A stretch of DNA of 64,000 nt from Phycisphaeraceae bacterium (GTDB lineage Bacteria; Planctomycetota; Phycisphaerae; Phycisphaerales; Zrk34). Shown piece by piece: positions 1 through 64,000 of the stretch. Below the pieces are notes generated by a model. That model saw nothing but the letters and a program-made list of their open reading frames with translations, was not told where the DNA came from and made no database searches. The DNA is taken from NCBI GenBank assembly GCA_028282685.1, contig JANQHK010000154.1, positions 1-64,000 of the forward strand. The letters run 5' to 3'. Positions within the stretch are counted from its first letter, which is position 1; the number at the start of each line of letters is the position of its first letter. A program made the translations under genes and the position numbers.

Positions 1-95
1 ATGACCGCACCTGCCCCGCCGGGTTCGGGCGTTGTGCGGACCGCTTCCTCACGGGCGCGGCTCGTACAAGCCCGGCATGAATGACGCAAGATGCT
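1..95. other. Left window edge, no gene assigned
   Basis: A short plus-strand frame runs from base 1 to a stop at 82-84 and could be the tail of a gene that starts outside the window. It is only 27 codons long and has no recognisable motif. Nothing else can be supported here. Confidence 0.3.
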
Positions 96-920
96 CTAGA
101 AGTCCACCTTGTCCGGATCCGGGCCGATTCGTTCGTCGGCGTCCATCCCCGCGATTGCCGACAGGTCATCCCCGTCAAGCGCGAAATCGAATACGTCGGC
201 ATTTTCGATGATGCGCTGTTGATTGACACTCTTGGGAATCACCACCACATTGCGCTGAAGGTTCCAGCGAATGATCACCTGGGCCGCCGTCTTGCCGTGC
301 TTTTTGGCGATGTTCGCCAGCGTCGGATCATGCAGGTTTTTGCCCCGCATCAGCGGGCTCCAGGATTCAAACCGGATGTTGTTCGCCTGGCAAAACTCAA
401 CGAGCTTTGGCAATTGCAGTTTCGGATGCCACTCGCATTGGTTCGCCGCCGGCGCCACCCCGCCGCGCCCCAGCAGATCGTTCAGATGATGCGCCATGAA
501 GTTGCTCGTGCCGATCGCTTTGGCCCGGCCGGATGCGTAGATCGCTTCCATCTTCTCCCACGCCGCCATGTAATGGCCCGGCACCGCCCAGTGAATCAGG
601 TACAGGTCCACGTCATCCATGCCCAGCTTGTCCAGCGACGCGTTGAATGCCCCCTCCACATCGCCGCTGCGCACGTCGGTGTTCCACAGCTTGGTCGTAA
701 TGAACAGTTGTTCGCGTGGGATGCCGGATTCGCGCACGGCTTTTCCAACACTGCGCTCGTTGCCGTAGACCGCCGCGGTGTCGATATGCCGATACCCCGC
801 TTCGAGCGCCCAGAGCACGGCCTGTCGCGCTTCATCGCCTTCTTCGCTCTGCCACGTGCCCAGCCCGAGCATGGGCATGGCCGTTCCGTTGTTCAACTTC
901 GTGGTGGTGGTGATGTTCAT
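96..920 (-). CDS. Aldo/keto reductase
   Basis: NAD(P)H-dependent reductase of carbonyl compounds, cytosolic, 274 aa. The AKR catalytic tetrad is visible: Asp and Tyr in HIDTAAVYGNE, Lys in FITTKLW and His in LYLIHWAVP. The N-terminal signature MPMLGLGTWQ and the C-terminal IPKSVNQQRI cofactor-binding segment are also present. The start at 920 (MNITTTTK) fits the family length; an in-frame start 11 codons upstream would add an unlikely extension. It is the last gene of a likely minus-strand run thiC - DUF6868 - AKR. The substrate cannot be predicted. Confidence 0.93.
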   Translation of the reverse strand: MNITTTTKLNNGTAMPMLGLGTWQSEEGDEARQAVLWALEAGYRHIDTAAVYGNERSVGKAVRESGIPREQLFITTKLWNTDVRSGDVEGAFNASLDKLGMDDVDLYLIHWAVPGHYMAAWEKMEAIYASGRAKAIGTSNFMAHHLNDLLGRGGVAPAANQCEWHPKLQLPKLVEFCQANNIRFESWSPLMRGKNLHDPTLANIAKKHGKTAAQVIIRWNLQRNVVVIPKSVNQQRIIENADVFDFALDGDDLSAIAGMDADERIGPDPDKVDF

Positions 921-953
921 GGGCAATACGTTAACCTCAGTAAGCTGCCGCAA

Positions 954-1202
954 TCAACCACTTGTCACAATTTCCAGCGCCAGCCAGGGCACGAGGTTGA
1001 AAACGATCCACAGGATTTTAAACGCACCCACGAAACAGTAGACCACCACGTTGAATGTTTCCCGAGACATCGCAAAGCACAGGGTATGCACGCGGTAGAC
1101 CAGACCGGGGCAGACCAGCAACCACGGCGACCAGAAGACCAGCAACCCGCCGTTGATGATCGTGCACCACATGAAGAACGCCGTCAGTTGATCGATGTTC
1201 AT
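954..1202 (-). CDS. DUF6868-type small membrane protein
   Basis: An 82-residue protein with two or three hydrophobic stretches (residues about 5-30 and 45-80), no signal peptide and no catalytic motif. The pattern FFMWCTIINGGLL ... HTLCFAMSRETFN ... FNLVPWLAL resembles DUF6868 inner-membrane proteins of unknown function. The start at 1202 is chosen because AAAGGAG lies at good spacing upstream; the longer frame starting at 1223 has no such site. It sits 36 bp downstream of thiC on the same strand and 33 bp before the aldo/keto reductase, so the three are probably co-transcribed. Confidence 0.75.
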   Translation of the reverse strand: MNIDQLTAFFMWCTIINGGLLVFWSPWLLVCPGLVYRVHTLCFAMSRETFNVVVYCFVGAFKILWIVFNLVPWLALEIVTSG

Positions 1203-1238
1203 GACGCAGACGCTCCTTTCCAAATTGTTGCACGCAAT

Positions 1239-3059
1239 TTATCTGAGCTTTTCCTTCTGCATATGCAATGCGGTTTCGGAATCAACGTAGTCGGAGTGGC
1301 AGGCCGGTCCCTCTGAAGTGGAGCCCGTCGAGTCGCTCATTGCCCGCTTCGTCTTATTCGCCAGGCGATGGATTTCTTCCGGACTGAGGTGGCCGCGCTC
1401 TTCGAGAATTCGGCGTTGCTCATCGGTCAATGCGGCGGAGACGGTCGGCTTGACCGTCTTGTACTGATCGTCCTTGCCCGAGGCGAATTGCTGAATCTCC
1501 TTGCTGATGCGCACCGAACACCAATCGTGCCCGCACATCGCGCAGAAATCGGTGTCGACATCGAGGTCTTCATCGTGGTAAGCGCGAGCGGTATCCGGAT
1601 CGAAGCTCAACTCAAAATGCTTTTCCCAGTTCAGCGCGGCCCGGGCCTTGGTCAGTTCGTCATCGCGATCGCGCGCCCCGGGAATTCCGAGCGCGATGTC
1701 GGCCGAGTGCGCCGCGATTTTGTAAGCGATGCAACCCTGTTTCACATCGTCGCGCTTCGGCAGGCCCAGGTGTTCCTTGGGCGTGACGTAACAGAGCATC
1801 GCCGCGCCGTGGTAGGCTGCGGCCGTGGCGCCGATGCACGAGGTGATGTGGTCGTAACCGGGGAAGATGTCGGTCACCAGCGGACCGAGCACGTAAAACG
1901 GCGCCCCGTGACAGAGCGTGCGCTCCAGCTTCATGTTGTATTCGATCTGGTCGAAGGGGATGTGGCCGGGCCCTTCGATCATGACCTGGCAGCCGTGCAC
2001 CCAGGCGCGCTCGGTCAACTCGCCGAGCGTTTGCAATTCGGCCAGCTGCGCGGCGTCGGTGGCATCGGCCAGTCCGCCGGGCCGTAGGCCATCGCCGATG
2101 GAGAAGGTGACATCGTGCGCCCGGCAGACGTTGCAGATGTCATCCCACAGGTCGTACATGAGGTTCTGCCGATCGTGCTGAATCATCCACTTGGCCAGCA
2201 GCGAACCCCCGCGCGAGACGATGCCGATCTTGCGATCCTTCACATGCGGCAGATGCTCCTGTAACACACCGGCGTGAATGGTGAAGTAATCCACGCCCTG
2301 GCGCGCCTGGTGCTCGAGCGTTTGCAGGACGGTCGGTTCATCGAGGTCTTCAATTTTCCGCCCGATGATCATTGAGTAGATGGGCACGGTGCCGATCGGC
2401 GCCGTGGAGGCGCGGAGGATCGCATCGCGTGTGGCGTCGAGATCGCCGCCGGTCGACAGGTCCATCACGGTGTCCGCGCCCCAGCGCACCGCCCACTGCA
2501 TCTTTTCGACTTCTTCATCGGTGCTGCTGCTGACCGGCGAAGCGCCGAGATTGGCGTTGATCTTGGTGCGCGCCGCGCGGCCGATCGCCATCGGATCGAG
2601 TTGATAACCCAGGTGGGTTCTGTTGGCGGGAATGACCATGCGTCCCGCCGCCACTTCGTCGCGCACCTGCTCGGCGGTGAGATGGCCCTCGCGCTCGGCG
2701 ACGCGCTGCATCTGCGGCGTGACGATGCCGAGGCGCGCCTGTTCCAGCTGGGTGATGGGCTGAAAATCGGCGGGGTAGGCGACCGTGCGCGTGTTGCCGT
2801 GCGCATCGGTGAAGGTTGCGGTTTTCATACCCGGGGCTTCGCTGCGCTTGTCGGATAGGTTCGTGGACCATCCCTGCGGCAGGAAGTCCCACGCGGTTTT
2901 CGGCGAAGGGGCGGGCATGCCGGGCGTGTCGGGAGAACTGAACGTCAGCGGTCCGCCGATGTCCGGTCGATTGGCAAATGAGCCGGGCGTGGTGGCTGAG
3001 CCCGAGCCGGGGTTGACGCCGATCGACGGAAGCGTCCAGCGTTGCTGTGAGAAGATCAT
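1239..3059 (-). CDS. thiC: Phosphomethylpyrimidine synthase ThiC
   Basis: Non-canonical radical SAM enzyme that converts 5-aminoimidazole ribotide to HMP-phosphate, the pyrimidine half of thiamine. The 606 residues include the conserved core ([55 protein letters not shown]) and the C-terminal 4Fe-4S motif CAMCGHDWC. The N-terminus is longer than the minimal core, as in many ThiC proteins. The gene is preceded by a TPP aptamer and an intrinsic terminator, so expression should fall when TPP is abundant. A GGAGAG site precedes the ATG at 3059. Confidence 0.97.
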
Positions 3060-3081
3060 GGGACTCTCCGTGAGAGGTATT

Positions 3082-3114
3082 AAAAAAAACGCCTCCGGAG
3101 CGAACCGGGGCGTT
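3082..3114 (-). terminator. Riboswitch-associated intrinsic terminator upstream of thiC
   Basis: Read on the minus strand, AACGCC... pairs with ...GGCGTT and is followed by eight T residues. It lies between the TPP aptamer and the thiC start codon, where an expression-platform terminator would sit. Confidence 0.8.
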
Positions 3115-3149
3115 GAAAAGCGTCCAAACGATCCATCGTTCGTTCGCGC

Positions 3150-3240
3150 TCCCTACGCCGGTCCAAACCGGATCAGGTTCCAAGGGTTTTTTCTCAGTCG
3201 CTCGGCTCACCCGGATTCTCGGGCTCGTTCACGACACCCC
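3150..3240 (-). promoter_or_regulatory. TPP riboswitch aptamer (THI element)
   Basis: The minus strand carries the hallmark TPP aptamer blocks: GGGGTGTC at the 5' side, CTGAGA, ACCCTTGGAACCTGATC, and the closing ACCGGCGTAGGGA. It lies about 90 nt upstream of thiC with a terminator hairpin between, which suggests transcriptional control by thiamine pyrophosphate. Confidence 0.95.
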
Positions 3241-3261
3241 TGGCGAACATTTCAAAGCATA

Positions 3262-3293
3262 AGCGCCGCCCTGCACTGGGACAAGGCGGCGCT
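3262..3293 (-). terminator. Probable terminator after the PEP-CTERM gene
   Basis: A perfect 9-bp stem (AGCGCCGCC / GGCGGCGCT) with a 14-nt loop sits 34 bp past the stop of the minus-strand PEP-CTERM gene. The following minus-strand bases are only moderately T-rich, so efficiency is uncertain. Confidence 0.5.
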
Positions 3294-3326
3294 GTTGTTT
3301 ATTGCGAATGGTTGATTTTACGCGGT

Positions 3327-3944
3327 TCAGGCCTTGCGGCGACGACGGGCCACGGCCGCGAAACCGGCGGCCATCAGAAGCAACGTGGCCGGTTCGGGGA
3401 CCACGCTGATCGTTCCGCCGTTCAAGACGACGCCGATAAAGGAGCCGTCACTGACGTTGGGGCTTCCTTCATCGAGACTGCCCAGAGCCGCACTGTTGAA
3501 GTCGACGTCGTAATCACCGCTTGGCGTGTTTTCGCCGAGGTCGAAGCGAAGTCGGAACAGAAGCGCGTTGTTAAAGAGTGCCGTGCCGTTGAAGGGCGCG
3601 TTGGGCGAGGTGCCTGCAACAACCGGTGGCGGAGTGATGTCGCTTGACAGAGCATCGAAAGGGAAAATTTCCACGCGCCCTGTGGTGCTGTTACCGCTGA
3701 GTATGGAATCCGGGGTGATGTTGGAGTCCAGATCGGTTACATCAAATAGAATCTGGTATTGGAAGAGTTCTTCGCTCTGGTCGGTCAGCAGATAGACGTC
3801 GAGGTCGACGGTGGCGGGCAGATCGCCGATGTTGACGGTAGCGCTGGAAATATTGACCGACAGCGCAGCCGAGGCCTGCGCAGTAACAAACAGCAAAGTC
3901 GTCAAAATCGGAACAACGATGAGGGAGCGGGAGCGGAACTGCAT
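3327..3944 (-). CDS. PEP-CTERM sorting domain protein
   Basis: Exported 205-residue protein of unknown function. It has a signal peptide (residues 1-27, hydrophobic VVPILTTLLFVTAQASA), a beta-rich middle region, and a C-terminal sorting signal VPEPATLLLMAAGFAAVARRRRKA (PEP motif, transmembrane helix, Arg-rich tail). In this family the tail is processed by an exosortase, which is not encoded in this window. AAAGGAG lies at good spacing before the ATG. The middle region resembles the cohesin-like folds often seen in such proteins, but no specific ligand can be named. Confidence 0.9.
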   Translation of the reverse strand: MQFRSRSLIVVPILTTLLFVTAQASAALSVNISSATVNIGDLPATVDLDVYLLTDQSEELFQYQILFDVTDLDSNITPDSILSGNSTTGRVEIFPFDALSSDITPPPVVAGTSPNAPFNGTALFNNALLFRLRFDLGENTPSGDYDVDFNSAALGSLDEGSPNVSDGSFIGVVLNGGTISVVPEPATLLLMAAGFAAVARRRRKA

Positions 3945-4325
3945 GGCGTTTCTCCTTTTCTGCCTCAGCCCTGTTCCCGATGTAGGTGGTCACCCTAATA
4001 CGACCCGTAAGATATCAACTGTGCCTGCCGACTTCAAGCATTTTCTGGAGTTGGCTGCCTGCATCTCACCGGCGGCGGATTTCCGCTCTCCCCGTGCCCA
4101 GCAAGTACGCACATATCGCGGTCTGCCTATGGTCCAGACAGTTTTTCGATGGAATTTTGATGTTATTGCGATTGGCGCGCCGCTTGCGGCCTCACATTCG
4201 CCGGCGTTCCAGGCACTGTGAGTGGTTCTAGCGCCCGTCGGCTGTTACCCCCTTACGGGCTCGGCGCCGGCTCAGCAGAGGGCAGGGCCGGCGTCGGGCT
4301 CGTGAACCCACAAAAAGTGTATCCA
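3945..4325. other. Intergenic region between divergent genes
   Basis: 381 bp between the PEP-CTERM gene (minus) and the HAD phosphatase (plus). It must hold both promoters, but no convincing -35/-10 pair, hairpin or conserved RNA motif was found. Open frames running into it from the HAD gene show no protein-like sequence before MIGYLIDMDG. Confidence 0.4.
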
Positions 4326-5123
4326 ATGATCGGTTATTTGATCGACATGGACGGTGTGATATACCGAGGCACCCGCCTGATCAGCGGGGCGGCGCGGTTC
4401 GTGAAAATGCTGATCGACCGCGAGATTCCCTTCAGCTTTCTGACCAACAATTCACAAAAAACACGCAGGGATGTGGTCAGCAAGCTCTCCCGCATGGGCA
4501 TCGATGTGGACGAGGAGCACGTGTATACCTGCGCCATGGCGACGGCGCGCTTCCTGGCATCGCAGCACTCGAACGGCCGGGCCTTCGTCATCGGAGAATC
4601 CGGCCTGACGACCGCGCTGCACCGCAACGGCTTCACCACCGCCGACAGCAATCCGGATTATGTCGTGGTTGGCGAGGGGCGCACGTTCACCGCCGAGGCG
4701 CTCGAAGCGGCGACGAACATGATCCTCAACGGGGCCAAGCTGATCGCCACCAACATGGACCCGAACTGTCCCACCCGTCACGGCACGCGTCCGGGGTGCG
4801 GGGCGATTGTGGCCATGCTCGAAGCGGCCACGGGCGTGCGCGCATTCAGCGTTGGCAAGCCCAGTCCGATCATGATGCGCGGCGCGCGCAAAGCCCTGGG
4901 ACTCGACGCCGAGCACACCGTCATGATCGGCGACACCATGGAAACCGATATCCTCGGGGGATTGCAGTTGGGCTATCACACGATCCTGGTTCTCTCCGGC
5001 GGCACCCGACGGGCGGACCTGTTGCAATACGCTTACCGGCCGGATCAAATTCTGGGCAGCATTGCGGATATCGATCACGAAAAGTTGCTGGCGACCATGG
5101 CGGGCGACGCAGTCCGACACTGA
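4326..5123 (+). CDS. HAD class IIA phosphatase (NagD/PGP-like)
   Basis: Cytosolic 265-residue phosphohydrolase. HAD motif I is DMDGVIYRG, motif II FLTNNS, motif III the Lys in VGKPSP, and motif IV GDTMETDI. The large cap between motifs II and III marks subclass IIA, which includes NagD, pyridoxal phosphatase and 4-nitrophenylphosphatase relatives; the true substrate is unknown. The start at 4326 puts motif I near the N-terminus as in the family. An upstream in-frame extension from 4218 is rejected because it is low in family similarity. Confidence 0.9.
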   Translation: MIGYLIDMDGVIYRGTRLISGAARFVKMLIDREIPFSFLTNNSQKTRRDVVSKLSRMGIDVDEEHVYTCAMATARFLASQHSNGRAFVIGESGLTTALHRNGFTTADSNPDYVVVGEGRTFTAEALEAATNMILNGAKLIATNMDPNCPTRHGTRPGCGAIVAMLEAATGVRAFSVGKPSPIMMRGARKALGLDAEHTVMIGDTMETDILGGLQLGYHTILVLSGGTRRADLLQYAYRPDQILGSIADIDHEKLLATMAGDAVRH

Positions 5124-5182
5124 ATCGCCTGGCCGGTCGGCGTTCTTGGCTGACAAACCTTTCGGCGATTGTGCAGCCGCGC

Positions 5183-7795
5183 TCAGTTCACCGGATACGG
5201 GCGGATCTTGCCGTGTTTGGCCTCGTGTGCCTCGAGCCAGGCGCGGACCTTTTTCTTCATTTGCTCGATCTGCGGCACCATTTTCTTGCCTTTGCGGTTG
5301 GGATGAAACATCTTGTCGAGCCCCCCGGCGAGCAGGGCCTTGAGACCCGGCATGAACTTGGCGCGGTCTGCTGGGGACATTTTCTCGATGACGTTGATCA
5401 ACCCGGGATTTCTCCTCTGATCGCCGATCAACACCCAGGCGAGTTGCTGGTAATTGGTGCGCCTGTGTATTTGGATGTTGGGATCGCCGAGTTGCGCCAG
5501 TTCCTGGTTGATGTGATCGGTGATCAGCGTCAGTTCCTCGGGCTCGAACATCAACAGCACGCGGATGTTGCCGGCCTCGTAGTAGCCCGCGCCCCGCAGG
5601 ACGTAGCTTCGTTCCCGATCGGTCAGATCGACCAGATCCTCGCCGAGTAATTCCACCGCCTGTTTGCGCACATCGGGGCTCATGGCGACCTTATCTTGAT
5701 TGACCAGTCGTCTCAGTCGCTCACCGTAGTCGTTGCGCGCCGAAACGTGGGATGACCTGGCGAACGCCAGGAAGAGATCACCAAGGACCGGTGCGGCCAG
5801 ATCGTGGGCCTCGGAGATCGCCACGAACGCTGCGGATCGCACCCACCATTCCTCGTGCGTGAGGAAAGGGGTGAGCAGGGCCAGATGGCGTGCAATGGTT
5901 TTTTTATCCGCCATGCTCATCGCCCACAGTGCCCCTTCGATCTCCCACATGTCGGATCGTGGATTTTTCAGGATGTTTACAAGCTGCGGAACCACACGAT
6001 CGAGTCCGGCGGGGGTGTAGGTGAACGGCGAAGTCCCCATGAAGAAGCTGTGGTATCCGCTGAGGCCTTCCGCGGCGGCGCGGCGGACACGCGCATCGGT
6101 GCTCTGCAATGACTGGATAATCACCGGGATGGCCGCATCGCCGTGGTAGCCGATTGCGTAGGCCGCCTGCACACGTACGGCCGGATTGTGGTGGCGGAAG
6201 TGCTTGGCGATGTAATCGACCGGGGGAAGTCGGTCGCTTTGGTCTTGCTGGATAAGCGGGGCGTTTGGATTGTTACGGCGCTTGTAGAACGGTCGGCGCG
6301 CATTCCATTTCAGCTTGTCGATGATCGCCTGCGTATCCTCGAAGTCCGATTCCTTGTACCCCTCGGCGTGGCGGGGAGTCAGAAAGGCCGGGTCCTTTTC
6401 CATCACCTTGCCGACGGGTTGGATTTGGCTGAACCGGGTGGGCGGCGCGCCGGTGATGCGCAGTTTCTTCCAGCCGGCGGTGTAGCCGAGCCCGACGCAC
6501 ATGCCCCATTCCTCTTCGGAATAGCGCGCTTTACCCTTTTTCGTCGGCAGCATGCGGAATCCGCCCCGTGGATGACGGCAAAGTTCGTAGTACCAGCGCA
6601 GCTTGTCCATGTGGTTGCGGTAATGGTGTTGCATGTTCTGGGGAACGAGCGGGATGCAGAGGTTGCGCCACATCACGTTGGTCATGTTGCCGCTGTGTCC
6701 GCCTTCGAAGCCGAACCAGGAGTCGGCCTGTTCAACGGCGAGCTGCTTGGCGGCGGCTTGGTAGCAGGGGTCGGGGAGCAGCCCCAGACCGACTCCGGCC
6801 ATACCGCTCTTTCCGTTGGTGGCCGCTCCGCCACCCGGTCTTTGATCACCGTACGGCACACCGCCGAACCCTGCGAAACGGAAAAAGTAATGGACGTTTT
6901 TCTTCAGGGCCGCTTCGTCAATTTTCACACCGCACTCGCGCGCCAGCATCATGCCGACAAACAGTTTTCCGCCCGCGGCATTGACCAGTCCGCTACGCAC
7001 GTAAACGGGATTGGGATAGTCCCAGTGCCCCCACCCGCCGCAGGTCATTCGTCCGTAGGAATCGTCCGCGATCATCTGCAAGGGCTTGAGGACCGACGGA
7101 TCGCCGGTGCGCAAGTAATACTCTCCCAGCGCGATGGAAAGAAAACCGTTGTTCCATGTGTGGCTGCCGACTTTCTCCACTTGCGTGGCATAGGCCCGAA
7201 CCACTTCACGGCATACCGGCAGGTATTGGTCATTGCCGGTGGAAAGCAGGAAAAGAATCCCCAGCGATCCGGCGCGACCGGGAAACTTCAAATGGCCGGA
7301 TTTGAACAGTTGCACGGTATTGGCCGCCGCCTGCTCTACGATCCGACGCGACTTGGCGCAATCGATCGGCCAGGTCTTGCTGTATGGCCCGAGTACCGGG
7401 AGGGCGATGACCACTTGTTGTGTTGAATCGCCTCGCTTGATGGTCAGCGACAGTTTGCCGGTCCTGGCTTCGGCATCAGTGATCGCATTGCCAAGTTGAA
7501 TGCGTGAATCGGGCAGGGCCAGTGGCGTGCCGTTGGCTGCGATAATCACATCGCCCTTGATGAACTTGCCCGACGCGGGACTGCCCGGCAAGATCGAATC
7601 GACCACCACATGCGGTTCGATGCGTTGCGGAGTGACGTAAAGACCCGTGATCCCGACTTGGTAAGCCGGCAGCGGCTCATCCTTGGCTAGCGGGCGGGCG
7701 TGAGCCGGATGGACCAGTGACAGGCCGATCAGAATCATTGCGGCCGTTCGTAACGTCAAGCGGTTGGTGCAAGCCATCGAAGTGCCTGGGTTCAT
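5183..7795 (-). CDS. DUF6288-like exported protein with PDZ and HEAT repeats
   Basis: 870 residues. A signal peptide (AAMILIGLSLVHPAHA) is followed by a PDZ-like module (about residues 45-130, with VVDSILPGSPASGKFIKGD). Next comes a large alpha-helical region with the YSKTWPIDCAKS block, which looks like DUF6288, and then HEAT-like repeats (about 535-690, RVQAAYAIGYHGDAAIPVI and relatives). The start at 7795 is favoured by AGGA upstream and places the signal sequence near the N-terminus. Proteins of this type are common in Planctomycetota. A periplasmic role in binding or processing proteins or glycans is a guess. Confidence 0.8.
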   Translation of the reverse strand: MNPGTSMACTNRLTLRTAAMILIGLSLVHPAHARPLAKDEPLPAYQVGITGLYVTPQRIEPHVVVDSILPGSPASGKFIKGDVIIAANGTPLALPDSRIQLGNAITDAEARTGKLSLTIKRGDSTQQVVIALPVLGPYSKTWPIDCAKSRRIVEQAAANTVQLFKSGHLKFPGRAGSLGILFLLSTGNDQYLPVCREVVRAYATQVEKVGSHTWNNGFLSIALGEYYLRTGDPSVLKPLQMIADDSYGRMTCGGWGHWDYPNPVYVRSGLVNAAGGKLFVGMMLARECGVKIDEAALKKNVHYFFRFAGFGGVPYGDQRPGGGAATNGKSGMAGVGLGLLPDPCYQAAAKQLAVEQADSWFGFEGGHSGNMTNVMWRNLCIPLVPQNMQHHYRNHMDKLRWYYELCRHPRGGFRMLPTKKGKARYSEEEWGMCVGLGYTAGWKKLRITGAPPTRFSQIQPVGKVMEKDPAFLTPRHAEGYKESDFEDTQAIIDKLKWNARRPFYKRRNNPNAPLIQQDQSDRLPPVDYIAKHFRHHNPAVRVQAAYAIGYHGDAAIPVIIQSLQSTDARVRRAAAEGLSGYHSFFMGTSPFTYTPAGLDRVVPQLVNILKNPRSDMWEIEGALWAMSMADKKTIARHLALLTPFLTHEEWWVRSAAFVAISEAHDLAAPVLGDLFLAFARSSHVSARNDYGERLRRLVNQDKVAMSPDVRKQAVELLGEDLVDLTDRERSYVLRGAGYYEAGNIRVLLMFEPEELTLITDHINQELAQLGDPNIQIHRRTNYQQLAWVLIGDQRRNPGLINVIEKMSPADRAKFMPGLKALLAGGLDKMFHPNRKGKKMVPQIEQMKKKVRAWLEAHEAKHGKIRPYPVN

Positions 7796-7990
7796 GGCTG
7801 AAGTCCTGTCTTCATGTTTCTTGGGTAGTTCAAACATGCTTTGCCCATCTAACCTGTCTGGTCGCAGCAGACGACGGACCCCTTTTCGTGGTAGCGCTTG
7901 TCCGAGTTGTAGGCCAGTTCGTCTTGGTGCTTCCGCCCCCGGTTTTCTGAATAAACTTACCGGGAACGGGTTGCGCGGGCCGTATTGGGT

Positions 7991-9448
7991 TCAGGCCTTG
8001 ATGTATTTACCGGCGTTCGTCTTAGTCAGGTCTTCTTTCCGCCAGCCGGCGCGGGCCGGGACATCGACCAGTCGGGCTGCTTCGGGATTGTCGTTGGTTA
8101 CCTTCATCGCCTTGGAATCCCACTCGATGGCCTTGCCGGTTCGGATCGCCATGGTGCCGAGCACGATGACTTCGGTGAGCGGCGCCGAGTAATTGAAGTT
8201 GGAGCAGGGCGTCGAGCCGGTCTTCACGCCGTTGATCCAATCGACGAAGATGTTGTCGACGCGCGGCAGGGTCTTGGGCACGCGCTTGTCGGGATTGGTG
8301 CGATACTCCTGCCATTTGGTTTCGGGGAACAGGCGCGGGCTGTTGGGACGCATGCCCGGGTGATATATCGCGCCTTTCGAGCCGATCATGAGCATTCCGC
8401 CTTCCTTATTCAGTTTCACATCGCCCAGGATATCGAGTTGGGGCGGCATCTTCGGGCCTTCGTACCACTTCAATGTGACCGGCGGTTTGGAATCGCGTGC
8501 GGGGAAGTGATAGGTCACGACCGAACCCTCGGGCGTGAAGACCGGATTGACCTGCTCCACCTCGACATCCACCCTCGTCGGGTAACCCAGGTCCAGCGCC
8601 CAGAAAGGCGCGTCGATGGTGTGGCAGCCGATGTCACCCAGGCCGCCGCAACCGAAATCCCACCACGAGCGCCAGTTGAACGGATGTAACAGCTTGCTGT
8701 AGCCGACTTCCTTATCGACTGGTCCCATCCACAGGTCCCAGTCCAGGCCTTTCGGTGCCGGAACCACGGGCGGAAACTGCGTCTGGGTGGGCACATTCTT
8801 GAAACCGATTCCGTCGGCCGGTCGGTTGGTCCATGCGACCACCTGCTCGACATCGCCGATCAGGCCGGCCTGATACCACTCCTTGATTAACCGCATTCCT
8901 TCGAAGGCGTGGCCCTGGTTGCCCATCTGCGTGATGACCTTCTTCTCGTTGGCCATCTGTTGCAGCGTGCGGATCTCGTAGATGGAGTGCGCCAGCGGTT
9001 TCTGGATGAACACGTGTTTGCCCATTTCGATCGCCATGCAGGCGGCGGCAAAGTGGCAACTGTCGTGCGTGGAGATGCCGACGGCGTCGATCTTGTCCCC
9101 CATCTCGAGGAACATCTTGCGGAAGTCCTTGTAGATTTTGACACCGGGGTAGGCGGCTTTGGCGCCGGGTTCGAAATCGACCCATTGCTTCTTCCAGCGC
9201 CAGCCGCGCCCCCCCGCTTCGCGCGAGCGCTGATCGACCTCGCAAACCGCCACCACGTTGGCGTGGCGAGCGCAAGAGCCCAGGTTGTAGCTGCCCTGCG
9301 CGCCCAGACCGATCCATGCCAGGTTGAACTTGTCATCGGCGGCGAAGGCCGAACGGGGCAGGAACATCGGCGCGGCCAGCGCGGCGACGGCGCCCTTGCT
9401 GAAGCTACGACGCGAAATCGGCACGGACTTGGAACGAGAATGATTCAT
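7991..9448 (-). CDS. Tat-exported Gfo/Idh/MocA family oxidoreductase
   Basis: 485-residue NAD(P)-dependent oxidoreductase of the sugar/inositol dehydrogenase superfamily. It opens with a twin-arginine signal (SRRSFSKGAVAALAAPMFL) and a Rossmann fold (AWIGLGAQGS). The conserved EKP-like motif is replaced by IQKPLAH, where the Lys is retained. Export of a folded, cofactor-bound enzyme through Tat fits a periplasmic location, as in many planctomycete paralogues. AAGGAA precedes the start at 9448; a longer frame to 9514 lacks support. The substrate is probably a sugar derivative but cannot be specified. Confidence 0.92.
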   Translation of the reverse strand: MNHSRSKSVPISRRSFSKGAVAALAAPMFLPRSAFAADDKFNLAWIGLGAQGSYNLGSCARHANVVAVCEVDQRSREAGGRGWRWKKQWVDFEPGAKAAYPGVKIYKDFRKMFLEMGDKIDAVGISTHDSCHFAAACMAIEMGKHVFIQKPLAHSIYEIRTLQQMANEKKVITQMGNQGHAFEGMRLIKEWYQAGLIGDVEQVVAWTNRPADGIGFKNVPTQTQFPPVVPAPKGLDWDLWMGPVDKEVGYSKLLHPFNWRSWWDFGCGGLGDIGCHTIDAPFWALDLGYPTRVDVEVEQVNPVFTPEGSVVTYHFPARDSKPPVTLKWYEGPKMPPQLDILGDVKLNKEGGMLMIGSKGAIYHPGMRPNSPRLFPETKWQEYRTNPDKRVPKTLPRVDNIFVDWINGVKTGSTPCSNFNYSAPLTEVIVLGTMAIRTGKAIEWDSKAMKVTNDNPEAARLVDVPARAGWRKEDLTKTNAGKYIKA

Positions 9449-9576
9449 CGCATGAGTTCCTTCGAGGGGTGCGTATTGGGGCTTGGTCGTCACGCCTGTG
9501 GCGAATCCACCCATACTAATATAAACGACGCTCGGAACGATTGCCGTATGACGCGGAAAACCCTTTCTCTTGACGC

Positions 9577-9606
9577 AAAAAAACGGAGGCCGAAGCCGCC
9601 GTTTTT
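9577..9606 (-). terminator. Intrinsic terminator after the LamG gene
   Basis: Minus strand: AACGGCGGC-TTCG-GCCTCCGTT followed by seven T residues, 29 bp past the stop of the upstream LamG gene. On the plus strand it also ends in T residues, so it may be bidirectional. Confidence 0.85.
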
Positions 9607-9634
9607 CTGGTGATATGTTGCGTTTGGGAAGCGC

Positions 9635-12433
9635 TTATTGTGCGATTTGCACCTCGATCGGGCTTTCTGTGCTAAATTCCATCCAGACGACCAGCGCGTT
9701 GACGCCGTTAGCGCGGCGGACGATGCCTTGGCGTGTGTCGGTCAATGTTAACGAGGGGGCGATCGTGACCTTGGCCGGTTTGTCGCTGCCCCAGTTCTCC
9801 ACGACGAACACGGGATTGACGATTGGTGTGTCCTTCGAGCCGTTCAAGCTGACCGTCAGTGTTTTCACATCGCCGCTGCTGCGCGTCAGCACGTAAGCGC
9901 GCTGGGCGGGATCGTACACCGCCGAAACGCCCTCGCCCGTCTCGGCCTCGGCCGGCGTCAACCACGACTTGGCCAGCGGCAGCAGTTCCTTGGCCGGCTT
10001 TCTGGACATGCCTTCCATCAGGATTTTTTCTTCAAACAAACCCTTTTCGCCGAATTGCGTGGAGGAATCCCAGAACACGTGCGTCAAGCTGCTGTGGGCG
10101 GTGCGATCGGGGAAGGTGGCGTGTCGGCCGTCCGAGGGTATTTGCGCGACGGGCCAGTGGTTCCACGCGGGGAAGGCCGAGTAGCCGGTTCCCCCGCGCG
10201 CCCTGTATACATCGCCGTCTTGAATGTCCATGATCGTGTAGGGATCATACTTGGCTTTCATGTTGACTACGTGCAGAACGGTGTCCTTGTAGTCCACTTT
10301 GACGGGCGGTTCATTGATCCAGGAATACTCGCGCACGTCGCCGTCCGCCGTGGCGACGGTGAGTGCGGGGACGGTATCGATCACCATTTCCGGTCGTTGC
10401 TCGGGGCCCATGATCGCCATGGACTCGTGCCATTCGTGCCGGCGTTTCTTTGCCATATAAACGCGCATGCGTTTGGTGACCGTGCCGTCGGGATAGATCG
10501 TCAGGTACCAGTTGGACCAGTTTCCCCACTTGGTGTTGGGGTCTTCGTAGGAGATTTCGTAGCCGACCGTGGAGAGCGGGTAACGCCATTTGAGCACGAT
10601 ACGTGCCGGGCTCTGCTCGAGAACATGCACGCGCCCGAAGACCATTTTCTTGTCGGACATCGGCTCGCAGCAGCCCTTCCACCAGTTCTCGTTGAACTCG
10701 TTGGAATACCACCGGCCGTTTTCGCTGACCATCATGGGGATGTATCCCACACCGTGCCACAACACGTAGCGCGTGGGATTCTTGTCGAAGCTGACAACGA
10801 TATCCGGATGCCCGCAGACACGGAACATCTTGTTCCAGCTTTCATGAAACGGCAGGTGCACGTAACGGGCGGCGAAATCGTTCCAGGTTTTTTCACCGGC
10901 CGGCAGGATGCGACGAATCATGTCCGGCCGGGTGCGGGCGGCTTCGGTCATCCGGTACGCGGCGGTGCTCGTGGCGATTTGCTCGGGGGTCAGTGCGGCG
11001 CCGTAGATGCTCGCTTCATCGATCAGACCTTCGAAGGAATATTGGCTGGGGTACTGGCCGCGGCCGACGGGCAGGTACGGCATGCGTTTGATGCCCTGGC
11101 CCACGCGGACCGGCTCGCCGGCTGCCTGGTCGATCTTGCCCTTGGGCCGGGTGACCTCGGCCACCTTTTCTCCATCGACAAACAGGCGCAATACGCACTT
11201 CTTGCCCGAGGCGTCGATCACACCGGTCAGGCGCGTCCAGCGGAATCGCGGGATCAGCGTGCCCACGGCTCGGAGTTTGATCGGCTTGCCATCGAACGTC
11301 GCCCACAAACTCGGCTTGCCATCGGCTTCGATGGCGAGCATGAAGCCCTTGGTCTGCTTGGGAAGCATCACGCCGTTCACCGGGTGGTTGTCCTCCTCCC
11401 GGACTTGCTGAACGATCGGGCAGGTATTCCAGGGATAGGCGGCGATGGCGATCCAGGCGTCGAGCGTGACTTGATCGGTGACTTGGTCGGACAGATCGTG
11501 CTTCATCTGAACTTGCGAGGTCCAGCCGTCGAACATCAGGGCGCCGCCGGACACGCCGCCGCGCCAGTAGGCCGCATGACCTTCGATTTCAAGTTCCTTT
11601 TTTGAAACCGCTTCGCGGGTTGTCAGTCCCTTGCCCTCGTCAAAGGCAAAGTGCAGGGCCGGAGCGGGCAGCCCCTTCGGCATCGCACGAATCGGAGCGG
11701 TTGACAACGGGTGCTCGATGACCTCTTTGTCGAAGCCCATGGCCTTCAACATCAACAATTTGTCGGAAGGTTGGGCGGGCTGTTCGGTGATGCCGGCGTC
11801 GGTCAACCGATAACGCAACACCTGGCCCGGTGCGCTTTGGCGCCAGTCTTCGTAGCGGGGCTGACCTTCGAGGACCGCGCGCACCACCGAACGGTCGGGG
11901 GTGATGACGAAGTATTCATCGACCATGCGGGTCTGGTCGGGCAGATTGGCCGGGCCGACATTCAGGTCCATCCTGGGCATGTACCGCCAGTGGATCAACA
12001 CGCGTTGTTCGGTGGATTCGATGATACGGACGCGCGCGTAGCGGTTGACCCGATCCGGCCGATTGGCATCGCCGTCGCCGCTGCGCTCGATGATCTGCGG
12101 CAGATAGACCCTGGACTTGCCGGTGTTCCAGTAGGGCAGGTAGCTGCTGCCGCGCCAGAAGACCAGTTCCTCCGGGCCGTTGTCGAACTTGACCTTCACA
12201 TCGGCATACTCATCGGTGCGGCTGTCCCTGTGCCATTGCTCGTCGACGCTTTTACGCGTGTAGTAAGCACCGAAGGTGTAGTTGGAGGCGATCCCCTTGT
12301 CTGCCCAGGGATTGACCTCGGGCTGCGGGGGATTCAGGTACACCGGTCCCTCGGCGACATCGGCGCCGGCCATCCGTGCCTGTGCGATGACGGTCAGGAG
12401 CAAACCGAGGACAATGACGAACATTCTGGTCAT
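9635..12433 (-). CDS. Exported LamG-domain protein with duplicated flanking module
   Basis: 932 residues with a signal peptide (FVIVLGLLLTVIAQARMAGA). A LamG/concanavalin-like domain occupies about residues 260-490 (ALHFAFDEGKG ... TLDAWI ... GLIDEASIYGAALT). Two related modules flank it: residues about 75-210 and 545-700 share the order 'V-x-FD...P', 'V-x-W-x-G-x-x-Y-x-P', an acidic V/I-x-E block, 'hWRY', and a PDxxVxR-like end. Function is unknown; LamG suggests carbohydrate or matrix binding outside the cell. The gene lies between pfp and the Tat oxidoreductase, with terminators on both sides, so it is probably a single-gene unit. Confidence 0.8.
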   Translation of the reverse strand: MTRMFVIVLGLLLTVIAQARMAGADVAEGPVYLNPPQPEVNPWADKGIASNYTFGAYYTRKSVDEQWHRDSRTDEYADVKVKFDNGPEELVFWRGSSYLPYWNTGKSRVYLPQIIERSGDGDANRPDRVNRYARVRIIESTEQRVLIHWRYMPRMDLNVGPANLPDQTRMVDEYFVITPDRSVVRAVLEGQPRYEDWRQSAPGQVLRYRLTDAGITEQPAQPSDKLLMLKAMGFDKEVIEHPLSTAPIRAMPKGLPAPALHFAFDEGKGLTTREAVSKKELEIEGHAAYWRGGVSGGALMFDGWTSQVQMKHDLSDQVTDQVTLDAWIAIAAYPWNTCPIVQQVREEDNHPVNGVMLPKQTKGFMLAIEADGKPSLWATFDGKPIKLRAVGTLIPRFRWTRLTGVIDASGKKCVLRLFVDGEKVAEVTRPKGKIDQAAGEPVRVGQGIKRMPYLPVGRGQYPSQYSFEGLIDEASIYGAALTPEQIATSTAAYRMTEAARTRPDMIRRILPAGEKTWNDFAARYVHLPFHESWNKMFRVCGHPDIVVSFDKNPTRYVLWHGVGYIPMMVSENGRWYSNEFNENWWKGCCEPMSDKKMVFGRVHVLEQSPARIVLKWRYPLSTVGYEISYEDPNTKWGNWSNWYLTIYPDGTVTKRMRVYMAKKRRHEWHESMAIMGPEQRPEMVIDTVPALTVATADGDVREYSWINEPPVKVDYKDTVLHVVNMKAKYDPYTIMDIQDGDVYRARGGTGYSAFPAWNHWPVAQIPSDGRHATFPDRTAHSSLTHVFWDSSTQFGEKGLFEEKILMEGMSRKPAKELLPLAKSWLTPAEAETGEGVSAVYDPAQRAYVLTRSSGDVKTLTVSLNGSKDTPIVNPVFVVENWGSDKPAKVTIAPSLTLTDTRQGIVRRANGVNALVVWMEFSTESPIEVQIAQ

Positions 12434-12485
12434 GTTGGAATCTCCGGGTTTGAGAACAGGACACGGTAATTATACGCGATCGTTC

Positions 12486-12517
12486 AAACAAACAATCCCG
12501 CCGGGGGGCGGGATTGA
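12486..12517 (-). terminator. Intrinsic terminator after pfp
   Basis: Minus strand: AATCCCGCC / GGCGGGATT stem with a short C-rich loop, then TGTTTGTTTG. It lies 32 bp past the phosphofructokinase stop codon. Confidence 0.8.
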
Positions 12518-12548
12518 GCGTTCTGACAAAATTGCCCCGGTTGATCGA

Positions 12549-13757
12549 TCAATGCTTCCGAAGGAACTCCACCGGCGGCAGCGGGCCGACGATCGGCGTG
12601 GCGTATTGAACGAATTTTTCGCTGATGTTGTTGCCGTCGACGATCCAATCCTCGGGCAGGTGGCGCGTCTTGGCGGCCACGTCGCCCAGTTCGATCCGGT
12701 TGTATTCCACGGTGTACGGCTCGTCGCTGGTGCGCTGGATCGCGATCGAGCCGTCGATATCGCCGGACATCGCCAGTTCCGCGGCGGTGCGGCCGGCGGC
12801 GCGGGCCTCAACCTGATCGGTCTTGCTGACGCAACCGACGAAGCAGCGCTGCAGGTAGCCGAACGTATCGGCGCGGACGCGCGTCTTTTTGCCCATGTAG
12901 TTCTTGATTTCCTGCGACAGGAAGTCGCCCAGCGCGCCCGAGCCGGACAACTGCACATTGCCGTGTGCATCGCGCTCGACGTGGTGGCCCTGCTGAATGG
13001 CGAGCTTGGCGGCCATCGGCGTGCCGTCGGCATCGTGAATGCCTTCGCTGACGGCGATCAGGCAGCGGCCGAGCTTGGAATAGATCCGTTCCACGTCCTC
13101 GCAGAACTTGACCGAATCGAAATTCGCTTCGGGCACGTAGACCAGGTGCGGGCCTTCGTTTTCACCGTGTCGGCCCAGCACCGCCGCCGCCGTGAGGAAG
13201 CCGGCGTGCCGGCCCATGACCACGTTGATCTTGATGCCCGGCAGGGCGCGGTTGTCCAGGTTGTCGCCCATGAAGGCGCAGGCCACGAACTTCGCCGCCG
13301 AGCCGTAGCCGGGCGTGTGATCGTTGCAGACCAGGTCGTTGTCGATCGTCTTGGGAATGTGGAAGGCGTGCAGCTCGTAGCCGGCTTCCTTGGCCTTCTC
13401 GTTGACGATCCGGCAGGTGTCCGACGAATCGTTTCCGCCGGCGTAGAAGAAGTACCGCACGTTGTGCTTTTCAAACGTGTGGAAAATCTTCTCGCAGTAG
13501 GCGTCGTCGGGCTTGTCGCGGCTGGAGCCCAGCGCCGCCGAGGGGGTGTCGGCGATGTGGTTCAGCCGATCCTGCGGGATGTCCTGCAGCTCGATGAAAT
13601 CCTCGTTGATGATTCCGCGTACGGCGTGGTGGGCGCCGAGAATCTTCTGATCGAAGCCCTTGCCCAGCAGGCCTTCCACGCAGCCGACCAGCGACTGGTT
13701 GATGACGGCGGTCGGCCCGCCCGATTGCCCGATGACAGCATTGCCTTTAATGGACAT
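12549..13757 (-). CDS. pfp: Pyrophosphate-dependent 6-phosphofructokinase
   Basis: Reversible phosphorylation of fructose 6-phosphate in glycolysis and gluconeogenesis, 402 aa, cytosolic. The PFK fold is clear: GQSGGPTAVINQS at the N-terminus, GGNDSSDT in place of the ATP-type GGDGS, PKTIDND (Lys where ATP enzymes carry Gly, a PPi-type mark) and MGRHAGFL. These point to PPi rather than ATP as phosphoryl donor. The start at 13757 has AAGAGGT upstream; the 12-codon extension to 13793 lacks family similarity. Confidence 0.92.
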   Translation of the reverse strand: MSIKGNAVIGQSGGPTAVINQSLVGCVEGLLGKGFDQKILGAHHAVRGIINEDFIELQDIPQDRLNHIADTPSAALGSSRDKPDDAYCEKIFHTFEKHNVRYFFYAGGNDSSDTCRIVNEKAKEAGYELHAFHIPKTIDNDLVCNDHTPGYGSAAKFVACAFMGDNLDNRALPGIKINVVMGRHAGFLTAAAVLGRHGENEGPHLVYVPEANFDSVKFCEDVERIYSKLGRCLIAVSEGIHDADGTPMAAKLAIQQGHHVERDAHGNVQLSGSGALGDFLSQEIKNYMGKKTRVRADTFGYLQRCFVGCVSKTDQVEARAAGRTAAELAMSGDIDGSIAIQRTSDEPYTVEYNRIELGDVAAKTRHLPEDWIVDGNNISEKFVQYATPIVGPLPPVEFLRKH

Positions 13758-13899
13758 CTTCCAAAACCTCTTGATTGGGGGGGTCAGTTGCATGCAATCC
13801 GGTGCCGCCGAGCGAAACAGGATAGCGAATTTTTCTGTAACCGCCAGTTAAGTATCCGGTTAAGAATTCAGATCAATGGAATCCGATCCGGATTATTCT

Positions 13900-13928
13900 T
13901 TGCCCGAATACTCCGAAATCCGTATGCT
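13900..13928 (+). promoter_or_regulatory. Sigma70-like promoter for the lipoprotein gene
   Basis: TTGCCC, a 17-bp spacer and TATGCT, placing the transcript start about 40 bp before the ATG at 13977, with AAGGAG between. Confidence 0.5.
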
Positions 13929-13976
13929 GAGGCCTGATTCGAGCAGCTCAAACCCCGAAATCTTAAGGAGACTTCC

Positions 13977-14915
13977 ATGAAGACCGGACCGCATGCCTTG
14001 ATCGTACTGGTGTTGTGTGGGCTGGCATTGACCGGATGCGATGCAGAGAAGCCCACGGCCACGCTCCCGGGAACGCCCGACGGCAACATGCAAGCGGTCG
14101 TCAATGGCATCATTGACGGCGATCCTTCCGTTGTCTTTGCCGCCATGCCCGACAGTTACCAGAAGGACGTCAACGATCTGGTCCACCGGTTTGCCGGCAA
14201 GATGGACGCCGAAGTCTACGACAAGTTGTTCGTTATCGTTGGTAAAGCCGGAACCGTGATGCGGGACAAAAAGTCATTCCTGGTGAACGCCAAGTCCCTG
14301 AAAGAGAATCCGGAAGTGGACCTGGCGCAACTGGATGCCAACTGGGATTCGATCGTGGGCATCTTTGATGTCATAGCCAACAGTGACGCGGGCAAGCTCA
14401 GTTCACTTAAAACCCTTGATGTCATGAAGTTCCTTCAGGGGGACGGCTCGAAGATTCTCAAGAAAGCCCAAGCCATCGCCGCGCTGAAGAAGGGTGAGAA
14501 TCCCTTCGAAGCGATGAAGAAAATCAAAGTGGAGTTGATGAAGTCCGAAGGCGACTCTGCCACGCTGAAGATGACCGATCCCGATGGCCGGGTCAAAGAG
14601 GAACAGTTCAACAAGGTCGAGGGCAAGTGGATTCCCACGGAGATGGCCGAGGAATGGGCCGAGAAGATGGCCGAAGCCCGCAGCGGCATCGAATCGTTGG
14701 ATACCGCGAAGTTGAAAGCCCAAATGATGCCCATGCTGGCTGCAGTGGAAGCGAACATCGACCTGTTGGCCCAGGCTAAGACGCAGGAGGAGTTTGAACA
14801 GACCGCTGAGAGCATGGGCAAGCAGGTCATGATGGCGGTGATCGGCATGATGATGCAGATGCAACAAGGCGCCGAAGAAGCTCCGATGCCGATGCCCATG
14901 CCCATGCCCGAATGA
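13977..14915 (+). CDS. Putative lipoprotein with Met-Pro tail
   Basis: 312 residues. The signal peptide ends in a lipobox (LTGC, Cys about residue 21), so the mature protein is probably lipid-anchored. The body is helical and charged with no recognised domain; the C-terminus is a short MPMPMPMPE repeat. AAGGAGACTTCC directly precedes the ATG. It is flanked by a promoter and a strong terminator and so appears to be monocistronic. Function unknown. Confidence 0.8.
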   Translation: MKTGPHALIVLVLCGLALTGCDAEKPTATLPGTPDGNMQAVVNGIIDGDPSVVFAAMPDSYQKDVNDLVHRFAGKMDAEVYDKLFVIVGKAGTVMRDKKSFLVNAKSLKENPEVDLAQLDANWDSIVGIFDVIANSDAGKLSSLKTLDVMKFLQGDGSKILKKAQAIAALKKGENPFEAMKKIKVELMKSEGDSATLKMTDPDGRVKEEQFNKVEGKWIPTEMAEEWAEKMAEARSGIESLDTAKLKAQMMPMLAAVEANIDLLAQAKTQEEFEQTAESMGKQVMMAVIGMMMQMQQGAEEAPMPMPMPMPE

Positions 14916-14947
14916 CCCGTCGCCGAAACGCGATTTCAAGCACGACC

Positions 14948-14971
14948 AACCCCGCTCCGGCGGGGTTTTTT
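14948..14971 (+). terminator. Intrinsic terminator after the lipoprotein gene
   Basis: CCCCGC-TCCG-GCGGGG followed by six T residues, 33 bp past the stop codon at 14915. Confidence 0.9.
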
Positions 14972-15229
14972 CATGTCCGGCCATGCCGGGAGGATCGGCT
15001 AGGTGGACTATTCCGGCCTCGATGTGGATAAAATAGTGTTTTTGTGGAAAACTCAGCAGGAAATGAGCGCAGATATTACCCGCAATAAAACTTACCAGGC
15101 ACAAACCCATGCCGCCGGAGCACTTAAAATAAGGTGATTCCGGATAGGATTTCCTGGCTGTCAATTGGGGTGTGGATAACCGTGTTAGTGCATTCTTAAC
15201 AAGTATTTACGTCTTTCTGATCTCTGGCC

Positions 15230-15366
15230 GGCAAATCCATTGAAACCAGACTGCCGGGCAGATACGATGGTGTGGTACAGTGGAAGCAAACCTCAACACG
15301 GCAACAGCGGCTTCTTAGCCGTGGCACCCCTCGTGGCCATTCGGAGCAGGTCACGGGGGTTTTTTT
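15230..15366 (+). ncRNA. Candidate small RNA ending in an orphan terminator
   Basis: The 527-bp gap between the lipoprotein gene and cstA has a second plus-strand terminator at 15327-15366 with no coding sequence before it. Upstream, CTGCC/GGGCAG and CACGGC/GCCGTG can form helices, the second enclosing AGCGGCT/AGCCGT. No SRP, 6S, tmRNA or RNase P signature was recognised. The 5' end given is arbitrary because no clear promoter could be chosen. The rest of the gap (14972-15229) is unremarkable. Confidence 0.3.
15327..15366 (+). terminator. Orphan intrinsic terminator
   Basis: CCCC-t-CGTG pairs with CACG-GGGG across an 18-nt loop and is followed by seven T residues. It faces away from cstA, so it does not terminate that gene. 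Confidence 0.65.
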
Positions 15367-15368
15367 AT

Positions 15369-15435
15369 CGAAGCTGTCAGCTATCGGCTGTCAGCCGGAT
15401 GGAATCTTTCATGCTGACAGCTTTCAGCTGATGGC
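15369..15435 (+). repeat. GCTGTCAGC dispersed repeat, copy 1
   Basis: GAAGCTGTCAGCT, then ATCGGCTGTCAGCC, followed by an inverted copy GCTGACAGCTTTCAGCTG. The same word family recurs at 41823-41870 after ilvC. The inverted arrangement can fold into a hairpin just past the cstA stop. Confidence 0.65.
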
Positions 15436-15442
15436 ATGCTGG

Positions 15443-17290
15443 TCACTTCTGCGGCAACGGCGGCAGCGCCTCTTCCAACACGTTGCGCGCTTTGGGCCAG
15501 GCGAGCACCGCTTCAACGATCAACCAAAGCTGCAACAACGAGATCAATGCGCTGAAAACCAGCAGGTGCCATTTCTCGTTCGGTATGAAATCCGTCACGG
15601 TCTGGTGCGCCATCGCCCAACCGGGCACGATGAGCATGATCGCCATCGGAATGGCGGTAAGCCATGCGGGCAAGCCGCGACGCCAGAGGTAGAAACTGAT
15701 CACCATCAGCGCCAGGCCAGCCAGGAGCTGGTTGGTGGCGCCGAACAGAGGCCAGAGGATCAATCCGCCCGAGCCGGGCCCGAGCTTGCCGGGTATCATC
15801 GCCACGATGCCGCCGGTGGCCAGGGCGACCGCCGTGGCGGCGAACTTGTTCGTCAGCGGACGAATGGACATGCTTTTACCAAGTTCTTGCACCACGTAAC
15901 GTTGCAATCGTGTGGCGGTATCGAGTGTGGTGGCGGCGAACGATGCGACCAGCACGGCCATGATGGCGATGGCCATTTTCAGCGGTATCCCGATCGAGCC
16001 CAGGAAATTCCCTCCGCCTTCGATAAACGCGCCCACCTTGTTGGCCAGTTTGAAGTCGGACCAGCTCTTCTCGGGGTTGTACACCGAAGCCCACGCGGCG
16101 GGGCCGACCAGGGCCTGTCCGCTTTCGTCCACCGCATGCACGTAATCGAAACCACCGGGCGCGGTGGCCAGGGCCGTGCGGTTAAATTTGCCCATCGCCA
16201 ATCCCGCACAGCAGGCGAGAATGACCACCGTCGCCAGCGCCCCTTCCAGCAGCATGCCGCCGTATCCCACGTATCGGGAATGCGTTTCGCAGGACAATTG
16301 CTTGCTGGAGGTTCCACTGGCGACCAGGCAGTGGAATCCGCTGATCGCCCCGCAGGCAATCGTGATGAACAGGAAGGGCAGTATCGGCGGTGCATCGGCG
16401 GGGACATCGGCGCTGATTGCCGGGGCAGCGGTAAACAGGTTCGCCTGTCCGTTCATCCCCGCCACCAGCAAGCCACCCACCAGCAGCACCAGCGCCAGAA
16501 CCAGCTCGTGACTGTTAATGAAATCGCGCGGCTGTAACAACGTCCACACCGGCAGCACCGAGGCGAAGAAACAGTAGACCAGGAGAATCACGGTCCAGAT
16601 CTGGATGGCGCGCGGCAAGGTGTTCCCAGACACCTCGATCCCGAACCAGGTGCGGATGTCGACCGGCAGGTGGTAGCTGCCGACGTACATCATCAGGTAC
16701 ATCGCACCCAGGGCGGCAAGAGAAGGCCACAGCAGCCCTCCTTTTTTCTTGTACACCCAGAATCCGATCAATATCGCCAGGGGGATTTCCACCCACACGC
16801 TCAACACGCTCTCGGGGTAGAGTGAAAAGATGATGGCGATCACCAATCCGAAGATGGCGATCACGATCATCAGCGCGAAGAAGAGGATGGCCAGAAACAG
16901 GTATCTGGCGCGTGGGCTGATCATTCGGCCGGCGATCTCGCCGACGCTCTGACCGCGATTGCGCACGGAGATGACCAGCGAGCCGAAGTCGTGCACGGCG
17001 CCGATGAAGATCGACCCGAAGACAACCCACAACAGCGCCGGCAGCCATCCCCAGAACACGGCGATCGCCGGTCCGACAATCGGGCCGGTCCCCGCGATGC
17101 TGGTGAAGTGGTGGCCGAAGACCACCTCCTTCTTGCTGGGCACGAAATCGACATTGTCGCGCAGTTGTCGGCTGGGCATGGCGGCCTGGGGGTCAAGCCG
17201 GAATAACTTCCGCCCCAGCCAGCGCCCGTAGGTGTGATAGGCGACGATAAAACCGACGAATGCGCCAATGGCGACCAACAGCGTGGACAT
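15443..17290 (-). CDS. cstA: Carbon starvation protein CstA family transporter
   Basis: 615-residue inner-membrane protein with about 16 hydrophobic segments. The CstA signature region near the N-terminus is intact (GHHFTSIAGTGPIVGPAIAVFWGWLPALLW, GAVHDFGSLVISVRNRGQS). Family members import pyruvate or peptides under starvation. It is shorter than E. coli CstA/BtsT (about 700 aa), mainly through fewer C-terminal loops, as in many non-enteric members. The ATG is at 17290; no two-component partner is adjacent. The upstream lipoprotein gene ends 72 bp before it on the same strand. Confidence 0.93.
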   Translation of the reverse strand: MSTLLVAIGAFVGFIVAYHTYGRWLGRKLFRLDPQAAMPSRQLRDNVDFVPSKKEVVFGHHFTSIAGTGPIVGPAIAVFWGWLPALLWVVFGSIFIGAVHDFGSLVISVRNRGQSVGEIAGRMISPRARYLFLAILFFALMIVIAIFGLVIAIIFSLYPESVLSVWVEIPLAILIGFWVYKKKGGLLWPSLAALGAMYLMMYVGSYHLPVDIRTWFGIEVSGNTLPRAIQIWTVILLVYCFFASVLPVWTLLQPRDFINSHELVLALVLLVGGLLVAGMNGQANLFTAAPAISADVPADAPPILPFLFITIACGAISGFHCLVASGTSSKQLSCETHSRYVGYGGMLLEGALATVVILACCAGLAMGKFNRTALATAPGGFDYVHAVDESGQALVGPAAWASVYNPEKSWSDFKLANKVGAFIEGGGNFLGSIGIPLKMAIAIMAVLVASFAATTLDTATRLQRYVVQELGKSMSIRPLTNKFAATAVALATGGIVAMIPGKLGPGSGGLILWPLFGATNQLLAGLALMVISFYLWRRGLPAWLTAIPMAIMLIVPGWAMAHQTVTDFIPNEKWHLLVFSALISLLQLWLIVEAVLAWPKARNVLEEALPPLPQK

Positions 17291-17362
17291 GATCCAACTC
17301 CGACGGGACGGTCATCCATCATATGGCGAGGACCGACCGTCACCAATACCCGTCGGGGTTGA

Positions 17363-19081
17363 TTAGAAGTCTTTGGATGTCGGCGGATCGGACATCACAT
17401 CCGCTTCAAAGGGCAGTCGCTTGGCCACGGGGTCCTGTTCGATTTCCAGGCGCATTTTCACCGGCTTGAACGGCTTGGTTGGACTGGCGTAGATCGTGTA
17501 CTGCATGCTCCATCTTTCCTTCGTGGTAGTCGATCTGGAATAGGGATTGATGGAACTGGCTGCCAGCTCCTGGTTTTCTTCGTCAATGAATGTGACGCTG
17601 GCGATCTTGATCGGCGGAGGTGCATTGGGGGGACGCTGCCCGGTTGCGGAAACCACCACGGTGCCCCGCAGCGACCTGCTGCCGGCGTTGACACTCTCCA
17701 CCCGGATCAGTTTCCGCTCATCCCCGTCGATCGCCTGCTCCGTTCCCCGCGCCAACGAGGGCACGGTGACGGTTTGGCGTTTTCCGGGCATGAAGATATC
17801 CACATATCCGCCGAGCCGGCGCACGGTTTCGGGCAGGCGGTCCATGGCCAGATTGAGATTGACGCTGTTGCGATACCCCGGCTCTTTCGTACGCGTTTTG
17901 CCCACGGACAACAAGTTCGGATTGTTCTGATATTCTTCGACTTGAATTCGTTGATTCTGGCCGTCTTCAAGCCATTGCACCACAGGCAGTCGGTAGGCCA
18001 TGAGACCGGAAGTCGTCACGGACAATTCTCCGCCCATCTGCAGATGGTATGACGTGGAATTGTTTTCGCGCTCTCTGCGGGCGGTCATCTGTATGGTTCT
18101 GGGTTGATACGCTGCGGTGATGTCCTGTGTCCCCTTGGCAGATTCTGTGAAAGACGAAATTGCATCTTCGGTTTTTCCGGCAACCTGCGGAGACTCGGTC
18201 TCCGGGACAATCACGTCATCAAACTGAAATGGCAGGGCGTGCGGCTTGACTTGGGTTGCCACGATCAAGCGGACGGCTTTGGGTTGACTTTCCGCGGAGC
18301 GCGTTTGGTCAATGGGGCCGACCGTGCCGATTTTCGACAGGGGCTTGATCCCCTGGCTGGAACTGCTGTAAACGCGGATGGGACTCACTTGGCCGTCGTT
18401 TTGGACCCACGCCGTCGATAACAGGTAGGGCGACTTGCCCAGCGGCTGGAAGGTTTGTCCGCTGGCCGATCGCAACGCATACGTCAATGTCTTTCGTTCG
18501 GATCGCTGATGCACCTGCAATCGAATCTGGATGTCACCGATGACCGTCTGCCATTCATCCGAATCGATGGGCAGGTCGATCTGTTCCACCGCCGTCGCCT
18601 GCAGCAGATGCAGGACGCCACAGATACGGCGCACGTCGCGCCCCGCACGCGCTAACTCGTATACATTCAAGGTCACATTGCCGATCCACGTTCCCGAACT
18701 GCCCGATAGCGAGCGAGGCGGATACGTAACAAGGCGGGGTCCGTAGCGATCCGAATTCCAGATGTCGCGCTCGGACACATGGCTTTGGCCCTGGCTGTCG
18801 ACGGCCTGATCGATCAGGAATTTCGAGGCGAAAATGTTCGATGCCGCCGGCCCCGCCACGTGCGCATTCACTTGCAGGGAATGGCGGTACCGGGTCGACG
18901 AAGTGTTCAGCGAAATCGTGCTGGTGGCTGTGGCGCTGTCCCATTGCACGGCCGGTTCGTCGGGCGAGGGGGTGTCGTGCCTCAACAGGGCCGCCGCCTT
19001 ATTTCGCGGCTGACAGCCGGCGATGCCGACCAGGACGGCAGTCCACAGAACGGTTACGAAAAGGCGCGCGGTGGGATTCAT
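17363..19081 (-). CDS. Putative lipoprotein, 572 aa
   Basis: Starts MNPTARLFVTVLWTAVLVGIAGC, a lipoprotein signal peptide with the lipobox Cys at about residue 23. The remaining sequence is beta-rich and repetitive in character, with no recognised domain. Start 19081 is chosen because AAAGGGG lies just upstream and the lipobox follows; the open frame continues to 19480 but overlaps the divergent monooxygenase gene and is not protein-like. Function unknown; an outer-membrane-associated role is possible. Confidence 0.75.
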   Translation of the reverse strand: MNPTARLFVTVLWTAVLVGIAGCQPRNKAAALLRHDTPSPDEPAVQWDSATATSTISLNTSSTRYRHSLQVNAHVAGPAASNIFASKFLIDQAVDSQGQSHVSERDIWNSDRYGPRLVTYPPRSLSGSSGTWIGNVTLNVYELARAGRDVRRICGVLHLLQATAVEQIDLPIDSDEWQTVIGDIQIRLQVHQRSERKTLTYALRSASGQTFQPLGKSPYLLSTAWVQNDGQVSPIRVYSSSSQGIKPLSKIGTVGPIDQTRSAESQPKAVRLIVATQVKPHALPFQFDDVIVPETESPQVAGKTEDAISSFTESAKGTQDITAAYQPRTIQMTARRERENNSTSYHLQMGGELSVTTSGLMAYRLPVVQWLEDGQNQRIQVEEYQNNPNLLSVGKTRTKEPGYRNSVNLNLAMDRLPETVRRLGGYVDIFMPGKRQTVTVPSLARGTEQAIDGDERKLIRVESVNAGSRSLRGTVVVSATGQRPPNAPPPIKIASVTFIDEENQELAASSINPYSRSTTTKERWSMQYTIYASPTKPFKPVKMRLEIEQDPVAKRLPFEADVMSDPPTSKDF

Positions 19082-19243
19082 GCGGTTTCCCCTTTGGAGC
19101 ATGAGTCGATTCTCAGTGTGCTTGACTTGAACGCCCATTATGCCAATTACGCCGCGACAGGCCAACATCCCTCCCTCGGCCTGTCTGGCTCGCTGGGATT
19201 GCCAACGGTACAATTTGACGCAAATCACCCCCAGGAGGTTCCC

Positions 19244-19552
19244 ATGGTCCACGTCATCGCCACCATCAAGGTTCAACCGGGCATGCGCGACGAATGGCTT
19301 GATCAGTTCCGTGCCATCGTACCCAGCGTGCAGGCCGAGGCCGGTTGCATTGCGTACGGCCCGACGATCAGCGCAGCAACGGACCTGGAGATGCAGAACA
19401 ATCTCGATGGCGATACGGTGGTGGTCGTGGAGCAGTGGGAAAGCGTTAAGCACCTCAAAGCCCATCTCGAAGCGCCGCACATGGAAGCGTTCTTCGATGC
19501 CACCGCCGACCTGACCGCCGCCATCGACCTGGTGGTTACCGAGCCGGCGTGA
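19244..19552 (+). CDS. Antibiotic biosynthesis monooxygenase (ABM/YgiN-like)
   Basis: 102-residue ferredoxin-like alpha/beta protein. It matches the ABM pattern (VHVIATIKVQPGMRDEWLDQF, QAEAGCIAYG, VVVVEQWESVKHLKAHLEAPHM). Members are small homodimeric quinol-type monooxygenases or heme-degradation relatives; the substrate here is unknown. A strong AGGAGG sits at the right distance before the ATG at 19244. Longer in-frame starts upstream would overlap the divergent lipoprotein gene and are rejected. Confidence 0.88.
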   Translation: MVHVIATIKVQPGMRDEWLDQFRAIVPSVQAEAGCIAYGPTISAATDLEMQNNLDGDTVVVVEQWESVKHLKAHLEAPHMEAFFDATADLTAAIDLVVTEPA

Positions 19553-19622
19553 GGTTGGTTAATGGGTTGATTTGTTAACTGGTTAATTCGGGCGTCCCGC
19601 CGCGGTTCTGCCGCAGGGCGGA
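19553..19622 (+). repeat. TTAATGGGTTGATTT-type repeat with GC hairpin
   Basis: Directly after the monooxygenase stop: GGTTGGTTAATGGGTTG, ATTTGTTAACTGGTTAATT, then a CCGCC...GGCGG hairpin. Short degenerate words of this sort appear after several genes in the window. Confidence 0.4.
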
Positions 19623-19639
19623 TTAGAATATGGGACAAT

Positions 19640-19864
19640 TCATGCGGATTGGCGCACGTAGACTTGTCCCACTTGCTGGAGCCAGTCTAAGTCTCCTGCT
19701 TCGGCGCGTTGGTGGACCTGCCGCAGCCAGTCCACTGTTTCCGGTTCAAAGCACGGTTCCGAAGGATCACCCTGCGGCACAACCGCGTCCACCTCCACGC
19801 GCACGACGCAGGGCCGGGCATGGATCCAACGTATCAGTTTCACTCGCTTGCCTTCGATATCCAT
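19640..19864 (-). CDS. Small protein, partner of the DUF4258 gene
   Basis: 74 residues starting MDIEGKRVKLIRWIHARP, with no recognised domain. The acidic and Trp-rich middle (EPETVDWLRQVHQRAEAGDLDWLQQVG) resembles small proteins that accompany DUF4258 genes. Its ATG lies 3 nt after the upstream stop, and AGGTG is placed for translation coupling. A role as antitoxin or chaperone of the upstream protein is inferred from gene order only. Confidence 0.6.
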   Translation of the reverse strand: MDIEGKRVKLIRWIHARPCVVRVEVDAVVPQGDPSEPCFEPETVDWLRQVHQRAEAGDLDWLQQVGQVYVRQSA

Positions 19865-19867
19865 AAA

Positions 19868-20152
19868 TCACCTGTCGAAATAGTGTACCGTCACAAGCTT
19901 GGCTACGTCATGATAGCTTAACCATGCCCATACAGCTTTGATTTCCGTTCCATCAGGCAAGATTTCTTTGACTTCGATGGCTGGATTGGGGGTGTCCTCC
20001 GGCCTTTCCCGCAGTAGTTCGCCATCTTCGATTCCTTCGGCAACCTGCCAGTCTGGCACACCCCGTTCATCCAATCGGTCAGCTGCATGCAAACCGATCA
20101 AATACCGTTGTTCTAAGACGGCTTGGCGTATTTGTTGATGCAATTCACCCAT
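19868..20152 (-). CDS. DUF4258 domain protein, toxin-like
   Basis: 94-residue basic/acidic protein with the DUF4258 pattern: HAADRLDERGVPDWQVAEGI near the N-terminus and VHYF at the C-terminus. The fold is related to RelE/MqsR-type toxins. It is first in a two-gene minus-strand unit with a 74-residue partner, the usual toxin-antitoxin geometry. The activity (mRNA interferase or otherwise) is not shown by the sequence. Confidence 0.75.
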   Translation of the reverse strand: MGELHQQIRQAVLEQRYLIGLHAADRLDERGVPDWQVAEGIEDGELLRERPEDTPNPAIEVKEILPDGTEIKAVWAWLSYHDVAKLVTVHYFDR

Positions 20153-20186
20153 GTGAAACTACGATACCGCAATCCTCATTGCTGGG

Positions 20187-22664
20187 CTATTGGATTACGA
20201 TCTCAAACATCACACTTTGATTCTTCGGCAGCGTCACGCGGCGGGCGTTGTTGCTGTTTGCATCCTTGATTGGACCTTTTCCGGTGATCTTTTTGATCGC
20301 CGCGGGGGCGGTCAGCGTGATCGTCTGATCCTTGCCGGACAGCAGCGTGACGCGGATTTTGCCGGGCCCCCATTGCAGCTTCTCCACTTCGATCTGTCCG
20401 CGGCAGAGGGCGCCTTCGATGGTGCCGGTGGGCCATTGTTTCGGTAAGGCGGGCAGGAGCGTCACTTCGCCGGGCGCCGATTCCAGCAACATTTTGATCA
20501 GCACGGCCGGCATGCCTCCGCTGATGTCCATGTTGAACAAGGAGCGGTGGTTGTGCATCGAAGCCATGTTGTGCAGCCAGTAGCTGTTGACCAGTCGCAC
20601 CATCGCCTGGTAGGCCAGTTCGCCCTCGCCGAGACTGGTCGCGGCTTGTCCGAGCTGGACGACGCCGAACGACATGAATCCCGCCTTCTTGTAGTGGTGC
20701 TCCAGCTTGTGCTCAACGATTTTGCGGAAGCCCTCCCGGGCTTTGGCATCGCGTGCCAGGTAATCGGGCATGCCGTCGTAGAGTGAGTAGAGATGCGAGG
20801 AGTGACGGTGGTTCAGCGCTTCGTCCAGCTTCGGCGTGAGCCATTCCTTCACCATCCCCTGATCGTTGTACATGTAGTCGGGCAGCTTCGAGAGCATGTT
20901 CTGCCAGATGGGGATCTTGTCTTTATTGGCGCCGAGCATGTGCGACGCTTCAATGAGGTTGGTCAGCAACTCTCTCAGGGCGTCGATATCCATGGTGGAG
21001 TTGAGGCAGGCCTGCGAGCCCGTGTTGGAGGGGAAGTTCTCCGGCGAGGTCGAGGGATTGAAGACCCACTTACCATCCGGCCCTTCGTAGAGGTAATCCT
21101 CGAAGAACAACGCCGCCTCTTCCATGAAGGGCATCGCATGCTTGACGAGAAACTGTTTGTCTTCGGTGTAGAGGTAGTAGTCGTAGAAGAAGTGGGCAGC
21201 CCACGCCGACCCGGCCACCCACATCCCCCCGGCGAACTTCGGAGCCAGCGCGTTGTTGTAACCGGTCGTGCTGGTGCGTGAGGGCAGGAGGTGACCGCGC
21301 GCGCCGAAGATATTGCGGGCGTTGACGCGCAGGTAGGGCACGAGCGATTCGATGTAACCGGTGTAGGCCAGCATGAGTTCGGGGTTGTTGCCGCGCATCA
21401 GCGCGGCGATGGCCGAGGGGACGTTGCCGTTCTGCGTGAAGTCACTCGCCCAGGAAGGCACGTAATGCCCGGCCCACACGCCCTGCAACGTCGGCGGCAG
21501 TTCGCCGATGCAGGAGATGATGTTGTACCGTCCTGCGTCGAAGCATTTCTCAGTCAGCGCGCGGGACAGGTTTTCGTTGGTGGACTGTTCGAGCAGTTGC
21601 TCGGTGGTCTTTTTGTGGTCTGCTCCGCCGCCGATGTCCAGCCGCATCCGGTTGAACATTTCCCCGTGAATCGCCGCGTGGCGCTTGAATAGTTCATCGT
21701 AGTCGGGATCGAGCTCGCCCAACATCTGTTTGATCGCATCGAGCGTGGACGTATCCGCTTTGTAGACCGGATCGAGCCGCAGCAATACCAGCACGCGGTC
21801 CGCGCCGCGAATGGTCATCGTGTCGCCCTCGGCGGTGACCTTTGCGCCCGGCGCAACCACGCGCGCCACGCCGTCCATCGATTGGATGCTGCCCGGGTAG
21901 GCCTTGGTGAATTTGTTGGTGAAGGTCAAGTGCGACGTGTCCGCCTCGGCCTGGATGTCATGAACGTGCGTTTTGAACCGCGCATTGGAGTGTTCAATGG
22001 TTTTGGGATCGACCTTCGGGCTAAGTTGTCGGGGAGCGAGCTTCATGGAGCAGTCGATCGCGCCCTTGCCGGGCCCGGTGATTTGCAGCACCGCCACGCC
22101 GTCGGCGCGCGAGACGAAAAGCCGCCGCTCGAATGCGCCGCGGTCGTCGGCCCAGTGAACGGCGGCCACGCCGGTCTGAAAATCGACGCTGCGCATGTAA
22201 TCGCGCACCGCGCCCTTCGCCGACGTTTTGATGCGCATGTCGAACGCCGGGACGAACGGATCGGGATACATAAAGCCGTCCTGTCCGGAGAGTTTGAACG
22301 CATGAATCACCGCCTGATCGTACAGGCCGCGATCGATCAACCGGCGCACCTCGAAGAGGCGCGCCGAGGTGTCGGGCGGACATACGGGATTGCCCATCGG
22401 CAGAAACATTCGTTCGTGCGTGAAGATGATCGTCTCGTCGAGCGGTCGACTCAGGGCATTGGCGCCGATGGCGCCGTTGCCGCTGATCAATCCCTGCTCC
22501 CAGGTCTCAGCGGGCGTGTCGCTGACGAAGCCGCGCTCGGGTACGGGCAATCCCGCTGCGGCTTCGGACGCTGCGAACCACGCATCCGGCCCGATGAGCA
22601 TCAGACTGAATACGAGAAGAACACCGAGCCACTCAGCGACGAACGAACCGGCTTGTGAGGTCAT
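20187..22664 (-). CDS. Exported glycoside hydrolase, GH95-like
   Basis: 825 residues with an N-terminal signal/anchor (GVLLVFSLMLIGPDAWFA). The N-terminal beta domain (LISGNGAIGANALSRPLDETI) and the (alpha/alpha)6 barrel (WAGHYVPSWASDFTQNGNVPSAIAAL, LLPSRTSTTGYNN, HRHSSHLYSLYDGMP, NMDISGGMPAVLIKMLLES) follow the GH95 alpha-fucosidase layout. NGN in the barrel may correspond to the catalytic Asn pair of GH95, which is inference. Activity on fucosides or other 1,2-linked sugars in the periplasm or outside is likely. GGAG precedes the start at 22664. Confidence 0.85.
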   Translation of the reverse strand: MTSQAGSFVAEWLGVLLVFSLMLIGPDAWFAASEAAAGLPVPERGFVSDTPAETWEQGLISGNGAIGANALSRPLDETIIFTHERMFLPMGNPVCPPDTSARLFEVRRLIDRGLYDQAVIHAFKLSGQDGFMYPDPFVPAFDMRIKTSAKGAVRDYMRSVDFQTGVAAVHWADDRGAFERRLFVSRADGVAVLQITGPGKGAIDCSMKLAPRQLSPKVDPKTIEHSNARFKTHVHDIQAEADTSHLTFTNKFTKAYPGSIQSMDGVARVVAPGAKVTAEGDTMTIRGADRVLVLLRLDPVYKADTSTLDAIKQMLGELDPDYDELFKRHAAIHGEMFNRMRLDIGGGADHKKTTEQLLEQSTNENLSRALTEKCFDAGRYNIISCIGELPPTLQGVWAGHYVPSWASDFTQNGNVPSAIAALMRGNNPELMLAYTGYIESLVPYLRVNARNIFGARGHLLPSRTSTTGYNNALAPKFAGGMWVAGSAWAAHFFYDYYLYTEDKQFLVKHAMPFMEEAALFFEDYLYEGPDGKWVFNPSTSPENFPSNTGSQACLNSTMDIDALRELLTNLIEASHMLGANKDKIPIWQNMLSKLPDYMYNDQGMVKEWLTPKLDEALNHRHSSHLYSLYDGMPDYLARDAKAREGFRKIVEHKLEHHYKKAGFMSFGVVQLGQAATSLGEGELAYQAMVRLVNSYWLHNMASMHNHRSLFNMDISGGMPAVLIKMLLESAPGEVTLLPALPKQWPTGTIEGALCRGQIEVEKLQWGPGKIRVTLLSGKDQTITLTAPAAIKKITGKGPIKDANSNNARRVTLPKNQSVMFEIVIQ

Positions 22665-22777
22665 GATGCTGCTCCGATGGGGTGTTGGCTTGGCCAAGAC
22701 AGACTATTCAACCGTAATGACGCCGGCGCGGCAAGGATGGGTCCATCTCTACCCTGTTTTGCTTTTTGTTCCTGCGT

Positions 22778-22803
22778 AAAAAAATCGGCGCGGTGGCGCG
22801 CCG
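22778..22803 (-). terminator. Intrinsic terminator after the EF-G-like gene
   Basis: Minus strand: CGGCGCG-CCAC-CGCGCCG followed by seven T residues, about 110 bp past the stop at 22916. Confidence 0.8.
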
Positions 22804-22845
22804 GTTGAATCGGTAATCGTTCATTTTCCTACCCGGGGCTCCGCC

Positions 22846-22915
22846 CTTCGACTCGCTGCGCTCGCTCGGGGCTGCGCACCCGGCTTAGCGCCTCAAGTCT
22901 CGGGACTCAGGACTT
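22846..22915 (-). repeat. CTGAGTCCCGAGACT-type and palindromic repeats
   Basis: Right after the EF-G-like stop, the minus strand reads AAGTCCTGAGTCCCGAG and then CTTGAGGCGC. Next to it is a palindromic CGAGCGCAGCGAGTC segment. Both look like dispersed repeat words placed between the stop codon and the terminator. Confidence 0.45.
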
Positions 22916-24985
22916 TTAATCGTCCTCTTCCTTCGGTTTGAACGCGGCGATCAGTTGCTGCTGGACGTTCGGCGGCACCGCATCGTAGTGGCTCAGTTCC
23001 ATGGAGTAGGAGCCCTGCCCGCCGGTCACGGAGTTAAGCTGCGACTGGTAGTTGCCCAGTTCGGCCAGCGGGGCCTGGGCCTTGATGACGATCATCCCGC
23101 CGGGGATGTTTTCCTGGCCCTGGATTCCACCGCGTTTCGAGGACAGGTCGCCGGCGATGTCGCCCATATTCTGATCGGGCACGGTAATTTCGAGGTTAAC
23201 GATCGGCTCGAGGATGGCGGGCCGGGCCTCGGACACCACCTTCTTCATGCAATTGCGCGTCGCGGTGACGAACGCCACTTCCTTCGAGTCCACCGGGTGG
23301 TACTTTCCGTCGTAGACCGACACGCGAATGTCCTGCATCGGATACCCGGCAATGGCGCCTTCGCCCATGATCTGCTTGACGCCCTTTTCGATGGCAGGGA
23401 TGAACTGGCCGGGGATGGCGCCGCCGAAAATGTCGTTGACGAATTCAAGTCCGTTCCCGCCGTTGATCTTACGGAACTCCGAATCCTCGGGCAGGGGGGA
23501 GATTTTCAGGTGCACTTCACCGAACTGCCCTGCGCCGCCGGACTGTTTCTTATGGCGGTATTGGGCCGAGGCCTCGCCCTGGACGGTCTCGCAATACGCG
23601 ATGCGCGGCGGCTTGGTGTCCACTTCCACGTTGTACCGATTCTTCATCTTGTCCAGGATCACACGCATGTGCAGATCACCCAAGCCGCGAATCACCGTCT
23701 CGCCCGTGCCCGGCCGCTCAATCTTGAAGCAGGGGTCCTCGGCGTCGATGGCGGCCAGGGCCTTGGCGATTTTCTGCTCGTCGCCGCGGCTCTTGGCGGT
23801 GATCGCCAGGCCGTGCATTGGCTGCGGGAAGGCGATGGGCTTGAGGCGGATGCCGGCTTCGTCGGCCGAATCGTGCAACACGGCGTCGAAGTCGATCTCC
23901 TCCACTTTCGCCACGGCGCAGATATCGCCGGGGATGCCCGCGTTGGTTTCCTTGTGGTCCTTGCCTTGCAGCTTGAACAGGTGACCGACCTTGAAGGGTT
24001 TTTTGGCGTCATTGATGTAGAGCTGGGTGTCCTTGGTGATGGTGCCCTGGTGGATGCGGAACACGCCCAGCCGACCGACAAACGGGTCGATCGCCACCTT
24101 GAACACATGCGCCAGTGCATGTCCCGACGGATCGGGCTGCGGGACGAATGTCTCGGCGCCTTCGCCGGAGTCCTTGATGAACGGGCGGGGGTTGCCCTCC
24201 TTGGGGCTGGGTGCAAAGTGCGCAAAGAAGTCGGCCAGTTCCTTCACACCCGCGCCGGTCCTCGCCGAGCAGAACAGGATCGGAATCAGGTGCCCTTCGC
24301 GCAGGGCCTGCTCGAACACGTTGTGAATCTGCTCCTTGCTCAGCTCCTCGCCCTCGAGGTAGAGCATGGCCAGTTCTTCATCGACTTCGACCACCTGGTC
24401 GAGGATGGCGGTGTGCGCCGACTCAACGTCGGAGAAATCGACTTCGCCCTCGGCCTTGTTGAACACGTCCACCACGCCGGCGCCGCCGCCGGACGGCAGG
24501 TTGAACGGTTTGCACGCCGGTCCGAACGATTCCTGCAATTGATTGACCACGCCGGGCAGGTCGATGTTGTCGGCGTCGATCTTGTTGATGACGATGCAGC
24601 GGGGCAATTGACGCTGCTCAGCGCGTTCCATGATGCGGCGCGTGATCATCTCGATGCCGGACTGGGCGTTGACCACGACGGCCACGGTTTCCACGGCCGG
24701 CAGCGCGCCCAGGGCATGGCCGAAAAAGTCCGGTGCGCCGGGGGTGTCGATCAGGTTGATGTGCGCGCCGCCGTGATCGAGCGAGCAGATCGCCGCGTAC
24801 AGCGAGTGCTGACGTTCCTTTTCCTGATCGTCGAAGTCGCTGACGGTCGAACCCTTTTCGGTTGCGCCGATTTGCGGGATCACGCCGGCAGCGTGGAGCA
24901 GGGCGTCGGTGAGGATGGTCTTCCCCGCCCCGGCGTGACCGGTCAGGGCGATATTGCGGATTTGTTCGGTGGTGTAAGCGGACAT
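22916..24985 (-). CDS. fusA: Elongation factor G-like translation GTPase (paralogue type)
   Basis: 689 residues with all EF-G domains. G1 is GHAGAGKT, G3 DTPG, G4 NKID, and domains II-V follow (HVFKVAIDPFVGRLGVFRIHQG, RVILDKMKNRYNVEV, GAIPGQFIPAIEKGVKQIM). The sequence is closer to the EF-G-like paralogues than to the canonical translocase; no rpsL/rpsG/tuf genes are nearby, also against the main fusA. It may act in recycling or translocation on stalled ribosomes. Start 24985 has GGAGGT upstream. It lies downstream of an unusual structured leader with a mini-ORF and terminator. Confidence 0.9.
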   Translation of the reverse strand: MSAYTTEQIRNIALTGHAGAGKTILTDALLHAAGVIPQIGATEKGSTVSDFDDQEKERQHSLYAAICSLDHGGAHINLIDTPGAPDFFGHALGALPAVETVAVVVNAQSGIEMITRRIMERAEQRQLPRCIVINKIDADNIDLPGVVNQLQESFGPACKPFNLPSGGGAGVVDVFNKAEGEVDFSDVESAHTAILDQVVEVDEELAMLYLEGEELSKEQIHNVFEQALREGHLIPILFCSARTGAGVKELADFFAHFAPSPKEGNPRPFIKDSGEGAETFVPQPDPSGHALAHVFKVAIDPFVGRLGVFRIHQGTITKDTQLYINDAKKPFKVGHLFKLQGKDHKETNAGIPGDICAVAKVEEIDFDAVLHDSADEAGIRLKPIAFPQPMHGLAITAKSRGDEQKIAKALAAIDAEDPCFKIERPGTGETVIRGLGDLHMRVILDKMKNRYNVEVDTKPPRIAYCETVQGEASAQYRHKKQSGGAGQFGEVHLKISPLPEDSEFRKINGGNGLEFVNDIFGGAIPGQFIPAIEKGVKQIMGEGAIAGYPMQDIRVSVYDGKYHPVDSKEVAFVTATRNCMKKVVSEARPAILEPIVNLEITVPDQNMGDIAGDLSSKRGGIQGQENIPGGMIVIKAQAPLAELGNYQSQLNSVTGGQGSYSMELSHYDAVPPNVQQQLIAAFKPKEEDD

Positions 24986-25143
24986 CGGTACCTCCAACCT
25001 CGCCAAGGGGGGATCATTCAGCGGCCACAGGGCTCCGCGGCCGGATCGGCGAACCGGCCAGTATAAAAATCCTGTGAGTTTTCGCAAAGGTCGGTATGAA
25101 GACAATGCAAGACAGCATTGGGGATGGAAGGGGGTGAATACAG

Positions 25144-25182
25144 GTAAAAAACAGCCCGCGCCGGGGTTTAGCCGACGCGGGC
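25144..25182 (-). terminator. Intrinsic terminator in the leader of the EF-G-like gene
   Basis: Minus strand: GCCCGCG and CGCGGGC form a 7-bp stem around a 15-nt loop, followed by TGTTTTTTA. It lies about 160 bp before the EF-G-like start codon and 52 bp past the mini-ORF stop. Confidence 0.75.
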
Positions 25183-25234
25183 AACACGTTGTCGTTGGGG
25201 ACGGGCTGCGGATCAGGCAGTTCCGTCAAGCTGC

Positions 25235-25267
25235 CTAGATCAGCAGCCCACCTATACAGTTAGACAC
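25235..25267 (-). CDS. Ten-codon leader ORF with extreme Shine-Dalgarno site
   Basis: GTG start at 25267 and TAG stop at 25235-25237 encode MSNCIGGLLI. Directly upstream and overlapping the first base, AGAAAGGAGGTGATCCAG (25267-25284, minus) complements 18 nt of the canonical bacterial 16S rRNA 3' end, with 7 nt between GGAGG and GTG. Codons 7-9 form one arm of a GGGCTGC/GCAGCCC hairpin, so translation would disrupt it. No homologous peptide is known to me; translation is inferred. Confidence 0.45.
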   Translation of the reverse strand: MSNCIGGLLI

Positions 25268-25548
25268 TGGATCACCTCCTTTCTAAGAGCATTTTCCAGC
25301 CGTCGCCCGCTCGTAGCGGTCGGGCCCAACACCCGTATCCGCCACCGGGCCGCCGGACTCTTTTCGCCCGGCAACGTCTTGCCGGGCCCATCGCCCCTCA
25401 GCGAGGTGATTGCCGATGGGCGGTCGGGGTGGCCGATGCGCCGGTCTTGCGGGTTGGCCGCGTAGGACGCATCGGTTGGCGCCGACATTCATATTTTTCG
25501 GTATGACCGACCCACCGTCAATGAAAAAATGACAAATTCTCCGTGCGT

Positions 25549-26217
25549 TCAGGGGATCGCTTCGGGCGCGATTTGAGCGAATTCGTCGCGCCCCTGCACG
25601 TGGTAATACCACGTGGTGCGGACGACGACCCACCCCAGGGCCGCGGCAACGAAGATATCCGATGCAAAATGAGCGCCGGCCAACACGCGCGTCGCCCCGC
25701 ACCCCAGCGCCAGGGCAATCCAGACCACCGATGCACGCGGATAAATATGGCACAGCATCAGGCAGGCGCCGAACGCCACGGCCGTATGGCTGGATGGCAT
25801 CGCCAGGCCCGAACTGCTGAATGTGTCCTCCAGCCAGGGGCGCACCACCGTGCACCCATCCACCTCCCCGGGGCGCACCCGCCGTGCAATGATCTTGAAC
25901 AGCTCGGCCAGTCCCGCCGTACCCCCCATGCCGATCAGCAGCAGGATCGAGCGCGTCCACGAGCGCCAGTTGAGCTTCGGCCAGTAACGCGTATCGACCA
26001 GCGCCATGGCCGCGGCCGCGATCAGCCACGTCGGCGCCCAACCCATGATGCGCAAAAAGCGAGACCAGTCGCGCTCGCGGTCCCGGTACTGCTGTGCCGC
26101 CAGGTACACCTCGCGGTCGAAGTAGAGCAACACCGCCAGAACGATGGCGAACAACGCCACAAACCCTCCCACGCGCAACAGACTGAACTGTCGATGTCGG
26201 GGACGGGCTTCAGTCAT
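25549..26217 (-). CDS. PAP2 superfamily membrane phosphatase
   Basis: 222-residue inner-membrane protein with five or six hydrophobic helices and the three phosphatase motifs: KIIARRVRP, PSSHTAVA and RVLAGAHFASD. Likely substrates are lipid phosphates such as undecaprenyl pyrophosphate or phosphatidate derivatives, with the active site facing the periplasm. Its start overlaps the stop of the upstream GT39 gene by 8 nt, so the two are co-transcribed, which suggests work on lipid-linked sugars. Confidence 0.9.
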   Translation of the reverse strand: MTEARPRHRQFSLLRVGGFVALFAIVLAVLLYFDREVYLAAQQYRDRERDWSRFLRIMGWAPTWLIAAAAMALVDTRYWPKLNWRSWTRSILLLIGMGGTAGLAELFKIIARRVRPGEVDGCTVVRPWLEDTFSSSGLAMPSSHTAVAFGACLMLCHIYPRASVVWIALALGCGATRVLAGAHFASDIFVAAALGWVVVRTTWYYHVQGRDEFAQIAPEAIP

Positions 26218-27880
26218 CGCCTTGTTCCTTCGATTGGATTCCCGCGTAGCCGTGGCCCAGGTAAATCTGGCGTTCTTCGTCGAGCGTTTGCAGCCGATCG
26301 AAACGCAGGTTTTTCGTCCATTTACTCGGGTGACCGCCGACGCAAATCACCGCCCGGCCCATCAGGTCCGGCGCGGCAATGTCGGTATCTTCGAACATAT
26401 CGTATGCGGACTTGCGCTGCCCGACGCTCGACGCGGCGCTGTACACCACCGGCTGATCCGGCAGGTAAAAAGCCATCAGGGAAGTTTTGCCGTAGTGATC
26501 GACGAAAACCGGCGGGCGTTGCCCGGTGTGCTCCGCAATGGAATCGGCAAAATGATGCACGCGCATGGCCTGAGCGCGGTGGCCGGTGATGCGATTCCAT
26601 CCCGAACTCTCGCGGAGTAATGGCAAATCGCGCGCGTAAATACCGAACGCGATGCCCAACGCCATCACGATCCCCCAACCCACCGACCAGTGCCAGAACA
26701 CCTGCCACAGGGTCTCGGGCTTTCTCCGGAAGAAACCTTCCTTGGGGCGCGGTTCCGGCAAGGCACACCAGGCGGCGATTTTTGCGTAATAACGCTGCAA
26801 TTCCGGCCCGACGTAGATGCCGACCAAAATCGCCAGCGAAACCCAGGCCGGCGTCGGCCAGTTGGCCTCCGGACGATCGAAGAAGCTGACGGCCAGGTAA
26901 AACGCCAGCGTCGGCAACGCGCACCAGAACATCAGTTGCGCGCCGCGCCAGTGGCGCGGCTGCTCCCGGCGTTCCCTTCCCGCCTTGCGCAGCCCCATCG
27001 CCATCAACGCAAGAAGAATCGGTCCCACCGCCAGCAACTGACCCGCAATCAGCAACAACGTCCACATGGGATTGTACGGATGCGCTTCGCCCGTCTTGAT
27101 TTGCACATCCCCGCCCGATACGCCCAAATGCCCCAGCAGGTGAGCGACGGTCGGCCAACCGTGCTGGTGATTCCAGATCAATACCGGGCTGATCGTCACG
27201 CAGAAGACCAACAACATCGCAAGCAATCCCACTACCCCGCGCCCCCAATGCAAGCGCTTGCGCATCAGCAGCAGGTATACCAACAGGCCCGGTAGAAGCA
27301 GCGCCATCGTGTACTTGAACAGAAAGCCAATTCCCAGCACAACCCCCATCGCAGCGCATAAACCCAGCGCGGTTTTGCCCTGTTCCCATCGGTCGAATAT
27401 CAGCCACGCCAGGCAGATCGTCCATGTCCAGCAGGCAATCAACGGCGCATCGATGGTCATGAACTGGAAGTACGCAGCGAACGCAGGAACCAGCGCCAGC
27501 GCCGCGGCGCAGAAGAAGCCGGTTCGCCGATCGCGCGTGATCGACACGCCGAGCAGGGCCGCCCCCGCCATGGCCAGCGCGCCGCAGAGCGCAGCGGGAA
27601 AACGAATGGCGAACTCCGTATCGCCAAGCAGCGCGGTGGACCCCAGGATGGTCCACGCCACGCCCGGCCCCTTGGAGTAATAGCTGAGCGCGGGCCGGCG
27701 CGACCATTCCCAGTAGTGCGCCTCATCGCCCGCCAGTTCGTACGGATTGATCGCGCCCAGGTACACCAGCCGTAATGCCAGCACGCCGAGGATCAGCCAC
27801 AGCGTGGCCCGGGGACCGGCCCATGCCAACCGCCTGCATCCCGCCGCATCGTTCACGTTGCCGCTTTTCGTTTCGTTCAT
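26210..27880 (-). CDS. GT39-family (ArnT/PMT-like) glycosyltransferase
   Basis: 556-residue polytopic membrane protein. The first periplasmic loop holds the conserved acidic motif ELAGDEAHYWEWSRRPALSYYSKGP, typical of ArnT-like enzymes that transfer a sugar from a polyprenyl-phosphate donor. About 12 hydrophobic helices precede a soluble C-terminal domain. ATG at 27880 is chosen; GTG at 27886 is an alternative. It is coupled to the PAP2 phosphatase. The acceptor (lipid A, protein or glycan) is unknown. Confidence 0.88.
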   Translation of the reverse strand: MNETKSGNVNDAAGCRRLAWAGPRATLWLILGVLALRLVYLGAINPYELAGDEAHYWEWSRRPALSYYSKGPGVAWTILGSTALLGDTEFAIRFPAALCGALAMAGAALLGVSITRDRRTGFFCAAALALVPAFAAYFQFMTIDAPLIACWTWTICLAWLIFDRWEQGKTALGLCAAMGVVLGIGFLFKYTMALLLPGLLVYLLLMRKRLHWGRGVVGLLAMLLVFCVTISPVLIWNHQHGWPTVAHLLGHLGVSGGDVQIKTGEAHPYNPMWTLLLIAGQLLAVGPILLALMAMGLRKAGRERREQPRHWRGAQLMFWCALPTLAFYLAVSFFDRPEANWPTPAWVSLAILVGIYVGPELQRYYAKIAAWCALPEPRPKEGFFRRKPETLWQVFWHWSVGWGIVMALGIAFGIYARDLPLLRESSGWNRITGHRAQAMRVHHFADSIAEHTGQRPPVFVDHYGKTSLMAFYLPDQPVVYSAASSVGQRKSAYDMFEDTDIAAPDLMGRAVICVGGHPSKWTKNLRFDRLQTLDEERQIYLGHGYAGIQSKEQGDD

Positions 27881-27938
27881 ACGCACTTACTGTATCCGCC
27901 CGACGTACAAACAGAAAGAATGTCGCTATGGCTGGACA

Positions 27939-27982
27939 CCGGTAACTGGAAACCGGAAACTGATAACCGGCAGCAGGAAACT
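27939..27982 (+). repeat. GGTAACTGGAAACCGG-type repeat supplying the nadE RBS
   Basis: Degenerate units GGTAACTGGAAACCGG, AAACTGATAACCGG and CAGCAGGAAACT lie immediately before the nadE ATG at 27987. The AGGAA that acts as ribosome binding site is part of the last unit. Confidence 0.5.
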
Positions 27983-27986
27983 ATCC

Positions 27987-29732
27987 ATGCGCATCGCATT
28001 GGCCCAGATCGATCCGACCGTCGGGGACATTGCCGGCAACACCCGGTTGATCCTCACCGCGATCGACCGCGCCACCGAACAGCAGGCCGAATTGATCGCC
28101 TTCCCCGAGTTGGCCGTGATCGGCTACCCGCCGAAGGACCTGCTGCTCAAGGAGCATGTGATCGCCCAGTGCGCCCGCGCGGTGCAATACATCGCCGAGC
28201 GCTGCGGACCCATTACCGCCGTGGTCGGTTACCCGTGCGCCAATCCCTCGGACACGGGTTTGACGTTGTACAACGCCGCGGCCGTCTGCCGTGAGGGGAG
28301 AATCGTCGCCACACACGTCAAGGCCCTGCTGCCGACGTACGACGTGTTCGATGAAACGCGCTACTTCGAGCCGGGCCCCCGACCCGCGCCCATCGAAATC
28401 AACGCCGCGCAACTCGGCATCAGCATCTGCGAGGATCTCTGGAACGATCCGGACATGCACCAGCGCCAGCTCTACCACGACAATCCAATCCAGCAACTGG
28501 CCGAGCAACGCGCGGACATCTTCATCAACTGCTCCGCTTCGCCGTTTACGATCGGCAAGCCCGCTTTCCGGCGCGAACTGTTCCGCCGTGCCGCGCAGCG
28601 CTACGGCCTGCCGCTGGTCTACGTCAACCAGGTCGGCGGCAACGACGAGCTGATCTTCGATGGCAACAGTTGCGTGATCGACGCCCACGGCAGCGTCATC
28701 GGACAGGCCAAGGCGTTTGAAGAGGATTTGCTGGTGGTGGATGTGGGGGTGGGAAGGGGGGAAGGGACAAAGGGGCAGAGGGACGAAGGGAAGGAGAGAA
28801 AACCCGAAACCCGAAACCCGAAGTCCGAAATGGCGGAGGTTTTTTCCGCACTGACGCTCGGCTTGAAAGATTACGCGCGCAAGTGCGGCTTCGCCACGGC
28901 CGTGCTCGGGTTGAGCGGAGGGATCGATTCGGCGGTTGTCGCCTGCATCGCCGCCGCGGCGCTCGGCCCGGAGAACGTCACCGGCATCTCCATGCCCAGT
29001 CGCTACTCGTCTTCCGGCTCGAAAACCGATGCGCAGGTGTTGGCGGAAAACCTTGGTATCAGCTTCCATACCGTGCCGATCGAGTCGGCCCACGCCGCGA
29101 TGGAATCCATGCTTGCGCCGATGTTCGCCGACACCCAGCCCGGCATCGCGGAAGAAAACATCCAGGCCCGGCTGCGCGGCATCGTCGTCATGGCCCATTC
29201 CAATAAATTCGGCGCCCTCGCCCTGACCACCGGCAACAAGAGCGAACTGGCCACCGGCTACTGTACGCTCTACGGCGACATGGCCGGGGGACTGGCCGTC
29301 ATCGCCGACCTGCCGAAGATGATGGTTTACGAATTGGCCGAGTGGATCAACACGCCCGACTGCCCGCTCACGCAGCGTGCCGGCAAGCTCGTCATACCGC
29401 GGGACACCATCACCAAGCCGCCCAGCGCCGAGTTGCGACCGGATCAGACCGATCAGGATTCCCTGCCGCCGTACGATCAGCTCGATGAAATCGTCGATCG
29501 TTACGTGGAGCGCGAGCAGTCGGCCGACCGCATCATCGACCGAACCGGTTACGATCCGCGAACGGTGCGTCGCATCGTCGCGCTGATCGATCGCAACGAA
29601 TACAAGCGCAAGCAGGCCGCGCCGGTGCTGAAGGTGACCGGCCGGGCGTTCGGCTTCGGCCGCCGCGCCCCCATCGCCCAACGCTACGACCCGACGGGCA
29701 AGAAACTGGATGAATTGATGAAGCAGGTCTGA
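27987..29732 (+). CDS. nadE: Glutamine-dependent NAD+ synthetase
   Basis: 581 residues catalysing ATP- and glutamine-dependent amidation of nicotinate adenine dinucleotide. The N-terminal CN-hydrolase glutaminase domain (residues 1-255) has Glu in FPELAVIGYPP, Lys in HVKALLPTYDVFDE and Cys in ISICEDLW. The C-terminal synthetase domain (about 285-581) has the P-loop LSGGIDSAV, TTGNKSELATGYCTLYGDMAG and the PSAELRPDQTDQDSLPPY segment. Residues about 258-282 are a Lys/Glu/Arg-rich linker encoded by dispersed repeats, two of which form EGTKGQRDEG and KPETRNPKSE. Start 27987 matches the family N-terminus MRIALAQIDPTVGD. Confidence 0.96.
   Translation: MRIALAQIDPTVGDIAGNTRLILTAIDRATEQQAELIAFPELAVIGYPPKDLLLKEHVIAQCARAVQYIAERCGPITAVVGYPCANPSDTGLTLYNAAAVCREGRIVATHVKALLPTYDVFDETRYFEPGPRPAPIEINAAQLGISICEDLWNDPDMHQRQLYHDNPIQQLAEQRADIFINCSASPFTIGKPAFRRELFRRAAQRYGLPLVYVNQVGGNDELIFDGNSCVIDAHGSVIGQAKAFEEDLLVVDVGVGRGEGTKGQRDEGKERKPETRNPKSEMAEVFSALTLGLKDYARKCGFATAVLGLSGGIDSAVVACIAAAALGPENVTGISMPSRYSSSGSKTDAQVLAENLGISFHTVPIESAHAAMESMLAPMFADTQPGIAEENIQARLRGIVVMAHSNKFGALALTTGNKSELATGYCTLYGDMAGGLAVIADLPKMMVYELAEWINTPDCPLTQRAGKLVIPRDTITKPPSAELRPDQTDQDSLPPYDQLDEIVDRYVEREQSADRIIDRTGYDPRTVRRIVALIDRNEYKRKQAAPVLKVTGRAFGFGRRAPIAQRYDPTGKKLDELMKQV
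28760..28831 (+). repeat. Purine-rich repeats inserted in-frame in nadE
   Basis: Two words lie back to back inside the reading frame: GAAGGGACAAAGGGGCAGAG continuing into GGACGAAGGG, then CCCGAAACCCGAAACCCGAA with GTCCGAAAT. The first is about 83 percent identical over 30 nt to the insert in lipA (62998-63040). They fall in the linker between the two enzyme domains. Confidence 0.75.
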
Positions 29733-29750
29733 ATATGCCGGACCTGCATA

Positions 29751-29769
29751 CCGGTTCATGCTGAACCGG
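29751..29769. other. Hairpin between convergent genes
   Basis: CCGGTTCA-TGC-TGAACCGG, a perfect 8-bp stem in the 37-bp gap between nadE and the GT4 gene. There is no T tract, so it is a weak or factor-assisted terminator at best. Confidence 0.4.
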
Positions 29770-30777
29770 CTATGTGGCCAGGTTGTTCAGGACGATTTGT
29801 GCGACGCGTTGCCAGGTGAATTGCCGGGCGAAGTCGACGCACTTTTGTTTATCCAGTTCGAGGCAGCGCTCGGCGGCGGTTTGTAAATCGTCATCAAGAC
29901 AGCCCACGACCGGATCGGTCACCACATCGCGCGGGCCGGTGACGGGATACGCGGCGACGGGTAAGCCGCAGGCCATCGCTTCGATCATGACGACGCCGAA
30001 CGTATCGGTCAGCGAGGGGAAGACGAACACGTCGCATGCGGCGATGTGCCGCGCCAGCGGCTCGCCGGTTTTGTAACCGACGAAGTGCACGTCGGGGTAA
30101 TTCTGTTCCAGGGCGGCGCGCGCCGGGCCGTCGCCGACCATCACCTTGCAGCCGGGCAGGTCGAGCGACAGGAACGACTCAATGTTTTTTTCTTTGGCGA
30201 TCCGGCCGCAGTAAATGAAGCGTGGTCGCGGCAGTTCGGCCAGGGTGTCGGTGTCATTGGGATAGGGGTGGAAGATGTCGTGTCGCACGCCGCGCGTCCA
30301 GACGATCAACTTGTCCGGATCGAATCCCTTTTCGATCAGTTCTTCACGGATGGAGATCGTCGGCACCAGCGTGCGCTCGGCTCTGCCGTGGTGGCGGCGG
30401 AGGAAGGCGTAGGTGGGTCCCATCGGGATTTTGAAGTACGCGCGCAGGTATTGCGGAAACTGCGTGTGGTAGCTGGTGGTGAACGGGCGGTTGCGCTTGA
30501 GGCACCAGCGTCGTCCGGCCATGCCGAGCGGGCCTTCGGTGGCGATGTGAATGGCTTGCGGGTCGAGTTCGCGCAGTCGGCGATCCAACTCGCGCCCGCA
30601 GAACAGCGCCAGGCGGATTTCCGGGTAGCGCGGTGCGGTGATGGTTTGGAACAGGGCCGGATGAATCACTTCAAAGGTGTGGCCCATTTCGGTCAATTCA
30701 TCGCGCACGTGCGACCAGGTGGTCACCACGCCGTTGACCTGTGGCTTCCACGCATCGGTAATGAGAACAATACGCAT
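29770..30777 (-). CDS. GT4-family glycosyltransferase
   Basis: 335-residue GT-B enzyme. The N-terminal domain opens MRIVLITDAWKPQVNGVVTT, a hallmark of the mannosyl/digalactosyl-type GT4 group that acts on lipids. The C-terminal domain holds YCGRIAKEKNIE and PSLTDTFGVVMIEAMACGLPVAAYPVTGP (EX7E motif). It probably transfers a hexose or mannose to a membrane lipid at the cytoplasmic face. Neighbouring genes for a PAP2 phosphatase, a flippase-like protein and a GT2 support a glycolipid role. Confidence 0.9.
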   Translation of the reverse strand: MRIVLITDAWKPQVNGVVTTWSHVRDELTEMGHTFEVIHPALFQTITAPRYPEIRLALFCGRELDRRLRELDPQAIHIATEGPLGMAGRRWCLKRNRPFTTSYHTQFPQYLRAYFKIPMGPTYAFLRRHHGRAERTLVPTISIREELIEKGFDPDKLIVWTRGVRHDIFHPYPNDTDTLAELPRPRFIYCGRIAKEKNIESFLSLDLPGCKVMVGDGPARAALEQNYPDVHFVGYKTGEPLARHIAACDVFVFPSLTDTFGVVMIEAMACGLPVAAYPVTGPRDVVTDPVVGCLDDDLQTAAERCLELDKQKCVDFARQFTWQRVAQIVLNNLAT

Positions 30778-30782
30778 GGGTA

Positions 30783-30900
30783 GTGGCTGGTAGCGGGTTA
30801 CTGGTGGCCAGCTAGTTTGGGGTTATCGGTCGTCGATGTCTAGCGAAGGTTTGTCATCCACAAGCGACCGGCGACTGGCCACTGGCTACCAACCGGCCGA
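30783..30900. repeat. Inverted GGCTGGTAGCGGGTTACTGG repeat
   Basis: GGCTGGTAGCGGGTTACTGG near 30785 and CTGGCCACTGGCTACCAACC near 30875 are imperfect inverted copies about 70 bp apart. They fill the space between the divergent GT4 and MBL genes. Confidence 0.5.
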
Positions 30901-30967
30901 TGTTCTACACTGTTGTCGGTAACTTTTCCGCCCCTTTTCCGCGAAAGCGGCAGACGGAGGCCTTGCA

Positions 30968-31888
30968 GTGATTCCCAGCGAGCCGCCCCGGCAGCCCCAG
31001 ACGGGCTTTCTTTTTTTCCCCCCCTATCGCATTCAGGGTTATTCCATTGCCGGCGAGGAGACCTGCATTCAGGTGCCCGAGTTGGATGTCTGTTTTGACG
31101 TCGGACGATGCCCGCGCCTCGCGCTGACCAGTCCGTTCATCGCGCTCAGCCACGGCCACATGGATCACGCCGCGGGACTGTCCTACTACTTCAGCCAGCG
31201 CCACTTCCAGGGCATGGGCGTGGGCACGGTCATCTGTCACCGTTCACTGGAGCAGCCGATCCATCGGCTCATGGAAGCGTGGGTGGATATCGAGGCCCAG
31301 CGCACGCCCTACAAGGTGCGCTCGATGGTCAACGGCGACGAACTGGAGATCAAGAACCACATCTTCCTGCGCGCTTTCGATACCGACCACACCGTACCCT
31401 CGCTGGGCTACGGCATCGTGGAGAAGCGATCGAAGCTGCGGCCGGAGTTCGCCGGCTTGCCGCAGGAAAAGCTCCTCGAAATCAAACAGGGCGGCACGGA
31501 GATCACGTACGTCATGGAAGTGCCGCTGGTGGCGTACATGGGTGATACTTCGCCGGGTCGGCATTTCCGGCGTGAAGATGTACGCAAAGCGAAAATCCTG
31601 ATTTGCGAATGCACCTTCACCGAACCGGACCACAAAGACCGCGCCCGAGTCGGCAAGCATCTGCACCTGGACCACCTGGTGACGCTGTTGGACGAGGTGG
31701 AATGCGAGAACGTCGTGCTGGTGCACCTGTCGCGCCGCACGCACATGGGCCAGGCGCGCAAGCAGATCGACGAAACGATTCCCGAAGAACATCGCCACCG
31801 CGTGCACGTCTTGATGGATGGTCGCACCAACCGCGCCCGCTACCAGCAGCAAGTCGAGCGGGCCGAAGCCGAGGAAGCGAAGTCGTAG
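30968..31888 (+). CDS. MBL-fold hydrolase, RNase Z-like
   Basis: 306 residues with the metallo-beta-lactamase motif SHGHMDHAAG and later metal ligands (GDTSPG, HLHLDHL). The overall layout follows the tRNase Z branch, but the protein is distinct from the canonical tRNA 3'-processing enzyme, so the substrate is uncertain. GTG at 30968 is chosen because GGAGG lies upstream at good distance. It is followed by a repeat cluster and the convergent flippase-like gene. Confidence 0.85.
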   Translation: MIPSEPPRQPQTGFLFFPPYRIQGYSIAGEETCIQVPELDVCFDVGRCPRLALTSPFIALSHGHMDHAAGLSYYFSQRHFQGMGVGTVICHRSLEQPIHRLMEAWVDIEAQRTPYKVRSMVNGDELEIKNHIFLRAFDTDHTVPSLGYGIVEKRSKLRPEFAGLPQEKLLEIKQGGTEITYVMEVPLVAYMGDTSPGRHFRREDVRKAKILICECTFTEPDHKDRARVGKHLHLDHLVTLLDEVECENVVLVHLSRRTHMGQARKQIDETIPEEHRHRVHVLMDGRTNRARYQQQVERAEAEEAKS

Positions 31889-31906
31889 GCCACCAAGAAC
31901 GCCGGG

Positions 31907-32042
31907 GGATTGCTGATTTGGGATTGCTCAATCGGCAACGGCATATACGAGTTGTAAATCAGCAATCATAAATCACAAATCAGAATGGGTTCTTTCTGCG
32001 CACCTTTGCGCCTGGGTATCTGGATGTCTTTGCGTTTCCTTG
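31907..32042. repeat. Repeat cluster overlapping the end of the flippase-like gene
   Basis: Words such as GATTGCTGATTTGGGATTGC and AATCAGCAATCATAAATCAC are followed by an unrelated CACCTTTGCGCCTGGG and TCTTTGCGTTTCC word. The first group provides the stop codon of the minus-strand gene and the second encodes its C-terminal tail. Confidence 0.6.
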
Positions 32043-33208
32043 CCCGGCAGGGTAAGCCCGCCGTGGATGACGAACGCCGCGCCCACCGCGGACCACGCCA
32101 CTTGGTAAACGCGGATCAGAACGAGCATGGTGACGATCTGGTTGACGGAGGCCACGCCCGTTTCACCGAGCAGCGCCACGCCCGTCGGTTCGATCAATCC
32201 CAACCCCATGAACGACAGCGGCAGCGATCCGGCCATGACCACCAGCGGCATCAACGCGACGAACTTGATGGTCCCGGTCTCCATGCCGACGGCTCGCGCG
32301 CTGATCAGAGCGGCAAGAATAATGGTCACGTGGACGATCACCCCGAGCCCGACGCTCAATACCACCGCGCCCTTGTGATCGGAGTACGCGGCGACGGCTT
32401 GCTTGGCCGCAGCCACCGGACCGCGCCGAGGCAGCAGACGCGAGACGAAGTGCATGCCGAACAGACGCTGCAGAAATGGAGTGAAATAAATCGCGGCGGC
32501 GACGATGAAAATCACTGCGGCCACGGCGACGGTCTGACCGGCGGTGCGCGTGGTCGGATCGTCCATCCCCATCGACAGCGCCACCCCCGCAGCCAGCGAG
32601 GCGAGAATCACCAGCCCCACCAGACCCGTAAAACGATCGGCGAGGATGCTGACAATCGCATCGGCCTTTCGATCGGAATGGCGCGCCACGTAGTAGGCCT
32701 TGAACACATCTCCGCCGGTCATGCCCGGCATGAAGCTGCTGTAGAACAGCCCGGCCATGAAAATGCGGAACGTCTGCCAGGGGCGGACCGGCAGGCCGCG
32801 CGCTTTCATCAACACACCCCAGCGCGCGGTCTGCAACGGATAAATCGCGAAGTTGACCAGAAAGGCCAGTAGAATCCACTTCACATCCGCCGAACCGAAC
32901 GTGCTGATCAGCCCCGGCTTGAATCGAGGCCCGCTCTCGTCGGCGGTCAACTGTTCGGTCGCTATGACAATCGTCTTCTCCTCGTAGCGGACGGTAACTT
33001 GCGCTTCGGTCCGCTCAACGATGGGCAGTTCGACGCTGTCCGTGGTCAGAACACCGGGGGCGATTTCATAAGACCCGGGAATTTCCACGCTGTCGCGCCA
33101 GGTCAACTGGAAGGCGACGATGCTCAGCCCCGCCGCGGCGATCAACACACGCAGCACGATGCTGACGATCCTGCGCAGCGGTCGCTTTGGCTTGGGTGTA
33201 TCGCTCAT
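31973..33208 (-). CDS. Flippase-like membrane protein (UPF0104/LPG synthase TM-like)
   Basis: 411 residues with about eight transmembrane helices after residue 110 and a beta-rich insert at about 35-95. The conserved block FMAGLFYSSFMPGMTGGDVFKAYYVAR and the PLSFMGLGLIEPTGVALLGETG segment are typical of the lysylphosphatidylglycerol synthase TM / flippase-like superfamily. The last 22 or so residues (GKETQRHPDTQAQRCAERTH...) are encoded by dispersed repeat DNA and look non-native. Its start overlaps the methyltransferase stop by 4 nt (ATGA), so they are co-translated. Likely role: lipid or glycolipid translocation. Confidence 0.85.
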   Translation of the reverse strand: MSDTPKPKRPLRRIVSIVLRVLIAAAGLSIVAFQLTWRDSVEIPGSYEIAPGVLTTDSVELPIVERTEAQVTVRYEEKTIVIATEQLTADESGPRFKPGLISTFGSADVKWILLAFLVNFAIYPLQTARWGVLMKARGLPVRPWQTFRIFMAGLFYSSFMPGMTGGDVFKAYYVARHSDRKADAIVSILADRFTGLVGLVILASLAAGVALSMGMDDPTTRTAGQTVAVAAVIFIVAAAIYFTPFLQRLFGMHFVSRLLPRRGPVAAAKQAVAAYSDHKGAVVLSVGLGVIVHVTIILAALISARAVGMETGTIKFVALMPLVVMAGSLPLSFMGLGLIEPTGVALLGETGVASVNQIVTMLVLIRVYQVAWSAVGAAFVIHGGLTLPGKETQRHPDTQAQRCAERTHSDL

Positions 33209-33816
33209 CGTCGCACCGTGACCCAGAGGTTCATGCCCAGCTCGAACGATCCATCGCGGTATTCGCCTCCGGCCAGGTCCGTGGCGTCGATCAGCCGGCG
33301 GATGCCTCGACGGTTGTAGCAGGTTTCGTGGTCGTGTATTTCCTCGGCACTGACCAGGCGAAGCCGGGTCAACACATCGAGCACCGGCTCGGCCCAGCGT
33401 GCGGGGGTGGTCATGATGAATTGCCCGCCCGGGCTTAGCACGCGCGCGAATTCGCTGAGCAGGATGACCAGCCGTTCTGTTTTCAAATGCTCGAAGACGG
33501 CCAGCATGGTCACCACGTTGAAATAATCGTCATCAAAAGGCAGGCGATCCTGCTTGTCGATGTCGAAGCGTTTGAGCGTGACGTTGGTGTCGAGGCCTTC
33601 AAACCGTGCGGATTCGTCGATGTGCTGGTCGAGGCCGTATTTATCGTGAAAACGGGCGCGCGACAGGAACAGCGGGAAGCGGCCGCAGCCGAAGTCGAGC
33701 AGTCGTCCGGTACGGTGGGCCGGATCAATCAGCTTTTCGGCGCGTCGCATGCGCTGACGGGCGAGCAAGCCCTCCAGCAGACCGTAGCCCCGCGTCGCTC
33801 GTGGATTGCATGGCAT
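33205..33816 (-). CDS. Class I SAM-dependent methyltransferase
   Basis: 203 residues. The SAM-binding glycine-rich motif is LLDFGCGRFPLFL, followed by the acidic residue in GLDQHID and the motif FNVVTMLAVFEHL. This is a type 11/25 methyltransferase of unknown substrate. Its stop overlaps the start of the flippase-like gene, and a GT2 gene is divergent 80 bp away, which suggests modification of a lipid or sugar intermediate. Confidence 0.9.
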   Translation of the reverse strand: MPCNPRATRGYGLLEGLLARQRMRRAEKLIDPAHRTGRLLDFGCGRFPLFLSRARFHDKYGLDQHIDESARFEGLDTNVTLKRFDIDKQDRLPFDDDYFNVVTMLAVFEHLKTERLVILLSEFARVLSPGGQFIMTTPARWAEPVLDVLTRLRLVSAEEIHDHETCYNRRGIRRLIDATDLAGGEYRDGSFELGMNLWVTVRR

Positions 33817-33896
33817 CTCGGCGTCCTGTCACTGGGCATGGACGCGGCGATTGTATAGCATGATTGTTCGCACCGCATGATCCGGATGCATCAACC

Positions 33897-34601
33897 ATGC
33901 GCTTATCGGTGGTCATCCCGGTTTTCAACGAAGCGTCGACAATCGACGCCATCGTTGCCCGTGTGCGCGAGCTGGCGTTGGATACGCAGATCATCGTGGT
34001 GGACGACGGCTCCAGCGACGGCACGCGCGATCGACTCGCCGCGTACAAGGATGATCCGCAGGTCGTCGTTCTTCGACACGAGCAGAACCGCGGCAAGGGC
34101 GCGGCATTGCGCACCGGTTTCGCCGTGACGGAGGGCGAATATGTCATCGTGCAGGATGCCGATCTCGAGTACGATCCGATGGAGTTCCACCGGCTGATCC
34201 AACCGATCGCCGAGGGGCGGGCCGATGTGGTGTTCGGCTCGCGGTTCAAGGGCGGCCAGAGTCATCGCGTCCTGTATTTCTGGCACGCGCTCGGCAATCG
34301 CATGCTCACCACGCTGAGCAACATGCTGACCAATCTGAACCTGACCGATATGGAAGTCTGCTACAAGGTGTTCCCGCGCAAGGTGCTGGAGACTATCGGC
34401 ATCGAGGAGGATCGCTTCGGTTTCGAACCGGAGATCACGGCCAAGCTTGCGCGTTACCGCAAGCCGGACGGTTCGCGCCTGCGGATTTACGAGGTGGGCA
34501 TCAGCTACGCCGGGCGCACGTACGAAGAGGGGAAGAAGATCGGCTGGAAAGACGGCCTGCGCGCCCTGTGGTGTATCTTCAAATACAACCTGCTGCGGTG
34601 A
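33897..34601 (+). CDS. GT2-family glycosyltransferase (dolichyl-phosphate mannose synthase-like)
   Basis: 234-residue GT-A enzyme: [12 protein letters not shown] at the N-terminus, [10 protein letters not shown], the DXD-type metal site [10 protein letters not shown], and GSRFKGG. It resembles polyprenyl-phosphate sugar synthases, which would supply donors for GT39-type enzymes such as the one at 26210-27880. No C-terminal transmembrane segments are evident. Start 33897 is the first ATG at the family N-terminus ([12 protein letters not shown]); no strong ribosome site is visible. Confidence 0.92.
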
Positions 34602-34726
34602 GTGTGCATTTCTTTTTGTCGCTCGGTCCGGTCTTTGGGCCGCGAAGGATTCGACAGACGACAGCGGCATCGGCTGGGCGTTGAAGGGGACTTTTCACGG
34701 CGAGCCGGCCATGCGATAGTGATGTC

Positions 34727-35530
34727 ATGAACAACATGCTCAGCGATATCTTTCAGGACATCGCCCGGCCGGTCATCGGCATGGTGCATCTGCGTGCGTT
34801 GCCCGGGGCGCCTGGATACGACGGCGACTTGGCGGCGGTCCACGAAGCGGCGCTGCACGATGCGCAGGCCCTGGCCGAGGGGGGTGTGAACGGGCTGATG
34901 CTGGAAAACTTCGGCGACATTCCGTTTCACAAGGATCGCGTCCCGCCGCGCGTTGTAGCGCACCTGACCGCCATTGCAGCGCGGTTGCGTCAGCACGTCG
35001 ATTTACCGATGGGGATCAACGTGTTGCGCAACGACGGACGCAGTGCCCTGGCCGTGGCCCATGCCGTGGGCGCGCAGTGGGTGCGCGTGAACGTGTTGAC
35101 CGGTGCGCGCGTGACCGACCAGGGGATCATCGAGGGCATCGCCGCCGATCTGATGCGTGATCGCGCAGCGCTGAGCGGGACGGAGATTGCCGTTTTCGCC
35201 GACGTGAACGTAAAGCACTCGGCGCCCCTGGCGTCGATTCCGTTCGATCAGGAAGTGGAAGACCTGGTCCGCCGCGGTAATGCCGATGCGTTGATCGTCA
35301 GCGGTTCGGGTACCGGCCGGGAGATCGACCTGTACGAGTTGAAATCCGTGCGGTCCGTGACGGGCGACTGTCCGGTTCTGATCGGCTCGGGGGCGACGCA
35401 GCAAAACATCGGTGAACTGGCCGAACTGGCCGACGGCTTCATCGTCGGCTCATCGCTGAAGCACGATGGCAAAGCGACCGAACCGGTGGATATCAACCGG
35501 GTGCGCAAATTGATGGAAGCGTTAGGTTGA
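34727..35530 (+). CDS. btpA: BtpA/SgcQ family protein
   Basis: 267-residue TIM-barrel protein with the BtpA pattern: PVIGMVHLRALPGAPGY at the N-terminus, GVNGLMLENFGDIPF, FADVNVKHSAPL and GSGATQQNIGELAELADGFIVGSSLK. The cyanobacterial namesake affects photosystem I accumulation; in other bacteria the family is thought to act in nucleoside or sugar metabolism, so the original name should not be read literally here. No photosynthesis genes are present in the window. Confidence 0.9.
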   Translation: MNNMLSDIFQDIARPVIGMVHLRALPGAPGYDGDLAAVHEAALHDAQALAEGGVNGLMLENFGDIPFHKDRVPPRVVAHLTAIAARLRQHVDLPMGINVLRNDGRSALAVAHAVGAQWVRVNVLTGARVTDQGIIEGIAADLMRDRAALSGTEIAVFADVNVKHSAPLASIPFDQEVEDLVRRGNADALIVSGSGTGREIDLYELKSVRSVTGDCPVLIGSGATQQNIGELAELADGFIVGSSLKHDGKATEPVDINRVRKLMEALG

Positions 35531-35550
35531 TGTGAAGTCTTGAAGTTCGA

Positions 35551-36165
35551 TCAAGTCTCGCGCATGTTTTCGTAAGCGCGTCGACGGGCCGACTGCAATC
35601 GGCGATCTTCGAGATTGATGTTGTTGCGTGCCACAGCCCGACAAATAATCACTTCGCCTTGTTTGAATTGTTTCAGTGACTTGTCGTCCATCAGGAAGCC
35701 GTCGGGTGTTTCCACGATGCCCTGCTCGGCCAGCCACTGGCGCACCGTGTCTTCGTCGCCTTCCAAACCCTGAGCGATCCATCGGTTGTAAAGCAACTGG
35801 CACAGGTCCAGCTTCACCAGGTAAGTCTGGTTGGTTCCCGGAGGATGGGGCAGTTGGCCGGGATGGCGCGAGTGAGAGGTTCCGGCTTGTTCATTCGGTA
35901 CAGAGCGATGACACGAGGTGGACTCCGGGCTCTGGCTGGAGCGGTGACCTTCTTCCTGCGCCCCGGCAAGCCGCGCCACGTTGTTTCCAATGCGATAGAG
36001 GACGGAACTGGCCACGAGCAGCGCTCCGCAAAGCAACAGGTACATCACGGCCTGCGAGGCCAGGATCAGGTCCTGCTGATTACGAACGGCGTTGGCCAGG
36101 TCGACAGCGGCCAGGAATCCGAAATATCCCCCAGTGACAATCAGGAAAATACTTACAGTGCGCAT
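35551..36165 (-). CDS. Hypothetical membrane protein, 204 aa
   Basis: Two N-terminal transmembrane helices (VSIFLIVTGGYFGFLAAVDLA and AVMYLLLCGALLVASSVLYRI), a Ser/His/Pro-rich spacer, and a charged cytoplasmic C-terminal part (LYNRWIAQGLEGDEDTVRQWLAEQG). No domain was recognised. Start 36165 has AAGGA upstream; the longer frame to 36267 crosses a strong hairpin and is rejected. Confidence 0.7.
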   Translation of the reverse strand: MRTVSIFLIVTGGYFGFLAAVDLANAVRNQQDLILASQAVMYLLLCGALLVASSVLYRIGNNVARLAGAQEEGHRSSQSPESTSCHRSVPNEQAGTSHSRHPGQLPHPPGTNQTYLVKLDLCQLLYNRWIAQGLEGDEDTVRQWLAEQGIVETPDGFLMDDKSLKQFKQGEVIICRAVARNNINLEDRRLQSARRRAYENMRET

Positions 36166-36187
36166 GACATTTTCATCCTTATCCCCG

Positions 36188-36236
36188 GGTGCCGGCCGCC
36201 TTGATCTCCTCCTTCGGAGGGCGGCCTGCGCGCACC
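36188..36236 (-). promoter_or_regulatory. Strong hairpin in the 5' leader of the 204-aa membrane protein
   Basis: GGTGC and GGCCGCC pair with GGCGGCC and GCACC, with an inner CTCC/GGAG helix, ending 22 nt before the start codon. There is no T tract, so control of translation or RNA stability is more likely than termination. Confidence 0.4.
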
Positions 36237-36357
36237 GGCCAATGTTCCTACCATCGGACGAAGTCAATGACTACTTAATTGAATTGCCTTGGAAATACCG
36301 AGGGGAAGAATGAAGGATTTATGACGCCTGCACCTACTGTATCAAATGTAACGATCC

Positions 36358-37677
36358 TCACCGTGCAAGGCGCACCTCGTTGACGACATTCCCGTCGACA
36401 TCGTGATGGCGGAAGATGGCGGTGGACTTGCCGTCGATGCGATCCACCGTGACCGAGAGGAAACCGCCACGCACCCGCAGGAAGCGGTGTTCCTCGGTCT
36501 TGTTGCCTGGTCTCCAGCCCCCCGCGTGTTTGTCTGTGGATGGGCCGCAGCTGAACTCTTTCAAACCGGTCTCATCGTCCACCGTGTGGTACTGCCAGTG
36601 GCGATCGCCGCAGCAGGAGATCATGTTGTTTTTAACCATGAACCTGCGCAGCAGGTCGCCCTCGTGCTTGAAGGCGGCGTTGGAATGGTTGTCGTTTTTC
36701 CCCTTGGCGCGGTCCGGACCGACGACCGGAGTCGGGCTGACCAGGATTTTGAACGTGGCATCCGATTCGGCAACCGTGCGCTTGAACCACGCCATCTGCT
36801 GCTTGCCCCAGATGGTTTTGTTCGGCCCGTCCTCCATGGTGTTCGGACTGCGGAAGTCGCGCCCCTCGGGCAGCCAGACTTGCAGGTCTTTGCCCCAGCG
36901 AATCGTGCGGTACGTCTTTTCGCCCATCGGCACCTGCTCGCGGAAAATCGCCAAGCCCTGTTCAAAGGTCAACTCGCCGTAGGTCTGGCCCGGCCAACAG
37001 TCGTCTTTCAGCGTATCGTGATCGTCCTTGAGGAAATAGCTGGGCGCCTGGCGATGAAATTCAATCTGGTTGGGAAGGGAGTACATGCGGCGCCAGTGCA
37101 GGCGCGCCGTCTCGACGGATTTGGCCATCGGCTCCAGGTCGCCGTCGTAGTAGACGATATCGCCCGTGTGCACAAAGAAACTCGGCTTGAGCGCGAGCAT
37201 CGCCGGGTAAATCTTCTGGCCCTTGCCCGGATTGTCGATGGTCTTGTACTTGTGACAGGTGGTGACGGTGAAGACAACGCGTGCGGCCTGCCCCGGCGCG
37301 GCAGCAGTGGTGAATCGTCCCTGAATGCCGTGATCCTCCGCATCCTCCGGCGTCACGGAAACCAGGTAGGTGGTCGCCGGCTTGAGATCGCGCAGGGCGA
37401 ATTGGTGCGTGAAGTCGCGTTGCGGATCCACCGCGGCCGTGCGCGTGAAAGTTTCGCCGCCCGAGTCGGCTTTCACGGTCAGCTTCAACTTGCCCTTGCT
37501 TCCGGGCTGATTGAACTGCGGCGGCTCGCAGTTTTGTATTTTCGTCAGTCGCGCCCAGATGATGGCCGAGTCCGCGGTCACTTCGCCGATTTTGATGCCG
37601 TTGCCCAGGTAGGGGCCCTCGGTGGCGGTACAAGCGGCGCAAAACCACAGACTCACAAACAGTACAATCGTTTTCAT
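36358..37677 (-). CDS. PhoD-like alkaline phosphatase family protein
   Basis: 439 residues, exported (MKTIVLFVSLWFCAACT; either a cleaved signal or an atypical lipobox). An N-terminal fibronectin-like domain (residues about 25-125) is followed by the metallophosphatase core: TTCHKY, HTGDIVYYDG, FLKDDHDT, WLPEGRDFR, and CGDRHWQYH, which supply the metal ligands of the PhoD group. Probably a secreted phosphodiesterase or phosphomonoesterase for phosphate scavenging. Confidence 0.9.
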   Translation of the reverse strand: MKTIVLFVSLWFCAACTATEGPYLGNGIKIGEVTADSAIIWARLTKIQNCEPPQFNQPGSKGKLKLTVKADSGGETFTRTAAVDPQRDFTHQFALRDLKPATTYLVSVTPEDAEDHGIQGRFTTAAAPGQAARVVFTVTTCHKYKTIDNPGKGQKIYPAMLALKPSFFVHTGDIVYYDGDLEPMAKSVETARLHWRRMYSLPNQIEFHRQAPSYFLKDDHDTLKDDCWPGQTYGELTFEQGLAIFREQVPMGEKTYRTIRWGKDLQVWLPEGRDFRSPNTMEDGPNKTIWGKQQMAWFKRTVAESDATFKILVSPTPVVGPDRAKGKNDNHSNAAFKHEGDLLRRFMVKNNMISCCGDRHWQYHTVDDETGLKEFSCGPSTDKHAGGWRPGNKTEEHRFLRVRGGFLSVTVDRIDGKSTAIFRHHDVDGNVVNEVRLAR

Positions 37678-37692
37678 AGAAGACTCCGGTCC

Positions 37693-39243
37693 TTAGTTGC
37701 CGCGCCAGAAACGCGGGCTGAGCAACACCAGGATGGCGAACACTTCCAACCGCCCCACCGCCATGAAGACGCTCATTACGACCTTACTGGCGTCAGTAAA
37801 CCAGGCATAATTTTCCGTGGCGCCGACCCGGGCCAGGCCCGGACCGATGTTGAACAGCGTTGCGGCGCTGGTGGTGGCGGCGGTGGTGAAGTCGATTTTG
37901 TCCGCCGGCTCCAGCACCATGTACAATCCCGCGCCCGCCCCGAACAGCACCACCACACCCAGCACATACGCGATCACATCCAGGCGCATTTCCGGATCCA
38001 CCGGGCGGCTGTTGATCTTGATCGAGCGCACGACGTTGGGACGAAAGGCGCGCTCCAGCGCCGCCCACATGATCTTGAACGTCAGCCAGATCCGCACCAC
38101 CTTGATCCCCCCGCCCGTTGATCCGGCCGAACCGCCGATGAACATCAGCATCAGCAGCACCGCTTTGGCCAGGAAGGGCCATTGGTTGAAGTCGGCGTTG
38201 CAGAAGCCGGTGGTCGTCTGGATGGAAATGGTGGTGAACAATCCGTATTGCACGGCGTTGCTGAGCGAGTTCTCAACCTCCTGCCCGGCGGTTGTCGTGA
38301 TCGGGCGCGCCATGAAGTAAACCGAACCGATCACCAATACCGCCGCGACCGCAATGCACATCAGGTAAACCCGCAGCTCGGTATCGCGAAAGATCGAAAG
38401 CGGCTTACCTCGCAACACCTGGAAATACAGGGCGAAGTTAATTCCCGCGGCGATCATGAAGACCATTGTGACGATCTGTGCGCCCGGGCCGAAGTGCGCC
38501 AGCGAGGCGTTTTCCGTGGAGAAGCCGCCGGTCGCCAGTGTGGCGAACGTGTGGCACAAGGCCTCGGCCCAGTTCATCCCCGTCAGGCGCAGCGCGATCG
38601 TTTCGGTGATCGTCAGGCCCAGGTAAATCAACCAAAGCATGCGCGCCGCCTGGCGGATGCCCGGCAACACGCCCTCCGGTTTGGGGCCCGGCGCTTCGAC
38701 CTGAAACATCTTCTTTCCCCCCGCCCCCAATGACGGCAGCACCGCCACGAACAACACCACGATTCCCAATCCACCCAGCCATTGCGTCATCGCGCGCCAG
38801 ACCAGCAGACTCATCGGCACGGCGGAGATATCGGTCAGAATGGTTGAGCCGGTGGTGGACAATCCGCTCATCGCCTCGAAGTAGCAGTTGACCGGATTGA
38901 GGAAAGGGTGGTCCGGCTGCGCATGCAGCGGATTGAAATTCAGATGCGCCCAGAGAAAGAAAGGCAACGCCGCCAGGAACGCCCCGCCGATCCAGCTCAT
39001 CGCCACCAGCAGCATCGCTTCGCGCCGTCCGAAGAGTTTGCGGGGCTTGCGGCACCACCACCAGATACCGCCGCCGATCAGGGAACCGGCGGTGGCGCTG
39101 ATCAGCAGCGCCCATTCCGCTCGGATAGCGCGTGGCTCGCCCATCTGCGCATCGATCAGTGCGCCCAGTCCGAGCACGGCCATGAACACGCTGATGCCGG
39201 CCAGCATCTTGGCAAAGAGATTGAAGGTCAGTCGGTAGTTCAT
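37693..39243 (-). CDS. trkH: TrkH-type potassium uptake channel subunit
   Basis: 516-residue integral membrane protein with four pseudo-repeats of the K+ selectivity filter region; the first is visible as MSGLSTTGSTIL. Further conserved blocks are WRAMTQWLGGLGIVVL, FATLATGGFS, and FIGGSAGSTGGGIKVVR. It pairs with the TrkA regulatory subunit encoded 21 bp upstream on the same strand. Its 5' end has no strong ribosome site, so translation may depend on trkA coupling. Confidence 0.96.
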   Translation of the reverse strand: MNYRLTFNLFAKMLAGISVFMAVLGLGALIDAQMGEPRAIRAEWALLISATAGSLIGGGIWWWCRKPRKLFGRREAMLLVAMSWIGGAFLAALPFFLWAHLNFNPLHAQPDHPFLNPVNCYFEAMSGLSTTGSTILTDISAVPMSLLVWRAMTQWLGGLGIVVLFVAVLPSLGAGGKKMFQVEAPGPKPEGVLPGIRQAARMLWLIYLGLTITETIALRLTGMNWAEALCHTFATLATGGFSTENASLAHFGPGAQIVTMVFMIAAGINFALYFQVLRGKPLSIFRDTELRVYLMCIAVAAVLVIGSVYFMARPITTTAGQEVENSLSNAVQYGLFTTISIQTTTGFCNADFNQWPFLAKAVLLMLMFIGGSAGSTGGGIKVVRIWLTFKIMWAALERAFRPNVVRSIKINSRPVDPEMRLDVIAYVLGVVVLFGAGAGLYMVLEPADKIDFTTAATTSAATLFNIGPGLARVGATENYAWFTDASKVVMSVFMAVGRLEVFAILVLLSPRFWRGN

Positions 39244-39264
39244 GATGGACTCATGTGCGGTGAC

Positions 39265-40608
39265 TTAATTGCAACCGAGCATGTCGCGTAGCTTGTCCTC
39301 CATGCCGCGCATCCCGATCACCAGCACGATATCGTTCACTTCGATCACATCGTCGGCACGGGGTACGCGCACCGTCTCGCCGTGTTCGATGGCCGCGATC
39401 ATCCAGTTCGGTGTCAGTTTCACCTGGCGCAGCGGTTTGCCCGCCGCCAGAGCTTCGGGACCGACGCGCGCGCGGTACACATTCACCGTTCCCCCGGCCA
39501 CGGTCGCCAGCGACAGCAATGTCTTGTCGCCGAGTTGTCCGACAATTTCCCGTGCGGCAAGCGTTTTCGGGGTGAATGCCGCGTCGATGCCGATCGGCTT
39601 GAGCAGGTGCATCAGGCCCGGTTGCTGCACGACCGCAATGGCCTGCTTGACGCCCATGCTTTTCGCCGAGGCGCAACTGATGATGTTGCGCGCGTCTTCA
39701 TCGCCGGCCAGGCCCACAAACACGTCCGCCTCGCCGATGTGCTCTTCCTCGAAGACCGACGGGTCGGTCGGATCGTCGCGGATCACCGTGACCCAGTCCA
39801 GCTTCGTACTCAATTCCTCGGCGCGTTCGGGGTCCTGCTCAAACAGGCGAATCGCAAAACGCCGCTCATGCAGCGCCCGGCAAAGCCAGACCGCCGTGCT
39901 CGGCCCGCCCATCAGAATCACGCGTTTGCGGCTGGGGTCGGATTTGGAGAACAGGTTTCGACCGGATTCAAACACATCGGTGTCGCCGATGAGGATCACC
40001 GTATCGTCCTGCTCGATCACGGTGTCGGCGTTTGGAATGAACGCTTCGTTGACGCGTTCGACCGCCGCCAGGCGCAGCCCGGGTTTCAGCCCGATCTCCG
40101 CCAGGCGCTTGCCCACGGCTGGGGCCTTGGCGTCGACGGCCAGCTCCTGCATCTGGATTTCACTGCGCGCAAAACTTTCAATCGCCAACGCGCCGGGATT
40201 GCGCAGCGTGGCGGCGATGGCCTGAGCCGTCGAGTAGTCCGGGCAGATCATGCTGTCAATGCCGAGATGGCGACGGTAGTCCAGGCCGCGCTGGTTGAAG
40301 TAAGCGCTGTGATGAACACGTGCGATCGTGCGACCGGCGCCCAGCGCCTTGCCCAGCGAAGCGCAGAGCAAGTTGATCTCATCCCCGGCAGTGCAGGCGA
40401 CCAGAAGATCCGCCGAGCCCGCCCCCCCTTCACGCAGCACGTCAGCATTGGCGGCGTTGCCCGTCAGCGTGCGGATGTCCAGCGCCTGGTCGATTGCTTC
40501 CAGCCGCTGCTCCGAACTGTCAATCAGTGTCACCGCGTGATCGGCGGTGGCCAGAACCTCCGCGGCATGCGCTCCGACCTGACCGGCTCCGCAGACGATG
40601 ATGTCCAT
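39265..40608 (-). CDS. trkA: Trk system potassium uptake protein TrkA
   Basis: 447-residue peripheral subunit that gates TrkH with NAD(H)/ATP. It has two RCK units, each a Rossmann fold plus TrkA-C domain: MDIIVCGAGQVGAHAAEVLA (residues 1-20) and ILMGGPSTAVWLCRAL (about 232 onward). The second nucleotide motif is degenerate (GGPSTA instead of GxGxxG). Start 40608 has GGAGAGG upstream. It is transcribed with trkH. Confidence 0.95.
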   Translation of the reverse strand: MDIIVCGAGQVGAHAAEVLATADHAVTLIDSSEQRLEAIDQALDIRTLTGNAANADVLREGGAGSADLLVACTAGDEINLLCASLGKALGAGRTIARVHHSAYFNQRGLDYRRHLGIDSMICPDYSTAQAIAATLRNPGALAIESFARSEIQMQELAVDAKAPAVGKRLAEIGLKPGLRLAAVERVNEAFIPNADTVIEQDDTVILIGDTDVFESGRNLFSKSDPSRKRVILMGGPSTAVWLCRALHERRFAIRLFEQDPERAEELSTKLDWVTVIRDDPTDPSVFEEEHIGEADVFVGLAGDEDARNIISCASAKSMGVKQAIAVVQQPGLMHLLKPIGIDAAFTPKTLAAREIVGQLGDKTLLSLATVAGGTVNVYRARVGPEALAAGKPLRQVKLTPNWMIAAIEHGETVRVPRADDVIEVNDIVLVIGMRGMEDKLRDMLGCN

Positions 40609-40643
40609 GACACGGCCTCTCCAAGTACAAAACGAATCCAACC

Positions 40644-40672
40644 ATCATCCGTTTCGACCTGTGCATGTCAAT
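40644..40672 (-). promoter_or_regulatory. Sigma70-like promoter for trkAH
   Basis: Minus strand TTGACA (40667-40672), 17-bp spacer, GATGAT (40644-40649), about 36 bp before the trkA start codon. Confidence 0.5.
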
Positions 40673-40808
40673 TGAAACGGCATAATCACCGCCTGTTCAT
40701 GAGCTATTTCAGCCAATTCGCCTGTATTTGACCCCCCTCCGGCCCGCCGCTACCTTTAATCGCTCGTTTTTTCGAGGTACAGGATACGGACCACAAAGGA
40801 GGCCAACT

Positions 40809-41822
40809 ATGGCTATCGAAATGCTTTATGAAAAGGACGGCTCGCTTGCGCCGTTACAGGATAAGACCATCGCGGTGCTCGGTTACGGCTCGCAGGGCCA
40901 CGGTCATGCCCAGAATGCACGCGAGAGCGGGTTGAATGTGATCGTTGCCGAGCTGCCCGGCACCAACAATTTCAATACCGCCAAAGAGCATGGCTTCGAG
41001 CCAGTCACGGCCGCCGAGGCCGTCCAGCAGGCCGACATGATGATTGTCACCCTGCCGGACGAAGTGCAGCCGACCGTTTATGAAAAAGAGATCGCTCCGA
41101 ACCTCAAGGCCGGCCAGACGCTCTGCTTCACGCACGGCTTCAACATTCACTACAAGACCATCGTCCCGCCGCAGGATGTGAACATCATCATGGTCGCCCC
41201 GAAGGGCCCGGGCCACCTGGTGCGCAGCGAGTTCGCCAAGGGTGGCGGCGTGCCGTGTTTGTTGTGCGTCGAGCAGGACGCCACGGGCAATGCCAAAGAC
41301 ATCGGCATGGCCTGGGCGATCGCGATCGGCGGCGCGCGGTCCGGCGTCATCATCACCACCTTCAAAGATGAAACCGAAACCGACCTGTTCGGTGAACAGG
41401 TGGTGCTCTGCGGCGGACTGACTTCCCTGATCAAACACGGCTTCGATACCCTTGTCGAAGCGGGATACGATCCGGAAATGGCTTATTTTGAGGTCTGCCA
41501 CGAGCTGAAACTGATCGTGGACCTGATCTACGTCGGCGGCATCGACTACATGCGTTACTCGATCTCGAACACCGCCGAATGGGGCGATATGCACGTCGGC
41601 CCGAAAATCGTTGACGAGCAAGTCAAGGAAAACATGAAGAAAGCTCTGGCCGCCATCCAGGACGGCAGCTTCGCCAGGGAATGGCGCGAAGAATATGCCA
41701 AGGGCCTGTCGACCTTCAAGAAGCTCTACGAAGCCGACTGCAACCACCCGGTCGAAACGGTTGGCAAGAAGCTGCGCGCCATGATGCCGTGGCTCGGCGC
41801 CAAGGAGGTGCCCAAGGGATAA
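40809..41822 (+). CDS. ilvC: Ketol-acid reductoisomerase (class I)
   Basis: 337 residues; Mg-dependent isomeroreduction in branched-chain amino-acid synthesis. The Rossmann motif is GYGSQGHGHAQN, and the catalytic helices contain KDETETDLFGEQ and ISNTAEWGD. The loop that binds the 2'-phosphate of NADPH, usually Arg/Ser-rich, here reads ELPGTNNFNTAKEHGF with no Arg, which suggests NADH use (inference). AAAGGAGG precedes the ATG at 40809. No other ilv genes are adjacent. Confidence 0.96.
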   Translation: MAIEMLYEKDGSLAPLQDKTIAVLGYGSQGHGHAQNARESGLNVIVAELPGTNNFNTAKEHGFEPVTAAEAVQQADMMIVTLPDEVQPTVYEKEIAPNLKAGQTLCFTHGFNIHYKTIVPPQDVNIIMVAPKGPGHLVRSEFAKGGGVPCLLCVEQDATGNAKDIGMAWAIAIGGARSGVIITTFKDETETDLFGEQVVLCGGLTSLIKHGFDTLVEAGYDPEMAYFEVCHELKLIVDLIYVGGIDYMRYSISNTAEWGDMHVGPKIVDEQVKENMKKALAAIQDGSFAREWREEYAKGLSTFKKLYEADCNHPVETVGKKLRAMMPWLGAKEVPKG

Positions 41823-41870
41823 GAAGCTGTCAGCTTTCAACTATCAGCTGTCAGCCATCAGCTATTAGCA
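41823..41870 (+). repeat. GCTGTCAGC dispersed repeat, copy 2
   Basis: GAAGCTGTCAGCT, then CTATCAGCTGTCAGCC and a third partial unit, between the ilvC stop and its terminator. It matches the copy at 15369-15435 at the word level. Confidence 0.65.
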
Positions 41871-41883
41871 TGAGAATGGCAAA

Positions 41884-41909
41884 ACCCCGGTCGTTTGGCC
41901 GGGGTTTTT
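41884..41909. terminator. Bidirectional intrinsic terminator between ilvC and the MshEN gene
   Basis: ACCCCGG...CCGGGGT stem with five T residues on the plus side and four on the minus side, between convergent genes. Confidence 0.85.
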
Positions 41910-41934
41910 CGTGGGTGCTGCGTGCCGAGGCGGA

Positions 41935-42405
41935 TCAGTTTGAGCTGATGGTGTTGCTGGCGATGGGGGGTTCGTATTGGTAACGCCGACATATAAACAG
42001 TTTGATCTGGTCCGGGTCGGCGATGACGAACTGCACGTCTTCCCCGAAGCGCTCGCGCAAGGCGCGGACGGTATCGCGAAGATGGCTGTCGGAGACGGCG
42101 ATGAGAAGGGATTGCTTCTCGTAACGCAGCGGCAGGGCGACCAGGTCCATGGCCTGCTCGGCGCTGATCGCCTCAAGGGCGCGCGGGTCATTGGGTTCGC
42201 AGGCCAGTTCCACACGAGGCAGGAACCCCGCCGCCTGCCGATCGCAGGCCTCCCAGACCTCCTGCTCGTTGATCCCGCACAGCTCCAGTGCGACTGCGCC
42301 GAAGGGTTGGCCGGTCTCGGCCTGACGGGAAAGAATCGCTTCCAGTTGTTCCTGGGTCAGCACGCCGCGCTGGACCAACATCCGCCCAATACGTCTTCGT
42401 GGCAC
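41935..42405 (-). CDS. Stand-alone MshEN (GspE N-terminal) domain protein
   Basis: 156 residues resembling the N-terminal MshEN/T2SSE domain: IGRMLVQRGVLTQEQLEAILSRQ at residues 6-28, then a second subdomain (EQAMDLVALPLRYEKQSLLIAVSD). In type II secretion and type IV pilus ATPases this domain binds c-di-GMP or the platform; here there is no ATPase domain. A regulatory role is possible, and a GGDEF protein is encoded at 51619. The motif Leu/Gly pattern of c-di-GMP-binding MshEN is only partly retained. Confidence 0.75.
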   Translation of the reverse strand: MPRRRIGRMLVQRGVLTQEQLEAILSRQAETGQPFGAVALELCGINEQEVWEACDRQAAGFLPRVELACEPNDPRALEAISAEQAMDLVALPLRYEKQSLLIAVSDSHLRDTVRALRERFGEDVQFVIADPDQIKLFICRRYQYEPPIASNTISSN

Positions 42406-42589
42406 GGTTCAACCTCCATTGGGAACCAAGGGGACCGAGTTTGTATCGGCAAAGTACGGGGGTGGGGACAATCCCGCAATGCGTTATCGGCCTCTGAATG
42501 GTGCAGAATGGTCATTTCCCTTGAATTGCTGTGCCGTGTGTGTGACATGCACGACAGGAAAAACCCGTAGCGGGCAATTTGAATGCTGC

Positions 42590-42595
42590 TATAAT
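42590..42595 (+). promoter_or_regulatory. Extended -10 box immediately before the methyltransferase ATG
   Basis: TATAAT preceded by TGC (extended -10), ending 7 nt before the ATG at 42603. The expected transcript start coincides with the ATG, which predicts a leaderless mRNA. No good -35 is seen. Confidence 0.55.
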
Positions 42596-42602
42596 TGTTT
42601 CA

Positions 42603-43427
42603 ATGAGTGCGATAAATACGGATGTTTCTCTGAATCAATGGATTGATACGGTGCAATGCATGGATTGTTTGGAGGGCATGAAGCGACTGCCCGACGAATG
42701 CATTGACCTTGCAGTCACCTCTCCGCCTTACGATGGCACCCGGGTATATAACGGGTTTCAATACGACCTGAACGCTACGGGAAAAGAGCTCTTTCGGGTG
42801 TTGAAACCGGGCGGTATGGCTGCCATGGTCATTCAGGACCAGACCAAAAATTTCGGCAAAACATTAACCTCCTTTCGAACGATTGTTGATTGGTGTGACA
42901 ATATCGGATTTAAGCTGTTTGAATGTGTTATTTATCGTAAGAATGGCACGGAGGGAGCTTGGTGGAAAAATCGTTTTCGTGTGGATCACGAATATATCCC
43001 TCTTTTCCTGAAGGGGGAGCGCCCGGCCTATTTTGACAAGGGGCCGCTTAAAATTAAATCCAAGCACGGTGGAAAAACAATGACCGGAAGCGGCAATCGT
43101 ATGACGAATGGGAAAACCACAAAAACAGTAAGGAGAGAAATCAATAAAACGAAATGCCGAGGAACCATTTGGAATTATCTGATGGCGGGAGACAAAGATT
43201 CTATCAAGCGAAAGCATCCCGCCGTGTTTCCGGATGCCATACCTCTGGATGTCATATTATGTTTTTGCCCACCTGAAGGACTGGTGCTTGATCCATTTAT
43301 GGGTTGCGGTTCTACAGCCATTGCGGCCCTCAGAGCGGGAAGGCATTTCATAGGATTTGAGATAAGCAAGGATTATTGCGATCTGGCCAGACAGCGATTT
43401 GAAAAAGAAGGCCACTACCTTTTCTAA
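42603..43427 (+). CDS. DNA methyltransferase (beta class, N4-C/N6-A)
   Basis: 274 residues. Catalytic motif IV TSPPYD is near the N-terminus (about residue 39) and the SAM-binding motif I DPFMGCGSTAIAA is near the C-terminus, so the order is beta class. SPPY is compatible with N4-cytosine or N6-adenine. A target-recognition region with Lys/Gly/Thr-rich sequence lies between (about 145-190). The gene is AT-richer than its neighbours, has no Shine-Dalgarno site, and converges with the putative endonuclease with no gap between stops. Target sequence unknown. Confidence 0.93.
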   Translation: MSAINTDVSLNQWIDTVQCMDCLEGMKRLPDECIDLAVTSPPYDGTRVYNGFQYDLNATGKELFRVLKPGGMAAMVIQDQTKNFGKTLTSFRTIVDWCDNIGFKLFECVIYRKNGTEGAWWKNRFRVDHEYIPLFLKGERPAYFDKGPLKIKSKHGGKTMTGSGNRMTNGKTTKTVRREINKTKCRGTIWNYLMAGDKDSIKRKHPAVFPDAIPLDVILCFCPPEGLVLDPFMGCGSTAIAALRAGRHFIGFEISKDYCDLARQRFEKEGHYLF

Positions 43428-44456
43428 TCATGCCAATTGATCGGGTTCCTCAAGAGTATATTCAATGTTTTGCCCGCTGGTCATAGCAAATGATAAGGGT
43501 CTTTTGTCGATCAGCGCATTGAAGTTGTTACCGTTGATACGCAATTTATCCGATTGAAAACTGCTGGCGCTAAACAGGAATTTCGACCAGCAGCCCCAAG
43601 ACCAATGCGATGGATTATAATGCCAACCCGTCGACTCGGATAACAAAGAGATGAACTGCTCGGCGCGCTCTTTAGGAGCTTGCTGAAGGCGATATTGTCC
43701 TTCGTGTTTCTCCAGGTTTCTCGGACTCCGGTCTCCTCCCCGTGGTGTGATTGCTACGCGGTCACCTCGCTCACCGGGCACATTGCTGATTTCATCGCGA
43801 GCTCGCCAGAAGTTGTTCATGCCTTGCATTAACTGATCTAGCGTGTATTGATCCTCTGAGAAGATCGCATATAAAGGATTGTTGGCTTCATCATAACGCA
43901 AATAATGAAGCCAGTTGAGGGAGTTTTCTGTGTATCGGAATAAATTGTGATACGTGCCGTCGGTGAATAGCAAAGGGGCCACAGCCGTTCGGGGAATTTC
44001 GATTTTCCGGAAGTGATTGACCAGCAGCAGGAGCAAGTGAATCGTGCCAAAGGGGTATTTCAGTTGAAAGTCGTGGCATCCATCGTGTTGTCTTAAATTG
44101 TTGGCTGACAGGCACTGATCGAAATTGTCCCATGCATCGGGAATGCGATTTCGATTGTACATGAGCATGTGTTGTCCCATGCTGCGTACACCAGATCGAA
44201 AAATTTCCATGTCGAGAAATACACATTGGCTTGGTTTGATCCGAGAATCACAAACCAGTACTTTCCCGTCATAGAAACCGCGGATGCGCCATGACCGTGC
44301 GTGAGACATCAACAATCCACAGAGCAGCCCATCGCTGTCCGGGCTGAGAATCGCATCCAATCCTTCTTGGTGAAGCCATGGATATTTCGATAAAACGTTG
44401 TCTAGGTCAATCCGATCCCGCTTTTCTGAAACTCTTTCTGATACCGTTGGGGGCAT
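43428..44456 (-). CDS. Putative type II restriction endonuclease of unrecognised family
   Basis: 342 residues with no motif I can assign. It is called an endonuclease because it lies between a DNA methyltransferase and a controller-type HTH gene, is the right size, and shares their AT-rich composition. Features such as FTDGTYHNLFRYTENSLNW and several Asp/Glu/Lys groupings exist, but a PD-(D/E)XK site cannot be shown with confidence. AGAGG precedes the ATG, 8 nt after the HTH stop. An alternative is an unrelated cargo gene. Confidence 0.55.
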   Translation of the reverse strand: MPPTVSERVSEKRDRIDLDNVLSKYPWLHQEGLDAILSPDSDGLLCGLLMSHARSWRIRGFYDGKVLVCDSRIKPSQCVFLDMEIFRSGVRSMGQHMLMYNRNRIPDAWDNFDQCLSANNLRQHDGCHDFQLKYPFGTIHLLLLLVNHFRKIEIPRTAVAPLLFTDGTYHNLFRYTENSLNWLHYLRYDEANNPLYAIFSEDQYTLDQLMQGMNNFWRARDEISNVPGERGDRVAITPRGGDRSPRNLEKHEGQYRLQQAPKERAEQFISLLSESTGWHYNPSHWSWGCWSKFLFSASSFQSDKLRINGNNFNALIDKRPLSFAMTSGQNIEYTLEEPDQLA

Positions 44457-44464
44457 AGAGACCT

Positions 44465-44701
44465 CTATTCCAGTGGATATTTTTTTATAAAAGAAGCCAG
44501 ACTCATATCTAGTCCTTCCACTAATTTCTGGATATTGATCAGCGAAATGTTTCGGTTCCCCCTCTCAACATCTCCTACATACGTCCGGTTCATACCTGCC
44601 TTAGCGGCCAATCCTTCTTGCGATATTCCCAGTTCCATTCGGCGTTTTCGTATGGCCCGTCCGAATTGCATGCACACCCTGGACTTTGCATTAGATTTCA
44701 T
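44465..44701 (-). CDS. XRE-family regulator, controller (C) protein-like
   Basis: 78-residue helix-turn-helix protein: FGRAIRKRRMELGISQEGLAAKAGMNRTYVGDVERGNRNISLINIQKL, the size and pattern of restriction-modification C proteins such as C.PvuII. Start 44701 (MKSNAKSRV) is chosen because the upstream frame lacks similarity and because an inverted repeat lies just upstream. It probably delays and then activates its own operon with the downstream endonuclease. Confidence 0.85.
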   Translation of the reverse strand: MKSNAKSRVCMQFGRAIRKRRMELGISQEGLAAKAGMNRTYVGDVERGNRNISLINIQKLVEGLDMSLASFIKKYPLE

Positions 44702-44727
44702 GGCGATATTTTCAGCGATATGTCGCC
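44702..44727 (-). promoter_or_regulatory. Inverted repeat at the C-gene start, possible C-box
   Basis: Plus strand GGCGATAT...ATATGTCGCC, a near-perfect inverted repeat ending one base before the C-gene ATG. Position suits autoregulation; the sequence is not a textbook C-box. Confidence 0.35.
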
Positions 44728-44772
44728 TATGCGTCGACCGGAAATAAGTGTCATGTTTTTCCGCTGGATTTC

Positions 44773-44790
44773 TCCAATTCCGCAATTGGA
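44773..44790. promoter_or_regulatory. Perfect 7-bp inverted repeat between C gene and bamA
   Basis: TCCAATT-CCGC-AATTGGA in the divergent promoter region. It may be an operator or a structural element; no factor can be named. Confidence 0.3.
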
Positions 44791-44826
44791 TGCACTGAAG
44801 GCGGCGCAAGTTGCGGCTGGGACTGC

Positions 44827-44855
44827 TTGTGTAAGCGCAAATCCCTGACTACACT
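44827..44855 (+). promoter_or_regulatory. Sigma70-like promoter for the bamA operon
   Basis: TTGTGT, 17-bp spacer, TACACT. The predicted start near 44862 gives a leader of about 57 nt to the GTG at 44919. Confidence 0.55.
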
Positions 44856-44918
44856 GGCCGCGTGTCACGTCCTGCCCGTTGGCTATGGGAGGGCGTCTTT
44901 TTCGAGCGGGAGCCCGAC

Positions 44919-47300
44919 GTGAGCCGATGGATCACACCTATCTGGATCGGCCTGGCGGCCATGGGCCTGTGCCTGGTCGTTGCCGGGGCGCGCGGACAGG
45001 GTGTGGATGTGGCCGGGCGACCCGTCTCCGAAGTGAAGGTCCTCGGCTGTAAAACCATCGATCCCCAGCTCGTCCGCAACCAGATCCGCATTGAGCCGGG
45101 CCGATCCTACGACCCCCAGACCGTCACCCGCGACATTCAGAACATCACCCGTCTGGGACGCTTCAAGCCGCCGGTCCGGGTTGACGTGAAGCAGAACGCC
45201 GACGGCTCGGTCACCGTGTACTACATCGTCGAGGAACAGCCGGTTCTCGCCGACGTGCAGGTGGTCGGCAACAAGGCGCTGACGGACCAGGACCTGCTGG
45301 TGCTGGTCGTTTTGCGCGGCGGCGATGTCCGCGATGAATTCCTGATAAAGCGCGGCCAGCGGCAGATCATCGAAGCGTACAAGGACGCCGGCTATTTCCT
45401 GTCGAATGTCGAAGTGGACGATCAGACGCTGGACGAGTCCAACGTGCTGGTGTACCGGGTCCGCGAAGGGCCGCGTGTCAAGGTGCGCGATGTCGTCTTC
45501 GAGGGCAACGCGGTCTTCACCAGCGACCAGCTCGATTCCAAGATCGGCACCAAGGAATACTTCTTCCTTCTGGAAAAAGGTGAGTTGAGCGACGAAAAGC
45601 TCGACAAGGACATTGCCTCGCTTCGGGACTTCTACGCGCAGCGGGGATACATCGATGCCCGCATCGGCCGGCGTATTCAACTATCCGACGATCAGAAAAG
45701 CGCGCGGATTGTATTCACGGTCGAAGAGGGCGAGCCGTATTGCGTCGGCAACATCACCATGAGCGGGCCGACGATTTTCTCCGAAGCGCAGATTCGTGAA
45801 GCGATGCCGTTGAAAACGGGCTCGGTCTATTCAGGCAAGACGGTCAACGATTCGGTTGAAGCGGTGACGAACCTCTACGGGAGGATCGGGTACCTTTCCG
45901 TAGCGGAGGGAGGCAGCACGCAGGTGGCGATTCGGCGCGTGCCGCGCCCCGATGAACCGGTGATCGACCTGATCGTGGCCGTGCGGGAAGGCCAACGGTA
46001 CATCGTTGGCGATGTGATCGTGCGCAACAACCAGCAGACCCAGGACAAAGTGATCCGCCGGCAGTTGCGCGGCCTGGAGCCGGGCCGACCCTACGATCGC
46101 CCGGCGATGAAGCTTTCCGAGGAGCGGGTACGCCAGTCGGCGCTGTTCAACGAAGCAAAGATCACCATCCAGGGCAATCCGGATGAACAGGTGCGCGATG
46201 CGCTGGTGGAAGTAAAGGAAGGGCGGACGGGATCGCTGAGTTTCGGAGCCGCGATCAACTCCGACGCCGGTATCTTCGGTGCCATCGATTTGTCCCAGCG
46301 CAACTTCAACATCGCCGATTTTCCCGAATCGTGGGACGAGTTCATTTCGGGCCAGGCCTTTCGCGGCGCGGGCCAGTCGTTTCGGATTTCGTTGCAACCG
46401 GGCCAGGAGGTGTCCAACTACTCGGTCAGCTTCTCCGAGCCCTACCTGAACGATTCGGATTACTTCCTGAGCACCTCGCTGTTCTGGCGCACGCGTGATT
46501 ACGACACCTTTGAAGGCAATTACAACGAGGAACGGGTCGGCGGCACCGTGGGGCTGGGCAAACGGTTCGGCGACGTGTGGTCGGCTTCGATCACAACGCA
46601 ATACCAGTCGATCGAGATTTTTGATTTGGCGGCGGACGCACCGGTGGATGCCGTGGCTGTGCAAGGCGACAGCGCGCTGGATTCACTGGGATTTTCGGTG
46701 GTGCGCAATACCACCGACAGCCGCATCTTTCCCACGCAGGGCTCGCTGACGCGCGCTGGCATCGAGCGGTTCGGTGTATTTGGAACGGATTACACCTTCA
46801 CCAGCGTGACTGCCCGTTACAACAAGTTCTGGACGGTGCACGAAGATTTCTTCGGCCGGCGCACCGTGCTGAGTCTGCGTGCCGAGGTCGGTTACATACT
46901 GGAAGACAACGAAGCGCCGCTTTTTGAACGGTACTATGCGGGCGGCCACCGCAGTTTCCGCGGGTTCCGCTTCCGCGGGATCGGGCCACGCGGCATTCGA
47001 AGCGACACCATGACCGTTGGCGACGATGCGGTCGGCGGTGAGTGGCTGTTCCTGCTCGGCACCGAATACAACTTCCCGATTTACGAGGAATACATCCGAG
47101 GCGTGTTTTTTGTCGACTCGGGCACCGTCCAGGAAGACCTGGGACTGGACCAATACCGCGTATCGGCGGGCGCTGGCGTACGGTTGTTGCTGCCGTTCCT
47201 CGGCCAGGCGCCATTCGCTTTCGATCTCGCCATCCCCCTGATGAAGGAGGAAGGCGACGAAACCCGCGTTTTCAGTTTTTCGCTGGCCCTGCCGTTTTAG
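44919..47300 (+). CDS. bamA: Outer membrane protein assembly factor BamA
   Basis: 793 residues that insert beta-barrel proteins into the outer membrane. A signal peptide (ITPIWIGLAAMGLCLVVAGARG) is followed by POTRA domains (about residues 30-430) and a C-terminal Omp85 barrel with the lid motif GGHRSFRGFRFRGIGP (RGF) and a final Phe. GTG at 44919 has CGGGAG upstream and places the signal peptide at the N-terminus; GTG at 44862 is an alternative. First gene of an envelope operon with skp-like, lpxD, lpxC-fabZ and lpxA. Confidence 0.94.
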   Translation: MSRWITPIWIGLAAMGLCLVVAGARGQGVDVAGRPVSEVKVLGCKTIDPQLVRNQIRIEPGRSYDPQTVTRDIQNITRLGRFKPPVRVDVKQNADGSVTVYYIVEEQPVLADVQVVGNKALTDQDLLVLVVLRGGDVRDEFLIKRGQRQIIEAYKDAGYFLSNVEVDDQTLDESNVLVYRVREGPRVKVRDVVFEGNAVFTSDQLDSKIGTKEYFFLLEKGELSDEKLDKDIASLRDFYAQRGYIDARIGRRIQLSDDQKSARIVFTVEEGEPYCVGNITMSGPTIFSEAQIREAMPLKTGSVYSGKTVNDSVEAVTNLYGRIGYLSVAEGGSTQVAIRRVPRPDEPVIDLIVAVREGQRYIVGDVIVRNNQQTQDKVIRRQLRGLEPGRPYDRPAMKLSEERVRQSALFNEAKITIQGNPDEQVRDALVEVKEGRTGSLSFGAAINSDAGIFGAIDLSQRNFNIADFPESWDEFISGQAFRGAGQSFRISLQPGQEVSNYSVSFSEPYLNDSDYFLSTSLFWRTRDYDTFEGNYNEERVGGTVGLGKRFGDVWSASITTQYQSIEIFDLAADAPVDAVAVQGDSALDSLGFSVVRNTTDSRIFPTQGSLTRAGIERFGVFGTDYTFTSVTARYNKFWTVHEDFFGRRTVLSLRAEVGYILEDNEAPLFERYYAGGHRSFRGFRFRGIGPRGIRSDTMTVGDDAVGGEWLFLLGTEYNFPIYEEYIRGVFFVDSGTVQEDLGLDQYRVSAGAGVRLLLPFLGQAPFAFDLAIPLMKEEGDETRVFSFSLALPF

Positions 47301-47476
47301 TCGGCTACGATCGGTAAATGGCCGATGGCGGCGTCAGGCCGGCTTGCCTCCAACGCAGTGACAACCACCCCGCAGGAGATGGTATTCTTTTTCTTTGAGT
47401 ATCGGAAAACCCCGGACCGGTTGCGTCGTATAGGCAAGGTCCGACAAAGCACCGAACACCCGTACAGGAGATGGTA

Positions 47477-48100
47477 ATGAACAAGCGTCAAGGAATCGGC
47501 ATTGCCCTGGCAGTTCTGGTGATCACGATCGGCCTGTCCTGGAACGATCTGTCGGCCCAGGCGACCGGTAGTGCCCGACCCGCCGCGGTCGCGGTGGTCG
47601 ATATCGAGGAAGTCCTGAACAATCTCGACGAGCGCAAGAGCATCCGGGCCGATCTGTCCAGCCAGTTGGAAAACCTCCAGAAGTGGGAGCAGGCCAAGCG
47701 CAAGGAACTTGTGAATCTTCAGAACGACATGAAAATTCTCGATCCGTCCGACGAGGCCTACAAGAAGATGCGCGGGACGCTGGACAAGAAGAGCATTGAG
47801 CTCGGCGTCGAACTGAAGTACCGCCAGCGCCAACTCGAAATGGAGCAGGCCCTGCAACTGGAAAGTATCTACCGCAAGATGGTCCGCATGATTGAGCGCG
47901 TGGCCAAGCAGGACGGCTACGAACTGGTGTTGTTCAAGGACAAGCTGCCGGAGGTCGAAGGCGCCAATGCCCAGCAACTCATCGGCATGATGAACATGCG
48001 CAAGGTGCTCTACGTCTCCGACCGACTGGATCTGACCGATCCGGTTACCCAGCGTCTGAACAACGAGTTCAACAATCTCTCGGGCGGCGGGAACGGCTGA
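47477..48100 (+). CDS. OmpH/Skp family periplasmic chaperone
   Basis: 207 residues: signal peptide (IGIALAVLVITIGLSWNDLSAQA), then VAVVDIEEVLNNLDERKSIRADL and a long helical coiled-coil (about residues 55-140), as in Skp, which escorts unfolded outer-membrane proteins to BamA. The position between bamA and lpxD is the conserved bam-skp-lpxD order of diderms. ATG at 47477 is 6 nt after GGAG; the ATG at 47471 is too close. Confidence 0.9.
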   Translation: MNKRQGIGIALAVLVITIGLSWNDLSAQATGSARPAAVAVVDIEEVLNNLDERKSIRADLSSQLENLQKWEQAKRKELVNLQNDMKILDPSDEAYKKMRGTLDKKSIELGVELKYRQRQLEMEQALQLESIYRKMVRMIERVAKQDGYELVLFKDKLPEVEGANAQQLIGMMNMRKVLYVSDRLDLTDPVTQRLNNEFNNLSGGGNG

Positions 48101-48122
48101 GCGCCCGCCACGCCCCGGCAAG

Positions 48123-49157
48123 ATGTCGATGGTTTACACCACCCAGCAAGTCGCCGAGCTGGTGAATGGTCGGCTGGAAGGGCCGGCGGACCTGGAAATC
48201 CGTTCGCTGGGTGATATCGACCGCGCCGCCGCTGATGCACTGACTTACATCGGCGATGCCGCCCATGCCAGGCGCTGGCCTGAAAGCCGTGCATGCGCCG
48301 CGCTGGCCAACAACGACTTGGCGATCGATCCGATCCCCGGCCGGGCGCTGGTCCGCGTGCCCAATGTCGATTTGGCCATGGCGGCCATGCTGGAACGGTT
48401 CGCCCCGGCTGCGTTGGTGCCGGAGCCCGGGGTTCACGCGAAGGCGATGGTGGAACCCTCGGCGCAAATCGGCCCGGACGTGCGCATCGGACCCGGGGCT
48501 GTCGTCGGGCGCGGTGTGGTCATTGCGGCGGGATCGATTGTTCACGCCAACGCCACGGTCTGCGATGAAGTGCGGTTGGGCGAACGGTGCGTGGTCTGGC
48601 CCGGTGCGGTGATCCGGGAACGATGCACGCTCGGCGATCGCGTCGTGATTCACGCCAATGCGACGATCGGGTCCGACGGATTTGGATATAGGACCGACCC
48701 GTCGGGACAAGGCGTGGTCAAGGTCCCGCATCTGGGTGCGGTCACGCTGGATGACGATGTGGAGATCGGCGCCGGCTCGACTGTCGATCGCGGCAAGTTT
48801 GAAGACACCATCATCGGCGCCGGTTCGCGCATCGATAACTTGGTACAGATCGGACACAATTGTCGGATCGGTCGGTGCGTATTAATCGCCGGCGCCACGG
48901 GCATTGCCGGTTCGGTGGAAATCGGAGATGGCGTGCAGATCGGCGGGATGGTCGCGCTGAAGGACCACCTGAAGATCGGTTCCGGGGCGATTCTGACGGG
49001 CTGTTCGCAGGTGATGCACGATGTGCCGGCCGGTGAGATGTGGGGCGGCAGTCCAGCGCGCGAAATCGGCCGTGCCGCGCGGATATACGCCGCGTTTGAG
49101 CGCTTGCCGGAAATGTACAAAGACCTGCGACGGATCAAAAAAGAACGCGATGCATAA
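48123..49157 (+). CDS. lpxD: UDP-3-O-acylglucosamine N-acyltransferase LpxD
   Basis: 344 residues; third step of lipid A synthesis. An N-terminal uridine-binding domain (1-100) precedes a left-handed beta-helix of hexapeptide repeats (about 105-300) with HANATIGSDGFGYR and the catalytic His in LVQIGHNCRIG. A C-terminal helix follows. Starts 22 bp after the Skp-like gene. Confidence 0.96.
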   Translation: MSMVYTTQQVAELVNGRLEGPADLEIRSLGDIDRAAADALTYIGDAAHARRWPESRACAALANNDLAIDPIPGRALVRVPNVDLAMAAMLERFAPAALVPEPGVHAKAMVEPSAQIGPDVRIGPGAVVGRGVVIAAGSIVHANATVCDEVRLGERCVVWPGAVIRERCTLGDRVVIHANATIGSDGFGYRTDPSGQGVVKVPHLGAVTLDDDVEIGAGSTVDRGKFEDTIIGAGSRIDNLVQIGHNCRIGRCVLIAGATGIAGSVEIGDGVQIGGMVALKDHLKIGSGAILTGCSQVMHDVPAGEMWGGSPAREIGRAARIYAAFERLPEMYKDLRRIKKERDA

Positions 49158-49179
49158 ATCCTCTCGTATTGCAGAAACG

Positions 49180-49208
49180 TTGCCGCCGTATCAATCAATT
49201 TTTACAAT
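49180..49208 (+). promoter_or_regulatory. Internal promoter before lpxC-fabZ
   Basis: TTGCCG, 17-bp spacer, TACAAT in the 93-bp gap between lpxD and lpxC-fabZ; the predicted start is about 36 bp before the ATG. It could allow lpxC-fabZ and lpxA to be expressed apart from bamA. Confidence 0.55.
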
Positions 49209-49250
49209 ATATGATTCTCCGGAAAGCATCTGACCCGGTACGTGATTATC

Positions 49251-50582
49251 ATGCCCGCCAATCAGCACACCATCGCCGATGAAGTCACACTCGATGGACG
49301 GGGTCTGTTTTCAGGTCGCCCCGCCACGTTGACTTTCAAGCCGGCGCCGGCGAATCACGGCGTGGTGTTTGTGCGAACGGATGTGACCAGCGGCGGACAG
49401 CCGGCGCGCATTCCCGCCTTGATTGATTACGTCAGCCGACGCCCGCGCCGCACCGCATTGCACTACGGCGATCAATCCATCGAAACCTGTGAGCATGTCC
49501 TCAGTGCGGTGTCCGGCCTGGCGGTGGACAATCTGTTGATCGAAGTGCACGGCCCGGAGATTCCGGCAGGCGATGGCTCCGCCGCGCCGTTTGTTGAGGT
49601 CCTTCAAAGCAGCGGCTTCATCGAGCAGGATCAACCCCGGCGCATGATGCGCATCACCGAACCCATCGCCGTGGAAGAAGGCGACGCGATGATCGCCGCG
49701 CTGCCGCTGCCCGCGGATGTCGAGGGATTGCAGGTGCTGTATGACTTGGACTACGGCGACGGCCACCGGATCCCACGGCAGGTCCACGCCTTCCATCTCG
49801 GCTCGGGTGATTATGTGTCGCAATTGGCTCGCAGTCGGACCTTCGTGCTGGAGGAGGAGGCCCGCGCTCTGCAGGCCGAGGGTATGGGCGAGCACCTGAC
49901 GCCCAGCGATGTTTTGGTGATCGGTCGGGACGGACCGATGGACGGCAACACCCTGCGCTTTGATGATGAATTGGTGCGCCACAAGGTGGTGGATGTCATC
50001 GGCGATCTGGCGCTGCTGGGTTGCGCTCTGCACGGCCGAATTGTCGCTTACAAATCCGGCCACCTGCTCAACCATCGGCTGGTCCGCCGGTTGCTGAGCC
50101 AGTATCAGGCCCAGCGTCGAAGTCAGTTGCTCGAGGAGGGCGGCCGGATCGATGTCCGGGCAATCCAGCGCATTCTGCCTCACCGCTATCCAATGTTGCT
50201 GATCGATCGGATTCTCGAAGTGGAGGGTTCGGAGCGGGCGGTGGGCGTGAAAAACGTCACCGTCAATGAACCGTTTTTCACCGGGCATTACCCCGGCACG
50301 CCGATCATGCCGGGCGTGTTGATTGTTGAGGCGATGGCGCAGATGTCCGGCATTCTGCTGTCCCGAAAACTCGAGCATACCGGCAAACTGGCCGTGCTGC
50401 TTTCGATGGACAAGGTCAAGCTGCGTAAGCCCGTCACGCCGGGCGATCAATTGATTATCGAGGCACGGGCGATTCGTGTGCGCAGCCGCACCGGACACAC
50501 CCATTGCAAGGCGTACATCGGCGAGCACCTGGCTGCCGAAGCTGAGATCAAGTTCATGCTCGTCGATGCGGAACAGGAATAG
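49251..50582 (+). CDS. lpxC: Bifunctional LpxC deacetylase - FabZ dehydratase
   Basis: 443 residues. LpxC part (1-295): zinc ligands in CEHVLSAVSG and HKVVDVIGDLALLG, a conserved SGH. FabZ part (about 300-443): ILPHRYPMLLIDRI and the catalytic His/Glu in FTGHYPGTPIMPGVLIVEAMAQMSG. The fused gene links the committed lipid A step to fatty-acid elongation and is known from Bacteroidota and Planctomycetota-type bacteria. ATG at 49251 fits the N-terminus; no clear Shine-Dalgarno. Confidence 0.95.
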   Translation: MPANQHTIADEVTLDGRGLFSGRPATLTFKPAPANHGVVFVRTDVTSGGQPARIPALIDYVSRRPRRTALHYGDQSIETCEHVLSAVSGLAVDNLLIEVHGPEIPAGDGSAAPFVEVLQSSGFIEQDQPRRMMRITEPIAVEEGDAMIAALPLPADVEGLQVLYDLDYGDGHRIPRQVHAFHLGSGDYVSQLARSRTFVLEEEARALQAEGMGEHLTPSDVLVIGRDGPMDGNTLRFDDELVRHKVVDVIGDLALLGCALHGRIVAYKSGHLLNHRLVRRLLSQYQAQRRSQLLEEGGRIDVRAIQRILPHRYPMLLIDRILEVEGSERAVGVKNVTVNEPFFTGHYPGTPIMPGVLIVEAMAQMSGILLSRKLEHTGKLAVLLSMDKVKLRKPVTPGDQLIIEARAIRVRSRTGHTHCKAYIGEHLAAEAEIKFMLVDAEQE

Positions 50583-50599
50583 CCAAATCGAAGGACACC

Positions 50600-51433
50600 A
50601 TGCCTGATATTCATCCCACCGCCGTCATCGATTCGCGTGCCCGACTCGCTGAAGACGTTTCGGTTGGTCCGTATTGCGTGATCGGGCCGGAGGCGGTGAT
50701 CGGTTCGGCAACGCAATTGGGCGTGGGCGTGGTGGTGGAAGGTCGGACCGCCATTGGCCATCACAATCGCATCGGCCACTACGCTATGCTCGGACAGGAA
50801 CCGCAGGACCTGAAATACCGCGGCGAAACCACAACACTGGAGATCGGTAATCACAACGACATCCGCGAGCATTGCACACTGCACCTGGGCACGGAAAACG
50901 GCGGGGGTTCGACCACCCTCGGCGATCACAACCTGCTCATGGTCGGCGCGCACGTCGCGCACGATTCCCACATCGCCAACCATTGCATGCTGGCCAACAA
51001 CGTGCTGCTGGCCGGACATGTGATCATCCGCGACTACGCCAACATCGGCGGCGGCACCGCCATCACCCAGTACGTTACCGTCGGACGCTATGCCTACATC
51101 GGCGGCCTGTCCGGCGTCGTGCATGACTGCCCGCCTTTCATGACCACCGACGGCCACCCGGCGCGCGTGCGCTCAGTCAACACGATCGGCCTGACGCGTC
51201 ACGGTTTCGATGAAACCGCCCTCGAGCGACTGAAAACCGCTCACCGATCTCTCTATGCAAGAAACAACGGCGGCAATTGTGCCGATGGCATTGCCGAACT
51301 TTACGAGAGCTTTGCGGACGATCCCCACATCAAAGAACTGTGCGACTTCATTTCGCAATTGGCCGATGTGCCCAACGGCCGCTATGCCGAGATCCAACGA
51401 CGCGACGACAAGCGCACCGCTCCGACTCGCTGA
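50600..51433 (+). CDS. lpxA: UDP-N-acetylglucosamine O-acyltransferase LpxA
   Basis: 277 residues; first step of lipid A synthesis. Hexapeptide beta-helix at residues 1-185 with the catalytic His region VGAHVAHDSHIANHCMLANN, then a helical C-terminus. The segment GGGTAITQYV has Thr where E. coli LpxA has His144 (GGMTAVHQF), a residue that contacts substrate. It starts 17 bp after lpxC-fabZ. Confidence 0.95.
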   Translation: MPDIHPTAVIDSRARLAEDVSVGPYCVIGPEAVIGSATQLGVGVVVEGRTAIGHHNRIGHYAMLGQEPQDLKYRGETTTLEIGNHNDIREHCTLHLGTENGGGSTTLGDHNLLMVGAHVAHDSHIANHCMLANNVLLAGHVIIRDYANIGGGTAITQYVTVGRYAYIGGLSGVVHDCPPFMTTDGHPARVRSVNTIGLTRHGFDETALERLKTAHRSLYARNNGGNCADGIAELYESFADDPHIKELCDFISQLADVPNGRYAEIQRRDDKRTAPTR

Positions 51434-51618
51434 CCGCTCGGTTATCCTTCGTAAACCATTTCATTAAATCCGATAACCCGTCCATTGAGTTCCATCGAAT
51501 CGCGCGGTCGCTCTCCGGATATCCGCTTTTTTAAACGCCCCGTCAATAGACCGCTCCGCTCAACCGAAATGAGATATGGCGCTATCGATTTTCCCCGGTT
51601 GACGGAGTTGACGGCACG

Positions 51619-53154
51619 ATGTCCTGTGATGCGGCCAAGTCGAACTCGGACTGCAGTCGGTTTGAGCAGATGATCGAGCAGTTCGGCCCGGGGGTTCTGC
51701 GGCATCAAGCGCTGGCCGAGTTGGTTGCCTGTCGTCCGGAAAATGCCGAGCGCATTATCGAAATTATCACGACACACTCCGCGTTGAGCGCACGGGTGCT
51801 TAGCGTGATCAATTCGGCGGCTTTGGGAATGCCCCGCCGTATTTACTCGGTCGCGCGCGCGGTCCACCTGCTCGGCTCGGCCCGTTCACGTTTTCTGGCC
51901 ATGGCGCACGGCCTGCATCTCCTGACCGATACGGTTGACCTCAGCCCCATCCAAATTCGCAGACTCTGGTACAACAGCATTTTCAGGGCCTGCTGCGCGC
52001 GGACGCTCTGCTCGGAAATCGATCCGCCGCGGTTGCACGATGCTTTCACTCTCGCGCTGATTCAGGACATTGCCCTGCCGATCTTGGTCGCCGCCGATCC
52101 CCAATTTTATGATCAGCAGATGCAGGCCGTGGATTCCGGTGAGTCCTGGCGCCGTGCCGAACGGGAACATTTCGGAATCGATCATGCCCGGGCCGGGGCT
52201 CAACTGCTCGAATTGTGGGGCGCCGCCGAGCATCTGGTTGAACAGGTCGCCGCCCACCACGACAATCCCCTTGAGGCCGAGCAGCCCGATGCGCCCAGTC
52301 CGGTGCGCCTGTCGGGATTTCTTGCCTCCCTGCTGCCGCACGATACCGAGCCGTTGCATCCGCAGAGTTTGACGTGGATCGGAGCGATTCACGCCCGGTT
52401 CCTTGCGGAGCGGAACGACACGCCCCTGCATTTTCTCGAAGATGTGGCCGAGCAGACGCGCCTCATCGAAGGGCGGGAGGCCGGTGGCGCTGCCATTGAC
52501 TGCGAGCAACTCAAGCAGGACCTGACCCATGGCCTATGCAACGATGCCCCCGGGCTGGTGACGAACCTGTACAAGCTCGAATCGTCCCTGCTGTGTCAGC
52601 AGCGCGATGACGCCAAGCTCCAGAGCGCAACGCTGACCGATCCGTTGACCGGTCTGCTCAATCGCCGCGGCTTTGAAACGCTGGCCGAGCCGCGACTGGA
52701 GTGGAGCCGGACCACCGCCAAGGGCATGTGTGTCATCGTGGGCGATTTGGATGACTTCAAGAGCATCAACGACACCTGCGGCCACGACGCGGGCGATGAG
52801 GCCCTGGCCGCATTGGCCACCCTGTTGCGCAGCTCCGTGCGCGGCGACGATCTGATCGCACGCATCGGCGGCGATGAATTCACCCTCCTGATCGACCAGA
52901 TCGATGTCATCAACGCCCGCCGTCTGGCTGAAAATCTCTCCGAAAAAATCAACGGGCGGCTCATCCTTCTCCGCAACGACCACCGAACCCGCTTACACAT
53001 CTCACTCGGTGCGGTGTATGTCGAACAATTTTGTGAGCATGCGTCGATTGGTGATTTGCTCGCCCGGGCCGACGCCGCCCTGCGTCACCGCAAACGCAAC
53101 GGTAAGCAGGGCCTGCACTTCATTGAAGACAAGTCCTTGTCCGCAAGAGGATGA
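51619..53154 (+). CDS. HDOD-GGDEF diguanylate cyclase
   Basis: 511 residues. N-terminal HDOD domain (about 15-215) for signal reception, a linker, then a GGDEF domain (about 335-500) that would make c-di-GMP from GTP. The active site is intact (TDPLTGLLNRRGF, VGDLDDFKSIND, RIGGDEF). An RxxD inhibitory site (RGDD) lies five residues before GGDEF, so product feedback is likely. No transmembrane segment; cytosolic. The HDOD domain may sense metabolites or partners. Confidence 0.93.
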   Translation: MSCDAAKSNSDCSRFEQMIEQFGPGVLRHQALAELVACRPENAERIIEIITTHSALSARVLSVINSAALGMPRRIYSVARAVHLLGSARSRFLAMAHGLHLLTDTVDLSPIQIRRLWYNSIFRACCARTLCSEIDPPRLHDAFTLALIQDIALPILVAADPQFYDQQMQAVDSGESWRRAEREHFGIDHARAGAQLLELWGAAEHLVEQVAAHHDNPLEAEQPDAPSPVRLSGFLASLLPHDTEPLHPQSLTWIGAIHARFLAERNDTPLHFLEDVAEQTRLIEGREAGGAAIDCEQLKQDLTHGLCNDAPGLVTNLYKLESSLLCQQRDDAKLQSATLTDPLTGLLNRRGFETLAEPRLEWSRTTAKGMCVIVGDLDDFKSINDTCGHDAGDEALAALATLLRSSVRGDDLIARIGGDEFTLLIDQIDVINARRLAENLSEKINGRLILLRNDHRTRLHISLGAVYVEQFCEHASIGDLLARADAALRHRKRNGKQGLHFIEDKSLSARG

Positions 53155-53175
53155 GGCGGTCCGATCCGCCACGGA

Positions 53176-53928
53176 TTAAACCGTTTGCCGATTAATCAAC
53201 ACATCCATTGTCGGCAGGTGTTTGTCCAGCAGATAGCGCAGATAGGCGCAAAGCAGCCGGTTGGCTCGCGCCAGGTCGGCCGGTGACACATTCTTGATTG
53301 CTTTGCCGCCGTCACAGGCGCGCAACAGATCGGCGGTGCTGCGCCGGATACGCCACATGTTTTCTTCACCGCGATCGGCAGCCAGGCCGCTGGCCGATGG
53401 GCTGAATGCCAGCGTTGGAGCATCGCTCGGAAGCGATTCGCCGGTAGCGACATCGCGATCGAGCACGGGACGATAGCCCAGGTCGTCGACCAATCGCCAC
53501 TGGAAATGCATCAGGGCCCGGCCGTGTTGTTGCGGTTCGGCCAGTTGCGCAAGCAGGTTGCTCAACGCATCGTAAGTACGTGGATGTGGATCGTGATCGT
53601 TGAGCAGGTGGTGCGTCACATCGGCGGCGTACAACGCCAGGCGATAAGCGTGCAAGTCGTTGCGCAGGTGCCAGTGCGCATTCACCAGATTCCACTCGAT
53701 CAGGTTGGCCAAATCGCTCTGCGGTCGTGTGATGAGTACGGCTTCGCCGAGACAGAGCAATTCGAGCCCGCCGGAGAATTTGACCAGAGTGGAAGGGGAC
53801 TGGCGTTTGGCGCCCTTGGCGATGGCGGAGATTTTTCCCGCTTCACGGCAAAGCAGCACGACGATCTGGCTGGTCTCCGAATAATCGACCAGTCGCAACG
53901 TGATGGCATGGTGTGTTTGCGGAGGCAT
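53176..53928 (-). CDS. recO: DNA repair protein RecO
   Basis: 250 residues; loads RecA onto SSB-coated DNA with RecR. OB-fold N-terminus (ITLRLVDYSETSQIVVLLCREAGKISAIAKGAKR), then the helical domain (YRLALYAADVTHHLL) and C-terminal helices. The start at 53928 is the first ATG at the family N-terminus; a frame to 54108 runs through a structured RNA and is rejected. The zinc-finger cysteines of some RecO proteins are absent. Confidence 0.9.
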   Translation of the reverse strand: MPPQTHHAITLRLVDYSETSQIVVLLCREAGKISAIAKGAKRQSPSTLVKFSGGLELLCLGEAVLITRPQSDLANLIEWNLVNAHWHLRNDLHAYRLALYAADVTHHLLNDHDPHPRTYDALSNLLAQLAEPQQHGRALMHFQWRLVDDLGYRPVLDRDVATGESLPSDAPTLAFSPSASGLAADRGEENMWRIRRSTADLLRACDGGKAIKNVSPADLARANRLLCAYLRYLLDKHLPTMDVLINRQTV

Positions 53929-54011
53929 GGCCGAGGGACATGGTAGTGTGTGGTGCGGCGTGCGTCTTGGAATGATTCCCCTGCCCTGGGGATGGGACTT
54001 CTTTTGAATGA

Positions 54012-54045
54012 TAAAAGGACGCCGCGGCACAAGGCCGCGGCGCCC
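54012..54045 (-). terminator. Intrinsic terminator of the candidate small RNA
   Basis: Minus strand: GGCGCCGCGGC-CTTGT-GCCGCGGCGTC followed by CTTTTAT. The 10-11 bp GC-rich stem ends 84 bp before recO. Confidence 0.7.
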
Positions 54046-54188
54046 GGCGGGGTGGTGGGTGATCTGTTCAGCAGCAGGCGTTGGACCAAACCAAGACAGC
54101 AGCGCCAACCCGTTCGCAGTGCCTGTCTACGCCTGTTTTTATATCATGAGCAGCCCACCTGATTCAAAGCTAAACGATAACAAGTTTC
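54012..54188 (-). ncRNA. Candidate small RNA with nested helices upstream of recO
   Basis: An approx. 177-nt unit between a strong promoter and a strong terminator. Helices (minus strand) are GGTGGG/CCCACC (54154-54159 with 54054-54059), CAGGCGT/ACGCCTG (54129-54135 with 54075-54081) and AGACAG/CTGTCT (54123-54128 with 54094-54099), plus a TTGG/CCAA hairpin in the junction. An internal bubble of 18 and 15 nt lies between the outer and middle helices, roughly as in 6S RNA, but no closing stem forms with the 5' end. No known family recognised. Confidence 0.5.
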
Positions 54189-54194
54189 AATAAC

Positions 54195-54222
54195 ACTATA
54201 TCAAATCGACCAGTTCGGGCAA
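54195..54222 (-). promoter_or_regulatory. Sigma70-like promoter of the candidate small RNA
   Basis: Minus strand TTGCCC (54217-54222), 16-bp spacer, TATAGT (54195-54200). No open reading frame follows directly. Confidence 0.6.
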
Positions 54223-54268
54223 GGGAATTCTGAAAAAGATTTAAAATTTCTGTTTTTCGATCGCTCTA

Positions 54269-55183
54269 TCACCCCCGCAATGCCCAAAACAGGGCTTGGG
54301 GGAGCAGGGGATGTGAGAATTGGAAACCCATGTCCTGCAATTTTTTAGGCGTGCACCGCACGCTGGGCAGGAGGGCCTGATCGGCCATCTCCCCCCAAAC
54401 CAGTCGCAGCGCAAACGCCGGGACGGTAAGAAGTACCGGGCGTTTCAGTGCCCTGCCGAGCACCTCAGTGAACTGGAGGTTGGTCACCGGGTTGGCGGTG
54501 CAGAGGTTGACCGGTCCGATTGCGCGTTTGTCGATCAACAGGTGTTCGATCGCCTCCACGGTATCGCGCAGTGTGATCCAGCTCATGTACTGCCGCCCGT
54601 GGCCAAGCGGCCCTCCCAGACCCAGCCGAAAGATCGGCAGCATCTGCCGCAATGCCCCACCGTCTCGACTCAGTACGATTCCCAGGCGCGCATGAACGGT
54701 GCGTATTCCCGACTCGCGCGTCGCATCGGCCGCCGCTTCCCATTCCCGCGCTATCTCGGCGAGGAATCCCGAGCCCGGCGGCGCTTGCTCGTCGAGCCAT
54801 GCATCACCGCGATCGCCGTAGAACCCCACCGCCGAGGCGCAGATCAACGCACGCGGCCGATGACGCAGTTCGGCCAGAGTTTCGGCGAGCAGACGCGTGG
54901 ATTGGACACGGCTGTCGCGTATGCGCTGCTTGACTTGATTGTTCCATCGTTGGGCGATCGGCTCCCCGGCCAGATGCACCACGGCGTCGAGGCCTTCCAT
55001 CATGCGCCGATCGATCCACCGCTTGCGCGGATTCCAGGGAATGTGCATTCCCATCGGGCCTTTCTGCGGTACAGACGTCGATTCCTGCCGCACCAGGCGC
55101 AGGGTGCGATGGCCCCGTTTGGTCAGCGAGCGTATCAGGGCGTTACCGATCATCCCTGTCGAGCCGGATATCGCGATGCGCAT
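54269..55183 (-). CDS. TIGR01777 family epimerase (SDR fold)
   Basis: 304 residues. NAD(P)-binding motif ISGSTGMIGNALI, then VVHLAGEPI and SAVGFYGDRGD; the extended-SDR fold and C-terminal DUF1731-like segment (CTPKKLQDMGFQFSHPLL) match TIGR01777/SulA-type proteins linked in some bacteria to cell division. The reaction is unknown. AGGAG precedes the start at 55183, which removes five N-terminal residues of the longer frame. Confidence 0.92.
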   Translation of the reverse strand: MRIAISGSTGMIGNALIRSLTKRGHRTLRLVRQESTSVPQKGPMGMHIPWNPRKRWIDRRMMEGLDAVVHLAGEPIAQRWNNQVKQRIRDSRVQSTRLLAETLAELRHRPRALICASAVGFYGDRGDAWLDEQAPPGSGFLAEIAREWEAAADATRESGIRTVHARLGIVLSRDGGALRQMLPIFRLGLGGPLGHGRQYMSWITLRDTVEAIEHLLIDKRAIGPVNLCTANPVTNLQFTEVLGRALKRPVLLTVPAFALRLVWGEMADQALLPSVRCTPKKLQDMGFQFSHPLLPQALFWALRG

Positions 55184-55284
55184 GGTTTGCTCCTGCATGA
55201 TGATATTCTACGCCTGCGACGAATTAACGATTGTGCCTTCGGCGGTTATACTCCGTTGAACTCAATTCGATCGGAGCACCGCCC

Positions 55285-56139
55285 GTGCATGCAGGCCCCG
55301 GCAAGGATCGCCGGATTGCGATGATGAACCAGAAGGGCGGCGTGGGCAAGACCACCACCGCCGTGAACCTTGGCGCTGCGCTGTCCGAGCAGGGCGCCGA
55401 GGTGATGATGATTGATCTGGACCCTCAGGCCCACCTCACGCTGCATACCGGGCTGAATCCCGATGAACTGGAGCACACCGTTTACGGGCTGCTGACCGAG
55501 GAGGATCTTACAGCCATCGAGGTGTTGCAGCAGGTCGATACGCGGCTGGCGGTGATTCCGTCCGAGGTCGATCTGGCGGCATGCGAGACGGAATTGGCTA
55601 ATCACCCCGAACGCCACCGTCTGCTCAAACGTAAAGTCGACGAGCTGGCCAGCCATTTTGATTACGTCCTGATCGACTGCCCGCCCAGTCTGGGCCTGCT
55701 GACACTCAACGCATTGGGCGTGGCGGGAGAGGTCATCGTGCCGATGCAGGCGCATTTCCTGGCCTTGCAGGGATTGAGCAAGTTGCTGGAGACGGTGCAG
55801 TTGGTTCGCGGCAACATCAATCCGGCGTTGCACATCGGCGGGGTGGTTCTCTGCATGCATGACAAGCAGACGACGCTGGCGCAGGAAGTTCTGGCTGACC
55901 TTCAGCAGTTCTTCGATGGCGCACGGGACCAGCAAACGCCGTGGTCGGACGCGCAGGTTTTCATGCCGCCGGTGCGTCGCAACATCAAGCTGGCTGAGTG
56001 TCCGAGTTTCGGACAAACGATTTTCCAGTACGCGCCGTGGTGTCCCGGCGCCCGTGATTACCGCGCGCTGGCCGAGGCGTTGATGCGGGCCGATGGTTTC
56101 GACGGCGCACCGCCTTCCAAGCCGCACGCGGACCACTGA
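55285..56139 (+). CDS. ParA/Soj-family ATPase
   Basis: 284-residue partition-type ATPase: deviant Walker A KGGVGKTTTAVNLG, Walker A' DLDPQAHLT, Walker B VLIDCPPSLG. No parB or centromere-like repeats are adjacent, so it may position another cargo or act as the chromosomal Soj. GTG at 55285 is chosen because GGAG lies 9 nt before it; the longer frame has no site. It ends 2 bp before the MurJ fusion. Confidence 0.9.
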   Translation: MHAGPGKDRRIAMMNQKGGVGKTTTAVNLGAALSEQGAEVMMIDLDPQAHLTLHTGLNPDELEHTVYGLLTEEDLTAIEVLQQVDTRLAVIPSEVDLAACETELANHPERHRLLKRKVDELASHFDYVLIDCPPSLGLLTLNALGVAGEVIVPMQAHFLALQGLSKLLETVQLVRGNINPALHIGGVVLCMHDKQTTLAQEVLADLQQFFDGARDQQTPWSDAQVFMPPVRRNIKLAECPSFGQTIFQYAPWCPGARDYRALAEALMRADGFDGAPPSKPHADH

Positions 56140-56141
56140 CC

Positions 56142-58151
56142 ATGACCCGACGCACCCTGACGATCATTCGGGTGTTCACCGCTGTGTACTGGGCGGGATT
56201 GTTTTACGGGACGCATCGGCCCCGCCTTCACATCGACCCGGGCGTGATGATTCCTCATTTGGATAAACTGCTTCATTTTACCTGCTTCGGGGGGCTGGCG
56301 GTCTGGCTGGGGCTGAGTCGAATCGGGCGACGGCCGGTGCTCTGGGCCACGCTGATCGCGCTGGCTTATCTGCCGATCGACGAGATCACGCAACACTGGA
56401 TGCAGCCGCAGCGCACGCTCGACTGGTACGACGTGTTGGCGGGAGCGGCGGGGGTGCTGACCGCGGCTGTGGGATTTGCCGTGGTGAAGTACCTGCGCCG
56501 ACCGGCGACATCGTTCGTCGATCATGCGCGCCTGGTCAGCGCGATGACCCTGTTCAGCCGATGCTTCGGGCTGGCGCGCGACTGGGCCTTGGCCTTTGCG
56601 CTGGGATTCGGCTGGGTCTACGATGCGCTGGTCATCGCGTTCATGATTCCCAACCTCTTCCGGCGCGCTTACGGCGAAGGGGCGCTGACGGCGGCGTTCA
56701 TTCCGCATTACACCCGGCTCGACCGCGACGATCCCGATACCCGCCGACGCTTTGCCCTGCTCGTGCTTGGATTGCTGTTCACCGGGTTGGCGGGGGTATC
56801 GTTGTTGATCTGCGGAGCGAGTTTGGCGGCGGTGTGGCTGAGTCCGGATTGGCCGATCAAATTTGAACTGACCGGTCTGCTCACCGCGATCACGATCTGG
56901 TACATGCCGTTGGTTTGCGTGGTGGCGTTGCTGGGCGCCATGTTGCAGGTGCACAAGCGCTTCGGCGCTCCGGCCGCAGCGCCGGTGTTGTTGAATGTGT
57001 CCATCATTGCCGCGGCGTTGATCGGGCATTTCGCGACACACGCGATCGATCCGGTGGCGGTGACAGCGACGATTGCCGGAGCGGTTGCGCTGGCGGGAGT
57101 GGCGCAGGTGGTGTGGTTGAAGATCGCGCTGCGTCGGGTGGGTATTTCGTTGGAAAAACCCCCGCCGCCCTGGAAGCTGCTGCGCGATGAACCGACGCGC
57201 CAGGCCGGGCGCGCCATGTTACGTCAATGGCTGCCGACGATGGTTGGCCTGATGGTGCTGCAACTGAACACGCTCTTGGACAAGATGATTGCGATGTTCT
57301 TCGCCGGACCCGTGGGTACGCAGTTGTCTTTGTTCGGTCGGATGGTGGACTATCCACTGGTTTCGGGGGATGTGGCCGTGCTGGGTGCGGCGGCGCGGCT
57401 GTACGAGTTTCCGCTGGGCGTGTTCGCCATCGCCATAGCCACGGCGATCTTTCCCGCACTGTCGCGCGCCAACGATCGGCCGGACGATTTTACGCGTCTG
57501 CTGAAACAGGGCTTGCGATTGGCCATGTTCATCGCCCTGCCGGCGGGCGTGGGGTTGATTCTCGTGCGTCAACCGCTGACGCGCGCGATCTATTACGACG
57601 TGGGTAACATCGATGCGGACGACGCCATGCGCATCGCCACCGTGCTGCTGGGCTACGCATCGGCCGTCTGGGCGTATTCGCTAAACCAGGTACTTGTTCG
57701 CGCCTTCTATGCGCAGCACAATCCGCGGACGCCGATGTTCGTGGCGCTGTCGATGCTCGGGCTGAACCTGACGCTGAACCTGACGCTGATCTGGATACTC
57801 GGCGTGGCGGGGCTGGCGTGGTCGACCGCCATTTGCGCCGTCATTCAGACTATGCTGTTGCTTTGGAAGGTACGGCGATACGTGGACCGGCCGATCGATC
57901 GTGCGGTTTGGAGCGGTTGGCTGAAAACCATGAAAATCGCCGCGATTCTTGCCTGCGTGGTCCACCTGTTCCTCATGCGCTTCGACGTGGCGCAGATGAG
58001 CTGGGCCGGCGTGGTGGCGCTGCTCATCGGCGCGGTGGCACTGGGTGGTCTGGTGGTGCTGCTCGGCGGCACGCTTTTGAAAATGGATGAATTGAAATGG
58101 GCGCTGGGACGCAAGCGAATCGACCCCGGCGAGGTTGTCTCAGAGGATTAA
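56142..58151 (+). CDS. murJ: VanZ domain fused to lipid II flippase MurJ
   Basis: 669 residues. Residues about 1-125 form a VanZ-like unit with four helices and the signatures HLDKLLHFTCFGGLAVWLG and DEITQHWMQPQRTLDWYDVLAG. Residues about 128-645 are MurJ/MviN (MOP superfamily), with RCFGLARDWALAFALG, FMIPNLFRRAYGEGALTAAFIP and FPLGVFAIAIATAIFPALS. The usual MurJ initiation region is directly joined to VanZ without a stop, so this is a true fusion in one frame. Role: lipid II flipping for peptidoglycan; the VanZ part is of unknown function. Confidence 0.88.
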   Translation: MTRRTLTIIRVFTAVYWAGLFYGTHRPRLHIDPGVMIPHLDKLLHFTCFGGLAVWLGLSRIGRRPVLWATLIALAYLPIDEITQHWMQPQRTLDWYDVLAGAAGVLTAAVGFAVVKYLRRPATSFVDHARLVSAMTLFSRCFGLARDWALAFALGFGWVYDALVIAFMIPNLFRRAYGEGALTAAFIPHYTRLDRDDPDTRRRFALLVLGLLFTGLAGVSLLICGASLAAVWLSPDWPIKFELTGLLTAITIWYMPLVCVVALLGAMLQVHKRFGAPAAAPVLLNVSIIAAALIGHFATHAIDPVAVTATIAGAVALAGVAQVVWLKIALRRVGISLEKPPPPWKLLRDEPTRQAGRAMLRQWLPTMVGLMVLQLNTLLDKMIAMFFAGPVGTQLSLFGRMVDYPLVSGDVAVLGAAARLYEFPLGVFAIAIATAIFPALSRANDRPDDFTRLLKQGLRLAMFIALPAGVGLILVRQPLTRAIYYDVGNIDADDAMRIATVLLGYASAVWAYSLNQVLVRAFYAQHNPRTPMFVALSMLGLNLTLNLTLIWILGVAGLAWSTAICAVIQTMLLLWKVRRYVDRPIDRAVWSGWLKTMKIAAILACVVHLFLMRFDVAQMSWAGVVALLIGAVALGGLVVLLGGTLLKMDELKWALGRKRIDPGEVVSED

Positions 58152-58936
58152 TCCCGCGACGCTTCGATCAATCGTTCAAACAAGGCGCCGCCGGATGCAT
58201 GCATTTCGGTTCGCTCCGGATGCCATTGCACTCCGAGGTAAAAACGATTCGGATCGTTCCCTGTGATTGCTTCGATGATGCCGTCCGGAGCCACGGCAGC
58301 CACGCGCATTCGGCCCGGCTCCGCCACGGCCTGGTGATGCTTGCTGAAGATGGAGGAAGTGGCCGGCTGAGTATGCGATCCTCCGCTCCCCCATGGCGGG
58401 GAAGGGTTGGGTGAGGGGTCAGATTCATGGATGTGGTCATGTTCCCGCGTCTCACCCTCCCCTGGCCCTGCCCTCGAAGGGAGGGGGATTGGATGAAACG
58501 ATGATTGCCAGGTGATTTTGTGCTCGCCGCGCGCGTGCCGCTCTGCGATGTCAGCACCGAGATCGGGCAGGTGCTGATGAAGCTTGCCGCCGTGATGCAG
58601 CGCCATCAGTTGCATGCCCAGGCAGATACCGAGAACGGGCTGGCGGGTGTGATCCAGCGCATCCAGCAGCGCCAGCTCGAACCGTTGCCGATCGGGATGC
58701 ATCACATCGGCTTTGGGATGCGTCGGCTCGCCGAAGGCGGTGGTGTCCGGATCATCCCCGCCGCTGAAAATGAACCCGTGGCACAGCGACAGGTAATCGC
58801 TGATGCGTTCGGTGTGATGCGGCAGAAGGATCGGCAGCCCTCCGGCCTGCTCCACCGCCTGGGCGTACAGGGCGATCGAGTGGTATCGATCGGATGCCGG
58901 TGCGCGGTCGCATGTGATGCCGATGATCGGTCGCAT
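58148..58936 (-). CDS. Class I glutamine amidotransferase, PuuD/peptidase C26-like, with repeat insert
   Basis: 262 residues; gamma-glutamyl hydrolase type. Nucleophile Cys in LGICLGMQLMALHHGG, catalytic His/Glu in GVQWHPERTE, and the motif IIGITCD at the N-terminus. The expected segment between HxxV and VNSxHHQ is enlarged by a Pro/Ser/Gly-rich insert (residues about 145-190: PLPSRAGPGEG, PSPNPSPPWGSGG) encoded by dispersed repeats. The insert is on a surface loop, so activity may persist. It overlaps the end of murJ by 4 bp in convergent orientation. Confidence 0.88.
   Translation of the reverse strand: MRPIIGITCDRAPASDRYHSIALYAQAVEQAGGLPILLPHHTERISDYLSLCHGFIFSGGDDPDTTAFGEPTHPKADVMHPDRQRFELALLDALDHTRQPVLGICLGMQLMALHHGGKLHQHLPDLGADIAERHARGEHKITWQSSFHPIPLPSRAGPGEGETREHDHIHESDPSPNPSPPWGSGGSHTQPATSSIFSKHHQAVAEPGRMRVAAVAPDGIIEAITGNDPNRFYLGVQWHPERTEMHASGGALFERLIEASRD
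58370..58500. repeat. In-frame palindromic repeat in the amidotransferase gene
   Basis: Plus strand GCGGGGAAGGGTTGGGTGAG, and later CTCACCCTCCCCTGGCCC with GAAGGGAGGGGG. The GGGTGAG/CTCACCC halves are inverted. This word pair is a common dispersed repeat type in bacterial genomes and is translated in frame here. Confidence 0.7.
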
Positions 58937-58995
58937 GGCGCTATTTTACAGTGATTTATGACTTATTTGTCTGTTTTTATCATCGCAAAAAAATA

Positions 58996-59024
58996 TTGTC
59001 GGCCGGAAAATCGCTTGCTATATT
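58996..59024 (+). promoter_or_regulatory. Sigma70-like promoter for the His-rich gene
   Basis: TTGTCG, 17-bp spacer, TATATT; predicted start near 59031, leaving a 19-nt leader with GGAG before TTG at 59050. Confidence 0.6.
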
Positions 59025-59049
59025 GATAGACTTCCGTTTTGGAGATCGA

Positions 59050-59427
59050 TTGCAAAGCCGCATCTGCCAATTTGCTCTCCTGCTTGCGCTGCTGTTGTAC
59101 GGCAGCGGTGCGGTGGGGTTTGTGCACCTGGCGATCGAGCACGCTCCGGGCGGCTCCCATTACCACGGCTGCCAGGGAAGTTGCCAACACTCACGTCACG
59201 CGGATCACGATGACACCGAGTCATCGGACGACGACACATCACACGGCAACGACCTTCAATACTGTGATTTTCTGCTGAGTCTGCATCTGCTGGGCGGTGA
59301 GGTGGCCATTGCCCCGCCGATGCTCGCCGAGGAACCGCCTGTCGGTTATGTCAGGGATTGGTCGGCTCCGGCCATCGTGGTTCGTGCGGTTTCCATACCT
59401 TTCGCCCGCGGCCCGCCGATCGCCTGA
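59050..59427 (+). CDS. Small exported His-rich protein
   Basis: 125 residues with a signal peptide or anchor (RICQFALLLALLLYGSGAVGFVHLA) and a His/Cys/Asp-rich stretch (about residues 29-70: HYHGCQGSCQHSRHADHDD). Likely metal binding, such as zinc or copper. TTG at 59050 is chosen because GGAG and a promoter lie just upstream; the frame is open further upstream but not protein-like. It leads a three-gene unit with a prepilin-like and a PEP-CTERM protein. Confidence 0.65.
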   Translation: MQSRICQFALLLALLLYGSGAVGFVHLAIEHAPGGSHYHGCQGSCQHSRHADHDDTESSDDDTSHGNDLQYCDFLLSLHLLGGEVAIAPPMLAEEPPVGYVRDWSAPAIVVRAVSIPFARGPPIA

Positions 59428-59478
59428 TCGCCGCTCTGATTTTTCCAACCAACATCGTTCAGTCTTCATCCCAACGCC

Positions 59479-60231
59479 ATGATTACGAGGTGTGCAGTGC
59501 ACGCGCGTCGTGCGTTTACCTTGGTCGAGTTGCTGGTGGTCGTGGCGATCATCGCGCTGTTGCTGGGCATCCTGTTGCCGGCACTGAGCGGTGCGCGCAA
59601 AGCTGCATTGACCACCAAGTGCTTGTCCAATCTGCGCAACATGCAGGTGGCGCACTGGATGTATTTGCAGCAAAACAACGAAGAGCTGATCGATGTTGGC
59701 CTGGCGCACGGCGGCAGTCACTTCAATCCCCAGGGCGCCTGGATCAACACCCTGGAGGATTACTACGGGCAACCGCTGATTCACCGCAGCCCCGTGGACA
59801 ACAGCCCCCACTGGTCAATGGAAAACGGGGGGCAGGGCATCCCGGTAGGCACGTTACCCGATGGCACGGTTCAGTATCGGCTGACCAGCTACGGCGTGAA
59901 CAACTACCTCACTTCGGTAGCCCCGTTCGAACCGTATCGCAAGCTCAACAAGGTGCCGTCTCCCTCCTCGACGGTGCAGTTTCTGATTATGGCGTTTGAG
60001 GGCAGTTTCGCCGGCGCCGATCACACGCACGTCGAGGGTTGGGATGAAGGGCCCGTCGCGCCGATCAAAGCCGCCCGCCAGGTCGAGATCCAGGCTCACG
60101 GGGGCCCGGAGAAGTCCTTCAAGTCGGTTTCCAATTACGGATACCTCGACGGCCATGCCGAAACGCATGCCTTCGAGGAAGTTTACACGGATTATGAACG
60201 TAACAAATTCGACCCCGCCGTCGCGCAGTAA
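59479..60231 (+). CDS. Prepilin-type N-terminal motif protein
   Basis: 250 residues with the type II pseudopilin signal [27 protein letters not shown] (Ala instead of Gly before Phe, a tolerated variant) and a globular C-terminal part containing [17 protein letters not shown] and the C-terminal YLDGHAETH. This is the planctomycete family of many paralogues with a prepilin N-terminus. Exported; likely membrane-anchored or assembled in a pseudopilus. His residues near the end may bind metal. Confidence 0.88.
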
Positions 60232-60262
60232 ACGACGGCCCTTTTTGACAAGGAGTTAACAG

Positions 60263-60973
60263 ATGAAGTTTCGCTTAATGATGATGGGCATGGGTGTGAG
60301 TCTGATCATGATCCAGTCCGCACTGGCTCAACACCACCACGCCGGAGATATTTACCTCGATTTGTCTCAAGACGGGACCGAGGTGCTGGTCGGGTCCGGT
60401 CCGGGCGATTTCGATGAGAAAGTCTTCGCCGCGGATTTGGAACAACTGCTCGCCGGCGAACCCTGGGAAACAAACGAACCCGGGTACGATTCCAGCCATC
60501 CCGGCCCGTTTAACACCGGTCACAGCATGGGCTTTTCCATTCTCGATGCGTTGCGTCAATGGGACGGGAACGACTTCGACACCATCGCCAGTGAACAAAT
60601 GGAAGTCGGTTTCCTGAGTCTCGGTGAGACAACGCCGACCACCGCCGATACGACCGTTCAGGGTTTTCGCCTTGACATCGATCCTGACGGCGGCTGGCAC
60701 AAGCACCTCGATTACGAGCTGCCCGACGGAACGGCGAGCGGCGTCTACCTGCTGAAGCTGCAACTGGAGTTGTTTGACGGGCCGCGCGAATCGACCTCGG
60801 CCACCCAGATCGCAACTTCGGATCCGTTCTACCTGGTGTTCGGCCTGGGCGCCGATGAGAACACCCACGACGCGGCGATCGAATACGTCGAGCACGAGAT
60901 CGTTCCGGAACCGACGACGATCGCATTGCTGGGCATCGGCGGTCTGATGGCACTGCGCCGCCGACACCGCTGA
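60263..60973 (+). CDS. His-containing PEP-CTERM protein
   Basis: 236 residues with signal peptide (MMGMGVSLIMIQSALAQ), a mature N-terminus HHHAGDIYLDLS, and His pairs (DGGWHKHLDYEL), ending in VPEPTTIALLGIGGLMALRRRHR, the PEP-CTERM sorting signal. All-All-Asp runs suggest a calcium or metal-binding surface. The third gene of the His-rich unit; it ends with a strong terminator. Confidence 0.88.
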   Translation: MKFRLMMMGMGVSLIMIQSALAQHHHAGDIYLDLSQDGTEVLVGSGPGDFDEKVFAADLEQLLAGEPWETNEPGYDSSHPGPFNTGHSMGFSILDALRQWDGNDFDTIASEQMEVGFLSLGETTPTTADTTVQGFRLDIDPDGGWHKHLDYELPDGTASGVYLLKLQLELFDGPRESTSATQIATSDPFYLVFGLGADENTHDAAIEYVEHEIVPEPTTIALLGIGGLMALRRRHR

Positions 60974-61006
60974 ACGCGGCCGATCACAATTCGCCGACAA
61001 CCACTC

Positions 61007-61034
61007 AACCCCGCCACCCGGCGGGGTTTTATTT
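61007..61034 (+). terminator. Intrinsic terminator after the PEP-CTERM gene
   Basis: ACCCCGCC-ACCC-GGCGGGGT followed by TTTATTT. It overlaps the 3' end of the convergent endonuclease gene by a few bases. Confidence 0.85.
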
Positions 61035-61760
61035 GAACTTGACCAGCCCCTGGATGTGTGAGTAAAGCGATGCGGCAAATCGTTCGATTCCGATGTCATC
61101 GGCAGTTATGGAGTATATGCCTTCTTCCCCCTGGTCCCGGCTGGAAAGTATCAGGCACGCCGCATCATACAATTTTTCACGAATCAGTCGGCGGCAGAGG
61201 ATTTCGTAGCGTTGAGCATATGAGGTGTTTTTGAATTCATCGAAAACAGAGAAATGAGGTTCTTTCACCCTCACAGGTTGAGACGATGCTGGGCAATTTT
61301 CCAGCAACATCAGATATCCGAGCCAGGGACGTGGTGAATTCTGGAATGCACCGTCGCGATAGGCGGTCCAGAAATCATGCGAACTGCCGATTGCTTCTTC
61401 GGTGCGGTTGTTGAAGTTGTTACCGAAGGAAGGGCCGACTTGGGACTTGAATTCAATGGTGGCCATGAGTTGTTTCTCGTGAACAATGACCATATCCCAT
61501 TCCTTGGTCGGTCGAAAAAAACCGGGCAGAATGGTTTGTCTACGCTGCAGGTAAACACATTCACCGGGCAATCCAGCACTTTGGACCAAATGTTCAATGA
61601 GCTTGATAAAGCCATCCAATTGCTTGCCGCCGGTTACCGCACTTCGTCCGCCGTGGTCCTTGCGGCCGGATTGCTTGCCTTGGTTATTCAGTTGTTCTTT
61701 GCGTGTGATCCAGAAATGGCTGACCGCTTTGGCTGTATGATGCTGTAAATCCCGATCCAT
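61029..61760 (-). CDS. Type II restriction endonuclease, PaeR7I/XhoI-like
   Basis: 243 residues that match the PaeR7I family closely: GRSAVTGGKQLDGF, LPGFFRPTKEWD, the catalytic ATIEFKSQVGPSFGNNFNNRTEEA (E-x-K) and YAQRYEILCRRLI. Family members cut CTCGAG. Its ATG overlaps the methyltransferase stop (ATGA), so the two are translationally coupled. The recognition site is inferred from homology. Confidence 0.92.
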   Translation of the reverse strand: MDRDLQHHTAKAVSHFWITRKEQLNNQGKQSGRKDHGGRSAVTGGKQLDGFIKLIEHLVQSAGLPGECVYLQRRQTILPGFFRPTKEWDMVIVHEKQLMATIEFKSQVGPSFGNNFNNRTEEAIGSSHDFWTAYRDGAFQNSPRPWLGYLMLLENCPASSQPVRVKEPHFSVFDEFKNTSYAQRYEILCRRLIREKLYDAACLILSSRDQGEEGIYSITADDIGIERFAASLYSHIQGLVKFK

Positions 61761-62746
61761 CAGGCGGCCTCCGTGTGCGGATGGATATGGACTTTTGTCG
61801 AATCAAACAGATTTCGCGTTTGCGAATGGATGCGACGACAGGCCTTGTCGAAATACTCAGGATCGATTTCAACCCCAAGACTATTTCGTCCACATTTGGC
61901 AGCGGCGATCGTTGTGGTGCCCGAACCCAGAAAGGGATCTAAAACCGTATCGCCAACGAAACTGAACATTCGGATCAATCGTTCCGCTAATTCAACCGGA
62001 TACGGCGCAGGGTGCTGCCGCGTTGATGCGCCCGTAAGACCAGTCCATATCTGTTGGAACCATAGACGATGTTTGTTTTCCGGAATGATACTTAACAACC
62101 GCTTCAGCGGGGAAGGACTGCGGTAGCCCCCGGGCTTACGCTCCATCAAGATGAATTCGATATCGTTTTTTATTACGGCGTTCGGTTCGTAGGGCTTTCC
62201 GAGAAAACCCCCGCCGCCTTCGATCTCGTATGCCGCATTGGCGATTTTGTGCCAGATGATCGGAGCCAGGTTGTCGTACCCGATCCTGCGGCAGTGGTCC
62301 TGAATCGATGCATGGAGGGGAACCACCGTGTGTCTACCGTTGTTCTTCCGGCGCGATAAACACACGTCGCCAACCACACAGACCAATCGCCCTCCCGGCA
62401 CCAGGGCATGGTGACATTGCTTCCAGACGAGATTTAGCGCGTCGATAAATTCATCATAGTTTTCAATGTGGCCCAGTTGCCTACCATGTTCTCGATAGCG
62501 CTTCAGTGTCCAGTAAGGCGGCGATGTAATCACCAAATGGATGCTTTCCGGTCGCAGGAAATTCATCTCGCCGGCATCACCACAATAAAGCTGGTGTTGC
62601 GTTGGTAATTGACCCAGAAATACCTCGATCTGATTAGTTAGAGTTGGGTCTTTGGCAATGCGGGGTATTGCAGCGTCTGAGACCTCAATGGATTTGAGCG
62701 AATCAGGCAATGAGTTCGATATGGCCTGATCAAAATCGTTTGGCAT
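61760..62746 (-). CDS. DNA methyltransferase (beta class) of the PaeR7I-like system
   Basis: 328 residues. Motif IV TSPPYW (about residue 74) precedes motif I DPFLGSGTTTIAA (about residue 272), the beta order. It is much shorter than the PaeR7I/XhoI methyltransferases I recall, so it is probably a non-orthologous partner protecting the same site. ATG at 62746 has no Shine-Dalgarno site but a -10-like box 6 nt upstream. Confidence 0.93.
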   Translation of the reverse strand: MPNDFDQAISNSLPDSLKSIEVSDAAIPRIAKDPTLTNQIEVFLGQLPTQHQLYCGDAGEMNFLRPESIHLVITSPPYWTLKRYREHGRQLGHIENYDEFIDALNLVWKQCHHALVPGGRLVCVVGDVCLSRRKNNGRHTVVPLHASIQDHCRRIGYDNLAPIIWHKIANAAYEIEGGGGFLGKPYEPNAVIKNDIEFILMERKPGGYRSPSPLKRLLSIIPENKHRLWFQQIWTGLTGASTRQHPAPYPVELAERLIRMFSFVGDTVLDPFLGSGTTTIAAAKCGRNSLGVEIDPEYFDKACRRIHSQTRNLFDSTKVHIHPHTEAA

Positions 62747-62752
62747 GATGAC

Positions 62753-62758
62753 ATTCTA
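62753..62758 (-). promoter_or_regulatory. -10 box immediately before the second methyltransferase ATG
   Basis: Minus strand TAGAAT ending 6 nt before the ATG at 62746; -35 weak. It predicts a leaderless mRNA like that of the first methyltransferase. Confidence 0.4.
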
Positions 62759-62772
62759 TCGTTTCAGCACGC

Positions 62773-63741
62773 TCATGCCATACCGGTGATATCCCACCCC
62801 CGAACTCGTTTGGCTTGCCGGTCGGCGTGGTAGGAACTGCGGACCATCGGGCCGGACTCGACGTGCGCGAAGCCCATCGCCTCGCCGCGCCGTTTGTATT
62901 CGGCGAATTGGTCGGGCGTGACGAACCGCGCCACCGGCAGGTGTATTGGCGTGGGTTGAAGGTACTGGCCGATCGTCAAAATGTCGCAGGCCCCTTCGTC
63001 CCTCCGTCTTTTCGTCCCTTCGCTCTTCGTCTTTTCCAGCACATCCGCCATCAGGGCGTCCACTTCGTTGTCGCTTTCTCCGATGCCGACCATGATGCCC
63101 GTCTTGGTCACGAAGCCCTGCTCCTTGCCGCGGCGGAGCAACTCCACCGAGCGATCGTACTTCGCCTGGGGGCGCACGGCTTTATACATCCGAGGCACCG
63201 TTTCCAAATTGTGATTCAATACATCGGGCCTGGCTTCGAGCACGGCTTGCAGCGCATCCCAATCGCCGCAGAAATCGGGAACGAGCACCTCGATCTGTGT
63301 CTTGGGCGATTGAGCGCGCACCTGGCGAATCGTCTTGGCCCAGATGCCCGCCCCCCCATCCGGCAGTTCATCGCGGTTGACCGAGGTGATGACCACGTAG
63401 TCGAGGTCCATGATCTTCACCGCTTCGCCGACGCGGCGCGGCTCGTCCTCATCAAGCAGCGGCGGGCGACCGGTTTTCACGTGGCAGAACCCGCACGAGC
63501 GCGTGCAGGTGTCGCCGAGGATCATCAGCGTCGCCACCCCGGCCGACCAGCATTCTCCGAGGTTCGGGCATTTGGCTTCTTCGCAGACGGTATGCAGGTC
63601 GTGACTTTGCACCAGTTGCAGAAGATCGCGGTATTCCTCGCCGCGCGGCAACTCGGCGCGCAGCCAGCGCGGTTTGCGCTTCGGTGCGGCTTGCTGCGGC
63701 CGATTCTCCAGCACCCGGTTGGTCAGTGAATATCGCTGCAT
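62773..63741 (-). CDS. lipA: Lipoyl synthase with repeat-encoded insert
   Basis: 322 residues; radical SAM insertion of sulfur into octanoyl groups. N-terminal cluster [12 protein letters not shown], radical SAM cluster [10 protein letters not shown], and C-terminal RSSYHAD are all intact. Between [10 protein letters not shown] and [12 protein letters not shown], an extra [15 protein letters not shown] segment lies where other LipA proteins have about five residues. It is encoded by a dispersed repeat shared with nadE. ATG at 63741 is chosen; TTG at 63747 is possible. Confidence 0.95.
62998..63040 (-). repeat. Purine-rich repeat inserted in-frame in lipA
   Basis: Minus strand GAAGGGACGAAAAGACG continuing GAGGGACGAAGGGG, related to the nadE insert (28760-28831), in the same reading frame. 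Confidence 0.7.
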
Positions 63742-63783
63742 GGGCAACGCGACATTGTAGCCGGTTCACACAACCGCACCCAG

Positions 63784-64000
63784 TCAGCCCATGCCGAACG
63801 GGTCTTCATCGGCGCTGTTGCCGTAGACCGCCGGCACCTTGCAATCGAGCATGCGCAGGTAGGTGACCAACTGACCACGGTGATGGTAGAGGTGATTGAA
63901 CATGATCATGCGGATGGCGGTCAGACGCGGCATCTGCATGATCACCTCGTCATTGGATAGCAGCGTCCATGGGGCCCCGGCCTCTTCATCGCTTAATCCG
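63784..64000 (-). CDS. DinB family protein, C-terminal part
   Basis: The last 71 codons of a gene that begins beyond the right edge. The visible sequence reads FNHLYHHRGQLVTYLRML and ends VPAVYGNSADEDPFGMG, the C-terminal helix and metal-binding HHRGQ of DinB/YfiT-type four-helix proteins. These proteins are thiol-transferases or metal-dependent hydrolases of unknown substrate. It lies just upstream of lipA on the same strand. Confidence 0.8.
   Translation of the reverse strand, partial: GLSDEEAGAPWTLLSNDEVIMQMPRLTAIRMIMFNHLYHHRGQLVTYLRMLDCKVPAVYGNSADEDPFGMG

Follow-up and report, generated by a model that had tools for sequence, protein, structure and literature searches.

The window analysed here is a stretch of 64 kb (64,000 nucleotides) in which a PAP2-like gene, ending at position 25549, is separated from the ATG (24985) of a gene for an EF-G paralogue (22916-24985, minus strand) by a gap of 563 bp (25548-24986). 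The original prediction placed a multi-helix leader with a possible promoter, an embedded mini-ORF, and an intrinsic terminator in this gap. The coordinates of the gap could be confirmed, as could the helices, a promoter-like site, a mini-ORF, and the terminator. All features of the RNA described below are encoded on the minus strand. A sigma-70-type promoter-like site (25521-25493) consists of TTGACG (25521-25516), a 17-nt spacer, and AAAAAT (25498-25493), which would place the transcription start near 25486. The intrinsic terminator (25182-25147; GCCCGCGTCGGCTAAACCCCGGCGCGGGC TGTTTTTT) has a hairpin of 11 pairs (25182-25154) followed by TGTTTTTTAC. Promoter, structured RNA (about 340 nt), and terminator all fit within positions 25521-25146. 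Two promoter-like sites were observed versus 0.3 in shuffled sequences, and two terminator-like sites versus 0.7.

The predicted stand-alone transcript (25486-25146, about 340 nt) is bounded by the conserved promoter and terminator and folds with a z-score of -4.45; stability beyond chance was also obtained for 25144-25521 (z = -4.71) and for 25144-25290 (z = -4.51). Relative to the Shine-Dalgarno (SD) sequence described below, the promoter-like TTGACG-17-AAAAAT of the window is located at -242. Sites of the type TTGACN/TTGCCT-16/17-GATAAT are found at -212 to -264 in genomes G001, G005, G006, G008, and several other relatives, while a clear promoter-like site upstream of the SD is absent in some of the relatives inspected. 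At the terminator position, most relatives have a GC hairpin followed by a T-run.

The EF-G paralogue is a second EF-G besides a more distant homologue (G000:C81, 34% identical), and both kinds were matched in most relatives searched. It had been proposed that the RNA is a leader which ties the expression of this gene to ribosome status, acting as a transcription attenuator. Such a role is suggested by its position, the terminator, the mini-ORF, and a sequence able to pair with the terminator arm, but orthologues of the EF-G paralogue (49%-70% identity) occur in 14 of 14 relatives searched and are adjacent to the RNA in none of them. In G001, a distance of 5.7 kb separates the orthologue from the RNA, and the two are encoded on opposite strands, while the orthologues of the other genomes are distant or on another contig; an extended SD was not found within 500 nt upstream of the orthologues from these 14 relatives. 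The EF-G gene has a separate promoter-like site (TTGCGA-16-TATACT, 25087-25060, minus strand) downstream of the terminator of the RNA, and a TATACT/TATAAT box is found at a similar place before the same-family orthologues of G001, G003, G005, G006, G007, and G008. The sequence GCGGGC (25310-25305), interpreted as an antiterminator, can indeed pair with the terminator arm in the window, but this mutually exclusive pairing is not kept in relatives (e.g., locus L003 has GCGCGG, with the arm still being GCCCGC). We consider the attenuator reading largely refuted and thus very improbable. The suspected connection to ribosomes, detached from EF-G, is still plausible because of the 16S rRNA complement described below.

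Neighbouring genes of the RNA differ by lineage. The PAP2 gene is an upstream neighbour common to G007 and G008. Among Alphaproteobacteria, which carry a shorter analogue of the Phycisphaerae RNA, the next gene is on the same strand in 29 cases and on the opposite strand in 32 when Rhodobacteraceae are set aside (genes were called with a simple script based on ORFs and codon bias). Given that it has its own terminator and promoter-like site, the absence of linkage to EF-G, and the lineage-dependent neighbours, the RNA from Phycisphaerae is most likely an independent gene. This corrects a natural misreading, namely that the conserved structure belongs to the EF-G gene.

The centre of the RNA is an element that had gone unnoticed in the original prediction. 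Positions 25287-25267 (CTTAGAAAGGAGGTGATCCAG) form an extended SD, which over 21 nt perfectly complements the 3' tail of 16S rRNA. The searches made did not reveal a 16S copy in the genome bin of the window itself, and the 16S rRNA from genome G001, which is from the same family, was therefore taken as reference; its 3' end is CTGGATCACCTCCTTTCTAAGGG, ending with CCTGCGGCTGGATCACCTCCTTTCTAAGGG, and its identity as 16S is confirmed by a match to RF00177. All 21 nt are paired with zero mismatches, the pairing extends well beyond the GGAGG core, and the last base of the complement is the first G of a GTG start codon. On the 16S side, the match ends at what we take to be the base of helix 45, so that essentially the entire free tail is covered. 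With -32.8 kcal/mol, this duplex is by far the strongest in the 64-kb window. The runner-up (-23.2 kcal/mol) is AGAAGGAGGTGGTCTTCG at position 17133 on the minus strand. We rejected a fragment or antisense copy of a 16S gene as the origin of the element, since neither the flanks nor the ORF, the structure, or the terminator have any relation to 16S, and since the 16S copies of relatives gave separate matches of 21 nt.

The GTG opens a mini-ORF of 10 codons (25267-25235; GTG TCT AAC TGT ATA GGT GGG CTG CTG ATC TAG, coding for MSNCIGGLLI), with its stop codon inside a conserved hairpin. This is the ORF which is conserved; the ORF list of the window also contains a 78-codon ATG ORF at 25488-25252. 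Relatives from Phycisphaerae mostly have an ORF of 9-13 codons at this site, with insertions in multiples of three. Their start codon is GTG, with ATG or TTG in some, and their stop codons (TAG, TAA, or TGA) interchange at a fixed place. In Rhodobacteraceae, every one of 42 distinct ORFs has 18 codons (24 with TAG, 10 with TAA, 8 with TGA); this length was used to choose the set, the members of which are unmistakably homologous.

A gene for a small protein, with the RNA as a strongly translated mRNA, the peptide (MSNCIGGLLI and its relatives) as the product, and the structure merely controlling translation, would account for the very strong SD, for an ORF that is intact in nearly all relatives, and for peptides which look conserved within alphaproteobacterial groups. 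The peptides are, however, wholly different between lineages. In the 42 ORFs from Rhodobacteraceae, codon positions 1, 2, and 3 vary equally (0.84, 0.79, and 0.78 bits), and amino-acid-level selection was not detectable, as column shuffles had substitutions that were just as conservative (56 of 300 shuffles being as high); this substitution test lends no support to the peptide as the main product. Since ORF length and stop codon are kept without detectable selection on the peptide, it looks as if the act of translation is conserved rather than the peptide, with the selection test covering Rhodobacteraceae only. Peptides from Phycisphaerae share a DC(T/I)-x-GL core, so that the peptide could matter in this group, but the GL codons are explained by the base-paired stem which they occupy. 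On balance, we regard a small-protein gene as unlikely.

The fold of the RNA is conserved, and its core covaries strongly within the class Phycisphaerae. An RNAalifold consensus from 19 Phycisphaerae sequences has 34 pairs, with compensatory changes in 24 of them. Its elements are a hairpin with a GACG cap, the helix P2 (TCCGGC/GCYGGA), which encloses a variable inner stem, and the hairpin of the stop codon (GGGCTGC/GCAGCCC). In an alignment of 43 sequences, 94.5% of the cells are paired, compared to 76.5% upon shuffling and at most 50% with partners slid, and 230 double-sided changes contrast with 66 in shuffles; double-sided changes affect 28 of the 34 pairs, and none of 500 shuffles reached any of the observed measures. 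As the 43 sequences were aligned by fitting them to the model, this alignment leans towards it, a bias from which the MAFFT-based count of 24/34 is free.

Hairpin H1 (25386-25367) has the sequence CCCGGCAA-GACG-TTGCCGGG, and its conserved tetraloop GACG is nearly invariant; all 8 pairs have double-sided changes, and 98% of the cells are paired. The P3/P2 domain (25362-25285), in which P2 and the inner stem covary, ends adjoining the SD. It is formed by AAGAG (25362-25358) and TCCGGC (25357-25352), the variable inner stem, and then GCTGGA (25300-25295) and CTCTT (25289-25285). For the P3 helix (e.g., GAAAGAG with CTCTTTC, located immediately 5' of the SD), the own partner beats mispaired ones, with none of 20,000 shuffles being as good, a result which relatedness of the sequences can inflate. 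In the stop-codon hairpin (25249-25203), GGGCTGC (25249-25243) pairs with GCAGCCC (25209-25203) around an inner GACG-capped hairpin; its 9 + 3 pairs all show double-sided changes (12/12).

Two competing folds around the SD with similar energies are predicted for the window, at -44.2 kcal/mol with the SD hidden and at -40.6 kcal/mol with the SD free. Strand 25300-25285 has two possible partners, namely 25362-25352, in which case the SD is free, and the SD itself. Compared to shuffled linkers, pairing between linker and SD is better in the window (p = 0.007) and in about half of 19 relatives; in L006, L034, and L159, it is no better than shuffled. A universal SD-hiding switch is thus only partly supported. 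Fold-controlled access to the SD is a reasonable inference.

The distribution of the element was analysed by two routes. The exact 18-mer AAAGGAGGTGATCCAGTG is found in 16 of 101 relatives, while the reversed control pattern gave no match. Among GTDB species genomes, at least 117 stretches contain it, and the matches listed are mostly from Alphaproteobacteria and Planctomycetota, with single cases from Krumholzibacteriia, Myxococcales, Lujinxingiaceae, Deltaproteobacteria, Nitrosomonadales, and SAR92/Cellvibrionales. All matches listed have a GTG ORF at the equivalent place, and nearly all of these ORFs are short. Some of the single-lineage matches may have arisen by chance (e.g., L066, with a 57-codon ORF resembling a signal peptide). 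Because the seed pattern biases such a scan, a covariance model (R1) built from the 19-sequence consensus was used as the second route, and this model has matches in 63 of 198 Phycisphaerae genomes from many families. The SD is mostly still extended in these matches, and the extended-SD motif was not found by a simple search in several of 30 model-found loci. Variants are AAGGAGGTGATTCA-TTG (L186), AAAGGAGGTGATCC-ATG (L207), GGAGGTGATCC-GTG (L212), and AAAGGAGGTGGTCCA-GTG (L192), showing that start codon and spacing vary while initiation is kept.

The statement that no known RNA family fits was nearly right. The sole sensible Rfam match is CC2171 (RF01867), a family from Alphaproteobacteria with no assigned function, which aligns to 25291-25153 with 25.3 bits, far below the gathering cut-off of 75; the best score among relatives is 37 bits. 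The cut-off is passed by the tested loci from Methylobacterium, Bosea, and Brevundimonas and is not reached by Rhodobacteraceae-type, Bradyrhizobium, and Devosia loci. In both CC2171 and the Phycisphaerae RNA, an identical stretch of 22 nt (GAAAGGAGGUGAUCCAGUGUCU) precedes a GUG mini-ORF, after which come a hairpin and a terminator, and CC2171 is an independent gene, as the Phycisphaerae RNA appears to be. The 5' GAAAGGAGGUGAUCCAG of CC2171 followed by a GUG ORF is present in the window, whereas CC2171 is devoid of the long 5' structured domain. For the window sequence alone, the cmscan alignment does not show the long-range helix CAUUGUC/GACAAUG that CC2171 has by the terminator. Because 17 of the 22 identical nucleotides are dictated by 16S complementarity, common descent is unproven, and we classify the RNA from Phycisphaerae as a variant that is CC2171-like, without counting it as a family member. 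A description of the 16S complementarity of CC2171 was not found in the literature searched, outside of which lies Landt et al. 2008, reportedly the original report on this family.

The likeness to CC2171 is also relevant for the possibility that the RNA is an ordinary trans-acting sRNA which pairs with mRNAs via other parts, the SD and mini-ORF being a secondary dual function. It has its own promoter-like site and terminator, CC2171 is filed as an sRNA in Caulobacter, a 215-nt CC2171 transcript has been detected by RNA-seq in Mesorhizobium huakuii (PMC5596092), and the conserved GACG loops could be contact sites. Yet conservation is highest in the 16S complement, the target of which is already accounted for, and besides the SD, no conserved unpaired seed stands out in the core alignment. 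We therefore judge this possibility to be rather unlikely.

Certain neighbours of the alphaproteobacterial analogue have products related to translation. In Rhodobacteraceae loci (L038-L154), the analogue is flanked by a gene resembling a queuosine precursor transporter and, for most of the loci, by a same-strand gene for an ArfB-like GGQ ribosome-rescue protein on the other side (identification was by eye from sequence, and the homologues clustered in 40 and 36 loci). An RNase R-like gene adjoins the RNA in L049, L051, L071, and L113 (Bosea and a Methylobacterium-labelled MAG), and a divergent RF3/EF-G-like gene in Microvirga (L097, L112, L121, L133). We rejected a consistent association with translation-related neighbours (ArfB-like, RNase R, RF3/EF-G-like, EF-G paralogue), as each case looks like single-lineage synteny. 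Another idea is that 16S rRNA itself is the substrate of the RNA, which might, for example, guide or check 3'-end maturation or 30S decay, with the ORF reading out the finished tail. The complement spans the whole tail and a few nucleotides beyond the usual mature end, as would be expected for such a role, but the conserved start and stop codons are left unexplained, and neighbours like RNase R (Bosea) are confined to one lineage. We consider this idea quite improbable.

Our preferred reading, to which we assign a probability of about 0.45, is that of a structured RNA with a length of about 340 nt which is transcribed on its own, the working part of which is the full complement of the 16S tail before a very short ORF. 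The best guess is that the RNA was built to catch ribosomes or to sense 30S subunits and is not an EF-G control region. Its anatomy is well supported and comprises the fold, the 16S complementarity, an ORF with interchangeable start and stop codons, the promoter-like site, the terminator, and the lack of linkage to EF-G; that it works by engaging 30S subunits is what we infer from this anatomy. The fold would set access to the SD, with strand 25300-25285 pairing upstream or with the SD, and pairing along the whole 16S tail would capture a 30S subunit. The ribosome would then make a throw-away peptide of about 10 residues and terminate inside the 3' hairpin. The likely output would be the sensing or soaking up of free 30S subunits, or of those with an unusually exposed tail, such as in bS21-poor ribosomes.

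There is a precedent for the latter. The exceptionally strong SD of rpsU in Flavobacterium selects ribosomes without bS21 (PMC9976891), and a short bS21 accompanies extended SD helices in Staphylococcus aureus (PMC13009471), from which we propose that the RNA might sense or sequester 30S subunits that are free or poor in bS21. The rpsU mRNA of Flavobacteriales shares the exceptionally strong SD and is preferentially read by a ribosome subpopulation, but it codes for a protein (bS21), whereas the Phycisphaerae RNA stands alone and has a throw-away ORF. The extended-SD mRNAs from S. aureus share the extension of the SD-aSD helix towards the start codon, but are ordinary protein mRNAs with shorter extensions. 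Attenuator-derived sRNAs of the rnTrpL/peTrpL type (PMC7298713) have a leader peptide, that is encoded by a short ORF, together with a hairpin, a terminator, and a small RNA product; differing from these, the RNA described here lacks a conserved downstream operon, and the 16S complement takes the place of regulatory codons. The RNA resembles tmRNA (RF00023) in being structured, having a length of about 350 nt, and carrying a reading frame of about 10 codons, but differs in that its ORF is equipped with a start codon and an SD. A tmRNA was rejected because the locus has no RF00023 match and a separate tmRNA is encoded in the same genome (G000:C37, 171 bits).

It is conceivable, though we hold this only tentatively, that there is a phylum-crossing class of ribosome-dedicated RNAs in which a complement of the entire 16S tail, exposed or hidden by the fold, captures 30S subunits onto a disposable ORF that is translated up to a fixed stop, so that free or altered 30S subunits are measured or their pool is buffered. 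In this class, CC2171 would represent the Alphaproteobacteria, and the RNA from Phycisphaerae would be a branch that is larger and structured. If true, several phyla would have kept a dedicated RNA which pairs with the complete 16S tail, the translation of which is an end in itself and which reports directly on the state of the 30S pool; the orphan family CC2171 would gain a testable function, and a new way of regulating ribosomes would emerge.

Some observations concern individual groups. Phycisphaerae of family f2 (L006, L026, L027, L034, L035, L107) have an extra conserved hairpin (CGACGACCG...CGGGCGATG) before H1, and a gene for a metal-type ABC transporter permease is located upstream of the RNA. 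Loci from the Bradyrhizobium group (L067, L073, L079, L080, L092, L102, L103, L120, L136, L137) have a near-invariant ORF (MSxxKRCHLAGIAR), within which the codons CACCTCGCTGGGATC look like parts of the 16S tail (CACCTCC, CTGGATC). Because of this resemblance, the peptide may be conserved for the sake of the RNA. Pieces resembling the 16S tail are also found inside the RNA in other alphaproteobacterial versions. A CNCCTCC-like piece is present in 36 of 42 Rhodobacteraceae, where 1.1 would be expected, and 32 of 41 versions from the MSHC group contain CTGGA, where the expectation is 5.6.
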